Shown here: one piece after another, positions 1-64,000 of the stretch
How the letters are laid out: each line of letters opens with the position of its first letter
How positions within the stretch are numbered: the stretch's first letter is position 1
NCBI GenBank assembly: GCA_029204225.1
Contig: CM055102.1
Location: forward strand, 23,281,390-23,345,389
Direction: 5' to 3'
DNA from: Diphasiastrum complanatum
Taxonomy: Eukaryota > Streptophyta > Lycopodiopsida > Lycopodiales > Lycopodiaceae
DNA length: 64,000 nt
Notes under the pieces: model-generated
The model's database searches: none
What the model saw: only the letters and a program-made list of their open reading frames with translations
Told to the model about the DNA's origin: nothing
Made by a program: the position numbers and the translations under genes

Positions 1-905
1 TCCTATAGAGAGTAGTGTCCTTGAAGGATCTTTCACTACCTCTTATAGTTAACTTTACATGAGACTCCATTGGTGTATCGCAAGCTTTTGCATCTACCAT
101 ATGAAATTTTTCTTGAATAGAATTAGCATACTTCACTTGACAAAGGAAAGTGATTGAGAAGATTTAATTACTTCTATTCTCAAAATGTAATGCAAGTTAC
201 CAAGATCATGCACCTCGAATTCTTTCTTAAGAGCAATCTTGATATCCTCCACATCTTGATTGTTTCCACCACTCAAGATGATATCATCCACATAGATTAA
301 CAAGACGGTAACATCATTTCCAGCAAACCTTAAAGAAAGTGAATTATCTTACTCACTCATAACAAAGACTTGAGAGAGTAAAAAAATGTTGAGCTTAGCA
401 TACCAACTCCTTGGTGCTTGCTTAAGGCCATACAAACTTTTTTGTAGTAGAACACATGATTTGGCTTTGTAGAAGAAATGTAGCTCTCGAGTTTAGGGTT
501 TCATGCTCTTCCTCCTCAAGATCACCATTCAAAAAGGCATTTGTAATGTCTAATTTCCATAGATCCCATCATAAAAAGTAGCAAGTGAGATGATCATCTC
601 GAATGCTTACCATCTTTGCCACGTGTGCAAAGGTCTCATCATAGTCAATCCCTTGTTCTTGAGCATATCCTTTTGCCATTAACCTTGCCTTGTACTTGTT
701 GACAGATCCATCTTGGTTTGTCTTCACCTTGAAGATCCATTTGCATCCAATAGCTTTCTTGTCCTTAGGTAACTCCACCAATCTCCATGTTCCATTTTTC
801 ATAAGAGCTTGATACTCAAGATCCATTGCTTGGATACACTCCTCTTCTTTCCTTGCTTCATCTAAACTTGTAGGTTCATCAAAAGAGGCTAGGAAAGCAA
901 CAACC
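1..905 (-). pseudogene. Copia reverse-transcriptase remnant, cut by window edge
   Basis: Minus-strand Ty1/Copia RT fragment. The best part (569-826) contains GTWRLVELPKDKKAIGCKWI and the KARLMAKGYAQEQGIDYDET motif typical of the Copia RT N-terminus. The lower coordinates hold the YVDDIILSG-type palm region and the start of the GSLIYL segment, in several frames with stops. The DNA of positions 1-540 closely matches 54575-55125, so both pieces belong to one Copia family. The left side is lost at the window edge and no LTR is visible here. Reading frames are broken, so it is not functional. The family assignment is secure; the extent of the element is not. Confidence 0.85.
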
Positions 906-2287
906 TCGAAGCGAGCTTTTTGGCGTTCGAATCAAACTTCTTTGACAACAATTTGTATAGGTTAATGGATCCAGCGATCACTTCAGTAGGACGGAATCCA
1001 TTACCTCCTTGCCAAAAAAGAATAAGATTTTGCTTTACGGTCTACTGGTTTCTCATGCATCAGGATTTGAGGAGAACAATTTTCCAAAAAAGCATATCTT
1101 TTTCATGACAAACCTAAACCGTACATCATGAATTTAGGCAAAGGCACATTAGATTGGGAGATCACAAGACTCTCTTCTAAGTTAGAACACAATGAAACTA
1201 GAGAATTACTATTTATTCATTTGAAGTTTCCATAGGTTTAAGGTAGCATAATCTAACTCTTTTGTGGTGATTCTCGGCTCTCCATTTTCATGTCACTATT
1301 AGCACTTATAGCCTGCATGTCATTTGTGCTCACACGGTTGGGGTCATGCTTGCAAACAATGATGATTCACGTTTATTCATGTGCATTTATCATCTTCTTG
1401 ATTAATTGACGCGAAATGAGTGTATAGAAGCACACCTGATAAAAGGCTTACTAGTTGTTAAGCGAAATAATGTCACATAGATTCATCTTCGTAGGTGTGA
1501 AAGGTGGAGACGTACTTTTTTTCTAAGCTTTCCATTTAATAAGCTACTCAAAAAATGGCTCGTGATCTTCAAAAGCATGACCTCAACTGATGTAGTTATC
1601 CACATTAAAGTTTGCCAAGTCGAAATCGATGGTATGTTACCTTTCAAGTTTCAGACCCAACTGAGCAAAAATGGTTCTTTCTCATGAATTGTGTAGTACT
1701 TTATTTTGAGGATCTTTGGTTAGAGTGTCTCTAGCGATTGGCAAAATCTTACAGGATGTTGAAGTTAGCTTTGTAGTCCTGTAGGCAGTTGCATTCTCCA
1801 AAAGACACATGAGGGGTGTAGCTTCCATGGCACGAAAGATTAGGGATGAAGAGGCAAGCGTAGGAATAGGTTCTCCATCGGCCACGAAAACCAGCAAATC
1901 TAGTGTTTTGAATGCAAGATGTATTCAAGAAAAATCTTCTTCCGAGGAGTCATCAATGCTTTCAGATGGGCTCAAGGAGGGCTTAGAATCACCTAATCAT
2001 AAAGATCATCTGTTGTTATCTACCTATGTGGTCATGATACAGATCCTGATTTACATCAACGTTGAGGGAGTGAATGGGTATCTAGATCTTAGGTTGCTAC
2101 TTCAGTTTTGAAATGTCTTTCTGCTAGAGTTTTTAAGTGTTTGCTGATAATAGATATGATATAGTATTGGTTTATTGTTCATTCTCTCGTTCATTAATGC
2201 TAATAGTTTGTGTAGCTATGAGTGAAAAAGAGTCATTTAGGCAGGCGTAACTAATGTAGGCAGGCGTGCACTCTAAGCACAGCCAAT

Positions 2288-2290
<3 letters not shown>
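906..2290. other. No recognisable gene
   Basis: About 1.4 kb without a recognisable coding region. A 100-codon open frame at 1809-2111 (plus) has no motif I recognise and may be chance. The sequence is AT-rich and shows no RNA gene or clear repeat. Confidence 0.5.

Positions 2291-2356
<66 letters not shown>
2291..2356. repeat. (GA)n microsatellite
   Basis: Uninterrupted GA dinucleotide tract of about 33 units. Open frames across it encode only poly-Ser-Leu or poly-Arg-Glu and are artefacts. Confidence 0.98.
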
Positions 2357-2358
<2 letters not shown>

Positions 2359-2929
2359 CTGAATAGTTGATTGAAACCAAACAACTTTCTTCCAACAACA
2401 AAGAATCGTTACTATTGGAAAATTAGAAAACAGATCGAAGAAAAACTACACCAAATAATTCAAACACAACTGGAAAAGAATCATGTAACCGGAGAGCTGC
2501 ACAGGACCTATTTGGGCTGATGGTTTCTGCATACAGAGGTTTACAGCAAGGCATTTATAGCAAGACAACAATTAAAGGCACTACGCTTGTATCAAGGCTA
2601 TGGTGTTATATGAGGCAATACGCTTGTATCCAACAAGAACCACGCTTCTGAGGTGTGTGTATGTGACAGAGAAAGATAGAGTGAGAGAGAGACACCCACT
2701 TGATCAGGCGTAGACCAGCTGTAGGAAAATATGCAAGAAGATTGCTCTTCATACATATACTCATGCGCCTATGGAGGGAGATGGAGAGAGCAGTGCAGCT
2801 TGCTCCAGATTATTGTTCATGCGATTGCTCTAGATTGCTATTCATGCATTGTTTGATCAGATTTGCTGCTCTAAATCAACAATGGGACTAATTCTCACCT
2901 ACATCATAATCAGCTCTGTGTATATGTGC

Positions 2930-2931
<2 letters not shown>

Positions 2932-2980
<49 letters not shown>
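2932..2980. repeat. (GA)n microsatellite
   Basis: Second uninterrupted GA tract, about 24 units, 650 bases from the first. It lies upstream of the glyoxal-oxidase fragment. Confidence 0.98.
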
Positions 2981-2985
<5 letters not shown>

Positions 2986-3194
2986 CTCACCCAATTCATG
3001 CTGTTTTTCCTACATATATACATATATACGTGGCTACTCTGCTCTGATCTGTCTACATGAACTACTCTGCTCGACTGCTCTGTCTGCATCAGTTCCATGT
3101 ATCCTCCTATATATCAAACATCTATATCCAAGGCCTCTCCCTTGGTACTCAATGCATCAGTATTTCTGCATGTGCTTCTTCTTGTGCGCATCAA

Positions 3195-3607
3195 GGTGAC
3201 AGGGACTTTGATGAAGATCATCAGGTCGGGCTTGCGGATAAGCACACAGGGCATTCTGATTCCAATCCGAAGTGGGAGATAGGGAAGCCCATTTCTCGCT
3301 TAATGGTGGATATGATCATTCTTCCCAATGCACAAATTCGCATCATAAATGGAGCAGAACGAGGCTCTGCGGGTTGGGGACTGGCTTGCGATCCTGTGCT
3401 AACGCCCTTACTCTATTCTCCCTCAGAAGCAATCTCACAGAGATTTCAAATCCTATCAGCGAGCACCATTGCTAGAATGTATCACTCCACAACAAATCTG
3501 TTACCCGATGGTAGGGTCCTTGTGGGTGGTAGTAACACTAACACAGACTATGCCTTCAATGGTGTTCTATTCCTCACTGAGCTCCGCCTCGAAGCCTACA
3601 GCCCCTA
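3195..3607 (+). pseudogene. Glyoxal/galactose oxidase (GLOX) fragment
   Basis: Plant glyoxal oxidases are secreted copper-radical enzymes with a kelch-like beta-propeller that oxidise aldehydes and release hydrogen peroxide. This piece matches the middle of such proteins: NPKWEIGKPISRLMVDMIIL, then INGAERGSAGWG, TPLLYSPSEAISQRF, ARMYHSTTNLLPDGRVLVGG and SNTNTDYAF, ending at TELRLEAYSP followed by a stop. Family members continue with PPYL and the C-terminal immunoglobulin-like domain, so the frame stops early. The N-terminal signal peptide, the radical-site Tyr/Cys region and the C-terminus are absent. It is about 135 codons, against more than 500 for the family. This is a truncated gene copy, perhaps carried by a transposon. 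The family call is strong; whether it is an isolated exon or a pseudogene is inferred. Confidence 0.85.
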
Positions 3608-3653
3608 AAAGCAACTGGTGTAATAACTGCATCTATACAAAATGTGTTTAGAA

Positions 3654-3716
3654 GGCGACGGGGACTTTGATGAGGAACATCAGGTCAAGCTTCCGGATAC
3701 GCACGCAGGGCATTCT
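3654..3716 (+). repeat. 63-base direct repeat of the GLOX fragment 5' part
   Basis: Positions 3195-3257 and 3654-3716 are the same length and nearly the same sequence (both contain GGGACTTTGATGA and end in GGGCATTCT). The second copy lies just after the GLOX frame ends. Confidence 0.85.
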
Positions 3717-3952
3717 ATAACAATAATAAAAGCGTGCGATATACATAATAATAAAAGCACGCACATGTGATATACATTTGATAGATGAAGAAGGGAAACT
3801 CGTGTATCAAGTGGATCGGTGGGGTGTCAGGCCGGGATAGAAAAGAGTGATTCGAGATGCTTTTGAAGAATATTGGTGTGCTTGAATTGCAAGGTAATTT
3901 GTGTTATTAATCCGTGTTTGTATGTGAGATTTTTGTTCATACTTAATGTCAA

Positions 3953-3957
<5 letters not shown>

Positions 3958-4022
<65 letters not shown>
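3958..4022. repeat. (GA)n microsatellite
   Basis: Third long GA tract, about 32 units. Together with 2291-2356 and 2932-2980 it makes three GA tracts in 1.8 kb. Confidence 0.98.
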
Positions 4023-4025
<3 letters not shown>

Positions 4026-4594
4026 TATGCACTCACCCCGACTCTCAGCTGATACGCTGATACAGCTGCAAGCTGAAATCCTCAGTATCAGCTGATACGG
4101 CTGGAAGCTGAAATCCTCAGTCGCATGGAACAATTTCCTTTTTTATCCTCAGTTGATCTGGCTGCAAGAAAACCTCAGTCAGATGGAAATCCTTAGTGCA
4201 TGGAAGAAGTCTCCGAGTGAGCAGCGAGAGAGGGAGCAATGAGTACGGGAAAGAGGAAGGCGGCGGTTGTGAGAAGCCTATTAAAGAAAGAGGGTGTGTA
4301 ATTTTTGTAATGGACGCCTATTAAAGAGTATGGGTGTGTAATTTTTGTAAGTAACCCTACTTTTTTTTTTTGTAAGGTGTGACATAGGCTTCTAGACTTA
4401 TAGTTAACACCACCATTACACTCTCTCTCTTAAATATATTTATATATATAGATAGATATGGCAACGAAGTAGAAATCAACAGATTTAACCGTGCAGAGGG
4501 GTTTTTGTTCCTGATTTGAGATCATCCTGATTCCAAGTGCACGCATACCTCAGAAGTTAGTCTCCATAGTTGACACTTACGTAGTGATCGACAC

Positions 4595-4963
4595 TCAAGT
4601 AGTCATCAGTCCATACTTCAAGAGTGCGGAGGAGAAACTTGTGTAGTAACTACTGGGAATATGAAGCATCATCCGAGTTTCAGGTTGCAGGTCCACAATA
4701 ATCTGGGCCTTTTGTATTGCTTTCCTCGCACTCCATCTTTCTGGACGGAACTGTAGATCTGTGACCCACCACATGTACACATCTTCGGCAACTCTTCTCG
4801 GATTACTGTGGGTGGTGGAATTTGGGCGTGTCATTTCCACAATATCACCAGGATCAGATGCTGGATCTTTGCCAGAGGTAGAGGCTATATAGTCATTAAC
4901 TGGGACCGCACCAGATTCCCACTCTTCCAATTTCCAATCTCGACTTATAACTCACGTAATTGA
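4595..4963 (-). CDS. Unrecognised coding-like exon
   Basis: An open minus-strand frame of about 115 codons with protein-like composition. It contains NPRRVAEDVYMWWVTDLQF, PERWSARKAIQKAQ and HIPSSYYTSFSSALLKYG. I do not recognise the family. The frame has no ATG at its beginning and is preceded by a stop, so if real it is more likely an internal exon or a broken copy. It lies 400 bases upstream of, and divergent from, the DUF4408/DUF761 gene. It could also be a fragment carried in by a transposon. Confidence 0.4.
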
Positions 4964-5369
4964 AACATAAATGTCTGTTTCCACTACAGTATCGCAGACT
5001 TATACAGTCAATCACATCAACATATAACTAATCGGGGCAGCGGTATTTTTTTAAGCTCAGTCTGCATGTTGATAACTGCTCAGAGGTCTATCTCATTGTG
5101 TGTAGCCTTATGCCTTCTCCGGGTGTCCCCTGAGAGATTCCTGAACTTTGTTGGAAAATACTCATTGCTCCTCTCCACTAATATTTGATTTTGTTGTATG
5201 CTACTTGCACCAAAGAGACACGATGCGCTAACAGATCGAAAAGTAGCTTTCAACTGCAAGTAAATTTATGTGAGCGATTGGAGAAAACCGCAATTTCATT
5301 CATGCTTGCTTGAGTTGTTAGACACCAATATTCATTCTTCCTTCGCCATATCGTGATCATCACTCAGAC

Positions 5370-6221
5370 ATGGAGATGGCAGCGAGGGTCTTCTTTAACG
5401 TGCAAGTCGTTCTACATTCACTTATAAAAACAATTGCTCGGAGAAAATGGATTTTCTCGTTTCTTATCTTCGTCACGTCGTTACTCACCTGGTCTGCTAG
5501 CAATTTTATTCCACTTTTCAGAACCTCTTTCGAGATTCTCGCACCTCAATTATGGCAAAAGGCAACGGAATGGCTCACCCGGCCCGTGCTGTTTCTACTC
5601 GTAAATTTTGTCATTGTTTCAATTTGGGTTACTTCAAGCACGGCCTGCCATGCCAATTTTGATCAGGCTAGCGAGAAAAGATTAAATGAGGAGGAAATTC
5701 AATCCATCAGAATTGCTCCTGGAGAACTTTCTCAGACGCTCTCATCACACAGCCTAGATGCTTTGTGCTGTTCCCAAGCTCATCAACAACAGCAAGATGC
5801 AGAATTTTGTCAACCATTTGGTGGAGCTAATTCCAGTGATCCTCCGAAGGCCAAACTTGTGGAGAAAAAAGCTCTTGATCCAGAGAAGAGAAGTAAAGCA
5901 AAGGCCAAAACCACTACTCGCATTAATTCTGAGAAAAAGATTTCTGCTATTGCAAAAAATTCACAAGCTTCCGAAGAAACAGCCCAGAAACTGACTTATA
6001 AAAAGAAGTGTGCATCATTTCCACGTACTCCTGCCGGTGTTATTGTAAAAGATGTCTCATTTGCAGAAGGAATGGTACCAGACTCTTCCTCGAGCAGGCC
6101 AGAAGTCTTAGTGATTGAGAAGGATGAGCTGAATGACAGGATTGAAGCCTTTTTTGCAAATTTTTGGGAGCAGCAGCGCCTGCAAAGACAGGAATCAATT
6201 CGCCGTCGTCAATACCACTGA
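5370..6221 (+). CDS. DUF4408/DUF761 domain protein
   Basis: Intact single-exon gene of 283 codons starting ATGGAGATG. The N-terminal part has two hydrophobic segments, at about residues 27-50 (WIFSFLIFVTSLLTW) and 66-90 (WLTRPVLFLLVNFVIVSIWV), as in plant DUF4408 proteins. The middle is Lys/Ser-rich and probably disordered. The C-terminus (DELNDRIEAFFANFWEQQRL, then QRQESIRRRQYH) is a clear DUF761 motif. Members of this family are small plant membrane-associated proteins of unknown biochemical role, sometimes annotated as cotton-fibre expressed. No frameshift or stop is present and the length is normal. It is the only clearly intact host gene in the window. An AATAAA-type signal follows near 6568. 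Confidence 0.85.
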   Translation: MEMAARVFFNVQVVLHSLIKTIARRKWIFSFLIFVTSLLTWSASNFIPLFRTSFEILAPQLWQKATEWLTRPVLFLLVNFVIVSIWVTSSTACHANFDQASEKRLNEEEIQSIRIAPGELSQTLSSHSLDALCCSQAHQQQQDAEFCQPFGGANSSDPPKAKLVEKKALDPEKRSKAKAKTTTRINSEKKISAIAKNSQASEETAQKLTYKKKCASFPRTPAGVIVKDVSFAEGMVPDSSSSRPEVLVIEKDELNDRIEAFFANFWEQQRLQRQESIRRRQYH

Positions 6222-7964
6222 ACTTTGGAGATGCAACTAAGCTGGAGCTGCTTGTTAGATCCTTTATCTTTTCTGTGTACAGACATGCCATGGTATCAGA
6301 ACTCCTGAAGAAATCCTAAAACTAGTCTTCCATCCTTTTGAAGTGAATCATTTGAAGTATAATTTTCAGACCGAGCTCTTGTAGTGGCGCTGCAAGATGA
6401 AAAGGATCAAGGGCTCCTCACGGTGTACAAATTTGTTAATATAAATACGTTTTGCTAATTTATGCAGATTTGAGAAACATATGACTTATTGTAATTCATC
6501 AAAGGTAGTGTGCGACGTAGTTGCTGATGCGTTAATGCTTTTATAAACACCTGCTTGCTCCATTTGAATAAATTATCAGCACGCTTTTAAAAAACGAACT
6601 TAATCATGTGCACTCACGATCAGTCAGCAACAGTGAATACTGGTATAAATCGGCCTGGAGTCATGGAAAATTAAAGCAACCTTTTGGTAGTACATTAGCG
6701 CTTAATTTGATTGTTTAGTTTTTATTTAAGTTAGCTTGTCAACATTATATCAGTGGATGCATCAGATAGTATAAAATTATAGCTTTGATTTGAAGTGCTT
6801 GACCTTTTGTCCTTATTTGTATGCTCTCTGAATCTTTGTAATGGTATAACACTCGACATGCAAATTGACGACATTATACATAGATGACATGTCTGAATTC
6901 ATGTTTTCGACCATGATTGCAGATGTAGACATCCTATGCATAAATAATGAATTTTGAATTTGCCATTTCAGTTGAGCTACAGATCAAGTCTTACATGCGA
7001 CTGAACAAGAATATAGTTGAATCCTGTGTTCAACATAAACTGTCGAGTGATGATAATTCTGCAAGAACCATTTCCCAATACCTCAAGACTCAAATTTTAG
7101 TACAGACCAGATTTTGAAAGGAAATATGTTTATTGCCTTTGGTCTTGAGTGTCTATGCTAGCAATGCGACAAGAGCGAAAGCTGAAATTTTTGGCATCTT
7201 AAAAATAAAAATTGAGAGTCTAGGTGGGTTTGAGAGATAACCCCAACACAAAATAATTTTTAACATTTTTGTGAAAAAATACTGCAGCCTCCTTAGAAGG
7301 AATGAGTGCATCTGTTTTAGAAAACATTCCGAGCAGCGGAAGGTGCACTTAAAAGTTTACCTTTTCTACACACCTTTTGCATTGAAGGTGTTTAAAAAAA
7401 GTTTACATAACAAAATAGTTAGAAAATTTTTCTACTAGGCCCCTTCCTCATGCCCTAACGCCTAGGAAAAATTCCTTACCTTACATCTTCTAACTAAAAT
7501 TGAGTGTTACAATCCTTAGAAAATTCAATCTGTATCCAAAATATCCTATCGATCCTAATTCTAAAAACAGGTCCTTCATCTATACATATTTCGGATTTCC
7601 AGCCAATTCATAGATGGATTCTTGGAACCAAAGTGACCTTCCATAGGTCAACAAGTGACCTTCCACAAGTCAACAAATGCTCTAGAGGTCACCAATCAAC
7701 CTACAACACTTGTTCTGCTCACAAAGAAACCCCAAAGAATGTAGATAGAAGAAAGAAACTCCACCTTGCAAAGATAGCGTACAAGACAGCCCAATTGAGG
7801 CCAAAAACTGAAAAAATAGCCCCTATAAGCTATGGTGAAATCATGACAAAACTTCACCTCGAAACCCACGACCATTCCAAAGAACTAGAAATTACCGATT
7901 GTTAACTTATTCTATAGCTAACCTAGAGTTGACAACTCAACGAGGTAGAAGCAAACCGATTCAT
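6222..7964. other. 3' flank and intergenic DNA
   Basis: AT-rich DNA after the DUF761 gene. The first few hundred bases are presumably its 3' untranslated region. An open frame at 7504-7905 (plus) has no recognisable motif. Confidence 0.45.
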
Positions 7965-8212
7965 CCAAAAACCAAGGTAAACCACCCACTTGGATGATGA
8001 TCGATTCCACACCCACCACAGCTACATATTATGGCTGAAAACTGACAAGCTACATAGTTGGATTGGTAAGCATCACTATTGAAAGATCACCCAAAAACAA
8101 AGGTAAACCACCCACTTGGATGATGATCAATTCCACACCCACCACATATTATGGCTAAAAGCTGACAAGCTACATAGTTGGATTGGTAAGCATCACTATT
8201 GAAAGATCACCA
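7965..8212 (+). repeat. Two-copy tandem repeat, unit about 124 bases
   Basis: Units 7965-8089 and 8090-8212 share AAACCACCCACTTGGATGAT, ATTCCACACCCACCACA and TACATAGTTGGATTGGTAAG with few differences. The second unit runs straight into the Copia RNase H relic. Confidence 0.9.
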
Positions 8213-8700
8213 CAAGGCTTTTTGAGTGGATCTTACACTATGTCAAAGGTATGCTTTGATTTAGGTCTAGCTCATAAAAGAGAAGATAACACGTATACAC
8301 TGATGGGTTACTCTAATGCAACTTGAATTGGGATGGAAGCATTGATGATAGAAAATTGGTAATAAGTATTGCATTTAATCTTGATAATGGTTATTATTTT
8401 TGTTCTACAAAAAAAACTACAAAGCATTCTAACATTGAAGCTGAATACATTGCATTAAGCTCAACAACACAAGAAGCAACATGGTTATAGTGTATTCTTA
8501 ACAAGATTGGTATAAGAAGAACAATACCAAATAGTTGGCAATCAAAGTGACATTTAGCAAGTAAAGAATTCGGTCTTTCATGGCATATAGAGCACATAGA
8601 AAATATCAATCTATTCAAAAATATTGATATGATGCATTGCAAGACTAAAGACTATACAGACAAGTTCGAATATATCATAAATGTGTTTTGTGTTTGCAAA
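8213..8700 (+). pseudogene. Copia RNase H relic
   Basis: Translated in shifting frames, this plus-strand stretch reads like the Copia RNase H end of pol: YVKGMLDLGLAHKR, then GYYFCSTKKTTKHSNIEAEY with IALSSTTQEATWL, then a degenerate SWHIEHIENINLFKNIDM corresponding to the KHIDIKYHF region. Several in-frame stops and shifts are present. No polypurine tract or LTR could be assigned. It is old compared with the other Copia pieces. Confidence 0.75.
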
Positions 8701-8739
8701 ATGAATTAAAATTTTTGAGAGAGTGTAAAAAATTGTAGA

Positions 8740-9902
8740 GCTATTAATTAGTGATTATTCAATCATTGTTTATGGTTCTTGTTTAAGCTACTAAGTGAAT
8801 ATAGCATATATTAACATGTAAGTGAATTGGTGTCATGAAGGCTAGAGATTTGGGTCATCTAACCCACATTAATGGCAACATGTGCCATGCAAGGGCTTTG
8901 TTGAAGAAAACATTTGAGTGTTTATGCTTTTATTATATAACTTCCACTTAGGAGATTTCAACTCTTCAATGTGAGTGTGTGCTCTCTCTCCCTTGGTTTT
9001 TACACCAACCACATATGTTGCATACAAAAGGTCTTCTAGAAACTTTAGATGTTGAAATTTTAAGATTTGATCAAGCAAATAGTCATTAAGTACAATAAGA
9101 TATAAAAAAGGCTAAAAATTATAGAAGCATGCTTGAGAAAAACAAATTTATAATTTCATCACCATAGAAAAGTTACAAGTCATAATCAATCATTTCCAAA
9201 TAATGGTTTTCATCTGTGAAAATGGTACTTTCTTTGGAATTCATCTCAAAAGTTCAATTTATAATTTCACAAATAAATAACTTACACATCAAGATTGTAT
9301 TATGTCAAACTTTCATCCTATAAAACACTCATTAAAGATGTACTAGTCAAGTCATCAAAGATGTACCAGTCAGGTCATTGATAAGTAAGATATGATTGAT
9401 GAAAACTAGATATAAAAATAATTCTTAATTTTTCTATTAGAATTGAGGTATTTGTAATGATAATAATGCACCATTAGAACTATATTAGTAGTTGTTGTCT
9501 ATACACATACAAATAAAACTTAGTTATTTTCTATTTGATCAAATAGTTGAATTATTATCATAGATTAGGATGTTCTATAATGTAATCTCATCTTAATTAT
9601 AAATTATCATCGCATGCTATTGTTTGTGTCTGTTTTCTGAGTAAGAGACATGGTCTACATGCTACTATATTTTATTACAAACATGTAATCTCTCTTAGTA
9701 ATAAATGAAATCCCTTAAGATGTTGTGAGTGTACCCACATGACATGCATAATGACATTCTCCTTATTAAATACCATCAAATCAAAAACAAAAATGGTCAT
9801 AATATTTACAACATGATTTGTTAATCGAGATTCATAATGCTTTAGACATTATTGTTGGATAAAAATGAATGTCAAATTAAGTATTTTATAAGAGCAAAGT
9901 AC
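8740..9902. other. AT-rich intergenic DNA
   Basis: No gene, RNA or clear repeat recognised. It may contain LTR remnants of the neighbouring elements, but no termini could be assigned. Confidence 0.4.
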
Positions 9903-10641
9903 TTAAAAGTTATGTCTATTCAATCTCACCCTCATTGACAAGGTTACCTGCTTGTTTTGGTTTCCCCTTGCCTTGTTCCACCAGGAATTTGCGACATTCA
10001 CTCTTCCAATGGCCACAATGGAAGCACTTGCCTTTCTTCTTGGTCTTACTGGAAGATCCCTCATCCTCCTGAGACTTGACAAATTGCTTCTTAGACTTCT
10101 TCTTGCCCTTGCCCTTGCCTTGTTTTTGGCATGTCGCAAGTGCCTGATTGTCAGTATTTTGACGTCTAGCTTTCACCATTTCTCGTCGTTGCTCTTCTTG
10201 CATCAAGATTCTTGTGAGCTCGTCAAAGGTTGGCAATCTTTCTCTTGATGCTATTCCGCCCACGAACATCTAATAAGGTTCTACAATGCCGCACAATGCA
10301 TTGTGCACCAGCTCCACATCACGTATGCGCTCACCAATAGAATGCAATTCATCCCTCATTGTCTTGATTCTGGTCATGTACGTCTGAATGTGCTCTCCTT
10401 GTTCCATTCGGGCACTATTCAGCTTTGACTTCAGAAACATGATTCTTGATGGATTTGACGTCTCGAATTGCTCCTTTAGCACATCCCATGCTTGTCTGGG
10501 TGTAACAGCATCACAAATGTGGGTAAGGATGTGATCCTTTACTAACAAGTTAATTTTCATTTTGAATTTCCACACTGCATAGTTGGAAATCTCATCCAAT
10601 TTGTTACTTTCACTCAAAATGGACTCTCCCATGTTTGCCAT
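9903..10641 (-). pseudogene. Copia gag, internally deleted, zinc knuckle lost
   Basis: Minus-strand Copia Gag starting MANMGESILSESNKLDEI and interrupted at PY by a stop before MFVGGIASRERLPTFDELTR. It matches the gag at 44700-45528 but lacks about 40 residues (the LWDIVTGEERR to ALTYINLS block). The nucleocapsid zinc knuckle, CFHCDKKGHWKSEC in the other copy, is here CFHCGHWKSEC: three codons are missing and the CX2CX4HX4C spacing is destroyed. The Lys-rich tract KGKGKKKSKKQF is retained. There is no protease downstream. Gag packages element RNA; this one should not. Confidence 0.9.
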
Positions 10642-11683
10642 CGCAAAACTGCTTGAAACTTTTGCCTAGGCTAAAAACAATATGTCGAGGCCAACAGTGA
10701 TGTTAGAAGTTCTTGCACTTTTTCCCTTACCAGGCCACTCACTGCTTTTCCACCAATTTGAAAGCCAAATCGGCGTCGCCTTCCAAAATGCACTCAGTCG
10801 TCAACTCCCAACTTCGTGCCCAATGAAATGGTGAAATCACTTTTGGCGCACTCCGAACACTTTCTCTGCTGTAATCACTCTGTTTTGTTGTACTGTACTT
10901 GCAGGTACAGTCCGGGTGCCCTTCATTTGGAGGTTATAGCCTTTCGTTTGGGTCAAAACGGGCAAAGGACCCAAAAATAGGGATTTTCTTTGTTTTTAAA
11001 CCGCTTCATCACCTTGAAGAAACTTCACTTTTCACTTGTGAAGAGACCCAACTCCCATTTTAGTATGAAAATTTTTAATGAAGTTGAAGGCCAAAATGCA
11101 CTTCACTCCTTCAGGGCCCTCTTCAACAACCCTTCAGACTCCATCCAATGGTTGATTTTCATCCAACTGTGGATATCTCTCCTGGACAATCTCAGCTGTT
11201 GATCTTGAAACTTCTCTATCCAACGGATCTGAGCACTCGTGCACTAATGGAGACTCTTAGAAGCATTGTCCACTTCGAAACACAATGGTTTTACCTTGCT
11301 TCGTGCGCGAACATACTCATGACCTGCCTGTCTACGGCCGCGCCTCCCCAAGCTGCCTGTTGCTCAATCAAACGCAATTTTAGATCAATTTCAGCACGAT
11401 CTGAGGCCTGGAGCAGGGTCGCCCTACTGATTCCTAATCTATAGAGTATTCAAACATGACATTCCATGGAGAAACGGTGATTTTAGCTCAACTTGACAAA
11501 GTGGCTTTTTTTCACCTTTTACCGCAAATCTGCTAGGTTAACTGTCTGGAGACAAATCTCTGACATAAACCTCAGAATCTCTCCATGGCTGGTTGACAAT
11601 ACAATTAGCTTCCTTCCTATCCTTACGACATCCAAAACGGTGCGATTTGCCAACATAGGCAATTTTTCACAATACTTAGGTAG
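10642..11683 (-). other. 5' untranslated leader of the 10-kb Copia
   Basis: Between gag and the primer site. Positions 10680-11110 are clearly similar to 45540-46000, the leader of the second gag copy (shared AAATCGGCGTCGCCTTCCAA and AGCCTTTCGTTTGGGTCAA). No coding content is supported. Confidence 0.75.
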
Positions 11684-11695
11684 GCTCTAATACCA
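11684..11695 (-). promoter_or_regulatory. tRNA-iMet primer-binding site
   Basis: The minus strand reads TGGTATTAGAGC, one base from the canonical plant Copia site TGGTATCAGAGC. It sits directly inside the LTR and ends a leader that leads into gag. Confidence 0.85.
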
Positions 11696-12120
11696 TGTGA
11701 GAATTCACACGTGTGGGGATTCCCTAAAGTGTGCACACATGTGGGAAGTCTTCATGAAAAAAAACTAAGCACAAAAAGTTGTTGCTCTCGAGTAGAGAGA
11801 GAATGCAACTAATTGGCCTCGGGTAGAGAGAGAGTGGAATTCACACAAAATTGATCAATCTCCAATAAGTCTCAAAAACTCTCATAGATTAATGAAGGAA
11901 ATCAAAGTACATGTAGTATCTCGAGGTAGTCCAAGCTCAATTCCTATTGGACCCTTGACCCTTTCCCAACACATTGACTTTTGTCACTCATCAAATCTAT
12001 CTTTGACACTTGTAGAGAACCTAACTAGCTCGAGCTATGTCATAGTTCACTTTTGGTCTAATAATGAAAAAACATGTGTACATGACTTTTTGCCCCTAAA
12101 GCCAAAAATGGCCCTATCAA
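11696..12120 (-). mobile_element. 5' LTR of the 10-kb Copia (outer end uncertain)
   Basis: It begins TGTGAGAATTC next to the primer site. It contains a doubled TCG(A/G)GTAGAGAGAGA motif at about 11787 and 11820, shared with the LTR at 52601. The far end was not located, because no second LTR copy was found. Confidence 0.6.
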
Positions 12121-12204
12121 CTAATGATATCAAGATGCTTGACTACAAAACTTTATGATACTCCTAAAGTCAACATAGATAACTTTTTATGTTTTTCACA
12201 ATAT

Positions 12205-12205
<1 letters not shown>

Positions 12206-12241
<36 letters not shown>
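12206..12241. repeat. (AC)n microsatellite
   Basis: Uninterrupted CA tract of about 18 units. Confidence 0.97.
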
Positions 12242-12242
<1 letters not shown>

Positions 12243-12467
12243 CCAAAGAAAAAAAAATCTTTTTTGTGGGGCTCGAGGATGGGGCCTCTTTACAGGCTGC
12301 AAAAAATATAAAGAGCCCCCTCAAAAAAACAACATCATAGTTGCATTGGCGATTCTAGAATCACGATTCGAAAATCAATATTAGAAAACCGGTGAATCGT
12401 GTTACGAATTGAAAAAAAAAAAATTATGTTCGCGATTCACAAAACTTAATGAATCATGCTTCGCTGC

Positions 12468-12518
<51 letters not shown>
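12468..12518. repeat. (AC)n microsatellite
   Basis: Second CA tract, about 25 units. Shorter AC/GT runs recur at 12930-12985, where CA and TG runs face each other and can fold. Confidence 0.97.
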
Positions 12519-12523
<5 letters not shown>

Positions 12524-13390
12524 TAGACTAAGAAACCCACAAAACATGTTCCATGGGATCCCATGGTACATAACCATTCTGAACCATGGAGATTCTCTTT
12601 TACTATTATTATTATGTTTTGCAAAAAGAAGTCCCAAAAATGTCAAAAAAAACTCGAAAATTACAGAAAGGCCAAAAAAGTAAAGAAAAAGTTCCAAATC
12701 TATAAATAGAAACTCTAGCAAAGGTCTTTTAGATATTATTTTAGATTTTGTATTTTTTTATTTTTCTATATGTCTCACATTTTTTTGCATTTAAATTAGT
12801 ATATATTGAAAAAAAAATGTTAAAAAAGAGTTTTATGGGTTTTTTTCCCACAAAACTTGTACTGAACAAAACGGTTCCATATTAGTTTTTAGTCTTATGT
12901 ATATATTTGGACATATATGTATATATATACACACACATATTTATAAATATACACACACATACACACGTGTGTGTGTTTGTGTGTAAAAACTGTCAACTAG
13001 TTAAATTGGTCTAATTTGGCAATTTGGAGGCCAAAGTGAAATTTTAACTTAGAGATTTATTTTTATGTGGTGAACTTGTTGTTTTTAAAGAAATAAATGA
13101 TAAAAACAAAAACAAAAATAATGTCAAATATTTAACACTAGAGTCGTGACAAAATGCGCACAAAAATGTGCATTTCAGGCACTTATTCAAAAAATCATAT
13201 CTCATAAATCATGATGAATCCTTTCACATGTGTGTTTTTCATATACACATATACTAATTAAAAATTTTAAGACCTTCATTTTGAGCAACTTCTAAGATAT
13301 GATATGTCAAACATGTTGGGGTACTGATGAAACTTTGATATTTTCATATATGGGACTACATTGTTGTGAATTTTACGTTAAATTTTTAGT

Positions 13391-13950
13391 CTGTCTACTC
13401 TTAAAAATCCTATATGATTATAGAAACATGGCTATTAAAGAAAAATTAAATTTTGAGATCTATAGAGATAGATACGTGCATCCAAAGTTATCCATTTAAG
13501 TGATGATAAAGATCACCAAAATTGAAAATATCGCATTTGAGTGTATAACACCATGATTTTAACAATGTTTTTTGAGTTGTCTACTTTAAAAAGTATTATA
13601 TGACCAGAGAAACATGTCTCTCAATTTTTTTTTCAATTTGAAGTTATGTAGAGATAGATATGTGCATCTAGAGTTACCCATGTCAAGTGTTGAAAATCAA
13701 TGAAAGTTGTTGGAAAGTTGCAACTCTTTTGGAGGTGCTTGTTACAACTCTTTCTTTGGCTATCTACTTTCAAAAAGCCTTTATGACCATAGAAACATGT
13801 CTATAAGAAAAAATTAAATTTGGAGTCCTATAGAAATATCTACATGCACCTAAAGTTACCCATGTGAAGTGCAGAAAAGTGTTGAAAATTGAAAATTTTT
13901 GGGGCCAAATTGCCATCAATTGAGATAAAAAAAATTTAAGTCTTTTAATA
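13391..13950 (+). repeat. Three-copy diverged tandem repeat, period about 185 bases
   Basis: The anchor GAAACATG recurs at about 13423, 13609 and 13793, giving steps of 186 and 183 bases. Each unit also carries a TCTAC(T)-type start, a TATAGA...ATAGATA block, a GTGCATC(C/T)A block and an AGTTACCCAT block. Old satellite-like or MITE-derived array; no coding content. Confidence 0.8.
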
Positions 13951-14114
13951 ACACAATGAAGAGTCAAGTCTAGTTTCACATACAACTAAAGTATTAAAAT
14001 TTCAATGATGGCATGTTATGTCTCGTCAAATGAGTTTTATGCTCACTTTTGTGCGCATCGCACAAAAGTAACTGAAAACAACTCTTGTGTTAAAATCACT
14101 AATATATCTCAAAA

Positions 14115-16112
14115 GTAAAAAGCAGGATGATCAGGGAGGTACTTTACGTACCAGGTTTGAAGAAAAATCTACTTTCTGTTAGAGTCATTACTGATCAAAA
14201 GTTGAGAGTAGAATTTGCCCATGATCATTGCTTTGTGAAGGATGTGAACCAAAAGTTCAAAGTTATTGCAGATGGAGTAAGAGAGCTCAATACAAAATTG
14301 TACAGGTTGAATGCTACAATCAAGGGGCAACATGGACTTGTATCGTCCATTCCATCGCAAACTGAGTTGTGGCATAAGAGGCTTGGTCACTTGAACTTGG
14401 GAAGCCTTAGTTTGATGAGAAAATTGGAGATGGTAATAGGATTGCCTACCATAGAGGATCACTTGAAATCGATGTGCAGATCTTGTGTATATGGGAAGCA
14501 GCATCGAGAGAAGTTCAATAAAGGGGATGTTGCAAGAGCAAAGAACATTCTGGATTTAATCCACACATATTTATGCGGGCCTATGAGGACCATGTCCTTA
14601 GGTAAAGCCTTCTATTCATGACCTTTATTGATGATATGTCACGTAAGACGTGGATCTACTTCTTGAAGAAGAAATCTGATGCATTTGACAACTTTAAGAG
14701 CTTCAAAGCATTGGTCAAAAATTAGATAGGTAGGAAGATCAAAGTCCTAAGATCAAATTGTGGAGGTGAGTAATGACTTCAATGGTCTTTGTGATCAATG
14801 TGGGATTAAAAGACAATTTATGCAAGCTCATACTCCTGCTCTCAATGGTGTAGTTGAGCGCAAGAATCGGACAATTGTGGACAGTGCCAGCTCTATGCTA
14901 GCTGAGATGAAACTACAAAAGATTTTTGGTCAAAAGCATGTAGCATGGCAGTCTATCTTCAAAATAGAAGTCCTACTATTGCCATATCAGAGATAACACC
15001 TGAGGAAGCATTCACGAAGAAGAAGCCAAAGGTGAACCACTTGCGAATCTTTGGATGTAAGGCCTTTGTACACATTCCTAAGGAAAAGAAACGTAAACTT
15101 GATGTAAAAGCTATCAAGTGTATATTCCTATGATATGATGATCGTGTGAAGGGCTATAGATGTTTTGATCCAGTGGAAAACAAAGTCCATATAAGCCGTG
15201 ATGTTATCTTTGATGAATCCAAGATGTATGAAGACGAGGATGCTGAGAAGATAGAGACATCCAGTGAGAAAGATGGTATAGTGAGGATACCACCTAATGA
15301 TGATCCATTCATTGACCTTCCAAGTGATGAAAATGAGGATACATCTCAAGATACTACTACTCAACCTCAAGAGATAGGTTGGAGAGGTAGGGACAAACCT
15401 TTTGGTGCAAGAAGGATTGAAGTTGCAGGTGACAAACGCAAGGAGAAGGATGTACCGTGGGATACATTTTCACCAGGAAGCCGATCACCTGACAGGAAGC
15501 TCCCTAAGTGGTTTGAGAGATTGTTGGAGAGCCACAATATGGATGACTTTCCAGGATCATCTAGCCAGGGAGAGCTACAAAGATCAACATGAGAGAAGAC
15601 ACAACCTGAAAGGTATGAAGCAAATTATGCTCTCTTATCTAGCATTATTCAAAGCAAAGAACCTTCGATTTATGGTAAAGCGAAGGATGATGACATTTGG
15701 GTAAAGGCCATGGGAGAGGAGATGGAGTCAATTGCTAAGCATAACACATGGGACTTAGTAGAACCACCAGTTGGCAAGAAACCCATTGGTTGCAAATGGG
15801 TGGTATACAGGACTAAGTACCATGCGGATGGAAGTATAACAAAGCACAAGGCAAGATTGGTGATCAAAGGGTATGCACAAAGTAAAGGCATCGACTATGA
15901 GGAGACCTTTGCGCTGGTTTGTAAGTGGAATACTCTACGTCTACTTGTTGCATTAGCTTCACATTTTGGTTGGGGTTTGCATCAGATGGATGTGAAATCT
16001 ACTTTTCTAAATGGTGAGTTAGAAGAAGAAGTGTTCATGGATCAGCCTGAAGACTTTGTAGTGAAGGGACAGGAAAATAAAGTATGTCGCTTGAAGAAAG
16101 CGCTCTCATCCA
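14115..16112 (+). pseudogene. Copia pol (integrase to RT), 5' part of a chimera
   Basis: Plus-strand pol of the same family as the 43.1-45.5 kb copy. It begins abruptly at MIREVLYVPGLKKNLLSV, without gag or the protease active site. In order: GAG-pre-integrase with the HHCC zinc site (WHKRLGHLN, then CRSCVYGKQHREKF), integrase core (DLIHTYL, a FIDDMSRKTWIYFLKKK stretch, NGVVERKNRTIVD), then RT N-terminus (GCKWVV, KARLVIKGYAQSKGIDYEET, HQMDVKSTFLNGELEEE). The expected catalytic Asp of the SDxGGE motif reads LRSNCGGE, followed by a stop. Several frame breaks occur. RT ends at VCRLKKAL, where the match to this family stops. Confidence 0.9.
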
Positions 16113-16372
16113 CATAGAGAGTGACGATGATGAAAAAATTTGATACAAACTTGAAGTAGACATTCGAGTCTGCTGAATTTGAAATGAAACCATTCTCAAT
16201 AAAAAAATACATTTATTTTTTGGAACCAGGCCTTGGGTGATTGTTTCAGCCCATAGAGTGCCTTGTGAATTTTGCACACGAGGTGTTGCTTTTCTCTCAG
16301 CTTGTATCCTTCTAGCTGTGACATAAAGATTTACTCTTCAATGGTCCCATTGAGAAAAGTGGTTTGGCACTA
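16113..16372 (-). pseudogene. Inverted RT fragment of a second Copia family
   Basis: The minus strand translates to TTFLNGTIEE, a stop, then FMSQLEGYKLREKQHLVCK and IHKALYGLKQSPKAWFQK, the RT thumb-side region of a different Copia family. It lies in reverse orientation between the family-1 RT (ending at 16112) and the plus-strand family-2 RT/RNase H (from about 16360). At about 16345-16372 it shares its end with the plus-strand piece. Confidence 0.8.
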
Positions 16373-17110
16373 TTGTCTCGGAATCAAAAAATTTTGAATT
16401 CGACTCAGTCGTCTGATCAGCAAAGATATCTCACAAACATGCTAGAAAAGTATGGAATGGCCAACTGCAGACCGAGTCTCTTTCCACTCGACCCCAGAGT
16501 GAAGCTATCACAGGAACAATCTCCTCAAACTGAGGCAAAAAAGGAGGAGATGAAGCTATATTTGTTTCACTCCATCATCGGCTCACTAACGTATGCAATG
16601 ATTTGCACTCGACCTGACATTGCATATTCGATTAGTTCACTCAGCCAATTCCTATCAACTAACCTGTTGGAAAGCACTCACAAAAATCATGAAGTACATT
16701 CAGACAACCAAACATCTTAGCATATGTTATGGAGGTAGTCAACCTACCAACATACTTGAAGGATACACAGATGCAGATTGGGCAGGAGATATCGCTTTTA
16801 GATTTGTACTTTTAGAGAATCAAGGTCCAATCTCTTGGAACAACCGAAAGCAAACATTATCATCAACCAAATCAGAATACATTGTTGTCACAAATGCTAC
16901 TAAGGAGACACCTACTTGCAGAAATCGACCTTGCACAGTCACATCCAATGACCATCTATTGTGACAAGAGAAAGTGCAAACCAAGGAGATATCCTTAGTC
17001 TACTGTAGGACAGAATCAATGGCAGCATCTTACTTCACAAAGGCTTTGTCAAAGGAGCACCACCTCAGATTCAATGACATATTGAATCTAGAAATCAAAA
17101 GTTTTCAAGA
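16373..17110 (+). pseudogene. Copia RT C-terminus and RNase H, second family
   Basis: Plus strand. LEKYGMANCRPSLFPLDPR, then IIGSLTYAMICTRPDIAYSI (the usual Copia motif), then KALTKIMKYIQTTKHLSICY, GYTDADWAGD and SWNNRKQTLSSTKSEYIVV (RNase H). Frames shift at about 16690 and 16780, and the WAG-to-GY part is shortened. The protein is clearly distinct from the 38.6-39.5 kb RNase H (CKPVNTPIELGKKL, LSTTEAEYKAM). It runs to a polypurine tract. Confidence 0.88.
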
Positions 17111-17118
17111 TCCACATT

Positions 17119-17127
17119 AAGGGGGAG
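17119..17127 (+). promoter_or_regulatory. Polypurine tract
   Basis: AAGGGGGAG directly before an LTR starting TGTTGG, the standard plus-strand primer position for Copia elements. Confidence 0.88.
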
Positions 17128-18030
17128 TGTTGGAATTCGATGCTCAGCCTCAAATCCATTCAATAATGAGCATCCTGAAAACCAGAAATAGAAGGCTCAA
17201 ATTTATGATCAGAGGATCGAAAAATTTAGGATCAAATTTTCTAGAATATTTCAATACTGAATCGACTCGCAAAATTCTATATTTTTTAAGTCATTGTACA
17301 TTTTTTGATACTTGTCAATTTGGATACTATCGGTCTAAAATCCGACCCAACAACTTCAAATTGATAGTCCGCCCACTTTGTTCATGCATTAACTGTAATG
17401 AGGCGGATATCTCAAATTTACAAAACTGGAAACCCGACAAGCTATTTCTTTATAAAAGATATATTGGTGAAACTCATAAATTAACCCGACTTTTTTGTGA
17501 TTCCTTGGAAGGTAATTCTGATTACCCATTGACCATGGACGATGTCACAAAAATGGTTAATGAAACCATTTTCTAAAATCGTTTTCTCTACTTGAATCTT
17601 CAAGTAATCCTTTGCTGATTTACGGGTCAATTCTCAAGCTTGGTAATAAAGAAGATCTTTTGTTGAGTCACTGTGCTGGGACATCATTGGTATTTGCTTA
17701 CAATGAAGCAACACTTCTTTGACTTTCTCGATTTTCTTGGATCCTGTAATAACTGCAACAAAAGGTAGTTGTAGATATTTTGTAGGATATCAATCCTAGA
17801 ATCTTCATCAAAAAACTTCTTCTGATTATTCAAACTTTATGTAGCCAATGTTATCACGCTCAACAAGCTGAAGTTATTACATCAAGCAGTTGTACTTAGT
17901 GTTTGATAGTAATCAGAGTGTAGATTTTCAATCTCACTATTGTATTGTTTCATTGAGCATTTGTCTAAATCATTCATTTTGAATGTTCTACTATTGTTTG
18001 TGGCGCTTCCGATTCTACATGCACCCGCTC
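17128..18030 (+). mobile_element. 3' LTR of the 14-17 kb Copia chimera (outer end uncertain)
   Basis: Starts TGTTGGAATTC after the polypurine tract. A TATA box (TATAAAAGA, 17451) and an AATAAA (17645) are spaced as expected for U3/R. The 149-codon frame at 17127-17576 crosses this regulatory region and is judged non-coding. The right end is uncertain because no matching 5' LTR was found. Confidence 0.7.
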
Positions 18031-18284
18031 GAGCTTCCATTGACTAATCTATCAATTTTTGACATGTATCTCTTTCCACACTTGTACTTTATTTATAACA
18101 GGTCCATGTCATAATTGGATGTGCTTCTCCAATCTGATTAACAATAGAAAAGTTCTAGATCTATTCCAAACCCTATACAAATATGGACTAGATTCAATGT
18201 ACCAAACATTCACAACAACACCCGCCGCGATTTGCGACATTTTTGCTACGTGAATTGTGAGCTTAAAATTTTTTTTAATTCGTA

Positions 18285-18475
18285 GTAGACGTCGGAAAAA
18301 CACGTCGCAATAAGGTCATCGGAGTCCAACGTCCTTAAAACACGTCGCAATCAGACATACATAATTTTTCGGAATCCGAAACAGCAGTTCCTGGTGGATG
18401 AGAACGAATCCGACGTGGATGTTGAATTGCGACGTCCGACGTGGATGTCGGATTGCGACGTTCAACGTGTACATC
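18285..18475. repeat. Cluster of direct and inverted ACGTCGCAAT-type motifs
   Basis: CACGTCGCAAT occurs at about 18301 and 18343, and the reverse ATTGCGACGT at about 18428 and 18457. Between them GACGTGGATGT(T/C)G is tandemly doubled (18411-18460). This layout resembles subterminal repeats of DNA transposons of the CACTA or Mutator type, but no terminal inverted repeat or transposase was seen. Confidence 0.6.
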
Positions 18476-19364
18476 TGTCTGCAGCCGCAGATCTATCCCT
18501 CTCCCTATCTCCCTCACGGTCGCGCTACCTCCCTATTCTCATCACCCAATCTTTCTTCAAGGTCAGCGCTCACTGGCACTCCCTCACCCGAACTCTCTAC
18601 CTGACGCGATCTCTCTCTCTCCGCCGATCTATCTCCCTTCTTCCTTCAGCGACCCCCTCCTTCCTATATCTTCTTGTTCCAAAATTTTTAGTGAAAGAGA
18701 TGACCCAAAAAGTGACAATGGGAACTGGCAGTGTGAAAGGAATTTTGTGCATTTACAAAAAATATTCAAAGTGACTTTGAAACAATGAATTATCTATTGG
18801 ACCGGACCTGCTGAAGAATGACTTTGGCCTAAAGGACAGTTCCTTGAAACTTAAGTCAGAATAAAAAGATGGAGGTAATTTTCATTGCTCATCTCTGTTT
18901 TGACTCATGTCTTAATTCACTTCATAATACATATAGAAGATGAGTAAATGTTATTCAGTGTATTATTTCAATGGTTATGAATGGAATCTGATTAGTCTAT
19001 TTATACTAAATGTGTAATGCAGTAAAAGATGACTAATGGATTTACCTTCTGTAGTAAGAAATATAGTTTTACATTCAGTAATAATTCACTAAGTTACTGT
19101 CTGAGGTAAAAAACAGTCAATATAAAATAGATTTCAGTTTCTGTTTTGGTTTACCGAATATGCTCAATGCTTAACAAACATAATGGCAATTTACAAGCAT
19201 AATAAATCCCATATTGCTAATCCATTGAAAAACATGGAAAAGCTACCGCTCAAAGTGGTTGAAAAATACCATTAGAGCTATATATATATTATATATTTCC
19301 AAAACCACATACATTATCATGATAAAACCATTGAAAAAGATGGTCAAGCTTTCGTAGATAAATC

Positions 19365-19755
19365 ATGGCAATTGCATCAAAGATTAAATAAAATTAAGTT
19401 TGTTGGATTGGAGAGAATACAAGAATTAGTAAATGAAAAACATTTATATCATTGAAAAGAATATTTGAGATGGATTACTTATGAGGTGAATGGGTTCAAA
19501 CTTATGTTACCTTCTAGTATAATCTATGGCAATATCCGAACTAGAAACCCAATGACTGGCTTCATAATCATACAAAAACCCCGCTATAGTGTTACGAACA
19601 CTATTAAGCAACACAAAAAATGTACCACATGTTTTATGGCGATCACAATGGAATTTAGATCCATGAAAGCCAGATACTCTAGCGGTATCCTAGTTCATAC
19701 TGCCATAGAGGATTTAGAAGGTTTAGAAGTGTTATCAATGCTCCTAATGTGAAAG
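19365..19755 (+). pseudogene. Unrecognised coding-like frame
   Basis: Plus-strand frame with one in-frame TGA: NKIKFVGLERIQELVNEKH, then LRWITYEVNGFKLMLPSSII and YGNIRTRNPMTGFIIIQKP. It reads like protein and is continuous for about 125 codons apart from the TGA. I cannot assign a family. No neighbouring exon was found. Confidence 0.3.
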
Positions 19756-20267
19756 AAATTGGACAAATACGAAAGAAAAAGATACATCTTGATGAAAAAG
19801 AAGAAGAAAAAAAAATTGAATATTCCACATGGAATTGACCTCGTGAAATCCTTTATATGTGTTTTGATTTTGAATGGACAATCATTATTTAATGATTGTA
19901 TAGATGAAAAATGAATGATTATAACTGTTGATCATGATGGTAATAATGTGTGATAAAAATTGTTGTTTGGAGTTGGTGATATTTGTGAGATGTGTGAGCA
20001 AGATTGAATGTTTTCATGATTGAGTAGTCCAACAGTTTCAAGATTTGTAGGAGGAGTAAGGTATAGTGTTGGACGGAGAGGTGTAGGTGTGAAGCCTAGC
20101 CCCACCATCCTAGCCTAGTGGGTGCCATCTTGAAGTAGACAAGGAAAGTCACTCAAGAGGACTGTATTGAAATTGCGTGTCTTGAATGAGTGTTATTCAT
20201 ACTTGATAAAATAAATAAATAAATAAAAATTTGTGAAAAAAGAAGAAGAAGCAAACACTTAGAAATG

Positions 20268-20700
20268 AAGAGAACTAGCTAAAAAAGGTATAAGTATTAC
20301 AAACTAAGTAAGTCCAATTCAAAATTGAAATCAATCATCATAAACAAAGCCATAATTGAATAAAAAAAAATCATTTCTACGATCATTTCACAACAATCCA
20401 ATAGAACATATATATATATAAAAAAAAAAAAAAACAATGTCAATGAATGAAGAAAGTGCCAGTCTACCCAGTTTTAATGGAAATGAAAGATGAAGAGAAC
20501 TAACTAAAGAAGCTATAATCAATACTAAGTAAGTCCAATTAAAAATTGAAATCAACAATTATTACGAAAGTCATCTATGTAAAAGTCATTTCTACAATCA
20601 TTTCACAATAATCTAATAGAACATATAGAATAAAAATATAAAAAAACAATGTCAATGGATGAAGAAAGTGCCAACCTACCCAGCTTTAATGGAAATGAAG
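20268..20700 (+). repeat. Tandem duplication of about 215 bases covering the gag start
   Basis: The second unit (20485-20700) repeats the first (20268-20484): both contain AAGTAAGTCCAATT, AAATTGAAATCAA, TCATTTCTAC, AACATATA and AACAATGTCAATG(A/G)ATGAA. The start codon and first codons of the gag frame are therefore present twice; only the second copy continues. Confidence 0.85.
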
Positions 20701-21180
20701 ATGAAGATGCAGATCTACATATTCAAAGATTCATGAATGTGTGTAGACAAAATTATGAAGAAGAAGATGATGATATGTTTAGATTATTTCCAGTAACATT
20801 GGATAATCTTGCTCTTGAATGGTATTCTATACTGAACCAAAAGAAAATTTGCAATTGGACAAAACTTAAAACAAGCTTCTTGGATAGGTTTAGAAAATGA
20901 AATTACTCTTCTGATGTCATCAAATTACTAAGTGAAATTAAATTGAAACAAAATGAATTTATCAAAAGCTTTGTTGATAGAATTAATTGTTTGGCTAAAA
21001 GATTAAGTGAAAAACCAGGAGAAGAGTTTTTCTTATCTTGGTTTATATCAGGTTTGCCTGATGACATGGCATATAGTATCCTCTCAAAAGTTCCTAAGAC
21101 TTTTGAGGGGCAGTTGTTATAGAAAATGCTGATAAGATGATGACAGAAATAGAAGAACTTGATAAGAAGAGTTGGATAAA
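20649..21180 (+). pseudogene. Ty3/Gypsy-type Gag (retrotransposon gag domain)
   Basis: Starts MSMDEESANLPSFNGNEDED. The core FPVTLDNLALEWYSILNQKK, WTKLKTSFLDRFRK, a TGA, then LLSEIKLKQNEFIKSFVDRI and FLSWFISGLPDDMAYSIL matches the capsid-like retrotransposon gag domain. The stop after DRFRK fits CGA to TGA, and the one after GQLL fits CAG to TAG. No zinc knuckle, protease or RT follows. Very AT-rich. Confidence 0.7.
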
Positions 21181-21221
21181 TAGATCCTTGGATGAATTTG
21201 ATGTAGGAATCTCTTCCTACT

Positions 21222-22350
21222 ATGCTAGAGTATCATCTTTTTCTAAATTTTTTACAAGAAAATGAATCTTGTTATTCTGATGATCTTATTCAAACAAATC
21301 AACTTCTCAAAGTTAAAAAAAATATTGTGGTGCAAGAAGGATGTAGTAAAAATGTTGAATATGACTATAAGATTGATCAATCAAATGAAATTACTGCTGT
21401 GATTGAAGAAAACGATTGTTGTGAAGATACTCAAGATGTGGTGCATTCCATTGATGTCTACCCGGAACTGATGGAGTCTTTATATAATGATAATGAAAAA
21501 CTGGAAAATATATATAATGCTATAATTGATAAATATGCTATTGAGGAAGTAGAACAAGAAAGTCAATCAAATTTTGTTGATTCTAACTTGTTGCAAAGTC
21601 AATGTCTTTTGAAGGAAGAAATGATATCAAATGACATATGTATATCACCACCTGAAAGTCAAATCTTACCATTATTAGATAATGATCAAGAAATTGATGA
21701 TAGTTTTGTTGGAGTATAAGAATTCATAAAAAAAATCATTACTTCCAATATGGGTGGCATTCATGAAAGGTTTCAAGGTCAAAATATAACTTCCATTCTT
21801 CCCAAGGAAAAAAATGATGACCCATCTGATTCAAAGAAAGATCAAAAGGATTTATCATCTAAGATGGATGAGTTACAAGTTGTTCATGAATATGATGAAG
21901 AGTTAGAATTAGAATTATCCAAGTTGGATCACTCATCTTTGAAACTGATTAATAATTAGCTATATGAAAAAACTAATATGAAAAACCAGAATGAAAGAGA
22001 AATGGAAGATTCTAAAAAAATAAATTCAATATACGATAATGAGATTTGTACCAAGAATACAAATGAAAATGTTCTTCAAGAGTTTAGCCATTGGAATAAT
22101 GACTATGTTAATTCATATATGGTACAAATATTGAAATATGAATCGATGATAAATTAGTGTTTACACTTGTGGATCAAAATGTTATACATGATAAATTGAT
22201 CAATGACATATCTACTAAAAAGGAACTGAATGAAAATATTTTTAATAAATATATGGTAAATGAATCTTTGGATGTATTACCATATCAATATAGTATTATG
22301 TTACAATTTATAATTATAATACTCTATCAAAATTTTATGAACTCATAAAA
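21222..22350 (+). pseudogene. Acidic frames downstream of the Gypsy-like gag
   Basis: A 165-codon frame (21222-21719), a 69-codon frame (21750-21959) and a shorter one (22157-22348), all plus strand, rich in Glu, Asp and Asn and without known motifs. They follow the gag remnant in order and may be what remains of its C-terminal part. I cannot support a function. Confidence 0.35.
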
Positions 22351-22399
22351 ATATAACTACGTACGAGCATTAAAACCTCTAACTGACGAAATACTAAGA

Positions 22400-24800
22400 A
22401 AGCATGATAAGAGATGGAGAAGTGATTATAAGTACAAAAGAGCTAAAGATATTCAAAATAAAGTCTATGAAAAAAATGGTGAATATCAAAGAAAGTCCGA
22501 AAAATCAATGGTTTCAAATATTACAAGATTATTTGTAATAATTGGTATAATATGATATTAAGTCATCATACATATGAGATGCTTCATGATAATTACCATA
22601 AGAAATGTCCAAATAAATTGATATAATTATGATGATGTAGATGTATATAATATGATAGTTTTTTCTTTTAAAAATACAACAAAAACAGAAAATCCTAAAT
22701 TTGAAACAATATAAAAAGACTATTAGAAAAATATATCTATTCGAAATTGAAAAGAAAAAGAAAAAAAAATCACATAAACAATGGCATGACAATGAGATTA
22801 TTTAGAAAAATGACTATCATCCAAAGTTGTTACCTTGATCAACTAGACACATAATTTGGTGACATATTTTAATATGTGAATGGAGGATTAAAAAATTTAC
22901 GTATCAATGTGAACTTCATGTTTGAAATATATATGAGCAGCCTATGAAGATATTGTTTTAATAGAATATACAATATGCAATGACAATTTGAATGTAAGAT
23001 CCAATACAAACTCAAACATGGTGTGTGTTTATGGATGATATGCACAAATTTCAATGGTTATATTTTTACAACCTCAATTTGCCATATCTATCAAATACCT
23101 ATATTTTTTAAGCTTATAGTAAGGAAAAACTAGTGGTTCAACTACCATGAATTGAACAACTAACTTTAGTTTTATCACACAAATGTGTGAGAGGCTATCT
23201 TGAGAAAAATATTTCATCTTATTTGAGAAGGATATAATACACATCTTGGAAGGTGATACACTCTAAATGAAGATTGGAGGTAAAATATCCACACACATTA
23301 CACTTGCATCAATTAGACACAGTGGTGTATGCATCCATCTGATGAAAAATATGAGACCTTGCATTTCATGTCTACTTGCATTATGCATTGATTTGAAGAT
23401 GGGATGCAATGCTCTAATGCATGGGATGGGCATTTTTGTTGAATAGTGTCATGTGGGTGGTATTGAGGGGAAATATGAAGATTTGGAAGGGATAAAACAT
23501 TACCAGTGGGGAGGTGAGTGAAGGAAAAGAAAAAAAAAAAACACCTATTGATGATCATGGATCTATGTCAAAGACATTTTTATGAGAGTGAGAGATATTC
23601 ACAATGTGAATGACAAAGATCCAACTTTTAGAACCAGTTGCATTGCACACACTACATTATATGAAGAACTAGACACAAAGCTGAGAAACTGCATTCATAT
23701 CTTGTTACGACAATGAAGATTGCATCAACATTTCCCAACAATGCATGGTTTTGATGATGGGCATTACATTATGATTTGATGGGAGTGGGAGCATATTTTC
23801 TATAGACACGGGCTGGATGTAATGCAGAATTTTCATTCTGGATAAAGACAATGTTGCTGAAAGATCTAAAGGCTGAATCAATGGCCTTTGGATTCATGCT
23901 GCTGAATAATAATGTTAGCATCACACTATATTGTGTGTTGAGCCCATTAATTAACAAAGAAAACCTTGAGATGCTGAAAAGATGAAAAGATCGTAAGGCT
24001 AAATCAATGGCTTTATGATACAAAATCAAATGTCAAAGACCATTCCTTCTGTTCGCGGGGACGCTTCACATTTAAGTGGGAGGGAAACATGTGGTGCATT
24101 TTTCTGTTCAAAATTTTAAAATTTCAGCAACTACAATCATTGACGTTAATTTTCTAGAAGAAAATGTGCTAGATGTATCTCATGTGCACAAAATCTGCTA
24201 TTATGCCACTTTTTACTGATATACGAATATGGCTGTATTAAAGAGTAGCTATAAAATTCTATGGCAGGTTCAAATGTATCAAGTTGTCAAATGACAATTA
24301 TATCAAAAGAATTAGAGCTATTTTTAAGACTTTACTATTTTTAATAAGTTTGTTAAATAGCAATACTTATAAGTGACTCTGATGGACAAAAATATATATA
24401 GTTGTTAATGGTCATTATTTGCCATGTTGTAATTGATCAATGTATCTTATTTATATCATGATAAATAAAAGATGCCCAGGTACCTTTAAGGCACGGACTT
24501 AAGTTTCAAGGAAAGGTCCAAAGGCTAAGGGTCTTGCAAACAACGACAATCAAAGTTCAGTTCAAGACAAAGACAACCAATCAACGAAAAAACAACAATT
24601 TCTAAGAAGATCACTAACGACAATTGAAAACTTCAAGCTGCAACCAAGTAATGAAGTAACATTACAAATTAATAAGCTCTTGAAAAAAAAAATCGAAGAA
24701 TTCAAATTGGTCAGCTACTAATAGAGATAAAGCCATGCTACCAAAATGGCAGTTGGAATTGTAAATCAATGTAGTGTATGTCTCTACAGAAAATGAAAGA
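22400..24800. other. AT-rich DNA without recognisable genes
   Basis: About 2.4 kb with no gene, RNA or well-defined repeat recognised. Short open frames on both strands lack motifs. Confidence 0.4.
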
Positions 24801-25617
24801 CTAAAACATTACTGTTGCAGGTGCGGGCATGTCCACGATAACCTTGATTTTTGATGGGTCGGTAGAAATACTGTCCTTTGATATTATATGCCCGAGTACA
24901 ACCCCGCGAGTGACCCATATTTGACATTTATCAGGGTTTAGTGAGATGCCGAACCTACGACAACGAATGAAAATTTTCTCCAAGGCGTCTAGGTGCATAG
25001 CAGCGGAAGAATGTACACCTAGATCATCAAGATAAATCTCCACGACCCGATGTAACAGATCTTGAAAGGCCGGTTGCATGACCCGTTGGAAAGTTGAGGG
25101 GGCATTACATAAGCCAAAAGGCATAACATTATAGGCGTAAACGCCATTCTCTATGGCAAAAGCCGTTTTATGGCTACCATATTAGGACTATTTGAACAAG
25201 GAAATAACCGCTGAATCCATCCAAGAAGCTGGAAGCTTCAACTCTTGCCATTTCCTCTAATGTTTGGGTCGCTAAGGGCAAGGAAAAATGGTCTTTCTTC
25301 ATAACCACGTTAAGGTTCTTGAGGTCAACACAAATACGAAGCTTGCCATTTTTCTTGGGTACAACCACAATGGGTGATACCCAATCAGTATGTTGGACTT
25401 CATAAATGAAGCCAACATCAAGCAATTTCTTAATATCCTCATCGATCCTCTCACGATAGACTGGGTTACTACGGTAAGGTTTAGCCCTAACAGGCTTAGC
25501 ATTGTCTTCTAGAGGAATCTGATGTACTACTATTTCAGGGGGGATTCCTTTCATTCTGGTATAATTCCATGAAAATACATCCCTGTATTTGCGTAATATA
25601 GTTTCTAGATCAGACAA
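24801..25617 (-). pseudogene. Ty3/Gypsy reverse transcriptase, C-terminally cut
   Basis: Minus strand. VSPIVVVPKKNGKLRICVDL begins the RT fingers, MPFGLCNAPSTFQRVM is the conserved Gypsy motif, and the catalytic box reads VEIYLDDLGVHS (YLDD, active-site Asp pair present). It continues to NPDKCQIW, VVLGHIISKDSISTDPSKI and MPAPAT, then breaks at a stop where intact elements continue with RNase H. A frame break falls near 25170. RNase H and integrase are absent, so the element is truncated here. Confidence 0.92.
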
Positions 25618-25847
25618 TTGGGTTGATGACAGATGTGCATTAACATGAACTATGTGATCTATGTCCTCGTCAGGATCTTTAAGGTTTACTGGAATTGTCT
25701 TAGCGGGTCCTTCAAAGGAATTGGAACTTGGTGTAGGTTCCCGATGTGGCTACGGTAACTAGATAACAACGTCATCCAGTGTAAAGTCTTTGAACTTCTG
25801 TGGAAGATCGAAAGGTAGGTCCACAAAATGTTCTAGGACTTTATGAA

Positions 25848-26450
25848 TCATTTGAGTTGATTCTTTACAGACGTGGAAGCTTTGTTAGACTGTTTGTTGT
25901 TTGTCCCCTCTGACAAGGGCTTGATTGGCTGTTTAAGCTTGGCACGCATATGTTTTTTATGCTCAATTAATTTTGTATCAATAATTCTATTTTTTTGTAA
26001 CCGAGGTTTTTGTGATTTTTGAATAGGTGGTGTTGTGGCCTCACTTACCATATCGGCGTCGATTGTATCCCAGACTTCGTCGGGATACACATCCCAAGTA
26101 TATACGTTGGATTTGGGCCTATATGCTTGTGTGTCTGGTACTTTGGATGTTAGTTGGATATGAGCCAACGGTCCTGGTGACTTGATCTCCTTAGGAATGA
26201 CTTTGGACGGATAACGTTGAGCATCTAGATAGTGGAGTACATGATCATCCGTCATTTCGACATCATCCATGGAAAGAATACCTTCTTCCAAAACATGGGC
26301 AGTAGAGACACTAGGTTCTCCTGGGCACCAAGCTATAGGAATGGGGTCTATCATCATAAGCGGGATGATGGGTGTGTCAATGTCTGTAGAAGATGGGAGA
26401 ATATCCACATCTTCTGCAGCCGTTTCGATACGACATCTTTTACAAGTAGA
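25848..26450 (-). pseudogene. Protease-to-RT linker of the Gypsy element
   Basis: Open minus-strand frame (about 200 codons) with acidic and Lys-rich stretches, such as WDVYPDEVWDTIDADM and KKHMRAKLKQPIKPL, in the position of the protease-RT spacer. No catalytic motif. Its upstream end merges into unrelated DNA near 26450. Confidence 0.55.
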
Positions 26451-27350
26451 GGTGAGAAAGTCCTCCAAATCCAAGGTAGAGCCTCCAAAAGTCCTCCAAG
26501 CAACTTGCAAGCTTCAAGATGCTTCCCAACTCCAAGCTAGGATGCCTCCACCTGCAAGTAAGGATCTGCAAGCCTCCAAGGATCTCTCCTCCACCTGTGT
26601 CCCTACTCTTTAAACACAAAGATAGATAACAAGCTGGCCTCAAGTATTCACCACCCAACCATAGCTAGATCCAAGCTCCAACAAAGACCTATCTAGCACC
26701 CCCTTGCTAACCATAAACAAATCACAAGCATACCACAACATTCCATAGCATACTCAAGATCCAATCCCTACTTATGTCCCATACCATAAGCAGGATCCAA
26801 ACCTCAAGCATACTACCACAAGAAAGCACTCTACACACTAGTAGCAACACTAGAGCATAAGCCAAGCAAACAAGAGAGATCTCTCTCCTCCACAATGGGT
26901 GCCCTACTACCCTCATATAGATGGCCCATGGACCCCTCCAATGCACTATGGAGTTCCATGCTCATCCAATGAGAGAGAGAGAAGCCTAGGGGAGTTAAAG
27001 AATCTCCAAGAGCCTCCATAGGCTTATGGAATGTCAAGAGACTCCTTCCATAACCTATGACTCTTTGAATGCCTTTCTTGTGGGAGTTGGAAACTCAATG
27101 GACACTTTAGAAGGGTGCCCTCCTACTAGGTCCCATTGCCCAAGTTGTGCAAGTATACTTTGGTCCTAGACCAATAAAGTGATATGGTTCAAGGTTGAGG
27201 CCCAAGGTTTAGAAAAATAGTCATCCAATGACTTTCTAACACCTCACTAGGTTCCATCCAATGACTATTAGGGGTCTGAAGTACTGCTAGTTACATAGGT
27301 ATGTAACAACATCGATTGAATCCGCATAGTCCACGGTGGCTAGTGCATGA
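26451..27350. mobile_element. Probable insertion splitting protease from linker
   Basis: About 0.9 kb of non-coding DNA, rich in CCTCCAA and TCCAAG repeats at its left end, interrupts the Gypsy pol frame: protease-side sequence ends at about 27355 and linker sequence resumes at about 26450. No clean LTR termini or target duplication were found, so the insert type is unknown. Confidence 0.45.
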
Positions 27351-27529
27351 CCCCAATTGATTATGTCTGTGGTTCATGTATAGTAGCCTTTTGGTTGGAT
27401 CGGGACACTATCTGATTCGTCATATGTTGTAGAAGACCAATCATCGTACACCTTGGCAGGCTTGACATGGCCATTTGAGTCAACAGTGACTCGTTTATCA
27501 TGGTTGCCAAAGCTAATTTTGGTGCTCTT

Positions 27530-28015
27530 CTAGTCTTGGACAACACCTGCCATCTGGAGCCAGGGTGTACCAAGAAGGAGCTTATACGTATTGGCATCTT
27601 CTGGTAGGTCTAAGATGACACAATTGATGATAAACTTGACACCTGCTATTCGAACTTTTATATTTGATAAATGACCAACAGGGTCAGTAACTCGTTGATC
27701 AGCCATACGAAGTTTATAACGTGGTTGATCGAGGGTATTGAAGCCCCATGACTTTGCCAATGACAAAGCCATTATATTAACGCCTGATCCGCTATCGAGG
27801 ATAGCAGATATCGGGGGATAATCTTTATAGGACAAAGGTAGTGTGATGTTATTCCCCTTAGCAACACCTATATTCATCAGATTCATAGGAATCTGAGGAA
27901 TTTCTGGAATCTCTTCTGGTTTTCGCTGTTCATCAGGGATAGGAAGCAGTTGAAAACTACGATGGATATAGCGTCGAAGTCTGGTGAAGGATTTGATCAC
28001 ACTATGGAACAACAT
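27530..28015 (-). pseudogene. Gypsy aspartic protease
   Basis: Retroviral-type aspartic protease: PPISAILDSGSGVNIMALSL contains the DSG active-site triad, followed by LRMADQRVTDPVGHL and KLLLGTPWLQMAGV, as in Gag-Asp proteases of plant Gypsy elements. A stop follows, with coding-like sequence continuing to about 27360. It cleaves the polyprotein in intact elements. Confidence 0.85.
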
Positions 28016-28054
28016 GGTGAGTTGAGCTTGCAGGAGGTCAGAAAATACTTCAAG

Positions 28055-29144
28055 TCAATATAGGGATTGCTCCTTTCTGGGAATATGAGCTGATAACAAA
28101 CTTTCCATATGTTCTTCTTCTCGCAAAAATTCATCTCGAAATTTGTTGTATTGCCTTTGTTCCACCTTTGGGTCTGGGTAATCTTTTGGTAATGTGGAGG
28201 CCGTCAAATGGCTTTCATGTGGGTCAGCTGATTGTCCATGGTTTTGCTGGTGTTCTTGATGTTGGCGTTGTGCTCTAGTAAGAACTCTAACAGGTTCGTA
28301 TGTGATATGACGTGTTCGAAGGATCATGTTAAGTTGTTTAGGATAGTCTTTGAAGCTGTGTTTGCGAACACAGTCACGACATTCCGCATGGTATTGGTTT
28401 TTGACTTTATAGTCGGCCATGAAATGTCCTGTTTCACCACAGATAAAACAACGGTTGCTCATTGGTCCGGTGGCGATAGCGTAACCATCTTGGATGGCTA
28501 GTTGTGTTGGGTTTTCTGGTGGTGTGGAATACTCAGCTTGTTTGCACAAACATGAGTTGTCGGTTTGATACTGGTGATGGCTAGATGATGGAATTGATGT
28601 ATCATGATGATATGATTGATCGTAGGAGTTTTCTACCAGGTGTGTGTGGGCAAACTCTCGAGGATGTCTATGTTTTTGTGCTCCTAGATCCTGTTGTCCT
28701 CATGGTGGTGGTCCTAAGAGTGCCAGTTGTGGTTGAGGTTCATGTCTAGGTTGTCTGGGCAACTCTTGTATATGGATCTGGTTGTTTCGTGGTGGATAGG
28801 ACATGCGTTGTTGCTGTGAAACAAATGGTTGTCGAGGAGGTTAACAATGTCCTCCTGATTGGTTGTGAGGCTGATGGGTTATAATAGCAATAAAGGGAGG
28901 TATGACCCATAAAGTCGCAGCTTTCACATTTGATCAGGGAGGTATCTGGGACCGGTTGGTATGAACGGCACTCATTGCCAGTGTGTGTACCTTGGCAGTG
29001 AGGGCACCACGTGTTCTCTCGTCTATGGTGGATTTGGCCAGTGGGTAACTGACCTGGCATCGAACTTTGGATAGACTTAGGAATGTTTTGAAACTCTTTT
29101 GTGAGTTTCTCCATCTGTTGGTGTTGCTGATTAAGCAACTCCAT
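28055..29144 (-). pseudogene. Gypsy Gag C-terminal part with altered zinc knuckle
   Basis: Two minus-strand frames. The first (28746-29144) has HHRRENTWCPHCQGTHTGNE, a Cys/His cluster, and a second, CESCDFMGHTSLYC. The second (28055-28549) has RCFICGETGHFMADYKVKNQ, a CX2CX4HX4C knuckle whose last Cys is Tyr, then CRDCVRKHSF. The frames are broken near 28700-28850. Confidence 0.7.
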
Positions 29145-29281
29145 CTATGTTTTCCATAATTGTTCTCGTGTGTCATCGTTTGGTCGAGCTTCTTGGATGA
29201 CAAGATGTGCTCTCCGTTCACGTGGTTCATCCACATCTGAGCCCTCGTCTTCTTCCCAAATGGCATCAGACATGGCCTGTT

Positions 29282-29986
29282 TCAATGATGTATATCATCA
29301 TTGGAACAAAGTTCACGTCGTATCCATCGTGGGAGTCCAACGAGAAACCAAATGATGAGCATGGACTCAGTAGGTTGCTCTTGTACCTGACTTTTTAAGT
29401 GTTTAAATCGTTCAACGTAGTCACGTACTTTTTCGTCTTTTGTCATTTTGATATTAGTTAGTTTGACAAAGGGACTTTCTATCAAGCAAAAAGGCTTGAA
29501 CCGTTTGATGAAGGCCTCTTTCAAGAGTAACCAGTCACGTTTATCTTCACGATTGAAGTTAAAAAACCACTCTCGTGCGCGATCGATCATGGTCATCGAG
29601 AAGAGCTGGACCATGGCCTTTGGTGATGTCTCGTCGTAGACGTCACAGGCGTTCTCAAAGACTTGGAGAAATCTTTGAGGATCAGTGTTACCATTGTACT
29701 TAGGTAAGTCTAGCTTTGGGGTCTTTTTTTCAGTACGTGGAACATTATTTGCGAAAGCTCCATTTAAGTGAGCTCGTGCATGTGAGGATTCGGTAGCATG
29801 AAATTGTGATCGCTCGTATGGAGCTTCATAACGCATAGGTTCCCATCTGTCGAATGGGTTTGTGGATGTCTCTTGGTCTTGGGATTTCATCCGGGAATAC
29901 CTGTTAAATCGAGCCTGTTCGGTGGATGGGGAGACCATCTCTGGTGGATAGTCCTCTGTAGTATTCGGATCATAAGGGCGATCCAT
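29282..29986 (-). pseudogene. Gypsy Gag capsid part
   Basis: Minus-strand frame of 234 codons starting MDRPYDPNTTEDYPPEM. The retrotransposon gag core is clear: LPKYNGNTDPQRFLQVFENA, AREWFFNFNREDKRDWLLLK and FIKRFKPF, then DYVERFKHL and WFLVGLPRWIRREL. It forms the capsid of the element. It is intact over its own length, but the element lacks RNase H and integrase. Confidence 0.88.
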
Positions 29987-29989
29987 GAC

Positions 29990-30660
29990 AGCTCGTAGAG
30001 TGTCGTAGGATTGTGGAAATAAGACCGTGCACTCTGGTTACGGTGGATACGGTTGTTGGAATGCGATTGTTGTGGTCTGTGGTTGTCGATTGAGGTCTAT
30101 TGCGGTCTATTGCGGTTTATTGCAGTCTATTGCGGGCTGTGACGGTTGTGTGCGGGTGATGGCAGTCGTTGAAGGTCATATGAGTCATAGGCCGTAATAT
30201 GGCGGCGGATGGTGGTCGATTGGGCTGGACCGTCGATGGCAGTTTGTTGTAGTTGTAGGAGTCATAGGCCGTAATATGGCGGTGGATTGCGGTCAAGGGC
30301 AGTTGTGGCTCTCGTGGTAGGCCGTAAGATGCGGTTGTGAAAATCTGTGTCGAGTTGTTACGGTTGTGGAGGTTGTGTCGATAATTTTACGGTCTGTTAA
30401 TGGTTGTCGGAAGTCGTTGGTGGTCGTTTATGGTGGAGGATTACGGCTGTGACGGTTGTTTGTGGGTTGTTAATGATGATGAAGGAGTCGTAGTCCGTAA
30501 TATTGCAGTCTGCTGCGGGCTGTGACGGTGCGGTGTATTCGTAGCAGGTCGTAAGATGGCTGGTGTAAAGGTCACGAAGGGTTAGGAATGGTTGATGGAG
30601 GTCGATGGCGGTTGTTTGCGGGTGGCTACGGTCATGGTGGGCGATGTGCATCCTTGTCTG
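29990..30660 (-). repeat. Repeat-rich, strand-skewed leader of the Gypsy element
   Basis: The plus strand is extremely rich in G and T (C/A-rich on the element strand). GTCTATTGCGG is repeated in tandem at 30095-30145. AGTCATAGGCCGTAATATGG(C)GG appears at about 30181 and 30250, with a variant GTCGTAGTCCGTAATATTG at 30487. It lies directly upstream of gag and is best read as the element's untranslated leader. Confidence 0.65.
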
Positions 30661-31184
30661 GCCCAAAATCCCAACATATATTTCTTTAAAGTTGGAAGGG
30701 TGTCTTTCACTTTGTAAGGTAACTTTATCAGATATGGTGTGTGAGATTCATTTATTCTATTAGAACCATGGCGTATAGCATGAGTACTTGACTTGATTTC
30801 ACTTGATCGTATGGTTTTGAGATGGGTTGCTCAATTATTTCCCTCACGGTGCTGAAGGGGCCGACGCACCTTGTTTTTTAGGTGTTCGGGTGCTCATCTC
30901 CCAAGGTCCGTGTGTTTTAACGGATGGCTTGGGCGGGGTGTTCCAAGTGACATGTTGTCAAATAATATAGCATCGCTTCTATGTTGCAAGAGGGTCAATA
31001 ATGATCAACATCAAACACACAGTAAGGTAGTGAAATAGTGATTCATGGCCTATATTTCTCATGCAATCGTAAATTCAAAAATTAATAGGATCATGAAACA
31101 TGCATGTCATATGAGTTTCAAAAAGGATCTTTACCATAAACACAATTAACTGTGAGCACAGACGTTAGCATTCTACATCCTGCT
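30661..31184. other. Possible LTR remnant and spacer
   Basis: Sequence upstream of the Gypsy leader, in the place where its 5' LTR should lie. No second copy exists in the window to confirm this, and no primer site was convincing. Confidence 0.35.
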
Positions 31185-31665
31185 ACAATGGGCTACTAGA
31201 TGCAAAAACAGTCTAATAGAATGTTTATGCTAAGTATAATCATAGCTTAAGTGTTCTTATGCCCAACAAGATCTTATAAATTAGTTCATACTTAGAAAAA
31301 CAAAAATGAGTACAGTCCATCGAAGAGATTAGAAATGGTTGTGTGTGGTATTGCTGAAAAATGGATTTAGTCATAAGTTTAGTTATGAAATAGATTGAAA
31401 GAGCAATATGACAACGCAACTTCCTCAGGCGTTAAAGACAGCCATCGTCTGATCAGAAACTGAGAAGTCGTAGACGTCCGTGTTCTGAACAAAGTGAGTG
31501 AACAAATTTTATCAAATAGCAATGAAGTGCATTCAAATCACAACAAGCATTCATCTACATTATACAAAGATAGAAAAGCGTGTTGCTGCTATATTAGACT
31601 GAAGCACAACAAAATAGCAGTTACAATCCAATTGACGGAGCCCAAAAGACGGGATGGTTGGTCAA
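31185..31665 (-). mobile_element. LTR fragment related to the 40.7-42.2 kb LTR
   Basis: The reverse complement matches 41700-42130: both share AGAACACGGACGTCTA, a GATCAGACGATGGCTGTCTT block, TGCTTGTTGTGATT and a CAGAACACATAAA-like stretch. The terminal parts of the LTR are missing or diverged. Probably a truncated or solo LTR in minus orientation. Confidence 0.75.
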
Positions 31666-33105
31666 TGAGCTACCATACAACATTGATCACGGACTAAGAC
31701 AGATAGAAGATGGAGCCATCTCACAACTTAAGCAAGATAAGACACAATTGGTGGCTGATTTCAATCAACAACAGCACCAGATACATGATCTCAATGCACA
31801 AATCTAGTATCAACAGCACATGATTAGCCGCCTCCAACAACAAATCCAGCTGAAAGACCAAGACATCTCCACTCTGCAAAATACCATGATCAACCTTACT
31901 ATGGAGCATGATGAAGCCTTGGTAGCAGCAACAGCCGCACGTTCCTCTATGAAGGACTAGCAAGAACAGGTCAAATTCACAGATTTTGCACCTCCAGCTA
32001 TTCCCGATCCACAACATGAACATACCTTGGCAACTGAAGCACCTTCAATAAGACACAGGATCACTCCAAATGCGCCTAGCAAGGATCTGCTGGTGTCTCA
32101 AGAGTTTGCCAAGAAATTTCAACCCAAAGAACGAGGCGGATACATTCTTCCGAACCTCGACGGCTGCCAAACCCATAAAGAAGTAGTGAAACTCCTTGCT
32201 CCACAACCAGCATGGTGCCATGAACTGTTTCTGCAAAGCAAAACCTCCATGGCACGGTATCTTGACGCACCAGTCTATATGCGCATCAATTCCTATTATT
32301 ATCCAATAGGTCATTGAGAGCCATTTGCTGACACGAAGGTTAGAAACAAGATTTATTGGCCCAAGCTAATAGGTGTGAATATCGGCAACCCAGCTAACGA
32401 CATGATTACAAATTTTCGCGTCTTCTACCAACAACACCATGGCAATCCCAATTGTGATGTGAGATATTTGGCGGATAATTGCGGCCTGGTGGCATTTTTG
32501 ACAGAGTTACAAGGATATTGGGATCGTGGACTACCATCAATTGCCCTTGATATCAATCAACCCTTAAGACTGAAGCTGACCACATCAACGTAGTGCGGCT
32601 TTACTACAGGGCATCCCTCAATTCGGCACTCCATGTTGATATGATCGAGCTATGGAAGACCCATGGATTTCTGCAAGGTATACTACATTACTATACCCCA
32701 AGGCCGTTCTAACCAATTACGCTCGCAAATGATGGAAGGGATCAGCAAAAAGATCTACCAAACATGCCAACAACAATCATATATGCAATCAAGATCAGGG
32801 AGTCAACTCTAGAAGATATAGAAATATTCATCATTCAAATATTATGGCAAGAAAGTATGTTCTAAAAGCTTCAACTCCCTACAAGTTATGTTAGTGCATC
32901 AAATAATATCCCTCTATACAAGCAAGGCATTGTTCCCCTTATGTGGATAAGACAGTTAGCTTCAAGAGAAAAATGGTTTACTTTCAAGAATGCAACTTTG
33001 CCTAAAGAGAAATGGATGAAGGAAAAAGTGCAAGTCATTAAGAAAGCAAGATCCCAAGTAAGGGAAAGCTCTCTATCTCTTTCCTACTTGATCTTACTTC
33101 TATGA
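31630..33105 (+). pseudogene. Large unrecognised protein with N-terminal coiled coil
   Basis: One reading frame runs from about 31630 to 32590 with in-frame stops at 31805 (TAG), 31958 (TAG) and 32315 (TGA). After a single frame change near 32560-32590 it continues to 33103, with stops at 32710 and 32863 (both TAA). All five stops fit loss of Gln or Arg codons by C-to-T. The N-terminal part is Gln-rich with heptad character (QLKQDKTQLVADFNQQQHQI, ISRLQQQIQLKDQDI). The rest is globular in composition: GGYILPNLDGCQTHKEVVKL, NKIYWPKLIGVNIGNPANDM, NVVRLYYRASLNSALHVDM, WKTHGFLQGILHYYTPRPF, WFTFKNATLPKEKWM. Total about 480 codons. I do not recognise the family; a Gag-like protein of an unfamiliar element or a host gene are both possible. 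Confidence 0.55.
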
Positions 33106-33246
33106 TAAATGTACAAAATCTCTTGTATAATACTCATTGATTTTGTTCTTTAGAAACAACAGGCCAAAATTTCAAATGCTCATAAGGCTTTTCAAGTAGC
33201 CAACACCCAATAAAAAATTAACACAACACATGCTTTTCCGATAGAA

Positions 33247-33361
33247 CTTGCAAGTGGACATCCAACGATGGGTTGCCATATGGCACATGCACGTTCCGGT
33301 AAAATTTGCATGTGTCATGTGACATCCTATCATTGGTTGTCCACATCCACATTCCATCGGC
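33247..33361 (+). repeat. Diverged two-unit repeat, about 58 bases
   Basis: Units 33247-33299 and 33307-33361 share TGCA(A/T)GTG, GACATCC, AT(G/T)GGTTG and TTCC motifs in the same order. Confidence 0.5.
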
Positions 33362-33556
33362 AATATGAACTAACAAAAGTCTATACGTCCAAAAAAAATA
33401 TCCCACAGGTGGTGGAAACCACAATAAAACCAAAAAGAAAACATAAAAAATCGCAAGAAAAGCCGAAGAAAATGTTGCAAAATAAAGAGGAAGGCCCCCG
33501 TCCAAGGGCCTTTTGGGGCATTCCCAAGTAGTGTGGAAGCCCTTGCACCAAGCCTT

Positions 33557-33722
33557 TCCCTGTAACAAGTACCACAAAAAAATGTTGGATATTCTTAGCC
33601 ATGCAAAGCGCAAGTCCTCTTGGCTCTATGCTCTTCGCATCATTTGTAGCTCCCCTGTAACAAGTACCACAAAATTTTGGATAGTCTGAGCCATGCAAAG
33701 CACAAGTCCTCAAGGATCTATC
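33557..33722 (+). repeat. Direct repeat of about 70 bases, period 96
   Basis: CCTGTAACAAGTACCACAAA, TTGGATA(T/G)T and AGCCATGCAAAGC(G/A)CAAGTC occur in both 33557-33625 and 33653-33722. Confidence 0.85.
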
Positions 33723-34633
33723 AAGGAGTCTTCCTCCCTAGTTTCTTCTTATTCAATGGGTTCACAACCCAAGAAGTTATAAACAGCTCTTCTCAAAATA
33801 CTTCAGAATTTTTTTTCAGCAATGAATATGTTGGACTGACAGCAGTTCACAGAAGACTTTTTCCCAAAAGTGTTGCAATCTCTTCAAGACAATAACATGA
33901 GAACCATTCAAACCATTCCTGGCCAGCTATTCCTGATTAACCCATCTTTACTAGTAGATGGAAGCTAGAACTGTACTGATAAGACTGTATAAAACAAAAT
34001 TGGAATAGATGTGAATATTAAAGCTCTCAAATCTTCCTACCGAAGTTCTCTTTTTTATGAAAATTTTAAATCCATGATTCCTGATCATGAACTGAACAAT
34101 ACACTGACTGAACCCAAAAGGAAAAATGTTCCAATAAAGTTCTGAATCTAAACAATATTTGGGGCTCTTGCAAGATGGCACGGTTTCAGCTCTAGAATGA
34201 AATTTTTACTGGGGTACTTCTAAAAATATGAACTGCGGCTACTTGCAAGCCAAGCTGTAAAACACAAAAATCTCCTCGAAAAACTGAGATGTGGAGCCAA
34301 CAAGAAGTTTATCATACACTTCCATGTACTGGCTCTGTGTTTTGTTCTGTCGGCCGCTACAGTTTTTCTGCTCCAAGTGTTGAAATAAGTTGGACAGCTC
34401 TGCACATGAGAGTATAGGTACAGGTCTTAGATGAATTTGAACGAGTCTGTCACATCTCAAAAGCTAAATTCACAGAAGTTAGCCTTGCATTTGAATACAT
34501 ACACAGATCTCTAAGTATGAGCCTAGATTGAATCAATTGCATCATGTACATCTAATCTTCCAGCAATCAGATCAATCTCCAAACAACCTTATGTGGACCT
34601 TCAAATAGAGTGATGAATTATGCAGGACTCTGA
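33723..34633. other. Intergenic, downstream of the zinc-finger gene
   Basis: No gene recognised. It contains the 3' flank of the minus-strand C2H2 gene; short frames lack motifs. Confidence 0.4.
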
Positions 34634-36404
34634 TCAAGATCTGGTTCCCAGTTTAATGATTAAATGTCTAGGGAGACGACTGATGCGTTTGGAGACAGAA
34701 ACATTACGCTTGCAGCGCTTTCCACATCCCTTGCAATGAAAATTTTCAGCAGTCAAATCGTAAACAGACTCATCATACTCTTCATGCTCATGGCGAGAAG
34801 AATTAATATGGTTATTCAAACCATTCAGATCCTTGAATAGCTTGAAACACAGAAAGCATACATATCCCCAGCCTTCATGAGACTCTCCCGTTGTGAATTT
34901 TTCGGTTGGATCTTCAAGCTCGTGGCGGGGAGAGTTTAAATGCATGTTCAAAGAATTCAGTTTCGTAAATGGCATTTGACATAGGTGGCATACATAGGTA
35001 CACCGTGCACGAGAGCGTTCTGTTGCAAACGTGCCCAGCTCTGTTAATGATTCGACGTTAGATCTGCACATATATAAAATGTCATGAAAACAAGTAGTAT
35101 TCATTAACAGTGCTGGCGCAGATGTTACTAATTGCTCGTCTCAAGTAATTTTATTCGGCATGTATGCAAAAATAGAGTTGGACCAAAGGACATGACATTG
35201 TAGTATGAGGAAAAGCTTAAAATCAGACTTGTTAATCAGGAGACGGGGGCAGAACGAGGCTTGACTATTATACTAAATTCACGCTTGAATGAGTTCTTAA
35301 ATTTGCAGCTTGCCTCAGAGTTTGGTGGGGGGATTCATTTTCAACTGATCGAGTGAGAAGACCGCAATTTCCAGAGTATTCCTCCCATAACTTGATTGCT
35401 GTCAGAAGATCTTGCTGATGAAGCTGTACCGCGCACCTCTGGCCGGGCCTTTCAAGCTGTAACTCGCGATACCAAAACAAAGCAAAGCTAGTCAGTACTC
35501 AGCATTATTTGAACATCCAAGGTTCATTGAATCGAGTTCCAGCATCTGAACTATAAATCTAAACCATTGCAATGAGGACTGAGCATGTGATGGAGTCCAC
35601 AGGCATGAAGAAAACTGATTCTGTTTCCCAGGACTTTTGCCATTGCAGATTTCTGCTACCAAATTTTGTAAACTCTGATAGTCGTACTCTAACTTAGGAA
35701 GGCTTACAAGGGGATAACTAAAAGACGGGCGCTTCAGACAACAACAATCATATAAACTGCTAATTTCCCATAACAGACTTGTGAGTTCGGAGCGTGATGT
35801 ACCATTCTCGACAAAAATACAGCGCACACCCATCCATATGATTCAAGGTTCAGTCTCGTTATCACTGTAGTAGAGAGATCAGAAGTTGAGGTACTTAATT
35901 CAAGCAGACTCGTGAGATGTCAGTTCTAGAGCCCCAACACTAACACATTTACCATATCAGATCCAACATCCACACGAGAAAGCTCACTGCAACTAAGGAT
36001 AGTTCAAAGTAAAATATTAAGCATGAATATGGAAAGAATATTACAAGCTCGTTTCGTACACTCACGTGCATTGCAAGACCTAAGGGCTTGTTGAAGATGC
36101 TCCCACATTCAGGGCACTTGACCACGGCTCCAGGATTATTGAGATGGAGGAAGGATTTGAAATGTTGCATCAATGCCTTTGAAGTAGTGAAGTCTAGATG
36201 ACATGTAACACAGCAAAATTGGTGGTTCGAAGAGCAGGCCAAGTGTTTTCTGAATCCTTTGATCGTGGAGAATCCCAGCTTGCACTTGATACAATAAAAA
36301 TGATCCTCATGCACATGCTCGTGATAATCTACCCTTTTCTCGAGGGTAAAAGCACAAAATCGGCATACAACGAAGCAATTATCTCCTAGCTTGTAGCAAG
36401 ACAT
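34634..36404 (-). CDS. Multi-exon C2H2 zinc-finger protein
   Basis: Minus strand. First exon 36404-36066, starting MSCYKLGDN (first ATG after an in-frame stop) and ending at a GTGAGT donor. Fingers: CRFCAFTLEKRVDYHEHVH, then YCIKCKLGFSTIKGFRKHL(6)H, then CVTCHLDFTTSKALMQHFK(4)H, then CPECGSIFNKPLGLAMH, cut by the donor. Last exon 35063-34634 after a TGTGCAG acceptor: CHLCQMPFTKLNSLNMHL(N)SPRH, CFLCFKLFKDLNGLNNHINS with SRH, and CKGCGKRCKRN with a final RH. Phases of these two exons do not join directly (0 against 2), so a middle exon is needed; coding-like frames at 35268-35833 (LTAIKLWEEYSGNCG and LPKLEYDYQSLQNLV) are candidates. The HLxSPxH spacing suggests nucleic-acid binding. The linkers and finger style resemble fungal multi-C2H2 proteins more than typical plant EPF-type (QALGGH) fingers. 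It could be a pseudogene if the middle exon is broken. Confidence 0.65.
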
Positions 36405-36570
36405 GTTTGCTAAGATTAGTTCACGATCCGCTTTCCTCACTCATGTGTTGATTCCACAATGCTCTAGTTCACTCATGAGCCTCGGACTCTCACTTTTCTA
36501 GATGACAGCACCCACCGACTGTGATCATACAGGTACAAAGGAATAGAAAGGAAGTGGATGCTTTCCTTAT

Positions 36571-36832
36571 GCTGGATGGATTCGGCAATTGGGCTGTCAA
36601 CTGCGTCATCTTTAAAGGAATTGGCAATGAGAAATTTCTATAAGATCTTCATGAATTATCAGTCGATAACTTTCCCAATCTCTTTGAGACTAGACTAGTC
36701 TTCATGTGTGATGGATTCCATAATTGGGCTGTCAACTGCGTTATCTTTGACGGAATTGGCGATGATCTTCTTCGCCGGACAGTATAAAATCTTAGTCTAT
36801 AACTCTCTCAATCTCTTTGACACTGGATTAAC
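36571..36832. repeat. Direct repeat upstream of the zinc-finger gene, period about 137 bases
   Basis: TTGGGCTGTCAACTGCGT(C/T)A, TCTTT(A/G)A(A/C)GGAATTGGC and (C)AATCTCTTTGA(G/C)ACT recur in 36571-36692 and 36706-36832. The pair lies 170-430 bases upstream of the first ATG, where promoter elements could be. Confidence 0.8.
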
Positions 36833-36849
36833 TCCGCATATGAACTGTT

Positions 36850-37658
36850 ACTTTCTTATTCCATCTTTTCTTTCCTTCCTAGTGGCTGAGTGTGTTTTCG
36901 TGTTTTCACACAAAAAAAGAAAAAGGGTGGCACTTTATATGCTTTAGTGATGGGACACCTCAGAGTTGCCTTTGTTGTTTTTCTTTTTCTTTTGCATTTT
37001 ATAAATTAGGAAAGGTTTCTTTCCTTTGAAATATTGGTGTTTTGTACCAAGGCAAGTCCTTGGGGCTCTTCCATCAAATTTTGCTCTCACCCACTTTTAA
37101 GAGGACTTAATCCCGAGTGGAAGTCCGCCATCGGACCCAAGTTCCAACCGATAGTGTGGCTACTCTTAACTTCCTCCAATGTTGCACATCATCTCCACCT
37201 TTCGGACATCACTTCTTTGTCTCTACATATGAGAGGATCAGAGGATGGTGGGAAGACTCGAGATTGGAGTGTACTTGACGAAAACGAGTCACTTGTATTG
37301 GCATATGTAATGAAATGACTTGCTTAAATTGGCATGCCAAATGGCAATGCCCATCTTCAGAACCAATCTTAATATCACATACAATATATTCATCCATAAG
37401 TCCAATATAATTTTACCTAAAAAGTGTCATGTCAAGTGCTTTTTCCTTTTCGTAATGCTCAGTGCGCAGAGTTCGTGTGTATTTTGGAGGCACCTCCTAC
37501 CACAGAATTTTCAAGCACAAAGTTCGTAATGCCACGATCTGCAGAATGCTCGTTCTGATAGTTGGATTACTAGCGTGTTCTGCCGGAATGATCGATCTGA
37601 CAACTAGATTACTAGTGCATTTTGCGGGAATCTCACCCTTCGCACTGAGCATTACTCA
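36850..37658. other. No recognisable gene
   Basis: AT-rich DNA with short frames only; no domain or RNA structure recognised. Confidence 0.4.
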
Positions 37659-37770
37659 GGGAAGGCCCGGGCCGTCGGGCCTTCCGTGCAGTTCGGGTCG
37701 TGCCCTCGGCCTCCCGCCCTCGGGCAACGGCCCTCCCAACGCGGAAGGCCCTGGGGCAGGGCCTTCCCCC
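37659..37770. repeat. GC-rich island with nested inverted repeats
   Basis: About 110 bases of very high G+C inside AT-rich DNA. GGAAGGCCC and its complement GGGCCTTCC occur twice each (near 37660, 37675, 37742 and 37759), so two stem-forming pairs exist. CCTCGGCCTCCCGCCCTCGG lies between them. Function unknown. Confidence 0.75.
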
Positions 37771-38585
37771 CCACAACAATTGCACTTGAATAATGTCTCT
37801 TTGCCACATGTAAAGGAACTAACTAAGTGGCATTGCAACTTTGGAGGAATTTGTCATTTCAATATTAGCAAATCGGGATAATATAAACTCTCTTTACACG
37901 ACTTGAAGATGGGACTTCTATTGTGCAAAGGTTACTTATGCCAATATTTTGAGACCATAAAACAAATGTGTGCCACATGTTGCTACAATATGGATTTTGA
38001 AATTCCTAAAAACATTCAAAAGCATATTATGGTTCTTAGAAAAAGTATCTAGCCTATGATTAAAGGGTCCAAAATTGTGCACCATAAAAGAACTTCGACT
38101 ATGAAGTAAAATGCTTCACCAATGATTTGTACTTGGAATATAGGTTTTTAGTGACCTTTACACCAAGTTCAACGACAATTTTATTATGGCTCAATGTAAT
38201 AGCCTCGCCATATTTTCAAGGGTGTATTCGGTTTTAGTGCAAACATCACCTAAAAAATTTATATTCCAATACATGAAAACTTTGTCCTAAATCGACATCA
38301 AATGCTATTATTTTAATAAATTTGCACATTACAATTCAAAAACTCACACTTAACATTAAACTAAGGATGGCGCAAGCCTTCAATCCTTCCTCCTAGATCA
38401 AGCCTTGCCCTTAGACCCTTACCCCCCTTTGCCATGAAGGAAAGCTATTGCCATGGGCCTTCCCGCCTATAAAATTAAATAGTTCACATTGAAGGTCTAG
38501 TGTTTGGTAGATTGATGGAAATAATACTATCAGTCTACAATTGTAGATCATAGAGTGCTAACCTCGTTATCGGTCTGGGACAAGC
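37771..38585. other. Spacer, probable 3' LTR zone of the 38.6-kb Copia
   Basis: On the minus strand RNase H is followed by TTTAAAGGGG and then TGTCCCAGACCGATAACG, a plausible polypurine tract (38586-38595) and LTR start (38581 leftwards). The far LTR end could not be located. Confidence 0.4.
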
Positions 38586-38595
38586 CCCTTTAAAG

Positions 38596-39863
38596 TCAAC
38601 AAACTTTAAGTACAGAAAGCTTTGATGTAAACTTTTCAAACTTTTCTCTAATAAGTGGCTTAGTGAAAATGTCAGCTAGTTGTTCGTCCGTACTACAATG
38701 AACAACATGAATTTCATTACTAAGAAGCCTCTCACGTATAAAGTGATACTGAATCTCAATGTGTTTGGTTCTCACATGGAACACTAGATTCTTTGCTAGC
38801 TGAATGCCACTCTGACTGTCGCTATGTATAGTTCTGAGATTTTCCCGTTTCATGCCAACTTCATCCAAGATTTGCCTCAACCATATAGCTTCATGTGCTG
38901 CACTACACATTGCCTTATACTCTGCTTCTGTGGTGGATAAAGCAACTTTACTTTGCTTTTTACTAGACCAGAAAAAGCAACTGCCACAAAGCTGGAATAC
39001 ATACCCTTTGGTGGATCTACGATCGTCATAGTCACCTCCCCAATCTGCATCCACATAGCCACATAACTCAGGTAAATCCTCATGCTTCCTAATACACCAA
39101 GCCATAATTGGAAGTGCCTTTGACATATCGCAAAATGCATTTGGCTACCTTCCAATGCGTCTCAGTAGGTGTTGTCATTAACTAACTTACAATACCAACA
39201 TCATAGCATATATATGGTCTAGTTGTGGTAAGATAAATTAAGCTCCCTACTAACTGCCTATACAATGTAGCATCAAATGGTTGTGATTCATCAAGCTTAG
39301 AAAGCTTTTTACCTAGTTCAATAGGAGTGTTCACTGGCTTGCAATCCTGCAACCTGAACCTGTGCAGCAACTCTCTGACATACTCCAAGGCAATAATGCA
39401 TTAGGCTGAGATCTGTCATCTCGAATTGTTCTGTGAGGTCTTTCTTGATCATGTCTATTATCTCTTGATTATTTCCCGTGATAATCAAGTCATCAAGCAA
39501 TCAAAGCAACCATACCATCAAAGCCTAAGACATAAAGATTCGAATTCGAATGTGTTCTCACCATCCCTTTAGAACAAAAGTAGGCATCAATCCTGCTATA
39601 CCACGCACGTGGTGCCTGTTTAAGACCATAAAAGCTTTCTTCAGACGACATACTTTATTCTCCTATCCTTTCGCTACAAAGCCTTCAGGTTCATCCATGA
39701 ACACCTTTTCTTCTAACTCACCATTTAGAAAAGCAGATTTTACATCCATCTGATGCAAAGGCCAACCAAAATGTGATGCTAAAGCAATAAGTAGACGTAG
39801 AGTATTCCACTTACATACTGGCGCAAAGGTCTCCTCATAGTCGATCCCTTTACTTTGTGCATA
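38596..39863 (-). pseudogene. Copia RT and RNase H (3' half of an element)
   Basis: Minus strand. RT part: YAQSKGIDYEETFAPVCKWN, LHQMDVKSAFLNGELEEKVF (39663-39863); YVRELLHRFRLQDCKPVNTP and RQLVGSLIYLTTTRP (39182-39388). RNase H: ELCGYVDADWGGDYDDRRST, KVALSTTEAEYKAMCSAAHE, HSDSQSGIQLAKNLVFHVRT, KHIEIQYHFIRERL, ADIFTKPL, ending at SVLKVC. RNase H is nearly complete, but frames break at 39140-39180, 39320-39420 and 39500-39660, and the YVDD box is damaged. The upstream end is interrupted by inverted-repeat elements and by the 40.66-kb LTR. Confidence 0.9.
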
Positions 39864-40241
39864 CATTAGAGGAGTTCTAAATCCAAAAAAGACCCTTTGT
39901 AAAGATTCCTTTTATATTTTTTCTCAACTTTTTCTTACACATGGACCAATCAAACACTCAAATTTGAAATCTACGTAACGTAACTTTTTGAGTCCACATT
40001 TTGATTCCACACTAAAAATGGCATAACTTTTTAGTGGTAAGTCCAAATTTAGCGAAATTTGGTGCATTGGAAAGCGCTTGACAAGGGCTTTCCAATGATA
40101 TGTTACATGACCATACTTTTGAGCTACGATTAAAAAGTTATGGCAAGTCAAAAGTATTAGTGCTATAATATTTTAATAATATAAACTACATCTTGCACGA
40201 ATTCTTAAAGGGTCTTTTTGGAGCTCAAAACTCCTCTAATG
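39864..40241. mobile_element. Inverted-repeat element, copy 1 (MITE-like)
   Basis: 378 bases, no coding capacity. The left end CATTAGAGGAGTTCTAAATC and the right end CAAAACTCCTCTAATG form terminal inverted repeats, which continue inward over AAAAAGACCCTTT. It is inserted in Copia RT. Comparison with the uninterrupted RT copies at 43245 and (reverse strand) 15870 shows that the flanks GCATA and CCCTTTG join to the ancestral sequence, leaving no target duplication, or at most one base. Confidence 0.85.
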
Positions 40242-40282
40242 CCCTTTGATCACCAATCTAGCTTTGTGCTTTGCTATACTTC

Positions 40283-40659
40283 CATTAGAGGAGTTCTAAA
40301 TCCCAAAAAGACCCTTTGTAAAGATTCTTTTTATATTTTCTCTCAAATTTTTCTTACACATGGACCAATCAAAGCACTCAAATTTGAAATCTACGTAACG
40401 TAACTTCTTGAGTCCACATTTTGATTCCATACTAGAAATGGCATAACTTTTTAGTGGTAAGTTCGAATTTAGCGGAGTTTAGTGCATTAGAAAGCACTCA
40501 ACAAGGGCTTTCCAATGATATGTTACATGGCTACTTTTGAGCCATGATTAAAAAGTTATGGCAAGTCAAATGTATTAGTGTTATAATATTTTAATAATAA
40601 AAAAGGCATCTTGCACGAATTCTTAAAGGGTCTTTTTGGAACTCAAAACTCCTCTAATG
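40283..40659. mobile_element. Inverted-repeat element, copy 2 (MITE-like)
   Basis: 377 bases, same orientation as copy 1 and highly similar over its whole length (shared GAAATCTACGTAACGTAACT, TTGGAAAG-like and GGGTCTTTTTGGA parts). It is inserted 41 bases from copy 1 in the same RT. Flanks ACTTC and CATCTG rejoin exactly to the uninterrupted RT, so again there is no target duplication. Confidence 0.85.
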
Positions 40660-40663
40660 CATC

Positions 40664-42210
40664 TGTTGGAAATTAAGCCCCAATTGCCTCCTTGGTGAAT
40701 CATAACTTAGATAGCCAATTACTTGAAGGATGTCTACAACGGACTTCCGGCTGATCGCCAGCAAAGAATAACCAATCCCGTTATAAATTTAAGTTCAGAT
40801 GTTAAGTTTAAAGACTTGAAGTCATTGAAGACTTGGCCATATTCAAGGACTTCCACAAACTTACATTTAGAACAAGTCTGCAGATTTACATCATTTTTCA
40901 AACAGTCTGTAGAAATACACTAAGTGTCGCACAGTTCGTATTTTTTGAACTCTTAATAAAAATTGCGAAACTTGCCTTCGACTTCTTCCGTTCAATTATT
41001 TTGAAGAAGTTAACTTGTTCACAATTCAAAAGTTTAACTATGTTTCAACACCTTCGGCCTTCTTTCGCATTTTTCCGAAACAATGCGAGAAAGGTTAAAT
41101 TCCAGGTTGTCCTCTATTTTTAAGAGTTAAATTGTTAAAGGCACCTTCGCCAACTTTTTAAGGGCACCTTCAAGTTCTTTTAAAGGTACCTTCGTCTTTT
41201 TCGCTTTCTCCGACTTCGGCTTTTTTGCTTATTCCAAAAAGCGCGAGAAAGTTACTACTAAGACATCTTCGCTTTTCTGAGGGCGCATTTGCCAACTTTT
41301 TAAAGGCACCTTCGCCAACTTTATAAGGGTGACATAAACTTATTTAGAACACCTTCGACCTTTTTTCGCAAAAAATCAGAAGAGAGAAAAATGCCGAAGG
41401 TCGTCTAAAATGAACGAGGTTCGTTCCCACGTTACTTCGCGAAATCTTGTGAGGTGACAAGAATTTGCGATGTCCTCGTCCGCGTCAACGATCCTGATTT
41501 GTTGACCGTATACACTATGTACAGTTGTCACAGAAGCCATATACTTCCAAGTACAACGGCTTTCCCAATTAGGTGATAAACATTCAATGTAATCAATACA
41601 CGGATGAAATCTATAAATAGATCATCCAAGCACAGATTAGTGGTCGCTCCGTCCATGAGACGCATTATTTGAGCCTCCCAGTTACACCATCAATTTTTTG
41701 TTGTAATTGCTATTTGTATTGTGCTTCAGTGTAATATAGTAGCAGCACATTTTTATCTGTGTACAACGTAGATGAATGCTTGTTGTGATTGAATGCACTT
41801 TCATTGTTGTTTGATCACGCTTGTATACTCACTCTGATCAGAACACGGACGTCTATGACTCCTCAGTTTTTGATCAGACGATGGCTGTCTTTGACACGTG
41901 AGGAACTCACGATATCATACTACTCTTCCATTTATGTCAGAACTATACTTCACATTGAATCTGATTTTCAGAAGTACCACACACAAACCATCTCCAATCT
42001 CTTTGGTGGACTGTACTCTTGTTTTAGAATATAAATCAATTTTTAAGATCCTGTTGGGCAATCAGAACACATAAATTTGTAATTATCTTTAGCATAAGCT
42101 GTCTATTAGACTATTTTTGCACCTAGCAGCCGACTAGAATGGGAGAGCTATTCCGCAATATTCCTGCTCTCTTCTTCGTTCACGTTCTTTCTTCTACCTT
42201 GCCCCCATCA
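40664..42210 (+). mobile_element. 5' LTR of a plus-strand Copia
   Basis: Begins TGTTGGAAATTAAG at the RT junction and ends CCCCCATCA two bases before a primer site; about 1.55 kb, long for Copia. It contains sub-repeats of GGCACCTTCGCCAACTTT (41139, 41290, 41308) and a part homologous to 31185-31665. No 3' LTR remains. Confidence 0.65.
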
Positions 42211-42213
42211 GAT

Positions 42214-42225
42214 TGGTATCAAAGC
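42214..42225 (+). promoter_or_regulatory. tRNA-iMet primer-binding site
   Basis: TGGTATCAAAGC, one base from TGGTATCAGAGC, placed after the LTR end and 52 bases before the gag ATG. Confidence 0.85.
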
Positions 42226-42277
42226 ATAGTCCAAATAAACCGAGAGATTACGTTTGTTCTATTTGTATACTGTTATC

Positions 42278-43107
42278 ATGTCTCATGTAGGTAGCTCTTC
42301 ATCTTCATCACTTAGTGAAGCTAGAGTCATTGACAAGTTCAATGGTTCTAACTTCTACATTTGGAAGTTGAAACTTAGAATGATGTTGATAGATAGAGAT
42401 CTTTGGGATGTAGTAGAAGGTGCAGACCTGAAACCAGAAGATGGTGATCAAGCAAAGGCCTGGAGGATCAAAGATCAGAAGGCCTTAGTAAGTATCACAC
42501 TCAATCTGGCCAACTCCCAAATATCTCATGTTACCACGTGCAAAACCTCTAAGAAAGCACTGGACTTATTATCAAGTCTCTATGAGACTCACGATGTAAC
42601 CACGAGAGAAGGAATTTCTTTACTCTTAGCATGTCTGATTCTACTGCCATTACTTCTCACATCAATAGCTTCAAGTCCCTGTTAGATCAACTATCAGTTG
42701 TAGGATGTTCTATTCAAGATGATGATGTCGTTATGACTTTGCTTTCTTCTCTTCCAAAGTCCTGTGAGCACTTTGTGGTGATGATCTCCACACAACCGGA
42801 CCTCACCCTTCAGAAGGTAGTTGGTCATCTTCTTCAAAAAGAAATGCGGAGAAAGACTAGCAGCCTGTCCATCAAAGACAAATCCATGGCTCTATATACC
42901 AAGAAGAAAGATCATTCCAAGGGCAAGAATCAGGTGCAGCAGCAACAACAGAAGCCTCACACTCAGACTCATCATGGTGCATCGCAGAAGAAGCTCTTCC
43001 TTAGATATTGCAAAAGAGCTAATCACAACATCAAGGAGTGTCGCATCAAGATCTACAACAAGGCAGCAGCCAGACTTCTCCAACGCGGCGGACTTCAAGG
43101 AGCAAGA
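42278..43107 (+). pseudogene. Copia Gag, frameshifted, fused to foreign RT
   Basis: Starts MSHVGSSSSSSLSEARVIDK, followed by FNGSNFYIWKLKLRMMLIDR and DLWDVVEGADLKPED (typical Copia Gag N-terminus). A frame change near 42610 leads to FFTLSMSDSTAITSHINSF, then SLLDQLSVVGCSIQDDDVV and LLSSLPKSCEHFV. The nucleocapsid motif reads LRYCKRANHNIKEC, with the first Cys lost. After about 43105 the sequence switches to antisense RT of another Copia, so protease and pol of this element are missing. Confidence 0.88.
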
Positions 43108-43800
43108 CTCACCATTTAGAAAAGCAAATTTTACATCCATCTGATGCAAAGTCCAACCAAAATGTGAAGCTAAAGCAACAAGTAGACATAGAGTATTCCA
43201 CTTACATACTGGCACAAAGGTCTCCTCATAGTCGATCCCTTTACTTTGTGCATACCTTTGATCATCAATCTAGCTTTGTGCTTTGCTATACTTCCATCTG
43301 CATGGTACCTAGTCCTATATACCCATTTACAACCAATGGGTTTCTTGCCAACTTGTGATTCCACTAAGTCCCATGTGCTACGCTTAGCAATTGACTCCAT
43401 CTCCTCTTCCATGGCCTTGACCCAAATGTCATCCTCATTCACTTCAACATAAGTCGAAGGTTCTTTGATTTGAATAATGCTAGATAAGATAGAATAATTT
43501 GTTTCATACCTTTCAGGTTGTGTCTTCTCTCTTGTTGATCTTTGTAGCTCTCCCTGACTAGATGATCCTAGAAAGTCATCCATGTCGCGGCTCTCCATTA
43601 ATCTCTCAAACCACTTAGAGAGCTTCCCTGTAAGGTGATCTGCTTCCTGGTGAAAATGTATCCCACGGTACATCTTTCTCCTTGCGTTTGTCACCTGTAT
43701 CTTTCTTGCACCAAAAGTTATATCTCTACCTCTCCAACCTGTCTCTTGAGGTTGAGTAGTAGTATCATGAGGTGTATCCTCATGTCCATCACTAGGATAG
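43108..43800 (-). pseudogene. Copia RT N-terminal part (second element piece)
   Basis: Minus strand: KWFERLMESRDMDDFLGSSS, WVKAMEEEMESIAKRSTWDL, GKKPIGCKWVYRTRYHADGS, KHKARLMIKG, then a frame change and HQMDVKFAFLNGE at the junction. It overlaps in content with 39715-39863 plus 40242-40282, about 95 percent alike over the first 150 bases. The region after the INT/RT boundary is continuous. Confidence 0.88.
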
Positions 43801-44690
43801 TCAATAAATGGGTCCTACCTGTTTGATTTTTGACCAATGCTTTGAAGCTCTTGAAAGTGGCAAACGCATCCAATTTCTTCTTCAAGAAGTAAATTCATGT
43901 CTTGCGTGACATATCATCAATGAAGGTCATGAAATAGAAGGCTTTACCGAAGGACATAGTCCTCATAGGCCTGCATAGATATGTGTGGATCAAATCCAGA
44001 ATGTTCTTTTCCCTTGCAACACCACCTTTATTGAACTTCTCTCGATGTTGCTTCCCATACACACTTGACTCGGACATCGTCTTCAAGTGGTCGTCCATCG
44101 TAGGCAATACTCTCACCATTTCCAATTTTCTCATCAAGCTAAGGCTTTCTAGGTTCAAATGACCAAGCCTTTTATGCCACAATTCAGTTTGCGATGAAAT
44201 GGATGAGATAAGTCCATGTTGCCCCCTAATTGTAGCATTCAACCTGTACAATTTAGTGTTGGGCTCCCTTATACCATCCGCAATGACTTTGAACTTTTGG
44301 TTCACATCCTTCACAAAGCAACGATCATGGGCAAATTCTACTTTCAACTTTTGATCAGTAATGGCACCAACAGAAAGTAGATTTTTCTTCAAACCTGGTA
44401 CATAAAGTACCTCCTTGATCATCCTACTTTTTTCATCAGGTAGTTGGTTGAAAATGGTGTCTATCCCCTTGATCTTGCACACATCACCATTTGCTTGTGA
44501 AATAGACGTTCCATTATCCAACTCTTTCAAGCTCCTGAAAATGGTGCCTATCGCCTTGATCTTGCACACATCACCATTTGCTTGTGAAACAGACGTTCCA
44601 TTACCTGTCATGTGTCTTGCGGATCCTGAGTCAATGTACCATGCTTGATCATCTTGATTAGATGACAATCCTGATATCAAGATGCTAGAG
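43801..44690 (-). pseudogene. Copia protease and integrase N-part, with internal duplication
   Basis: Minus strand. Protease motif WYIDSGSARHMTG (DSG triad). Then a 29-codon block (NGTSVSQANGDVCKIKAIGT and NGTSISQANGDVCKIKGIDT) occurs twice in frame. Then MIKEVLYVPGLKKNLLSVGA, WHKRLGHLNLESLSLMRKL and SSVYGKQHREKFNKGG (the HHCC zinc site has lost a Cys), and DLIHTYL with FIDDMSRK of the integrase. After LVKN the frame jumps to the integrase-RT spacer, so about 600 bases of the integrase core present in the 14-kb copy are deleted. Confidence 0.88.
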
Positions 44691-45528
44691 TCTTCAATCT
44701 CACCTTAGTCGACAAGGTTAATTGCTTGCTTTGGTTTCCCCTTGTCCGATTTCGCCAAGAATTTCCAGCATTCACTCTTCCAATGGCCCTTTTTGTCGCA
44801 ATGGAAACATTTGCCCTTCTTCTTGGTCTTGCTGGAAGATCCCTCATCCTCTTGAGTTTTGGTGAATTGCTGCTTAGACTTTTTCTTGCCCTTGCCCTTG
44901 CCTTGTTTTTGGTGTGTCACAAGTGCTTGGTCATCAGCAGTTTAACGTCTAGCTTTCACCATTTCTCGTCGTTGCTCTTCTTGCATCAAGATTCTTGTGA
45001 GCTCGTCAAAGGTTGGAAATCTTTCTCTTGATGCTATTCTGCCCACGAACATCTAATAAGGTTCTACAATGCCGCACAATGCATTGTGCACCAGTTCCAC
45101 GTCATGTATGCACTCACCAATAGAGTGCAGTTCATCTCTCATTGTCTCATGTATGTCTGAATGTGCTCTCCTTGCTCCATGCGGGCACTATTTAGTTTTG
45201 ACTTCAGAAACATGATTCTTGACGGATTTGACGTCTCGAACTGCTCTTTTAGTACATCCCATGCATGTCTGGGTGTAACAACATCACAAATGTGGGTAAT
45301 GATGTGATCCTTTACTGACAAGTTGATATAAGTCAAGGCTCTTCTTGCTCTTCTATCAAATGCTTTGATGTCAGCTTCGTTCGCCGGTCTTCTCTCCTCG
45401 CCCGTGACAATATCCCACAGTTCCTTCTCTATCAGTATGTTTTTCATTTTGAATTTCCACACTACATAGTTGAAAATCCCGTCCAATTTGTTACTTTCAC
45501 TCAAAATGGACTCTCCCATGTTTGCCAT
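44691..45528 (-). pseudogene. Copia Gag with intact zinc knuckle
   Basis: MANMGESILSESNKLDGIFN, then ELWDIVTGEERRPANEADI, RARRALTYINLSVKDHI, DVLKEQFETSNPSRIMFLKS. A break near 45139 is followed by the C-terminal part with KGKGKKKSKQQF and CFHCDKKGHWKSEC, a canonical CX2CX4HX4C knuckle. This copy keeps the residues missing in the 10-kb gag and shows the ancestral state. Confidence 0.9.
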
Positions 45529-46458
45529 CCCAAAAATGTCTAAAACTACAACCGTAGGCTACAAACTATATGTCAAGGCCAATTGTGATGTCAGAAGTCG
45601 AAAACGATGACCTGCTATTTTTCCCTTACCAGGACACCCTCGCTTTTCCGCCAAATTGAAAGCCAAATCGGCGTCGCCTTCCAAAATGCACTTTGTCGCC
45701 AACTCCCAACTACGTGCCTAGTATAATGGTGAAGTCACTTTTGGCGCACTCCAAACACTTTCTCCACGGCAATCACTCTATTTTGCGGTACCGCCTTGTA
45801 GGTATAGTCGAGGTGTTGTTCGTTTGGAGGTTATAGCCTTTCGTTTGGGTCAAGACCGATAAAGGACCCAAAAATAGGGACTTTTCTAGTTTTTGAATAG
45901 TTTCTTCAAATGAGGAAACTCTACCCTTCAGTGAATTTGGACCCAACTCTCACTTCAAATTGAAAATTTTTAATGAAGTTGCAATGAACTTTGCACTTCA
46001 GGCCCTTTTCCTTGAAGTTTAGGATGGACCCAAGGCAATCCAATGGTCACTTGAAGATCAATGTCCCACGTTCGTTCTTCCTTCAAAAATCTTGGCCCTT
46101 TACTGTAGATCAGCAAGATCCAATGGTTGATAAAAGTTTGTGCATTGAAGACGATTGCTTGAGGCCACTAAGCACCTCTATACACTGTGCTACTAGTCGC
46201 GTTGGGGGCGCGTGACTACCCGCGACCTCCTCCTCTTTCCTCCAAAGCAAGCTTTTGGCTATGGTGAAGGGTTTTTGCACCCTCATAAGAATTGCTCCAA
46301 CGCCTCCAATTATCCGCGGCTGTCAGCGGCCTCTTAGAAGTTGATTAAGCTAATCAAGGTGCCCTCTCCTACAGTCTCAAAGCACCAAAAAAGATAGCAT
46401 ATAGAGAGAAATCTTTAGTTTTACTGTTGTAAACCCCAACTTCAAAAAGCCAGCGAAC
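45529..46458 (-). other. Copia leader and flank
   Basis: 45540-46000 matches the leader at 10680-11110. Similarity fades beyond 46010 and no primer site or LTR was found; the outer part may be lost next to the following LTR element. Confidence 0.55.
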
Positions 46459-46463
46459 TTCCA
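46459..46463. other. Target-site duplication TTCCA (left)
   Basis: TTCCA directly before the left LTR; identical to 52063-52067. Confidence 0.85.
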
Positions 46464-46934
46464 TGTAAAGATCCCAAAGGGATAACCCCTAAGATGAGGA
46501 TAGGAGAATACAATAGCAGAGACAATGGAGCCAAAACCACCCAACCAATCCTAGATCAAACCTGGATCTAGCCGCCAAGCCATGCCATGTGAAGCAAGAG
46601 GAGAAGCGAGAAACTGGTCACCTAAACCCAATATGTCGACGGGAGAATTCCCACAGTAGAGTCCTGTGCATGAGACCATGCAATCTGCATGCAGGTCAAC
46701 TATAAATAGATCACATCTCTTCATGCAGTCCTCCTACCTATATCCGTCACACAGACATGCAATACTCCATCTGTCTCAATTAGAGTGTCTGGGTCCTCTC
46801 AAGGTAACACACACACACACAAACAGGCCTTGACATGGAATTAAATCATGACGTGACCAATAATCTTGAACACTGGAGGGCCAGTCTACCATATTAGGAC
46901 TATTCCAGTTCCTTAACCAGATATGGCCATAACA
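46464..46934 (-). mobile_element. Left LTR (3' LTR of a minus-strand element)
   Basis: 471 bases, TG...CA. About 90 percent like 51604-52062: shared CCAAGCCATGCCATGTGAAG, ACCTAAACCCAATATGTCGA, AATTAGAGTGTCTGGGTCCT, ACCATATTAGGACTATTCCA. A TATA-like TATAAATAG lies at 46702. Directly to its right is TTCTTCCCTCCTT, the complement of the polypurine tract AAGGAGGGAAGAA. Confidence 0.92.
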
Positions 46935-49900
46935 TTCTTCCCTCCTTAAACTGCTTCTATCCTTAGAAGCTCCTCAAGATAGAAAAGAATTACAGGAACA
47001 GTTCCTTTAACTTACAATATTAACCGAGGAAATCATTATTCTTAGTCTGACTTCATATCAAACAAGTACTTAGAGATAAACCTATTTTCACAAATAAAAT
47101 ATTTATCTTGTGAGAATGTTTGTGAGATCCATAGGTTCTCAATAATACTAGATTAAAGAGATTCAAAACACTGATCTGAATTCTTACTAAATTAATAGAC
47201 CAAGACTTAATCGTCATACTTAAGAATCATTACAATTCCTTATAATCTTGTGACAACAATTAAGTATCTGTTTATGATCCGTCAACCATAAATATTTATA
47301 TTCATATGATTTGCCAATCATAATTTTCTGAAATCCAAAACCATAATCATTTACAAGATACTGGAGTATATGTCCAACATAACTCAGGAAAAATAAGAGT
47401 CATTCCAAAATCTTTCCACTAAGAAAATACTGGATTTAGGAATATTTTTCAAACAAGATTCTTTAACTGAAGTGCAAGATTCAAGGTCTATAAACCAATG
47501 GTAATTAGAGATTGAACGCATACCAAAATGACAATCATCTTCAACTACAAAAAAAACTAAAAAACATCTAGATTACAATCTAGAATCAAATCTAGATACC
47601 CAAAGTCCTGCTGAATATCAATTCAGTTATTATTCTTGGATTCATTATGATTCGTTATCCAATTGAGTGCTCTAGGATACAATCACTAATGAGCTGAGTC
47701 TATTTCTTAACTAAGGAATACCCTATTCCAAGAATACGGTATATCCAATGCACATAATTTTAACTGATGAATCCAAATGATTCACTAATCATGCGTCTTA
47801 CAAACAATATAAATCAAAACTATCAGTTTCTGGTGAATTCTTATCACACTGATCGTTTTACCAATTAACTTCATCCTAGAGTAATCAACTACTCAAGTTA
47901 ATTGCCAATGATTCAGAAATCTCAAATGTCTAGGTGCAGGTCTTAATTATACTAGCATAACATCCCATTTAGATCCTTATTCAAATCATTTATTAGTTAA
48001 CTCATAAATCTTCCTTAGACAGATTTGTTAACTCTCCAAGTATCTGTCAAAACAATACTTGATCATATGTTCATGTTCACCAACTAGGTAGTAACCAGGA
48101 ATACATAGTAGATTCATACAAGATTAATCGTGCACATATGTGAATAATCTCACTATGACCCAGTACATAAACACATTCTTATCTAGCAGATTCCTCCAGA
48201 ACCCACATATGTTACTCACATATCTCACTGAGATCTTGTAACTCAGCTACAAAATAATTTTTATTTCTCATGAGTAAATAACATATCCGAGAAATCTCTA
48301 AGACGAATAACATTCAATCTCAGCAGTTTTCCAATCCAACTTACCTTCTAATTACATAATTTCTTCCACTTAATCAACCCCTTTCTGATCCTACTACTAA
48401 ACTAAGATTAGGTTGATTCTGTACAGAACTCTCAGACTTAAATTCTGATCAAACTTACTTCTATTCCAATCAAAATGGAATTAGTAACCTTTGACCTTTC
48501 ACTGTACTACTTATAGATAATGATTCACATATTAAACCTTTCTAGTTCCAGATTGTCCACACAATTCCTAAAGAATTTCTCTTATTCGAAATGTTCCAAT
48601 TAGGTATCTTACTCTGAATTTATCCGAAATTATTTTCAGACCAAATCTCATCTCTATACCACAGCCGTTTCTCTTCCAAAACTATGCAACCCATAGATTT
48701 CCAATTAGAATTTTATCCCACCACTTCACCCCTCCTTTTAAAGAAATTATCAATTTCATTAACAACTGGAAAGATGATCTATGAAAATATCCAAATCCAA
48801 GAAAAGTCAGTAATAAGTGCATTCACTCTATTACACACAGGACTTTCCCTTCAAATATTCAACCTAAGTGACAGAAACTACCATTCCATCAAAATCCATT
48901 TATCCAAAAAGAGATATTCTAGGTTTAATAAATTGAAACACTTAAACCTTAGAATTTATCTGAATTCCAAGTCTATTCTCACAAGTAGTAATTTATATGA
49001 CATAACTGTCTTTCAGAAGAATAACTTCATGCTGGAAAGAATCGTATAAACCAGTCTGATGTCTTATATCAAGAAATTACTAAGTAAAGGATTAATTAAG
49101 AAAGCAAGAAATAGATTTGAAGGCCTCTGATTTTGTAAATAATGAGATACCACATTGGGATCTAGATTAAACCTCAAAATTTTCCAAAATACCCCACATT
49201 TGATCAAATGGTTTTATTTTTCCCATATTGCGACTAGGTACTAAAACACGCCATTGATCATCAGATCTTTACAGTCCTAAATTTTTTTTTTCGAAATTAC
49301 TGATGTCTCATACCATCAGCTTTTTCTTCCCAAAAATTCTTAACCGCCTTATCTGATATTCTAGAGATCCACTGATCATCTAGCTGTCCTATAGTCACTA
49401 AAGGATATTATCTCTTGTTCCCAGACACTAGAGAATCCATTTATTTGGATGATTGACATGCCCATCAGATGGATACCACAAATCCACACCTAATTCTGTG
49501 ATTTAGACAAAAGAACTAACATGGTTCAACACTGCATTATTATCCTTACATGTTAATGATAAGCTTCAAATCCCCTTGGATCCAAGAGCATTAACTCTAG
49601 GGACAAGCTTCTATCAACTAACAGATCCAATGTAATCCATATATCAGATTCTACTCCTAACATCACAATTGACATCCAAAACTGCGGATAACTCAATGGT
49701 TACAAAGATATAAGTTATGAATTCAACTAAATAATTTCAATCCAGGAAATTAATAACTGGTATGAAGCAATTATTTACTGAGATTACAGAAATCCTAATT
49801 GTGAAATACATTTCCCGATCACACTTACTATCTCTCATGTCCACTCCTTCCCTCCTTAGAATTTTCAGTCCCTTGAAAATCTTTCAGCTAAGGTATCAAG

Positions 49901-51603
49901 AAGATGTAACGACATTAATTACTGTAGGAAAAAATCTGAAACAATTTCATTTCTATCCTATACCTAGGCTGAATTACCGATCAACTACTAGTAAAAAACA
50001 CTACTAGTCCGATCATTCCACCATAGGATTTAATTGGAAATGAATTCAATTTTTTTTTTCTTATTATTATTATTATTACGTTCTTCCAATAACATTGGGC
50101 TGTTTTCTTTTTTTATTGATTGGTCTGGCATTACTCCATCAATATTGATAAAAACTATCCAAATCCAAAATATGAAATTGCATGAATGAAAATCCTACCA
50201 ATAGGATTTCAGAACTCTTAAACTATATCCAAACAAGATTCCATTGATCGGATAAAGAGTCCTGTCATCACTCATTTTATTAGGCCATTTCATATTGTTT
50301 AATGATTTTAATCTCAATTTTGACGAGTATCTTGCACAAACGTTCACTTGACCCAATTCCAATGATTAGTATCAATTAGAAATATACCAGGCAAGTAACC
50401 AATTTCAAATTTTAATCAACTTGAAATTCAACAAAAAAAAAAAGAAAACATTCAATTTTAACTTATAATCTAGGGAGAACACATGTTTTCAAAGTTTAGT
50501 CCCTATCAAGCACAGTACCAGAAAAAATTAAATTTTTTTTGAACCGGGTACCGTCTTGGAAAAGGTAGCCCATTAGGAACGATTATCTCGCTGTCAATCC
50601 TAAATCCATGAACCAAAATCATAGACGTTGTGTTAGGATAGCAAAACTTATATCGTCACCCTAGAGAATTCAATATATAGATTTTTCTTGTGGTTATTCT
50701 TGCTAGACCTAATTATTTTTTATGTCGTACTAGAAGAGTAGCTGATGTCGTAATGCCTATTACAACTCCCAAGTTCCCTTCGCATGCAAAATATTCAAAG
50801 GTCGGATAATATAAAAGAAAAAATCCCATGCAAAGTCTCTTAATTAAGCAAAAGCCATAACATTCTCTAGAATTTCCAATTACTAAAAATTCCACGCAAG
50901 GCCACACTTGACTTAAAAAACTTCCTACAAAGTTGCAATTAACCCTAAGGGTTTCACCTTCCAAAAGGTTGAAGTTCATGCGCTCAATGGACAGAAGAGG
51001 CATGCATTGACTGTTGGAAAGAAACTTCCAGATGCACATTTTCAGATCCTTCCAGTCACTTAGGTTTTCAACCATCATTGGAATTCAACTGATCCAACCA
51101 AACGCACTTCAAGAAATTGATCTGTTGCCACTCTGGATCAAATCAACTTAGTGCTCATCAGTACTGAAGTTTCAGGTGCCGATGAATGAGACGCATAAGA
51201 CAATCTCTGGTCAAATGGAAGAACCTTCCATTGACGTCTCTATAAATCAACTCATAGCAGAAGATGACTTCCTACAGCCAAATTACCCATTGTTGCCCTT
51301 CGACTGACGCTTCAAGGACAGCTCTGCTCATAGTCGTTTTCTATTTGCAGAACCTTTCATGCAAATCAATCTCTGAGAAACCGACTCCAAGTAGCAACTA
51401 GCTGTCAAACGGCCTTTGGTAGCACTTCAGAAGTTTCAAAAAAGCCTCTTCTTAACACAGAAAAGCAAGGACATGAATTATATTGATGGATGGCCTGGCT
51501 TTGCTGATTCAATTCCTAAACTAGCTTATTCTCATCAACTAACTAGAGAAAATGATAGAATTGCAGATTCACATCTATGTTATAACTGTCGTAATTAGAT
51601 CCA
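46935..51603 (-). mobile_element. Internal region of the LTR element, no recognisable coding
   Basis: 4.67 kb between the two LTRs. I find no gag, protease, RT, RNase H or integrase motif on either strand; the longest frames (48684-49049 plus, 50713-51078 minus) lack recognisable motifs. The minus frame lies near the 5' end of the element, where Gag would be. The polypurine tract suggests Ty3/Gypsy-type ends. It is either a non-autonomous large retrotransposon derivative or a heavily decayed Gypsy. The minus strand after the right LTR starts TGGATCTAATTACG, a poor primer site. Confidence 0.8.
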
Positions 51604-52062
51604 TGTAGCAGCACCACTAATAGGAGAACATAATAGGAGAGACAATGGAGCCAAAATCGCCCAACCAATCCTAGATCAAACCTAGATCTAGCCCCCAAGC
51701 CATGCCATGTGAAGCAAGTGGAGAAGAGAGAAACTGATGACCTAAACCCAATATGTCGATGGGAGAATCCCCACCTCATTATATAGAGAGTAGAGTCATG
51801 TGAATGAAACCATGCAATCTCCATGTAGGTCAACTATAAATAGTTCACATCTATTCATGCAGTCCTCCTGCCTATATCCATCACAAAGACATGCAATACT
51901 CCATATGTCTCAATTAGAGTGTCTGGGTCCTCTCAAGCTAATTAGTCACAAACAAACCTTGACATGGAATTAAATCACGACGTGACCAATAATCTTGAAC
52001 ACTGGAGGGTCGGCTACCATATTAGGACTATTCCAAGTCCTTAACCGAATATGGCCATAACA
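51604..52062 (-). mobile_element. Right LTR (5' LTR of the minus-strand element)
   Basis: 459 bases, TG...CA; pairs with 46464-46934. It differs by about 10 percent and by small indels near the left end, implying an insertion that is not recent. Confidence 0.92.
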
Positions 52063-52067
52063 TTCCA
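52063..52067. other. Target-site duplication TTCCA (right)
   Basis: Identical to 46459-46463. Five bases, as expected for Ty3/Gypsy or Copia integration; it fixes the element at 46464-52062. Confidence 0.85.
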
Positions 52068-52239
52068 GCTCTATTTCACCAACACTCTGGCCACAGTTTT
52101 TGCCGAAATCATTGCTCATAGAGGTCGTCCTATTGCTGGTGATCCATACCTTCAAACTGTTTGTTAATCGGTATCTGATTGAATGCACACCAATCGCAAA
52201 TGCCTAGCAGCTTTGTTACAGAATTTTTAGAATTCCATC

Positions 52240-52382
52240 TCTCTAGTTTTTGATTCTATTGACAAGTCCTGTCCCTGAATCCTCACATAGTTTCAAGCTT
52301 AGCAAGCTTTTGTATGCTGATCTTCTTGGTCCTTTGTGGAGCACGAATGATTTTGTGTCGTGAAACAATTGTGAAAATCTGC
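52240..52382 (+). pseudogene. Possible Copia integrase scrap
   Basis: KLSKLLYADLLGPLWSTNDF resembles the LIYADLWGP start of a Copia integrase core. Short and isolated, with a stop on each side. Confidence 0.35.
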
Positions 52383-52588
52383 ACTCATTAATGAGGGCTA
52401 ATTTCACATGTGTGAGATCTCTGTCCGTACAGAGCTCTGCTGGATCAGATCAGCCTTGATTTGATCCACTTATGATCCTCAGATTGCTTGTTTCTCAGCG
52501 AGTTTGAATCCCTCTCCCAAATCTGAGTTCCTGCAAGCAAAAACACTGATGATTTGATGTATACACCCTCACCTCTTCAAAGCATTGA

Positions 52589-52600
52589 GCTCTGATACCA
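52589..52600 (-). promoter_or_regulatory. tRNA-iMet primer-binding site
   Basis: The minus strand reads TGGTATCAGAGC, an exact plant Copia primer site, directly beside an LTR starting TGTAAAG. Confidence 0.9.
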
Positions 52601-53230
52601 TGTAAAGTTTTTAGAAAGTGTGAACTTCACCACACACCTTACAGGATCTTACTGAGGTGTTGTGATTGCACAAGATTGATCAAAGAACAGTATGCTTGAA
52701 AAATCTAAGGCAAGGGCACAATGGCATACATCTGATCAAAAATCTAACTCTTCACTATGAGAAATGAATGTCAGAAAAAATTCTACGTGTTTAGTATGGG
52801 AAAAAGAGGCTACTCTCGGGTAGAGAGAGAAAATCAAGCATGAATAACTCGGGTAGAGAGAGAATGAGTCCAAAACACCAAAGTCTCAATATTCACAATA
52901 TGGCAAAACATGCCCGCTTTCCCTACATGAGAGAGACTCGAATCCCTATAGTGGAGTTGCATGGAAAGTCCACTTAACTGAACTAATTCACCTACCAGAG
53001 ATCCACATGTGTAACTGCATGCATGTATGCTGCATGTACTGCATGTCAACTCACAAAACTGCCTAGACATGTGTAGATCACTGAAACTACTTTGCATGTT
53101 GCATGCACTGATTGCATGTGGCTTGCATGCATACAGTATGACTTTGCATGTTATCTAAACTATTGCATGTCATCAAAATAGAACCTATCTAACTCAAATC
53201 CGAGCTACACTAGAAGGATATGTGCTCAAT
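52601..53230 (-). mobile_element. Copia 5' LTR (outer end uncertain)
   Basis: Starts TGTAAAGTTTTTAG. It carries CTCGGGTAGAGAGAGA twice (52813 and 52847), as in the 11.7-kb LTR, and a dense cluster of GCATG/CATGCA motifs at 53015-53170. The gag that should follow its primer site is missing; the TTCCA-flanked LTR element lies there instead. Confidence 0.65.
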
Positions 53231-53350
53231 TCACACTCCTTTTATGTTCAACATGAAATTTAGTGGAAATCACCATGGACATGGCCCCAAACTCGAGATA
53301 GGAAGATAATATTTCAATAATCTTCACATAAGCTACCAAAATGAAGTGGT

Positions 53351-53599
53351 GTGGAGTCCGATTTTGCAAGGTTCGACAAAGAGAACTTGTTGCAAGATGT
53401 GGATGTATCCTACCCAGATCTATGGACAATATACATTAACCAGGAGAATAACTATTCCACACACTATGAGAATGTTGCCTACTGCCTCAGAGACAGAAGA
53501 GCTCGTAAAGACCACATGAAGTTTGTCACCTATTCGGTAAACGGCCTTGGTAATTTCATTGACTATACCCAGAAAGGGAATGAGCAAAATATTCTCTAA
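53351..53599 (+). CDS. Unrecognised coding-like frame
   Basis: 82 codons without ATG: LLQDVDVSYPDLWTIYINQE, NNYSTHYENVAYCLRDRRAR, KFVTYSVNGLGNFIDYTQKG. Composition and codon use look like a real protein exon, but I cannot name a family. It sits between two LTRs and may be a captured host exon. Confidence 0.35.
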   Translation: MESDFARFDKENLLQDVDVSYPDLWTIYINQENNYSTHYENVAYCLRDRRARKDHMKFVTYSVNGLGNFIDYTQKGNEQNIL

Positions 53600-53664
53600 A
53601 TTGACATTTCTATTTTTAGAGAGACAAATAGAAATTATTGCTTCAATGCCCTTTATGTCATATT

Positions 53665-54250
53665 TGTGAAAGTTTTCAGATCAATTAAGATCCAAACCTT
53701 CAAAATGATGTTGGGTGAGAAAGACAAGCAACTCACCAATCTTGCCAATGTAGAAAAACCAACATCTATCTTGATCAAACATGAATCAAAACATAAATTA
53801 AAGTTTATTTCTGTACAAAAACAATAAGCTACTGTATTTCACATGTGTGGATCTGAAAATAGCTTTTAATGAACATTCTACACACAAAATTGCAAGATAT
53901 CAAAAGTATAGTGCACCAATGGATAGTAGAACCCAAGAGAACCATGTATAAGCATGAATGAGATAAGAGATAGAGAATTGTATCTCTTCCCATGAGTTAC
54001 ATCCTCTTTTAACAGATCCAAACCTAAATATAAACTTTGATTTCCCTCCATAATAGAAAACCCTACTATATTGTGACTAGATTCAATGTCTCTACTACTC
54101 AAATTTGAATATACTAAAACTCGTGTAATATGAATTTTTACACACTTTCCAAAAGTGTTTATTCAAATGCTTTTAGACTAATATAACTTTGAAAAATCAA
54201 ACTCTAACTCTAATATGAAATTGGCCTCAAATGCCATATCAACAAATGTA
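53665..54250 (-). mobile_element. 3' LTR of the split Copia
   Basis: Begins TGTGAAAGTTTTCAGATCAA. The first 105 bases match 60219-60326 (shared GATCAATTAAGATCCAAACC and AGCAACTCACCAATCTTGCC), which lies at a primer site. The right end merges into a damaged RNase H. Confidence 0.75.
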
Positions 54251-54260
54251 GCAAATTTGA

Positions 54261-55127
54261 CTAAACTAGTTGAATAGTGGCTTGTTTCTTTGACATCCAT
54301 GATATAGCTCCATCACCTATAAAAATACAATAAGCACTTATGGATTTCCTATCCATTTTATCTCCAGCATAGTATGAATCTGAAAATCCAAAAAAGTTAG
54401 ATGATGATCCCTCACACAATATGCCAAAATCTTGAGTTCCCATGATACACTTCAAAACTCGTTTTCCTAGCTTCCAATGCTCCTCACTAGGATCTTGCAT
54501 GAATTGACTCAATCTTCCAACACAGTAGCTTAGATCTAGTCTAGTAATGGCTAGATAGATGAGTGAACCAACTAGCTTCCTATAGAGAGTAATCTCCTTG
54601 AAGGATCTTTCATTACCTCTTATAGTTAGCTTTACATTTGACCCCATAGGTGTATCACAAGCTTTTGCATCTACCATATGAAATCTTTCTAGAATAGAAT
54701 TAGCATACTTCTCTTGACAAATAAAAGTAAATTGAGAAGATCTGATCACTTCTATTCCTAATATATAATGCAAGTGACACGATCGTGCACCTCAAATTCC
54801 TTCAATAAGAGCACTCTTGATATCCTCCACATCTTGATTGTTTCCACCACTCAAGATGATATCATCCACATAGATTAGCAGTATGGTAATATCATTTCCA
54901 GCAAACCTATAATAAAGTGAATGATCATACTCACTCATAACAAAGCCTTGAGAGAGTAAAAAAGTGTTAAGCTTAGAATACCAACTCCTTGGTGCTAGCT
55001 TAAGGCCATACAAACTCTTTTGTAGTAAACACAAATGCTTTGGCTTTGTAGGTGAAATGTAACTCTCAAGTTGCTCCATTACACTTCCTCCTCAAGATCA
55101 CCATTCAAAAATGCATTTGTAGACATC
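54261..55127 (-). pseudogene. Copia RT and RNase H, 3' part of the split element
   Basis: Minus strand: KSLYGLKLAPRSWYSKLN, NDITILLIYVDDIILSGGNN (YVDD catalytic box intact), HYILGIEVIRSSQFTFICQE, LVGSLIYLAITRLDLSYCVG, then SISAYCIFIGDGAISWMSKK, ending prematurely at QATIQLV. Same family as 1-905. At its upstream end the match stops at TGCATTTGTAGACATCT (55127), beyond which foreign DNA starts. Confidence 0.9.
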
Positions 55128-55300
55128 TGTCACGTGCGAGAATGACACGCGACGATTAGGGATTCGCGCATGTGTCTCAGCCCACGTGGCCTCATAATTG
55201 GGTCATCATTGTCAGTACGGACATTCCACATGGTCTAATCATCTGGCGACACGTGTCTCGTCCGTGTTTTCACACATGCAAAAATTTCGTATATATAAGT
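55128..55300 (+). promoter_or_regulatory. Candidate promoter: three G-boxes and a TATA box
   Basis: CACGTG at 55131, 55183 and 55250, and TATATATAAG at 55290-55299, about 300 bases before the ATG of the H3-protease gene. G-boxes bind bZIP/bHLH factors in plants. Inferred from motif order only. Confidence 0.6.
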
Positions 55301-55604
55301 TGTGTTTTCATTTTTTTCCGCAAAATTTTCACTTTTAGCTCCCGATATTGCTCTCAAGCGCGCTCTTTCATCTTTCAAGCTTCTGCCCTCTCATAGTGCG
55401 GTCAAGTCCGATATCGCCTGTTGTGCAATATCGCTTTCGAGCGCATATCTCTTTTCTGCAAATAATCTTTGTAGATCTTGCGCTCGAAACTGATATTCAG
55501 TGCTGGTATCGATCTCAAGCGCCCTTTCATCGCAAATTTTTTTGTTTTGATCCACTTTTGTTTTGTTCAAACTTCTTTTTGTTAATTTTCTTCTTCCGAG
55601 AATG
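55301..55604 (+). repeat. Leader with three imperfect ATAT(C/T)GCT...AGCGC repeats
   Basis: GATATTGCTCTCAAGCGCGC (about 55344), AATATCGCTTTCGAGCGC (about 55427) and GTATCGATCTCAAGCGCCC (about 55506) recur between TATA box and ATG. Likely untranslated leader. Confidence 0.6.
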
Positions 55605-57700
55605 ATGGCCAGGACCAAATCCACCGCCCGTGCCATCACCACTGTACAACCATCCCATTCTCGTGTTCCTACTGGTACTGGTCGTAGGTGTGACAGGAAG
55701 TAGGTCTGGCTGAGGGAGATCAGAAAACTCCAAAGATCAACTGAATTGTTGATCCCTAGAGCTCCTTTCAGCCGATCTGTATGGAATGTCGCTCTGTCAC
55801 TTGGGCTGGATGTTTGTTTTGCCGTGACAGCCATGTACGGTGCTACAGAAGATTTTCTGTCCTAGTTTTTTGGAGATTCGTGTCTTTTGACAGTGCATGG
55901 TAAGCGTGTCACCATCATGCCAAAGTATTTCGTCATTCTCAAAAGGCTTTGAGACAGATATTATGGTCTGCATGTTGATAATGTCAGCACCTCCAGAGAC
56001 CTGCATCTGGATAGAACCGATTTGCCTACTACCTCTAGGAGGAAGAGAAAGCAGCCTGTCTCCAAGAAGGCTGGATCTCGAAGGCCAGCTGCTTCCCTTC
56101 CTCCTAGAGTTATCCCGACCAAGAGACCCTGTGTCTTCCTGAGCTCTGAGTCAGATGCTGGAGAATCTCACTCAGATCGAGAATCTTCACCCCTTCCTCC
56201 TCCTATTATTCGTCCAGCTCCTTAGCAGGTTTCAACACCAAAAGTGTTGATTACCCAAGAGGAGCTAGACAAAATAGTAGAGAAATATGTAAATATTGTT
56301 TTCACTTCTGTTTCTACTCCTTTACATAATCTTTTTGTGAGAATTCCATACGATCCAGCCCAGGTTTTTTTATATTTTGACCATTATAATCAATACGAGG
56401 CCTACCTAGCTAACAAAATTGATCTTCTTGGCAACTTTTTTTATTTTTTTCTTTCAGATACACGTAGAAGCTTTAGATTAGGTCCCAAATTTTGTGCTGA
56501 GCTAAAAGATAAGACCTCAAAAATTTCAGATGCAATAGTAGAGGCCGGAGTGTTTTTTTTTGCAGAATAATATCAGTTTCGATTCCCATGGTACAGTTTC
56601 TGTAGTTAGTCCATTTTTCATGGGAGCGGTAAAGGCGAAAAAAGCCAATTTTGAGAAGGCTGTCTATTTTATCGAGTGCAGTCCTATGGCAAAATTCTAT
56701 TTGATTCCATATGGAAATAAGTAAGGATTGCTCTTTTGTTTTTGTTGCTTTAATCTGGATTGTTGCATGCCTCATTGCTTTAATAAGAACTAAATTTTTT
56801 TATAAATATGAATTTAACGATATTTGTATCTTGGTTGTTGCAGTCGGCATTGGAGCCTAAACATTCTTTTTGTAAAGATTAATAAGGAGGGAGTATCAAA
56901 TTTTCTATGTGTAAAATTAAACTCAGCTGCAAATACACATAGAGAATTTGTTTTACTACTTCATGATGTCATTCGGAAAATACCGACAATGACAACTTCA
57001 ACTAAGATATAACCATTAAATCTCTCAAGGTATATTCAGTTTACCTCTGATACATGTATTTCTTTTTTAATTCAAATGTATCGTCATATCATAAATAAAA
57101 TTTCTATCATAATATAACTAATTTTCATTCTATGTATGTAGTGTGTACAGCAAAATGACGCTTTTAGTTGTGCATGGTTCGTCCTGTACAATACAAAGCT
57201 ATTTTTTGAATGGTATAATTTACAAACGGATGTAGATATTGAAAAGATGATATTCTATTCATTTGTGGTTCATTTCATTCTGATTTATATTTTATTACTA
57301 TCATTGTTTGTAATCTGCTGATTCTCGTGTTTCGTGATGACGGTTCACTCTTGAGTCGTATACTCCTGATGATGTATATAGATTTCGGCAAGAGTTGATC
57401 AGAACCTTTGCCCAGTACGGTGTAAGCGTTGCACCTGCAATCGAGGGCCCTCAAAAGGAAGCTGCTCCTGCCTTAACAGCCTTTCAGGTTGTTCAGGATG
57501 CAGATCTTATTTTATATGATCAAAAAGAAATAAAAGTCCTTCCTAATACAAAGGCAGGCAATTTTGTAGCAGATATTCCTCTTGCCTTAAAAGACATTGA
57601 GGCCCTTCTCGAAACAGAGGAGGGCGAGATTATAGAAGGACATGTTGCTTTATCAGTTCCTAATACTGATATAGAAAATATAGAAAAATTGATTGAATAG
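55605..57700 (+). pseudogene. Histone H3-like domain fused to Ulp1/C48-type cysteine protease
   Basis: Start chosen at the second of two adjacent ATGs, giving ARTKSTAR, an H3-like tail. Codons 33-116 follow histone H3: LREIRKLQRSTELLI, PFSR, TAMYGATEDFLS, FFGDSC, HGKRVTIMPK. A basic stretch (RRKRKQPVSKKAGSRR) and a Ser/Pro/Glu-rich linker follow, then a protease: VVSPFF, KFYLIPYGNNRHWSLNILF (catalytic His, codon 56848), QQNDAFSCAWFVLYN (catalytic Gln and Cys; Cys codon 57169), and SYTPDDVYRFRQELIRTF, the C-terminal helix. The position of the catalytic Asp reads KLNSAAN. Intron 56721-56843 has GTAAGG and TTGCAG ends; others are less certain (57030-57150, about 57212-57335). Stops at 55701, 55863, 55950, 56223 and 57010, plus a frame change in the T-run at 56553-56561, inactivate it. 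Ulp1 enzymes remove SUMO-like modifiers. Domain calls are strong; a single gene is inferred from frame continuity. Confidence 0.8.
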
Positions 57701-58035
57701 AGATCTATTTGTAAATAGAGAGACATAAACAAAAGATACAATCATTTTACTTGTAAACAATCCATTTATGGGTTTTTTTTATTGATATCACAATAGATTC
57801 TTACAATCAGCTTGTGTCCATAGTCTAATAATGGAATACAATTTTCCTATAATGATAAAAAGACATTGACATGTATTTGCTGATAGTGAATCTCAATGTT
57901 CTTCCGTAAGTTGGATTGTTTTGCCAATATCTCTACATTTGATCTCGAGCTCATGTCTTTTACGTAACTGCATAAAACTACTACAAAGTTAGTTAGAATT
58001 AGTACAGAGTTTGTATTAGAAAGTTTTGATTGAAA

Positions 58036-59364
58036 CTATTCATAACAGATCGAGTGTTTACAATTACTTGCAAGTTTACCATTGAAAATGAATCTGAAGT
58101 CTGAAAGTACATCATCTTGTAGGAGCAATAGTTCTTGCCGGACGTAGTTTAGACTCCAATCTTCCTCAACCTCAACACATGTCAAAACAGCATCATTGTA
58201 TATAATTTCAATATATTTTCGTTTTGAATGTCCACTGGCTTTCAAGTCTTGATCAAGTGGCACCCATTTACCTTTATTTTTTTCCATCTTTGATAATGGA
58301 AGCATAAGCTCAACATTTGTTTTTCAATTTGATAACGGAAGCACATGGAAGACATTTTAATTCTGCATTCTATTTCTCCATCTGATCTTTTGTCCCAACC
58401 TTCATCCATAAGTTCAAATAATAAACTATCTAATAAATTTTTGCATACAAACATCGTTGGGGTTTTGTGTACATTGACACTTATATATTCAAGGAAATAA
58501 ATCAACTCAATCTGATTGTTTTTTATCTCGTGCTCATTTTAATGAGTTTTTTATATCATTATATATCTTGCAACAAAATGATTCTAAAACTGTAGCATCT
58601 GGTGCAATCCATTCATAACTTTCAAAACTAGGTAATGGAATTGATACTATTTGTCCAAAATTTTCTTTTGTATCAGGAATGTACATTAATTTATAAAAAA
58701 AGATTCCACTATCAGCTAGATCTTTGCAGTTCTACCTTGATATTGTAGTTGTCCAATTTCAGTGTGAATAACATCTAACACACCTGCTAAAGATCCACTC
58801 GGCTCTCATTCATTTATATTGGATGGATATAAATCCGCAAGAGAAAAATGATCAGATTAGCACGTTTACTATTAGATATTTATGAATGACAAAAATCAAA
58901 GTATCAAAAATATCAATACTCACAGTTGTTTTTTTTGTAATCCTGACGGTTGAATCCTTGCACATTTATCTCTGAATGCATATATACATATTGGACTAGG
59001 GTTTTAGAAATAGATTTTCCTCCTAATGATGTTCTAAAATCCAAAATTCTGTCCTTCCAATAAGATCGAAATAATAGTTTTGACCTTTTTCTTTTTCGAA
59101 ATTCTCCTCTTGATGATGGATGCATCAAAACCCAAGAGTTTTTTGAATATTTTCTTGGCACCCATAATCCATTATCATCTGTCTCGTTGAATAGAAGAAC
59201 AGAGTCGATTGAGGAGCACGGCTTCCTTGATGGCACCATTCGTAATTTGCATGCAAAAATCTGAAACAATAAACTATGAATCTGAAAATTCGCGTAGACA
59301 AAAAGCCATGAATTTGAGAAAAAGTGTTGGCAAAAATTTGAAACATTGATCTATTTGACGCCAC
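58036..59364 (-). pseudogene. Broken multi-exon gene with ubiquitin-like C-terminal segment
   Basis: Minus strand, convergent with the H3-protease gene (about 340 bases between ends). An exon at about 59260-58924 follows a TTGTTTCAG acceptor and ends at GTGAGT; it contains LWVPRKYSKNSWVLMHPSSR and RSYWKDRILDFRTSLGGKS. A second stretch (about 58850-58530) has GVLDVIHTEIGQLQYQGRT and LMYIPDTKENFGQIVSIPL with FESYEWIAPDATVLESF, broken by TGA/TAG stops and a shift. The last part (58305-58036) has KRKYIEIIYNDAVLTCVEVE, WSLNYVRQELLLLQDDVL and FRFIFNGKLAS, whose pattern resembles a ubiquitin-like fold (weak). I do not know the family. A TATA-like TATAAATAAAATAAAA and an ATTGG (CCAAT) lie upstream at 59510-59640. 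Confidence 0.5.
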
Positions 59365-59690
59365 AAATTAGCTCTAGTTATCCCTATTAACCATGGTTTG
59401 ACAATGCATATACATTAATGGTACATCGATTATCTCATCTCAACCATCTGTCATATTCATTTTCAATATTTTTGGGTCTCTTTGGGCAGTGATGAGCTGG
59501 AAGGGCAGGCCTCATCAACCAATAGCATTTCTACATGTTGTCCGATGAAACAACAATATATTTAAAAAGTTTTTATTTTATTTATATTTGGAAAATTCTA
59601 AGTTCCGTAGAACCCCGAAGCTGAGGTTTTAATTGGTCCACATGGCAACAATAAGAAAAATAATAAAAAAGCATCTTTTTCAAAGGCCCT
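59365..59690. other. Probable upstream region of the minus-strand gene and junction to Copia
   Basis: Contains two CCAAT boxes and an A/T-rich TATA-like stretch on the minus strand. The right edge, about 59690, abuts Copia gag. No terminal inverted repeat matching the left edge at 55128 was found. Confidence 0.4.
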
Positions 59691-59692
59691 CG

Positions 59693-60206
59693 TCAGGCTC
59701 TAAGTTTCTCTAATGCTTGATCTTGCCCTTTAGACCACTTACTTTTGCTTTTGCCCTTGAATTTGCCCTTGATGAACATAGCCTCCTCTCCAACTTGAGA
59801 TGTTGATGAAGATCCACCTCTTTCTTGAAGCCTATATTCTTCATTGATCAAGATCTCTTGAAGATCAATCAAACTTGGCAAAGTCTTTTGAATAGCAAGA
59901 CTTTGAACAATGTTAGCATGAGCATCCAACAATCCTTTAAGAATAACTTGAACAAGCTCTCCTTCCTTAATGCTCTCATCAATGCAAGCCAATGCTTTCA
60001 CTCTCAAGATAAAAGTATTTGGACTTTCTTCATTCTTTTGAAAACAAGAAAAGATTTTTCTTCTTAGAATAAACACTCTAGATGTAGACTTGGATTCATA
60101 AAGAAACTAGATTTTGGTGTAGAATCCAATCTATCATGCTCTAACATTGATATCTTCTCCAAATCATTGATAAATGTGAATGCTTCCTTCATAACATGAA
60201 ACACAG
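59693..60206 (-). pseudogene. Copia Gag, 5' part of the split element
   Basis: Minus strand: MFILRRKIFSCFQKNEESPN, LRVKALACIDESIKEGELVQ, VILKGLLDAHANIVQSL, LPSLIDLQEILINEEYRLQE, then GKFKGKSKSKWSKGQ, a Copia Gag of the UBN2 type. The N-terminus up to the leader is frame-shifted, and the zinc knuckle, which should follow, is missing at the junction with the foreign DNA. Confidence 0.85.
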
Positions 60207-60218
60207 GCTCTGATACCA
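60207..60218 (-). promoter_or_regulatory. tRNA-iMet primer-binding site
   Basis: TGGTATCAGAGC on the minus strand, exact plant Copia site, next to the LTR start TGTGAAAG. Confidence 0.9.
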
Positions 60219-60326
60219 TGTGAAAGTTTTTGGATCAATTAAGATCCAAACCTACAAAATGATCTTGGGTTAGAAAGACAAGCAACTCACCAATCTTGCC
60301 AATGTAGAAAAACCAACATCTACACT
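60219..60326 (-). mobile_element. Truncated 5' LTR of the split Copia
   Basis: 108 bases matching 53665-53770. Beyond 60326 the two LTRs no longer match, so this LTR is cut short by the next element. Confidence 0.8.
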
Positions 60327-60935
60327 ATGAATGAGATGAAAACTCTAATAGATATTGATCATGTTGGTGAAACCATCGGCCGAACAATCAGATCTTTACT
60401 AAGGAAGCCGAGTATTCCGGATTAGGTGACATTCTTGGTTGGGGCTCAGATGGAGCCGATCTGTCGGCAAAGCTACTAATCTGACAATGAGTTTATGGAC
60501 AACAGGTAATGTCTAATGACAGCGGAAGTATATCTACTGACAAAATGAATAACCATCACAATATTCAGAGATTGCACATTGAGCAGAAAAATGTAACTCG
60601 TCTATATTATCAAAAATCGAGTGTACATCAGAAGCTCTTTCTTGAGCGTTGTCTATTTCTCAGATCAATGCATCGGTGTAAGAGAGGTGTTCTCTTCTCA
60701 TGAATGGAACTAGCTAATGCTAGAATTATCTTACTTTCTTGATACACATCTCACTGAGTGTTGCGTTCCAGATTCTCTTCTCATCATTATCTATGCATGT
60801 CTATCCAATACATATATCATATTGGATTGGACTACAAGATTTGATTAGCTAAAAGTTTAGCTAAATGGTCATTAACTATTTCGTTGTTAACGTTGCATGG
60901 AGGCAATGGATCATGGTAGTTTAAAAACTTCACGC
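60327..60935. other. Degenerate element DNA, unassigned
   Basis: No clean domain. The minus strand keeps a fairly open frame (such as PLPPCNVNNEIVNDHL) that continues from the adjoining Copia piece, but it matches no Copia motif I know. Confidence 0.35.
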
Positions 60936-61607
60936 TCAAGTAGTTGAGGTCTGATAGTTCGTCCATGCCCGATGTGTTGTCTTGAACTTAGCTTGTGGAT
61001 GTCCGATTAGTCGGCATAGCCCAATAGATAGAACTGCCTTGATCCATTTGTCCTTGTCTAGACAGTTGGTGGCTTCTTCGTAAGTTTGTGGTTCACCGCT
61101 GAATCCATAGAATTCTTCTTGAGTAGAAGATGAGATGTTAGGTATATATCTGACTGGTGCTCTTCTTTGTCTTGCAGATCTTTTTGGAGATATTACAGGC
61201 TCAGCAACTGCTTTCCCTTTGTCTTGTCTATTGGCAGCAGAGCTTCGGTGTGTCGTAGGTGTTCTGAACACTTCCGATGTATCGGTTTGCTCGTCGTCCG
61301 AACTATTGTTCAATCTATTTGAAATTTGAACATCTTCATCTGGATGTTCAGGGTCTGCTCCCTCTGTCGATGTGGGTAGGTCATAGTATTGTCTGCTGAG
61401 AACTTCATAGCTGATCGGATCTTCCTCAGCCATTGTTCTTGTCTCGTCAAATCTGACATCTCTAATAGTCTTTACTTTGTTGGTTTGAGGCATGTATACT
61501 TTGTAATATGTAGAATGTATATTATAGCCAACCAAAAATCCTTGCCCTACTTTTTCGTTCAGCCGGGCTGTTTGGGAATGCAGCCCTAAGCGGGTGGTAA
61601 ATTCCAT
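60936..61607 (-). pseudogene. Copia integrase C-terminus to RT start
   Basis: Minus strand: GFLVGYNIHSTYYKVYMPQT with KVKTIRDVRFDE (integrase C-terminal Copia signature), an acidic Ser/Thr-rich spacer, RSARQRRAPVRYIP, then TYEEATNCLDKDKWIKA (start of RT). The RT body is absent after WIKA. On the other side it joins the untranslated leader directly, so gag, protease and the integrase core were deleted. Confidence 0.85.
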
Positions 61608-61642
61608 CCAAGGCTAAATACGGGCTGTTGATGGATGTATCA

Positions 61643-61654
61643 GCTCTGATACCA
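61643..61654 (-). promoter_or_regulatory. tRNA-iMet primer-binding site
   Basis: Minus-strand TGGTATCAGAGC, exact Copia site, one base from the LTR. Confidence 0.9.
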
Positions 61655-61655
61655 C

Positions 61656-62235
61656 TGTAGGAAAAATACTAGGAATTCTTCTTCAGAAAACAAGATGAAA
61701 GTTCGAATAAATCAAACTAATATCAGTGTCTTCAATTGTGTTTGATTCTAGTCTATGCACTAATAGAGTAATTTCTACTTTGATTAAATAAAACATGTGG
61801 ATTTAGGAGATATATGTGTGAGTGTGATAGACAATTTTAGATAATCAGAACAACTGAAAAAAAATCATCTATTGCAAACTTTGATCAATCGAATTTTTAT
61901 AATTCTGATTTTGATTCTTTTGTTACATCTCTTGCTACCTTGTACATATAATGAGTAAGTGAACATGTATTTATATTGTCACAAGATAGGTCTTTTGGCC
62001 TTCTTCCTTTTGTAACAGTCGATCTAACCGTTAAGACGATTGATATAAAATAACGTTATGTTTTAGAGTTCGTTTATTTTTCGAGTTCAAATAAAGTTCA
62101 AACAAGAATAAAGTTCGAGTTCAAATAAAGTTCGAACAAGAATAACAATGTTTTGAGTTCGGTTTCTCAGCCTTTGTCAATTAGACTATGCACTTTGTTG
62201 GTAGAACCGAGATTTGTCTGTGGAGGTGTTCTACA
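61656..62235 (-). mobile_element. Copia 5' LTR
   Basis: Starts TGTAGGAAAAATAC and can end at TTCTACA (62235), giving inverted TGTAG/CTACA termini; 580 bases. Contains a short tandem AATAAAGTTCGA(G/A) repeat at 62091-62148. The matching 3' LTR was not found. Confidence 0.6.
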
Positions 62236-62936
62236 GGTGTTGCTACTATATGAGAAACACAATGATTATGTCTACCATTTTGTATGCAACGATTTCATAA
62301 AAAGTCATGTACTCTAGTTTTACATGTGTGAGAAGACCATGTCAACTTTACTTACAGCTTTGGCCTCAATTAGGCCTCGGATAATCAAAATAACTAAATA
62401 CTAGTTGAAAATTTTCATACTTCTACGTAACTACTTTCCCGACAATGGCACCCAACTTTTGGGTTTTGACATTCTACGAGTAAATTTTTTTTGAGTTTTG
62501 CGAGTTTCTACCCATGATCCCACAAAATGGTAGCACATGGTGTGCTACTCGTTTTATGCCACTACATGATTTTTGAAAAATAAGGCCTCCAAATTCTTTT
62601 TCAATTGGTGTATTTTTTCCTTTTCAAAGGTGGCATCACCACTTGAGTATATTTAGTGGAGCACAATTTGCTTACATGACAATGTGCAAAGCTACCAAAC
62701 AACATTTGTTACAAAACTGTAAAGGAAAATTGCTATATTTTCTGTCCATCTTTCAGCTTCCTTAAAAAGCAAAATGGGCACCCCACCGTTTTCAAGGGTG
62801 ATTATGTTTGCAGATGCAAATTCTGCTTCATAATGGTCCTATGAAAAAAGCACAATCTAAAACATTGATTATGTTTTCCAAATGAAGATTCTACTACATA
62901 ATGGTCATGTGAAAAAGCAGCCATTATCCTTACGCA

Positions 62937-63032
62937 TTGGAATGAGCCCGGCAGATGACATTCTGCCCGGTAAAGAATCATGGTCTAGGCACTATCTACT
63001 GAGCAAAATGTCATTTGCCCAGCTCATTCCAT
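62937..63032. repeat. 96-base hairpin (inverted repeat)
   Basis: Left arm 62937-62972 and right arm 62997-63032, about 36 bases each and roughly 80 percent complementary (GGAATGAGCCCGGCAGATGA against TCATTTGCCCAGCTCATTCC), with a 24-base loop. Each arm is itself partly palindromic around TGACATT. Confidence 0.8.
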
Positions 63033-64000
63033 AGTACATTATCATCAAACAATAGCCAACATAAAAACTCATATCACAATATGCCATATTACCTATATGC
63101 ATAAATACTACATGGAGTTTTCAGATCAATAACTATAATTTAGACAATTCATAGTAAACTTGCCACACCTCTTCTAAAACTCAATGGTATTTTTTCATTT
63201 CAATCATTCTTAGATTGCACCATAGAAGATCAGGGGACTTTCTTTAAGCTCATTTTCTAAGGCAGCAAAGATTAGTAATACATTAGTCTTGAAGTGTCTT
63301 CTTCCTTCAAAACCTGTAGCCGTGAGGTCCTGAAACAAATGTGATGTAGATTATGAAATGATAGAACCATTAAGAAGAGATCCATTGGGAAAGTTACGAA
63401 ATTCAATACAGATGGCTTATGGCGAACTTTCTTAAAAATAAGATCAATATGGATGTTGGTTCGCACCTGGCATTTTCATTGGGAAACAAATCCAATTCCA
63501 GAAAGGATTGTTCATGGAACTTTGAAAATTACGTCCCATGATGAATCTTGAACTCCATAGAGACTTTGGAGGATATTGCATCTTGTCATAATATCCTTCA
63601 AAGTTCATGCTAGAAGGCTGGTCATCTTTCCAACACATGTAATCTCATTTTTAACATTGTGATGCCTCCCACAGATTCCATACCTCCCACAGCAGAATCT
63701 GTGCGAGAAAATAATTTATGGCAAAAAACTTTACATGCACCTTCCGATTGCTGGAAGGTACACATACAAAAATTTACCATTTCTTTACAGGCACCTTCCA
63801 CCCAAAAGGTGCATGCCAAAAAAAGAGAAATTACGTCAGGGAAGGACGCTTCCTCGGTCAGTTCCGCCCAGGGATGGGCGCCCTGGGGCTGGGCAGAAGG
63901 TTCTGGGAGGACTGAAAACGAATCAAAGAACTATAAAGTTTTGGATGAGTAATGGAGTAAACTCTGGAACACAATTATGAACGTTTACAAAGCGTAGTAG
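63033..64000. other. No recognisable gene
   Basis: Short frames without domains. GCACCTTCC recurs (63737, 63791) and a locally GC-rich stretch lies at 63866-63910. Confidence 0.4.

Follow-up and report, generated by a model that had tools for sequence, protein, structure and literature searches.

In the window, the whole stretch of 64,000 nucleotides of clubmoss (Diphasiastrum complanatum) DNA analysed here, lies a copy of a gene that joins a histone H3-like fold to a domain resembling the Ulp1/C48 proteases. The features of this copy and of the mobile element around it are as follows.

55122..59715, plus strand: 5'-truncated transposon copy, in copia debris with RT on the left and gag on the right, both on the minus strand
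55605..55961, plus strand: H3-like fold with ARTK tail and Ala at position 9; stops at 55701, 55863 and 55950
55962..56225, plus strand: basic/acidic linker; stop at 56223
56229..56562, plus strand: N-domain, of unknown fold, in the H3 frame
56563..56720, plus strand: remainder of exon 1, the first protease piece; in the window copy, one base out of register with the H3 frame
56721..56843, plus strand: intron 1, GT-AG; splice sites common to relatives
56844..57029, plus strand: exon 2, carrying HW; interrupted by a stop in the window copy
57142..57246, plus strand: exon 3, with QQNDAFSC; donor 3' of the exon altered in the window copy
57344..57700, plus strand: exon 4, C-terminal tail; acceptor altered in the window copy; 79% identity over 75 residues to O6H91_Y440400
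58036..59350, minus strand: second gene of the element, decayed, family unknown; present in relatives
59694..59715, plus strand: 3' terminus ...GGCTCTAAGTTTCTCTAATG; 0-2 mismatches over 22 bases in 10/17 sequences

The H3 fold is certain. With X placed at its three stops, the window copy matches PF00125 with an E value of 2.8e-16 (60.3 bits, cut-off 26.4), and its H3 part matched histone H3 chains in a PDB search (6.6e-16), which bears out the H3-like ARTK tail and H3 fold named in a preliminary description made from the letters alone. The frame from 55602 to 56562 contains 4 stops, against a mean of 17.7 and a minimum of 7 in 2000 dinucleotide shuffles, and because these are far fewer than in the shuffles, the H3 part, the linker and the next domain once formed one reading frame. 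Near 56562, ahead of the first protease exon, the H3 frame of the window copy shifts by one base, and of the catalytic motifs HW lies in exon 2, after intron 1, and QQND in exon 3, after intron 2. The basic linker followed by HW and QQN...C motifs was thus rightly described, with the two motifs in separate exons, but the claim of a passage from histone to protease without any frame change does not hold for this copy. The exon border placed earlier at 56720/56844 was correct, with a donor AATAA/GTAAGG and an acceptor TTGCAG/TCGGCATTGG (slash at the border) that both recur in relatives. Stops, frame shift and altered splice sites agree with the inactivation already noted, and the window holds a dead copy of the fusion gene.

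Open copies were found elsewhere in the same genome (1.74 Gb, 5176 contigs). A search with the 319-residue read-through of window 55602-56562, covering H3 part, linker and N-domain, gave 125 matches, the window included, when the best 125 of 9423 candidates were scored. The 124 matches outside the window share 72-85% identity with the query; all 125 scored matches lie in one frame, starting at or before residue 47 and ending at or after residue 281 of 319, and in 15 of the 125 the matched part is free of stops. These 125 do not equal as many independent insertions, since some are near-identical duplicates (e.g. L014-L016), perhaps haplotigs. The H3 frame continues into the first protease exon in 22 of 29 loci (L005-L033, near-identical loci counted) and differs in seven, so that the continuity of frame described earlier stands for the 22 but not for the seven. 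In L040, four exons joined at three GT-AG introns give a product of 590 residues with zero stops, in the order H3 fold, basic linker, N-domain, HW...QQNDxFxC domain and tail; the L037 product, joined likewise, retains one stop and that of the window several, and the splice sites were found again in other copies, some of them altered. Among sixteen 10-kb loci, open exon-1 frames of 369-376 aa that end at the common exon-1 end are present in L035, L036, L037, L040 and L042, five loci that include the near-identical pair L035 and L036, and L041 has an exon-1 frame of 369 residues whose end lies off frame. With the protease half as query, the best 138 of 9445 candidates scored gave 405 matches; for 17 of the 129 C-terminal matches listed, the list from the H3 query shows a same-strand H3 match 0-3 kb upstream, and for none does it show an opposite-strand H3 match at a distance of up to 5 kb. 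The fusion, judged by these reading frames, is real, and has open copies elsewhere in the genome; intact relatives, which the preliminary description called for, hold the two parts in one gene rather than always as separate genes, and its other feared outcome, no match to either Pfam model, is countered by the strong PF00125 match.

The gene sits in a DNA transposon with common ends, in line with the earlier suggestion that it might serve a transposon, and we regard a fusion gene in a transposon as very nearly assured. Against sixteen 10-kb loci, the window is homologous to other copies from 55122 to about 59715, and a copia match over 54578-55121 stops at 55121, adjoining the element start. 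The 3' terminus is carried by the window and 9/16 loci, two of these ten being near-identical, and falls outside the fetched stretch in the other 7. The 5' end, CATTAGAGAAAATATGGGCCC, was located at L050:4717. A DNA-level search with the 5' region gave at least 82 matches from the best 40 of 8735 candidates; 34 of these matches begin within the same three bases, and 7/7 loci read from 5'-end matches begin with CATTAGAGA. The element ends read CATTAG...CTAATG and form an inverted repeat, perfect over 11 bases and imperfect over about 44, whose alignment score is not above shuffles (42 versus a maximum of 57) but which is credited because both arms sit exactly at the element ends. For the window copy, which is without the 5' end, comparison of 55120-55330 with 57400-64000 gave no inverted repeat better than in shuffled sequence (score 31 versus a maximum of 39). 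The L050/L037 copy is 9920 bp long (an element of ~9.9 kb), and near window 52667 its flanks, TTGTGCA and ATCACAACACC, follow one another directly, neither separated nor repeated, an empty site that shows no target-site duplication for this one copy and that, in our reading, lies in an LTR-like repeat. Two empty versions of the L037 insertion site were seen, at window about 52600-52730 (minus strand) and at L043:600-740.

To the left of the H3 gene lie plus-strand ORFs and then minus-strand ORFs, and to its right another minus-strand gene. The plus-strand ORFs, which we take to be transposase-like (LKLDESEI, GDLK, CLYCMK, LHAEVRNIEK), matched no convincing Pfam family, with no hAT Pfam match in the broken ORF pieces tried, and no convincing Pfam family was found for the minus-strand gene at 58036..59350 either. 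The hAT elements carry a hAT transposase/dimerisation domain and make an 8-bp duplication. Helitrons end in CTRR followed by T and lack an inverted repeat; a Helitron reading of the 3' end was dropped because the 5' end was found, the ends carrying CATTAGAGAAA inverted, with TG after CTAA in 10/10 ends. A ubiquitin-like reading of minus-strand 58036-58323, as a partner for the protease, was likewise rejected, with no family matched (best E 0.59). In L047 (1927-2550/2555-3181), and also in L042 and L044, a stretch of about 530-630 bases immediately 5' of the H3 gene is directly duplicated, the blocks being 75-88% identical; this duplication was not found in L037 and L048. A minus-strand frame at L043:1-606 is 42% identical to the 3' minus-strand gene of the element, a sign of a distant subfamily beside the L043 copy.

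The histone part is well kept at its core. PF00125 gave 82.6 bits in L037 and 69.0 bits (5.5e-19) in L040, against the cut-off of 26.4, and in the motif HGKRVTIMPKD the residues H113, K115, V117, T118 and I119 are retained in 31/31 aligned rows and D123 in 27/31, with Tyr in the window. The core of the window copy has 3 residues fewer than most other aligned rows. By eye, the tail is shorter than that of canonical H3; Lys4 is kept in 28 of the 30 rows with letters, and residue 9 is Ala in 29 of these 30, the remaining row having Val, so that a conserved tail with both Lys4 and Lys9 is not what the family has, Lys9 being present in 0/30. In CENH3, loop 1 is longer than in H3; the loop 1 of L037 and L040 has H3 length, again by eye. 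Structure prediction, which had been proposed for both parts, covered the exon-1 product and gave a histone-like order of helices in poor models (mean pLDDT 67.5 and 49.0, the second with block means of 82-89 only at residues 81-120); the models may match the histone fold by this order, with low confidence, and Foldseek gave no match to them at E 0.001 or better.

The identity of the second domain is less clear. PF02902 was the only family matched in 8/8 copies (best E 0.0012), these copies being 85-90% identical to the first and hence not independent, and the scores, where given, were 12.9-16.5 bits, all under the cut-off of 20.7, with 16.5 bits for the window. Of eight shuffled or reversed controls, three matched something at E 1, one of them another family at 0.0014. 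The 425-aa spliced piece of L037 had no PF02902 match at E 1, the PF02902 model run against the whole genome found 3 matches and none in this gene family (best 150 of 520 candidates, exon by exon), hhalign against the genome's own C48 protein, L001, did not reach significance (score 15.8 against a maximum of 26.0 for shuffles), and PDB searches with the protease-like domain matched nothing. On the other side, HW and QQNDxFxC are present in most copies read, and the stretch matched by PF02902 spans HW and QQxxxxxC with the Q-to-C spacing of QQENGYDC in L001. In the copies read, the place of the Ulp1 catalytic Asp is apparently taken by Val or Lys (aligned by eye against L001 and Ulp1), and a later Asp in REFDSL, Val in the window, has no clear match to it. 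L001 (G000:C5:76129325) is a C48 host gene, the top PF02902 match among those scored in the genome (1.5e-9), and presumably resembles NEDP1/SENP8. The HMMER check proposed earlier therefore came out well above the cut-off for the histone and below it for the protease, and of the Ulp1/C48 protease claimed in the preliminary description the motifs, their order and spacing and the sole family stand, without backing from the cut-off, the controls, hhalign or PDB. We call the second domain C48-like, a weak likeness read from sequence, and do not assign it to C48; a C48-like fold is probable, and catalytic activity is somewhat doubtful.

Selection across copies was estimated from an alignment of 31 rows, drawn from 35 loci and the window after five near-identical rows had been dropped before counting. 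The median pairwise dN/dS was 0.48 for the tail, 0.53 for the H3 core, 0.98 for the linker and 0.70 for the N-domain, and N/S ratios against a null that keeps the mutation types and CpG context of each pair (200 random pairs) were 0.71, 0.75, 1.18 and 0.95, respectively. The H3 ratios are mildly below neutral, and those of linker and N-domain are about neutral. When singletons were compared with variants in at least 3 copies (28 rows, three further close relatives dropped), N/S in the H3 part was 100/39 versus 45/36 (Fisher p 0.018), a modest value for one of three regions in rows that were picked for high score and are not independent; in the linker it was 67/28 versus 36/14 (p 1.0), and in the N-domain 82/34 versus 36/22 (p 0.30), with the N-domain variants in exactly two rows going in the opposite direction (31/3). 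We read these ratios as mild constraint on the H3 part during the spread of copies. Stop-free rows number 13/31. Stops occur at 19 alignment codons (L005-L046 and the window), 11 of them common to 2-5 rows with the same stop, 10/11 TAG, and several align, at the level of residues, with Gln in other copies. The common stops could be hot spots, for instance where methylated CAG sites changed from C to T more than once, which would be a trace of silencing, or could come from broken copies that spread in trans, without a working gene.

The H3 Lys9 mark is used against plant transposons. We propose that the four exons, encoding H3-like fold, basic linker, N-domain, C48/Ulp1-like domain and tail, form an accessory gene of the element, whose H3 part would dock the protein on chromatin by pairing with H4 or entering nucleosomes, and whose protease-like part might there trim a ubiquitin-like modifier or the protein itself, so that the chromatin of the element would escape silencing. 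A chromatin-directed, possibly anti-silencing, accessory gene of a transposon is the best explanation overall, with a probability of about 0.5. The anti-silencing role on its own is tentative and less likely than not: a tail without Lys9 fits an escape from silencing because it cannot carry H3K9 methylation, and this escape is suggested both by the Lys9 mark having no place on the tail and by the Ulp1-bearing accessory proteins of plant transposons. In its fullest and rather improbable form, the proposal is that the transposon's own H3, which cannot be methylated at Lys9 and keeps Lys4, would enter or mimic nucleosomes on element DNA, where the protease-like domain would strip SUMO or another ubiquitin-like mark, and silencing would be escaped.

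An inert H3 fragment, captured in frame with the transposon's own protease-like gene and carried as passive cargo, could account for the near-neutral change of linker and N-domain and for the stops in most rows, and gene capture is common in plant transposons, according to the part of PMC13317346 available to us. Such cargo is nevertheless rather unlikely, since the H3 part is present in 125/125 scored copies (though the choice of query biases this set), keeps the histone core residues H113, K115 and D123 at the frequencies given above, and shows the strongest constraint within the gene. A somewhat greater, though still minor, chance attaches to the second domain having another fold, or being a dead C48 relative that merely binds a partner: the weak PF02902 scores with an equally strong control, the unmatched L037 piece, the genome search that missed the family, the hhalign result and the lack of an acid at the expected position (by eye) speak for it, whereas the sole family in 8/8 non-independent copies and a matched stretch covering HW and QQxxxxxC, with the spacing of L001, speak for a C48-like domain.

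Polyprotein-maturing proteases are common in mobile elements, and the protease-like part might cut the fusion and free a transposon-encoded H3-like histone; the well-kept histone core motif and freely varying linker would suit such self-processing, but a linker may vary for other reasons, and we consider it unlikely. That the locus is a host gene, or two adjoining pseudogenes of H3 and Ulp1, could be thought from the window alone, with its stops, frame change and introns between the parts. It is highly improbable in view of the 125 scored dispersed copies with common ends and one empty site, and of the common introns and open full-length copy; the two pseudogenes in particular were rejected on the one-frame relatives, the frame agreement in 22/29 loci and the 590 aa of L040. 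The accessory-gene reading remains our preferred one, and the existence of open copies makes its role accessible to testing.

Against 5.8 billion proteins (5191 candidates), the sole relative of the protease half was O6H91_Y440400 of D. complanatum, which ends in exon 4 of the transposon gene, the region of 79% identity over 75 residues listed above. This annotated host protein (P0041) is probably a chimeric gene model or an exonised copy. The whole conceptual protein gave 40 matches in the protein database, each with a histone Pfam domain and a coverage of 17-29%, and no intact relative among them; H3 plus linker gave 87 matches, none covering more than 59% of the query. In the literature searched (open-licence papers), we found neither a transposon-borne H3-Ulp1 fusion nor the Lys9 substitution described.

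A hAT transposon carrying a histone H3-like gene (H3L, 26 copies) has been described in Pyrenophora tritici-repentis, and this H3L matches neither H3 nor CenH3 completely, according to the part of the source at hand (PMC3538342). The likeness to the clubmoss element extends to a DNA transposon with inverted-repeat ends, a divergent H3-like gene between them and many copies, and because this H3L has already been described, the novelty of histone capture as such is lowered. The Pyrenophora element, as that part of the source presents it, is however a fungal hAT of 5.6/2.3 kb with a stand-alone H3L (PMC3538342), whereas the clubmoss H3 forms one protein with a protease-like domain, and the broken pieces tried of the transposase-like ORFs gave no hAT Pfam match; in the main text of PMC3538342, as far as available, the words 'ulp1' and 'protease' each occur 0 times.

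Accessory proteins acting against silencing are also known in plant transposons, one group having Ulp1 domains (PMC13317346, PMC5735166 and PMC10398659, each seen in part). In the MULE/VANDAL elements of Arabidopsis, KIU/Kaonashi, with an Ulp1 domain, and VANC are accessory proteins tied to the hypomethylation of related elements, going by the excerpts of PMC13317346 and PMC5735166. These resemble the present gene, by description in those excerpts, as accessory proteins of plant DNA transposons with an Ulp1 or Ulp1-like domain, and differ in that 'histone' occurs 0 times in the available text of PMC13317346 and that the clubmoss transposase-like ORFs have no convincing Pfam family. Ulp1 domains have further been described in Ginger1 and MULE elements, Ginger1 with Ulp1 or OTU domains (PMC2836005, available in part). 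Ginger1 is alike in that a eukaryotic DNA transposon encodes an Ulp1 domain, which on the same partial source (PMC2836005) lies at the C-terminus of the transposase, unlike the clubmoss Ulp1-like domain, which follows an H3 fold in a gene distinct from that of the transposase. Transposon Ulp1 domains and, in one fungus, a transposon H3-like gene are thus already known. If the H3 part of the clubmoss gene is inert, it is still a clear in-frame histone capture that has spread to many copies; a single transposon protein that joins both, with an H3 tail lacking the silencing lysine, would, if the reading is true, be histone mimicry by a transposon and would connect mobile elements with nucleosome marks in a direct and testable way.
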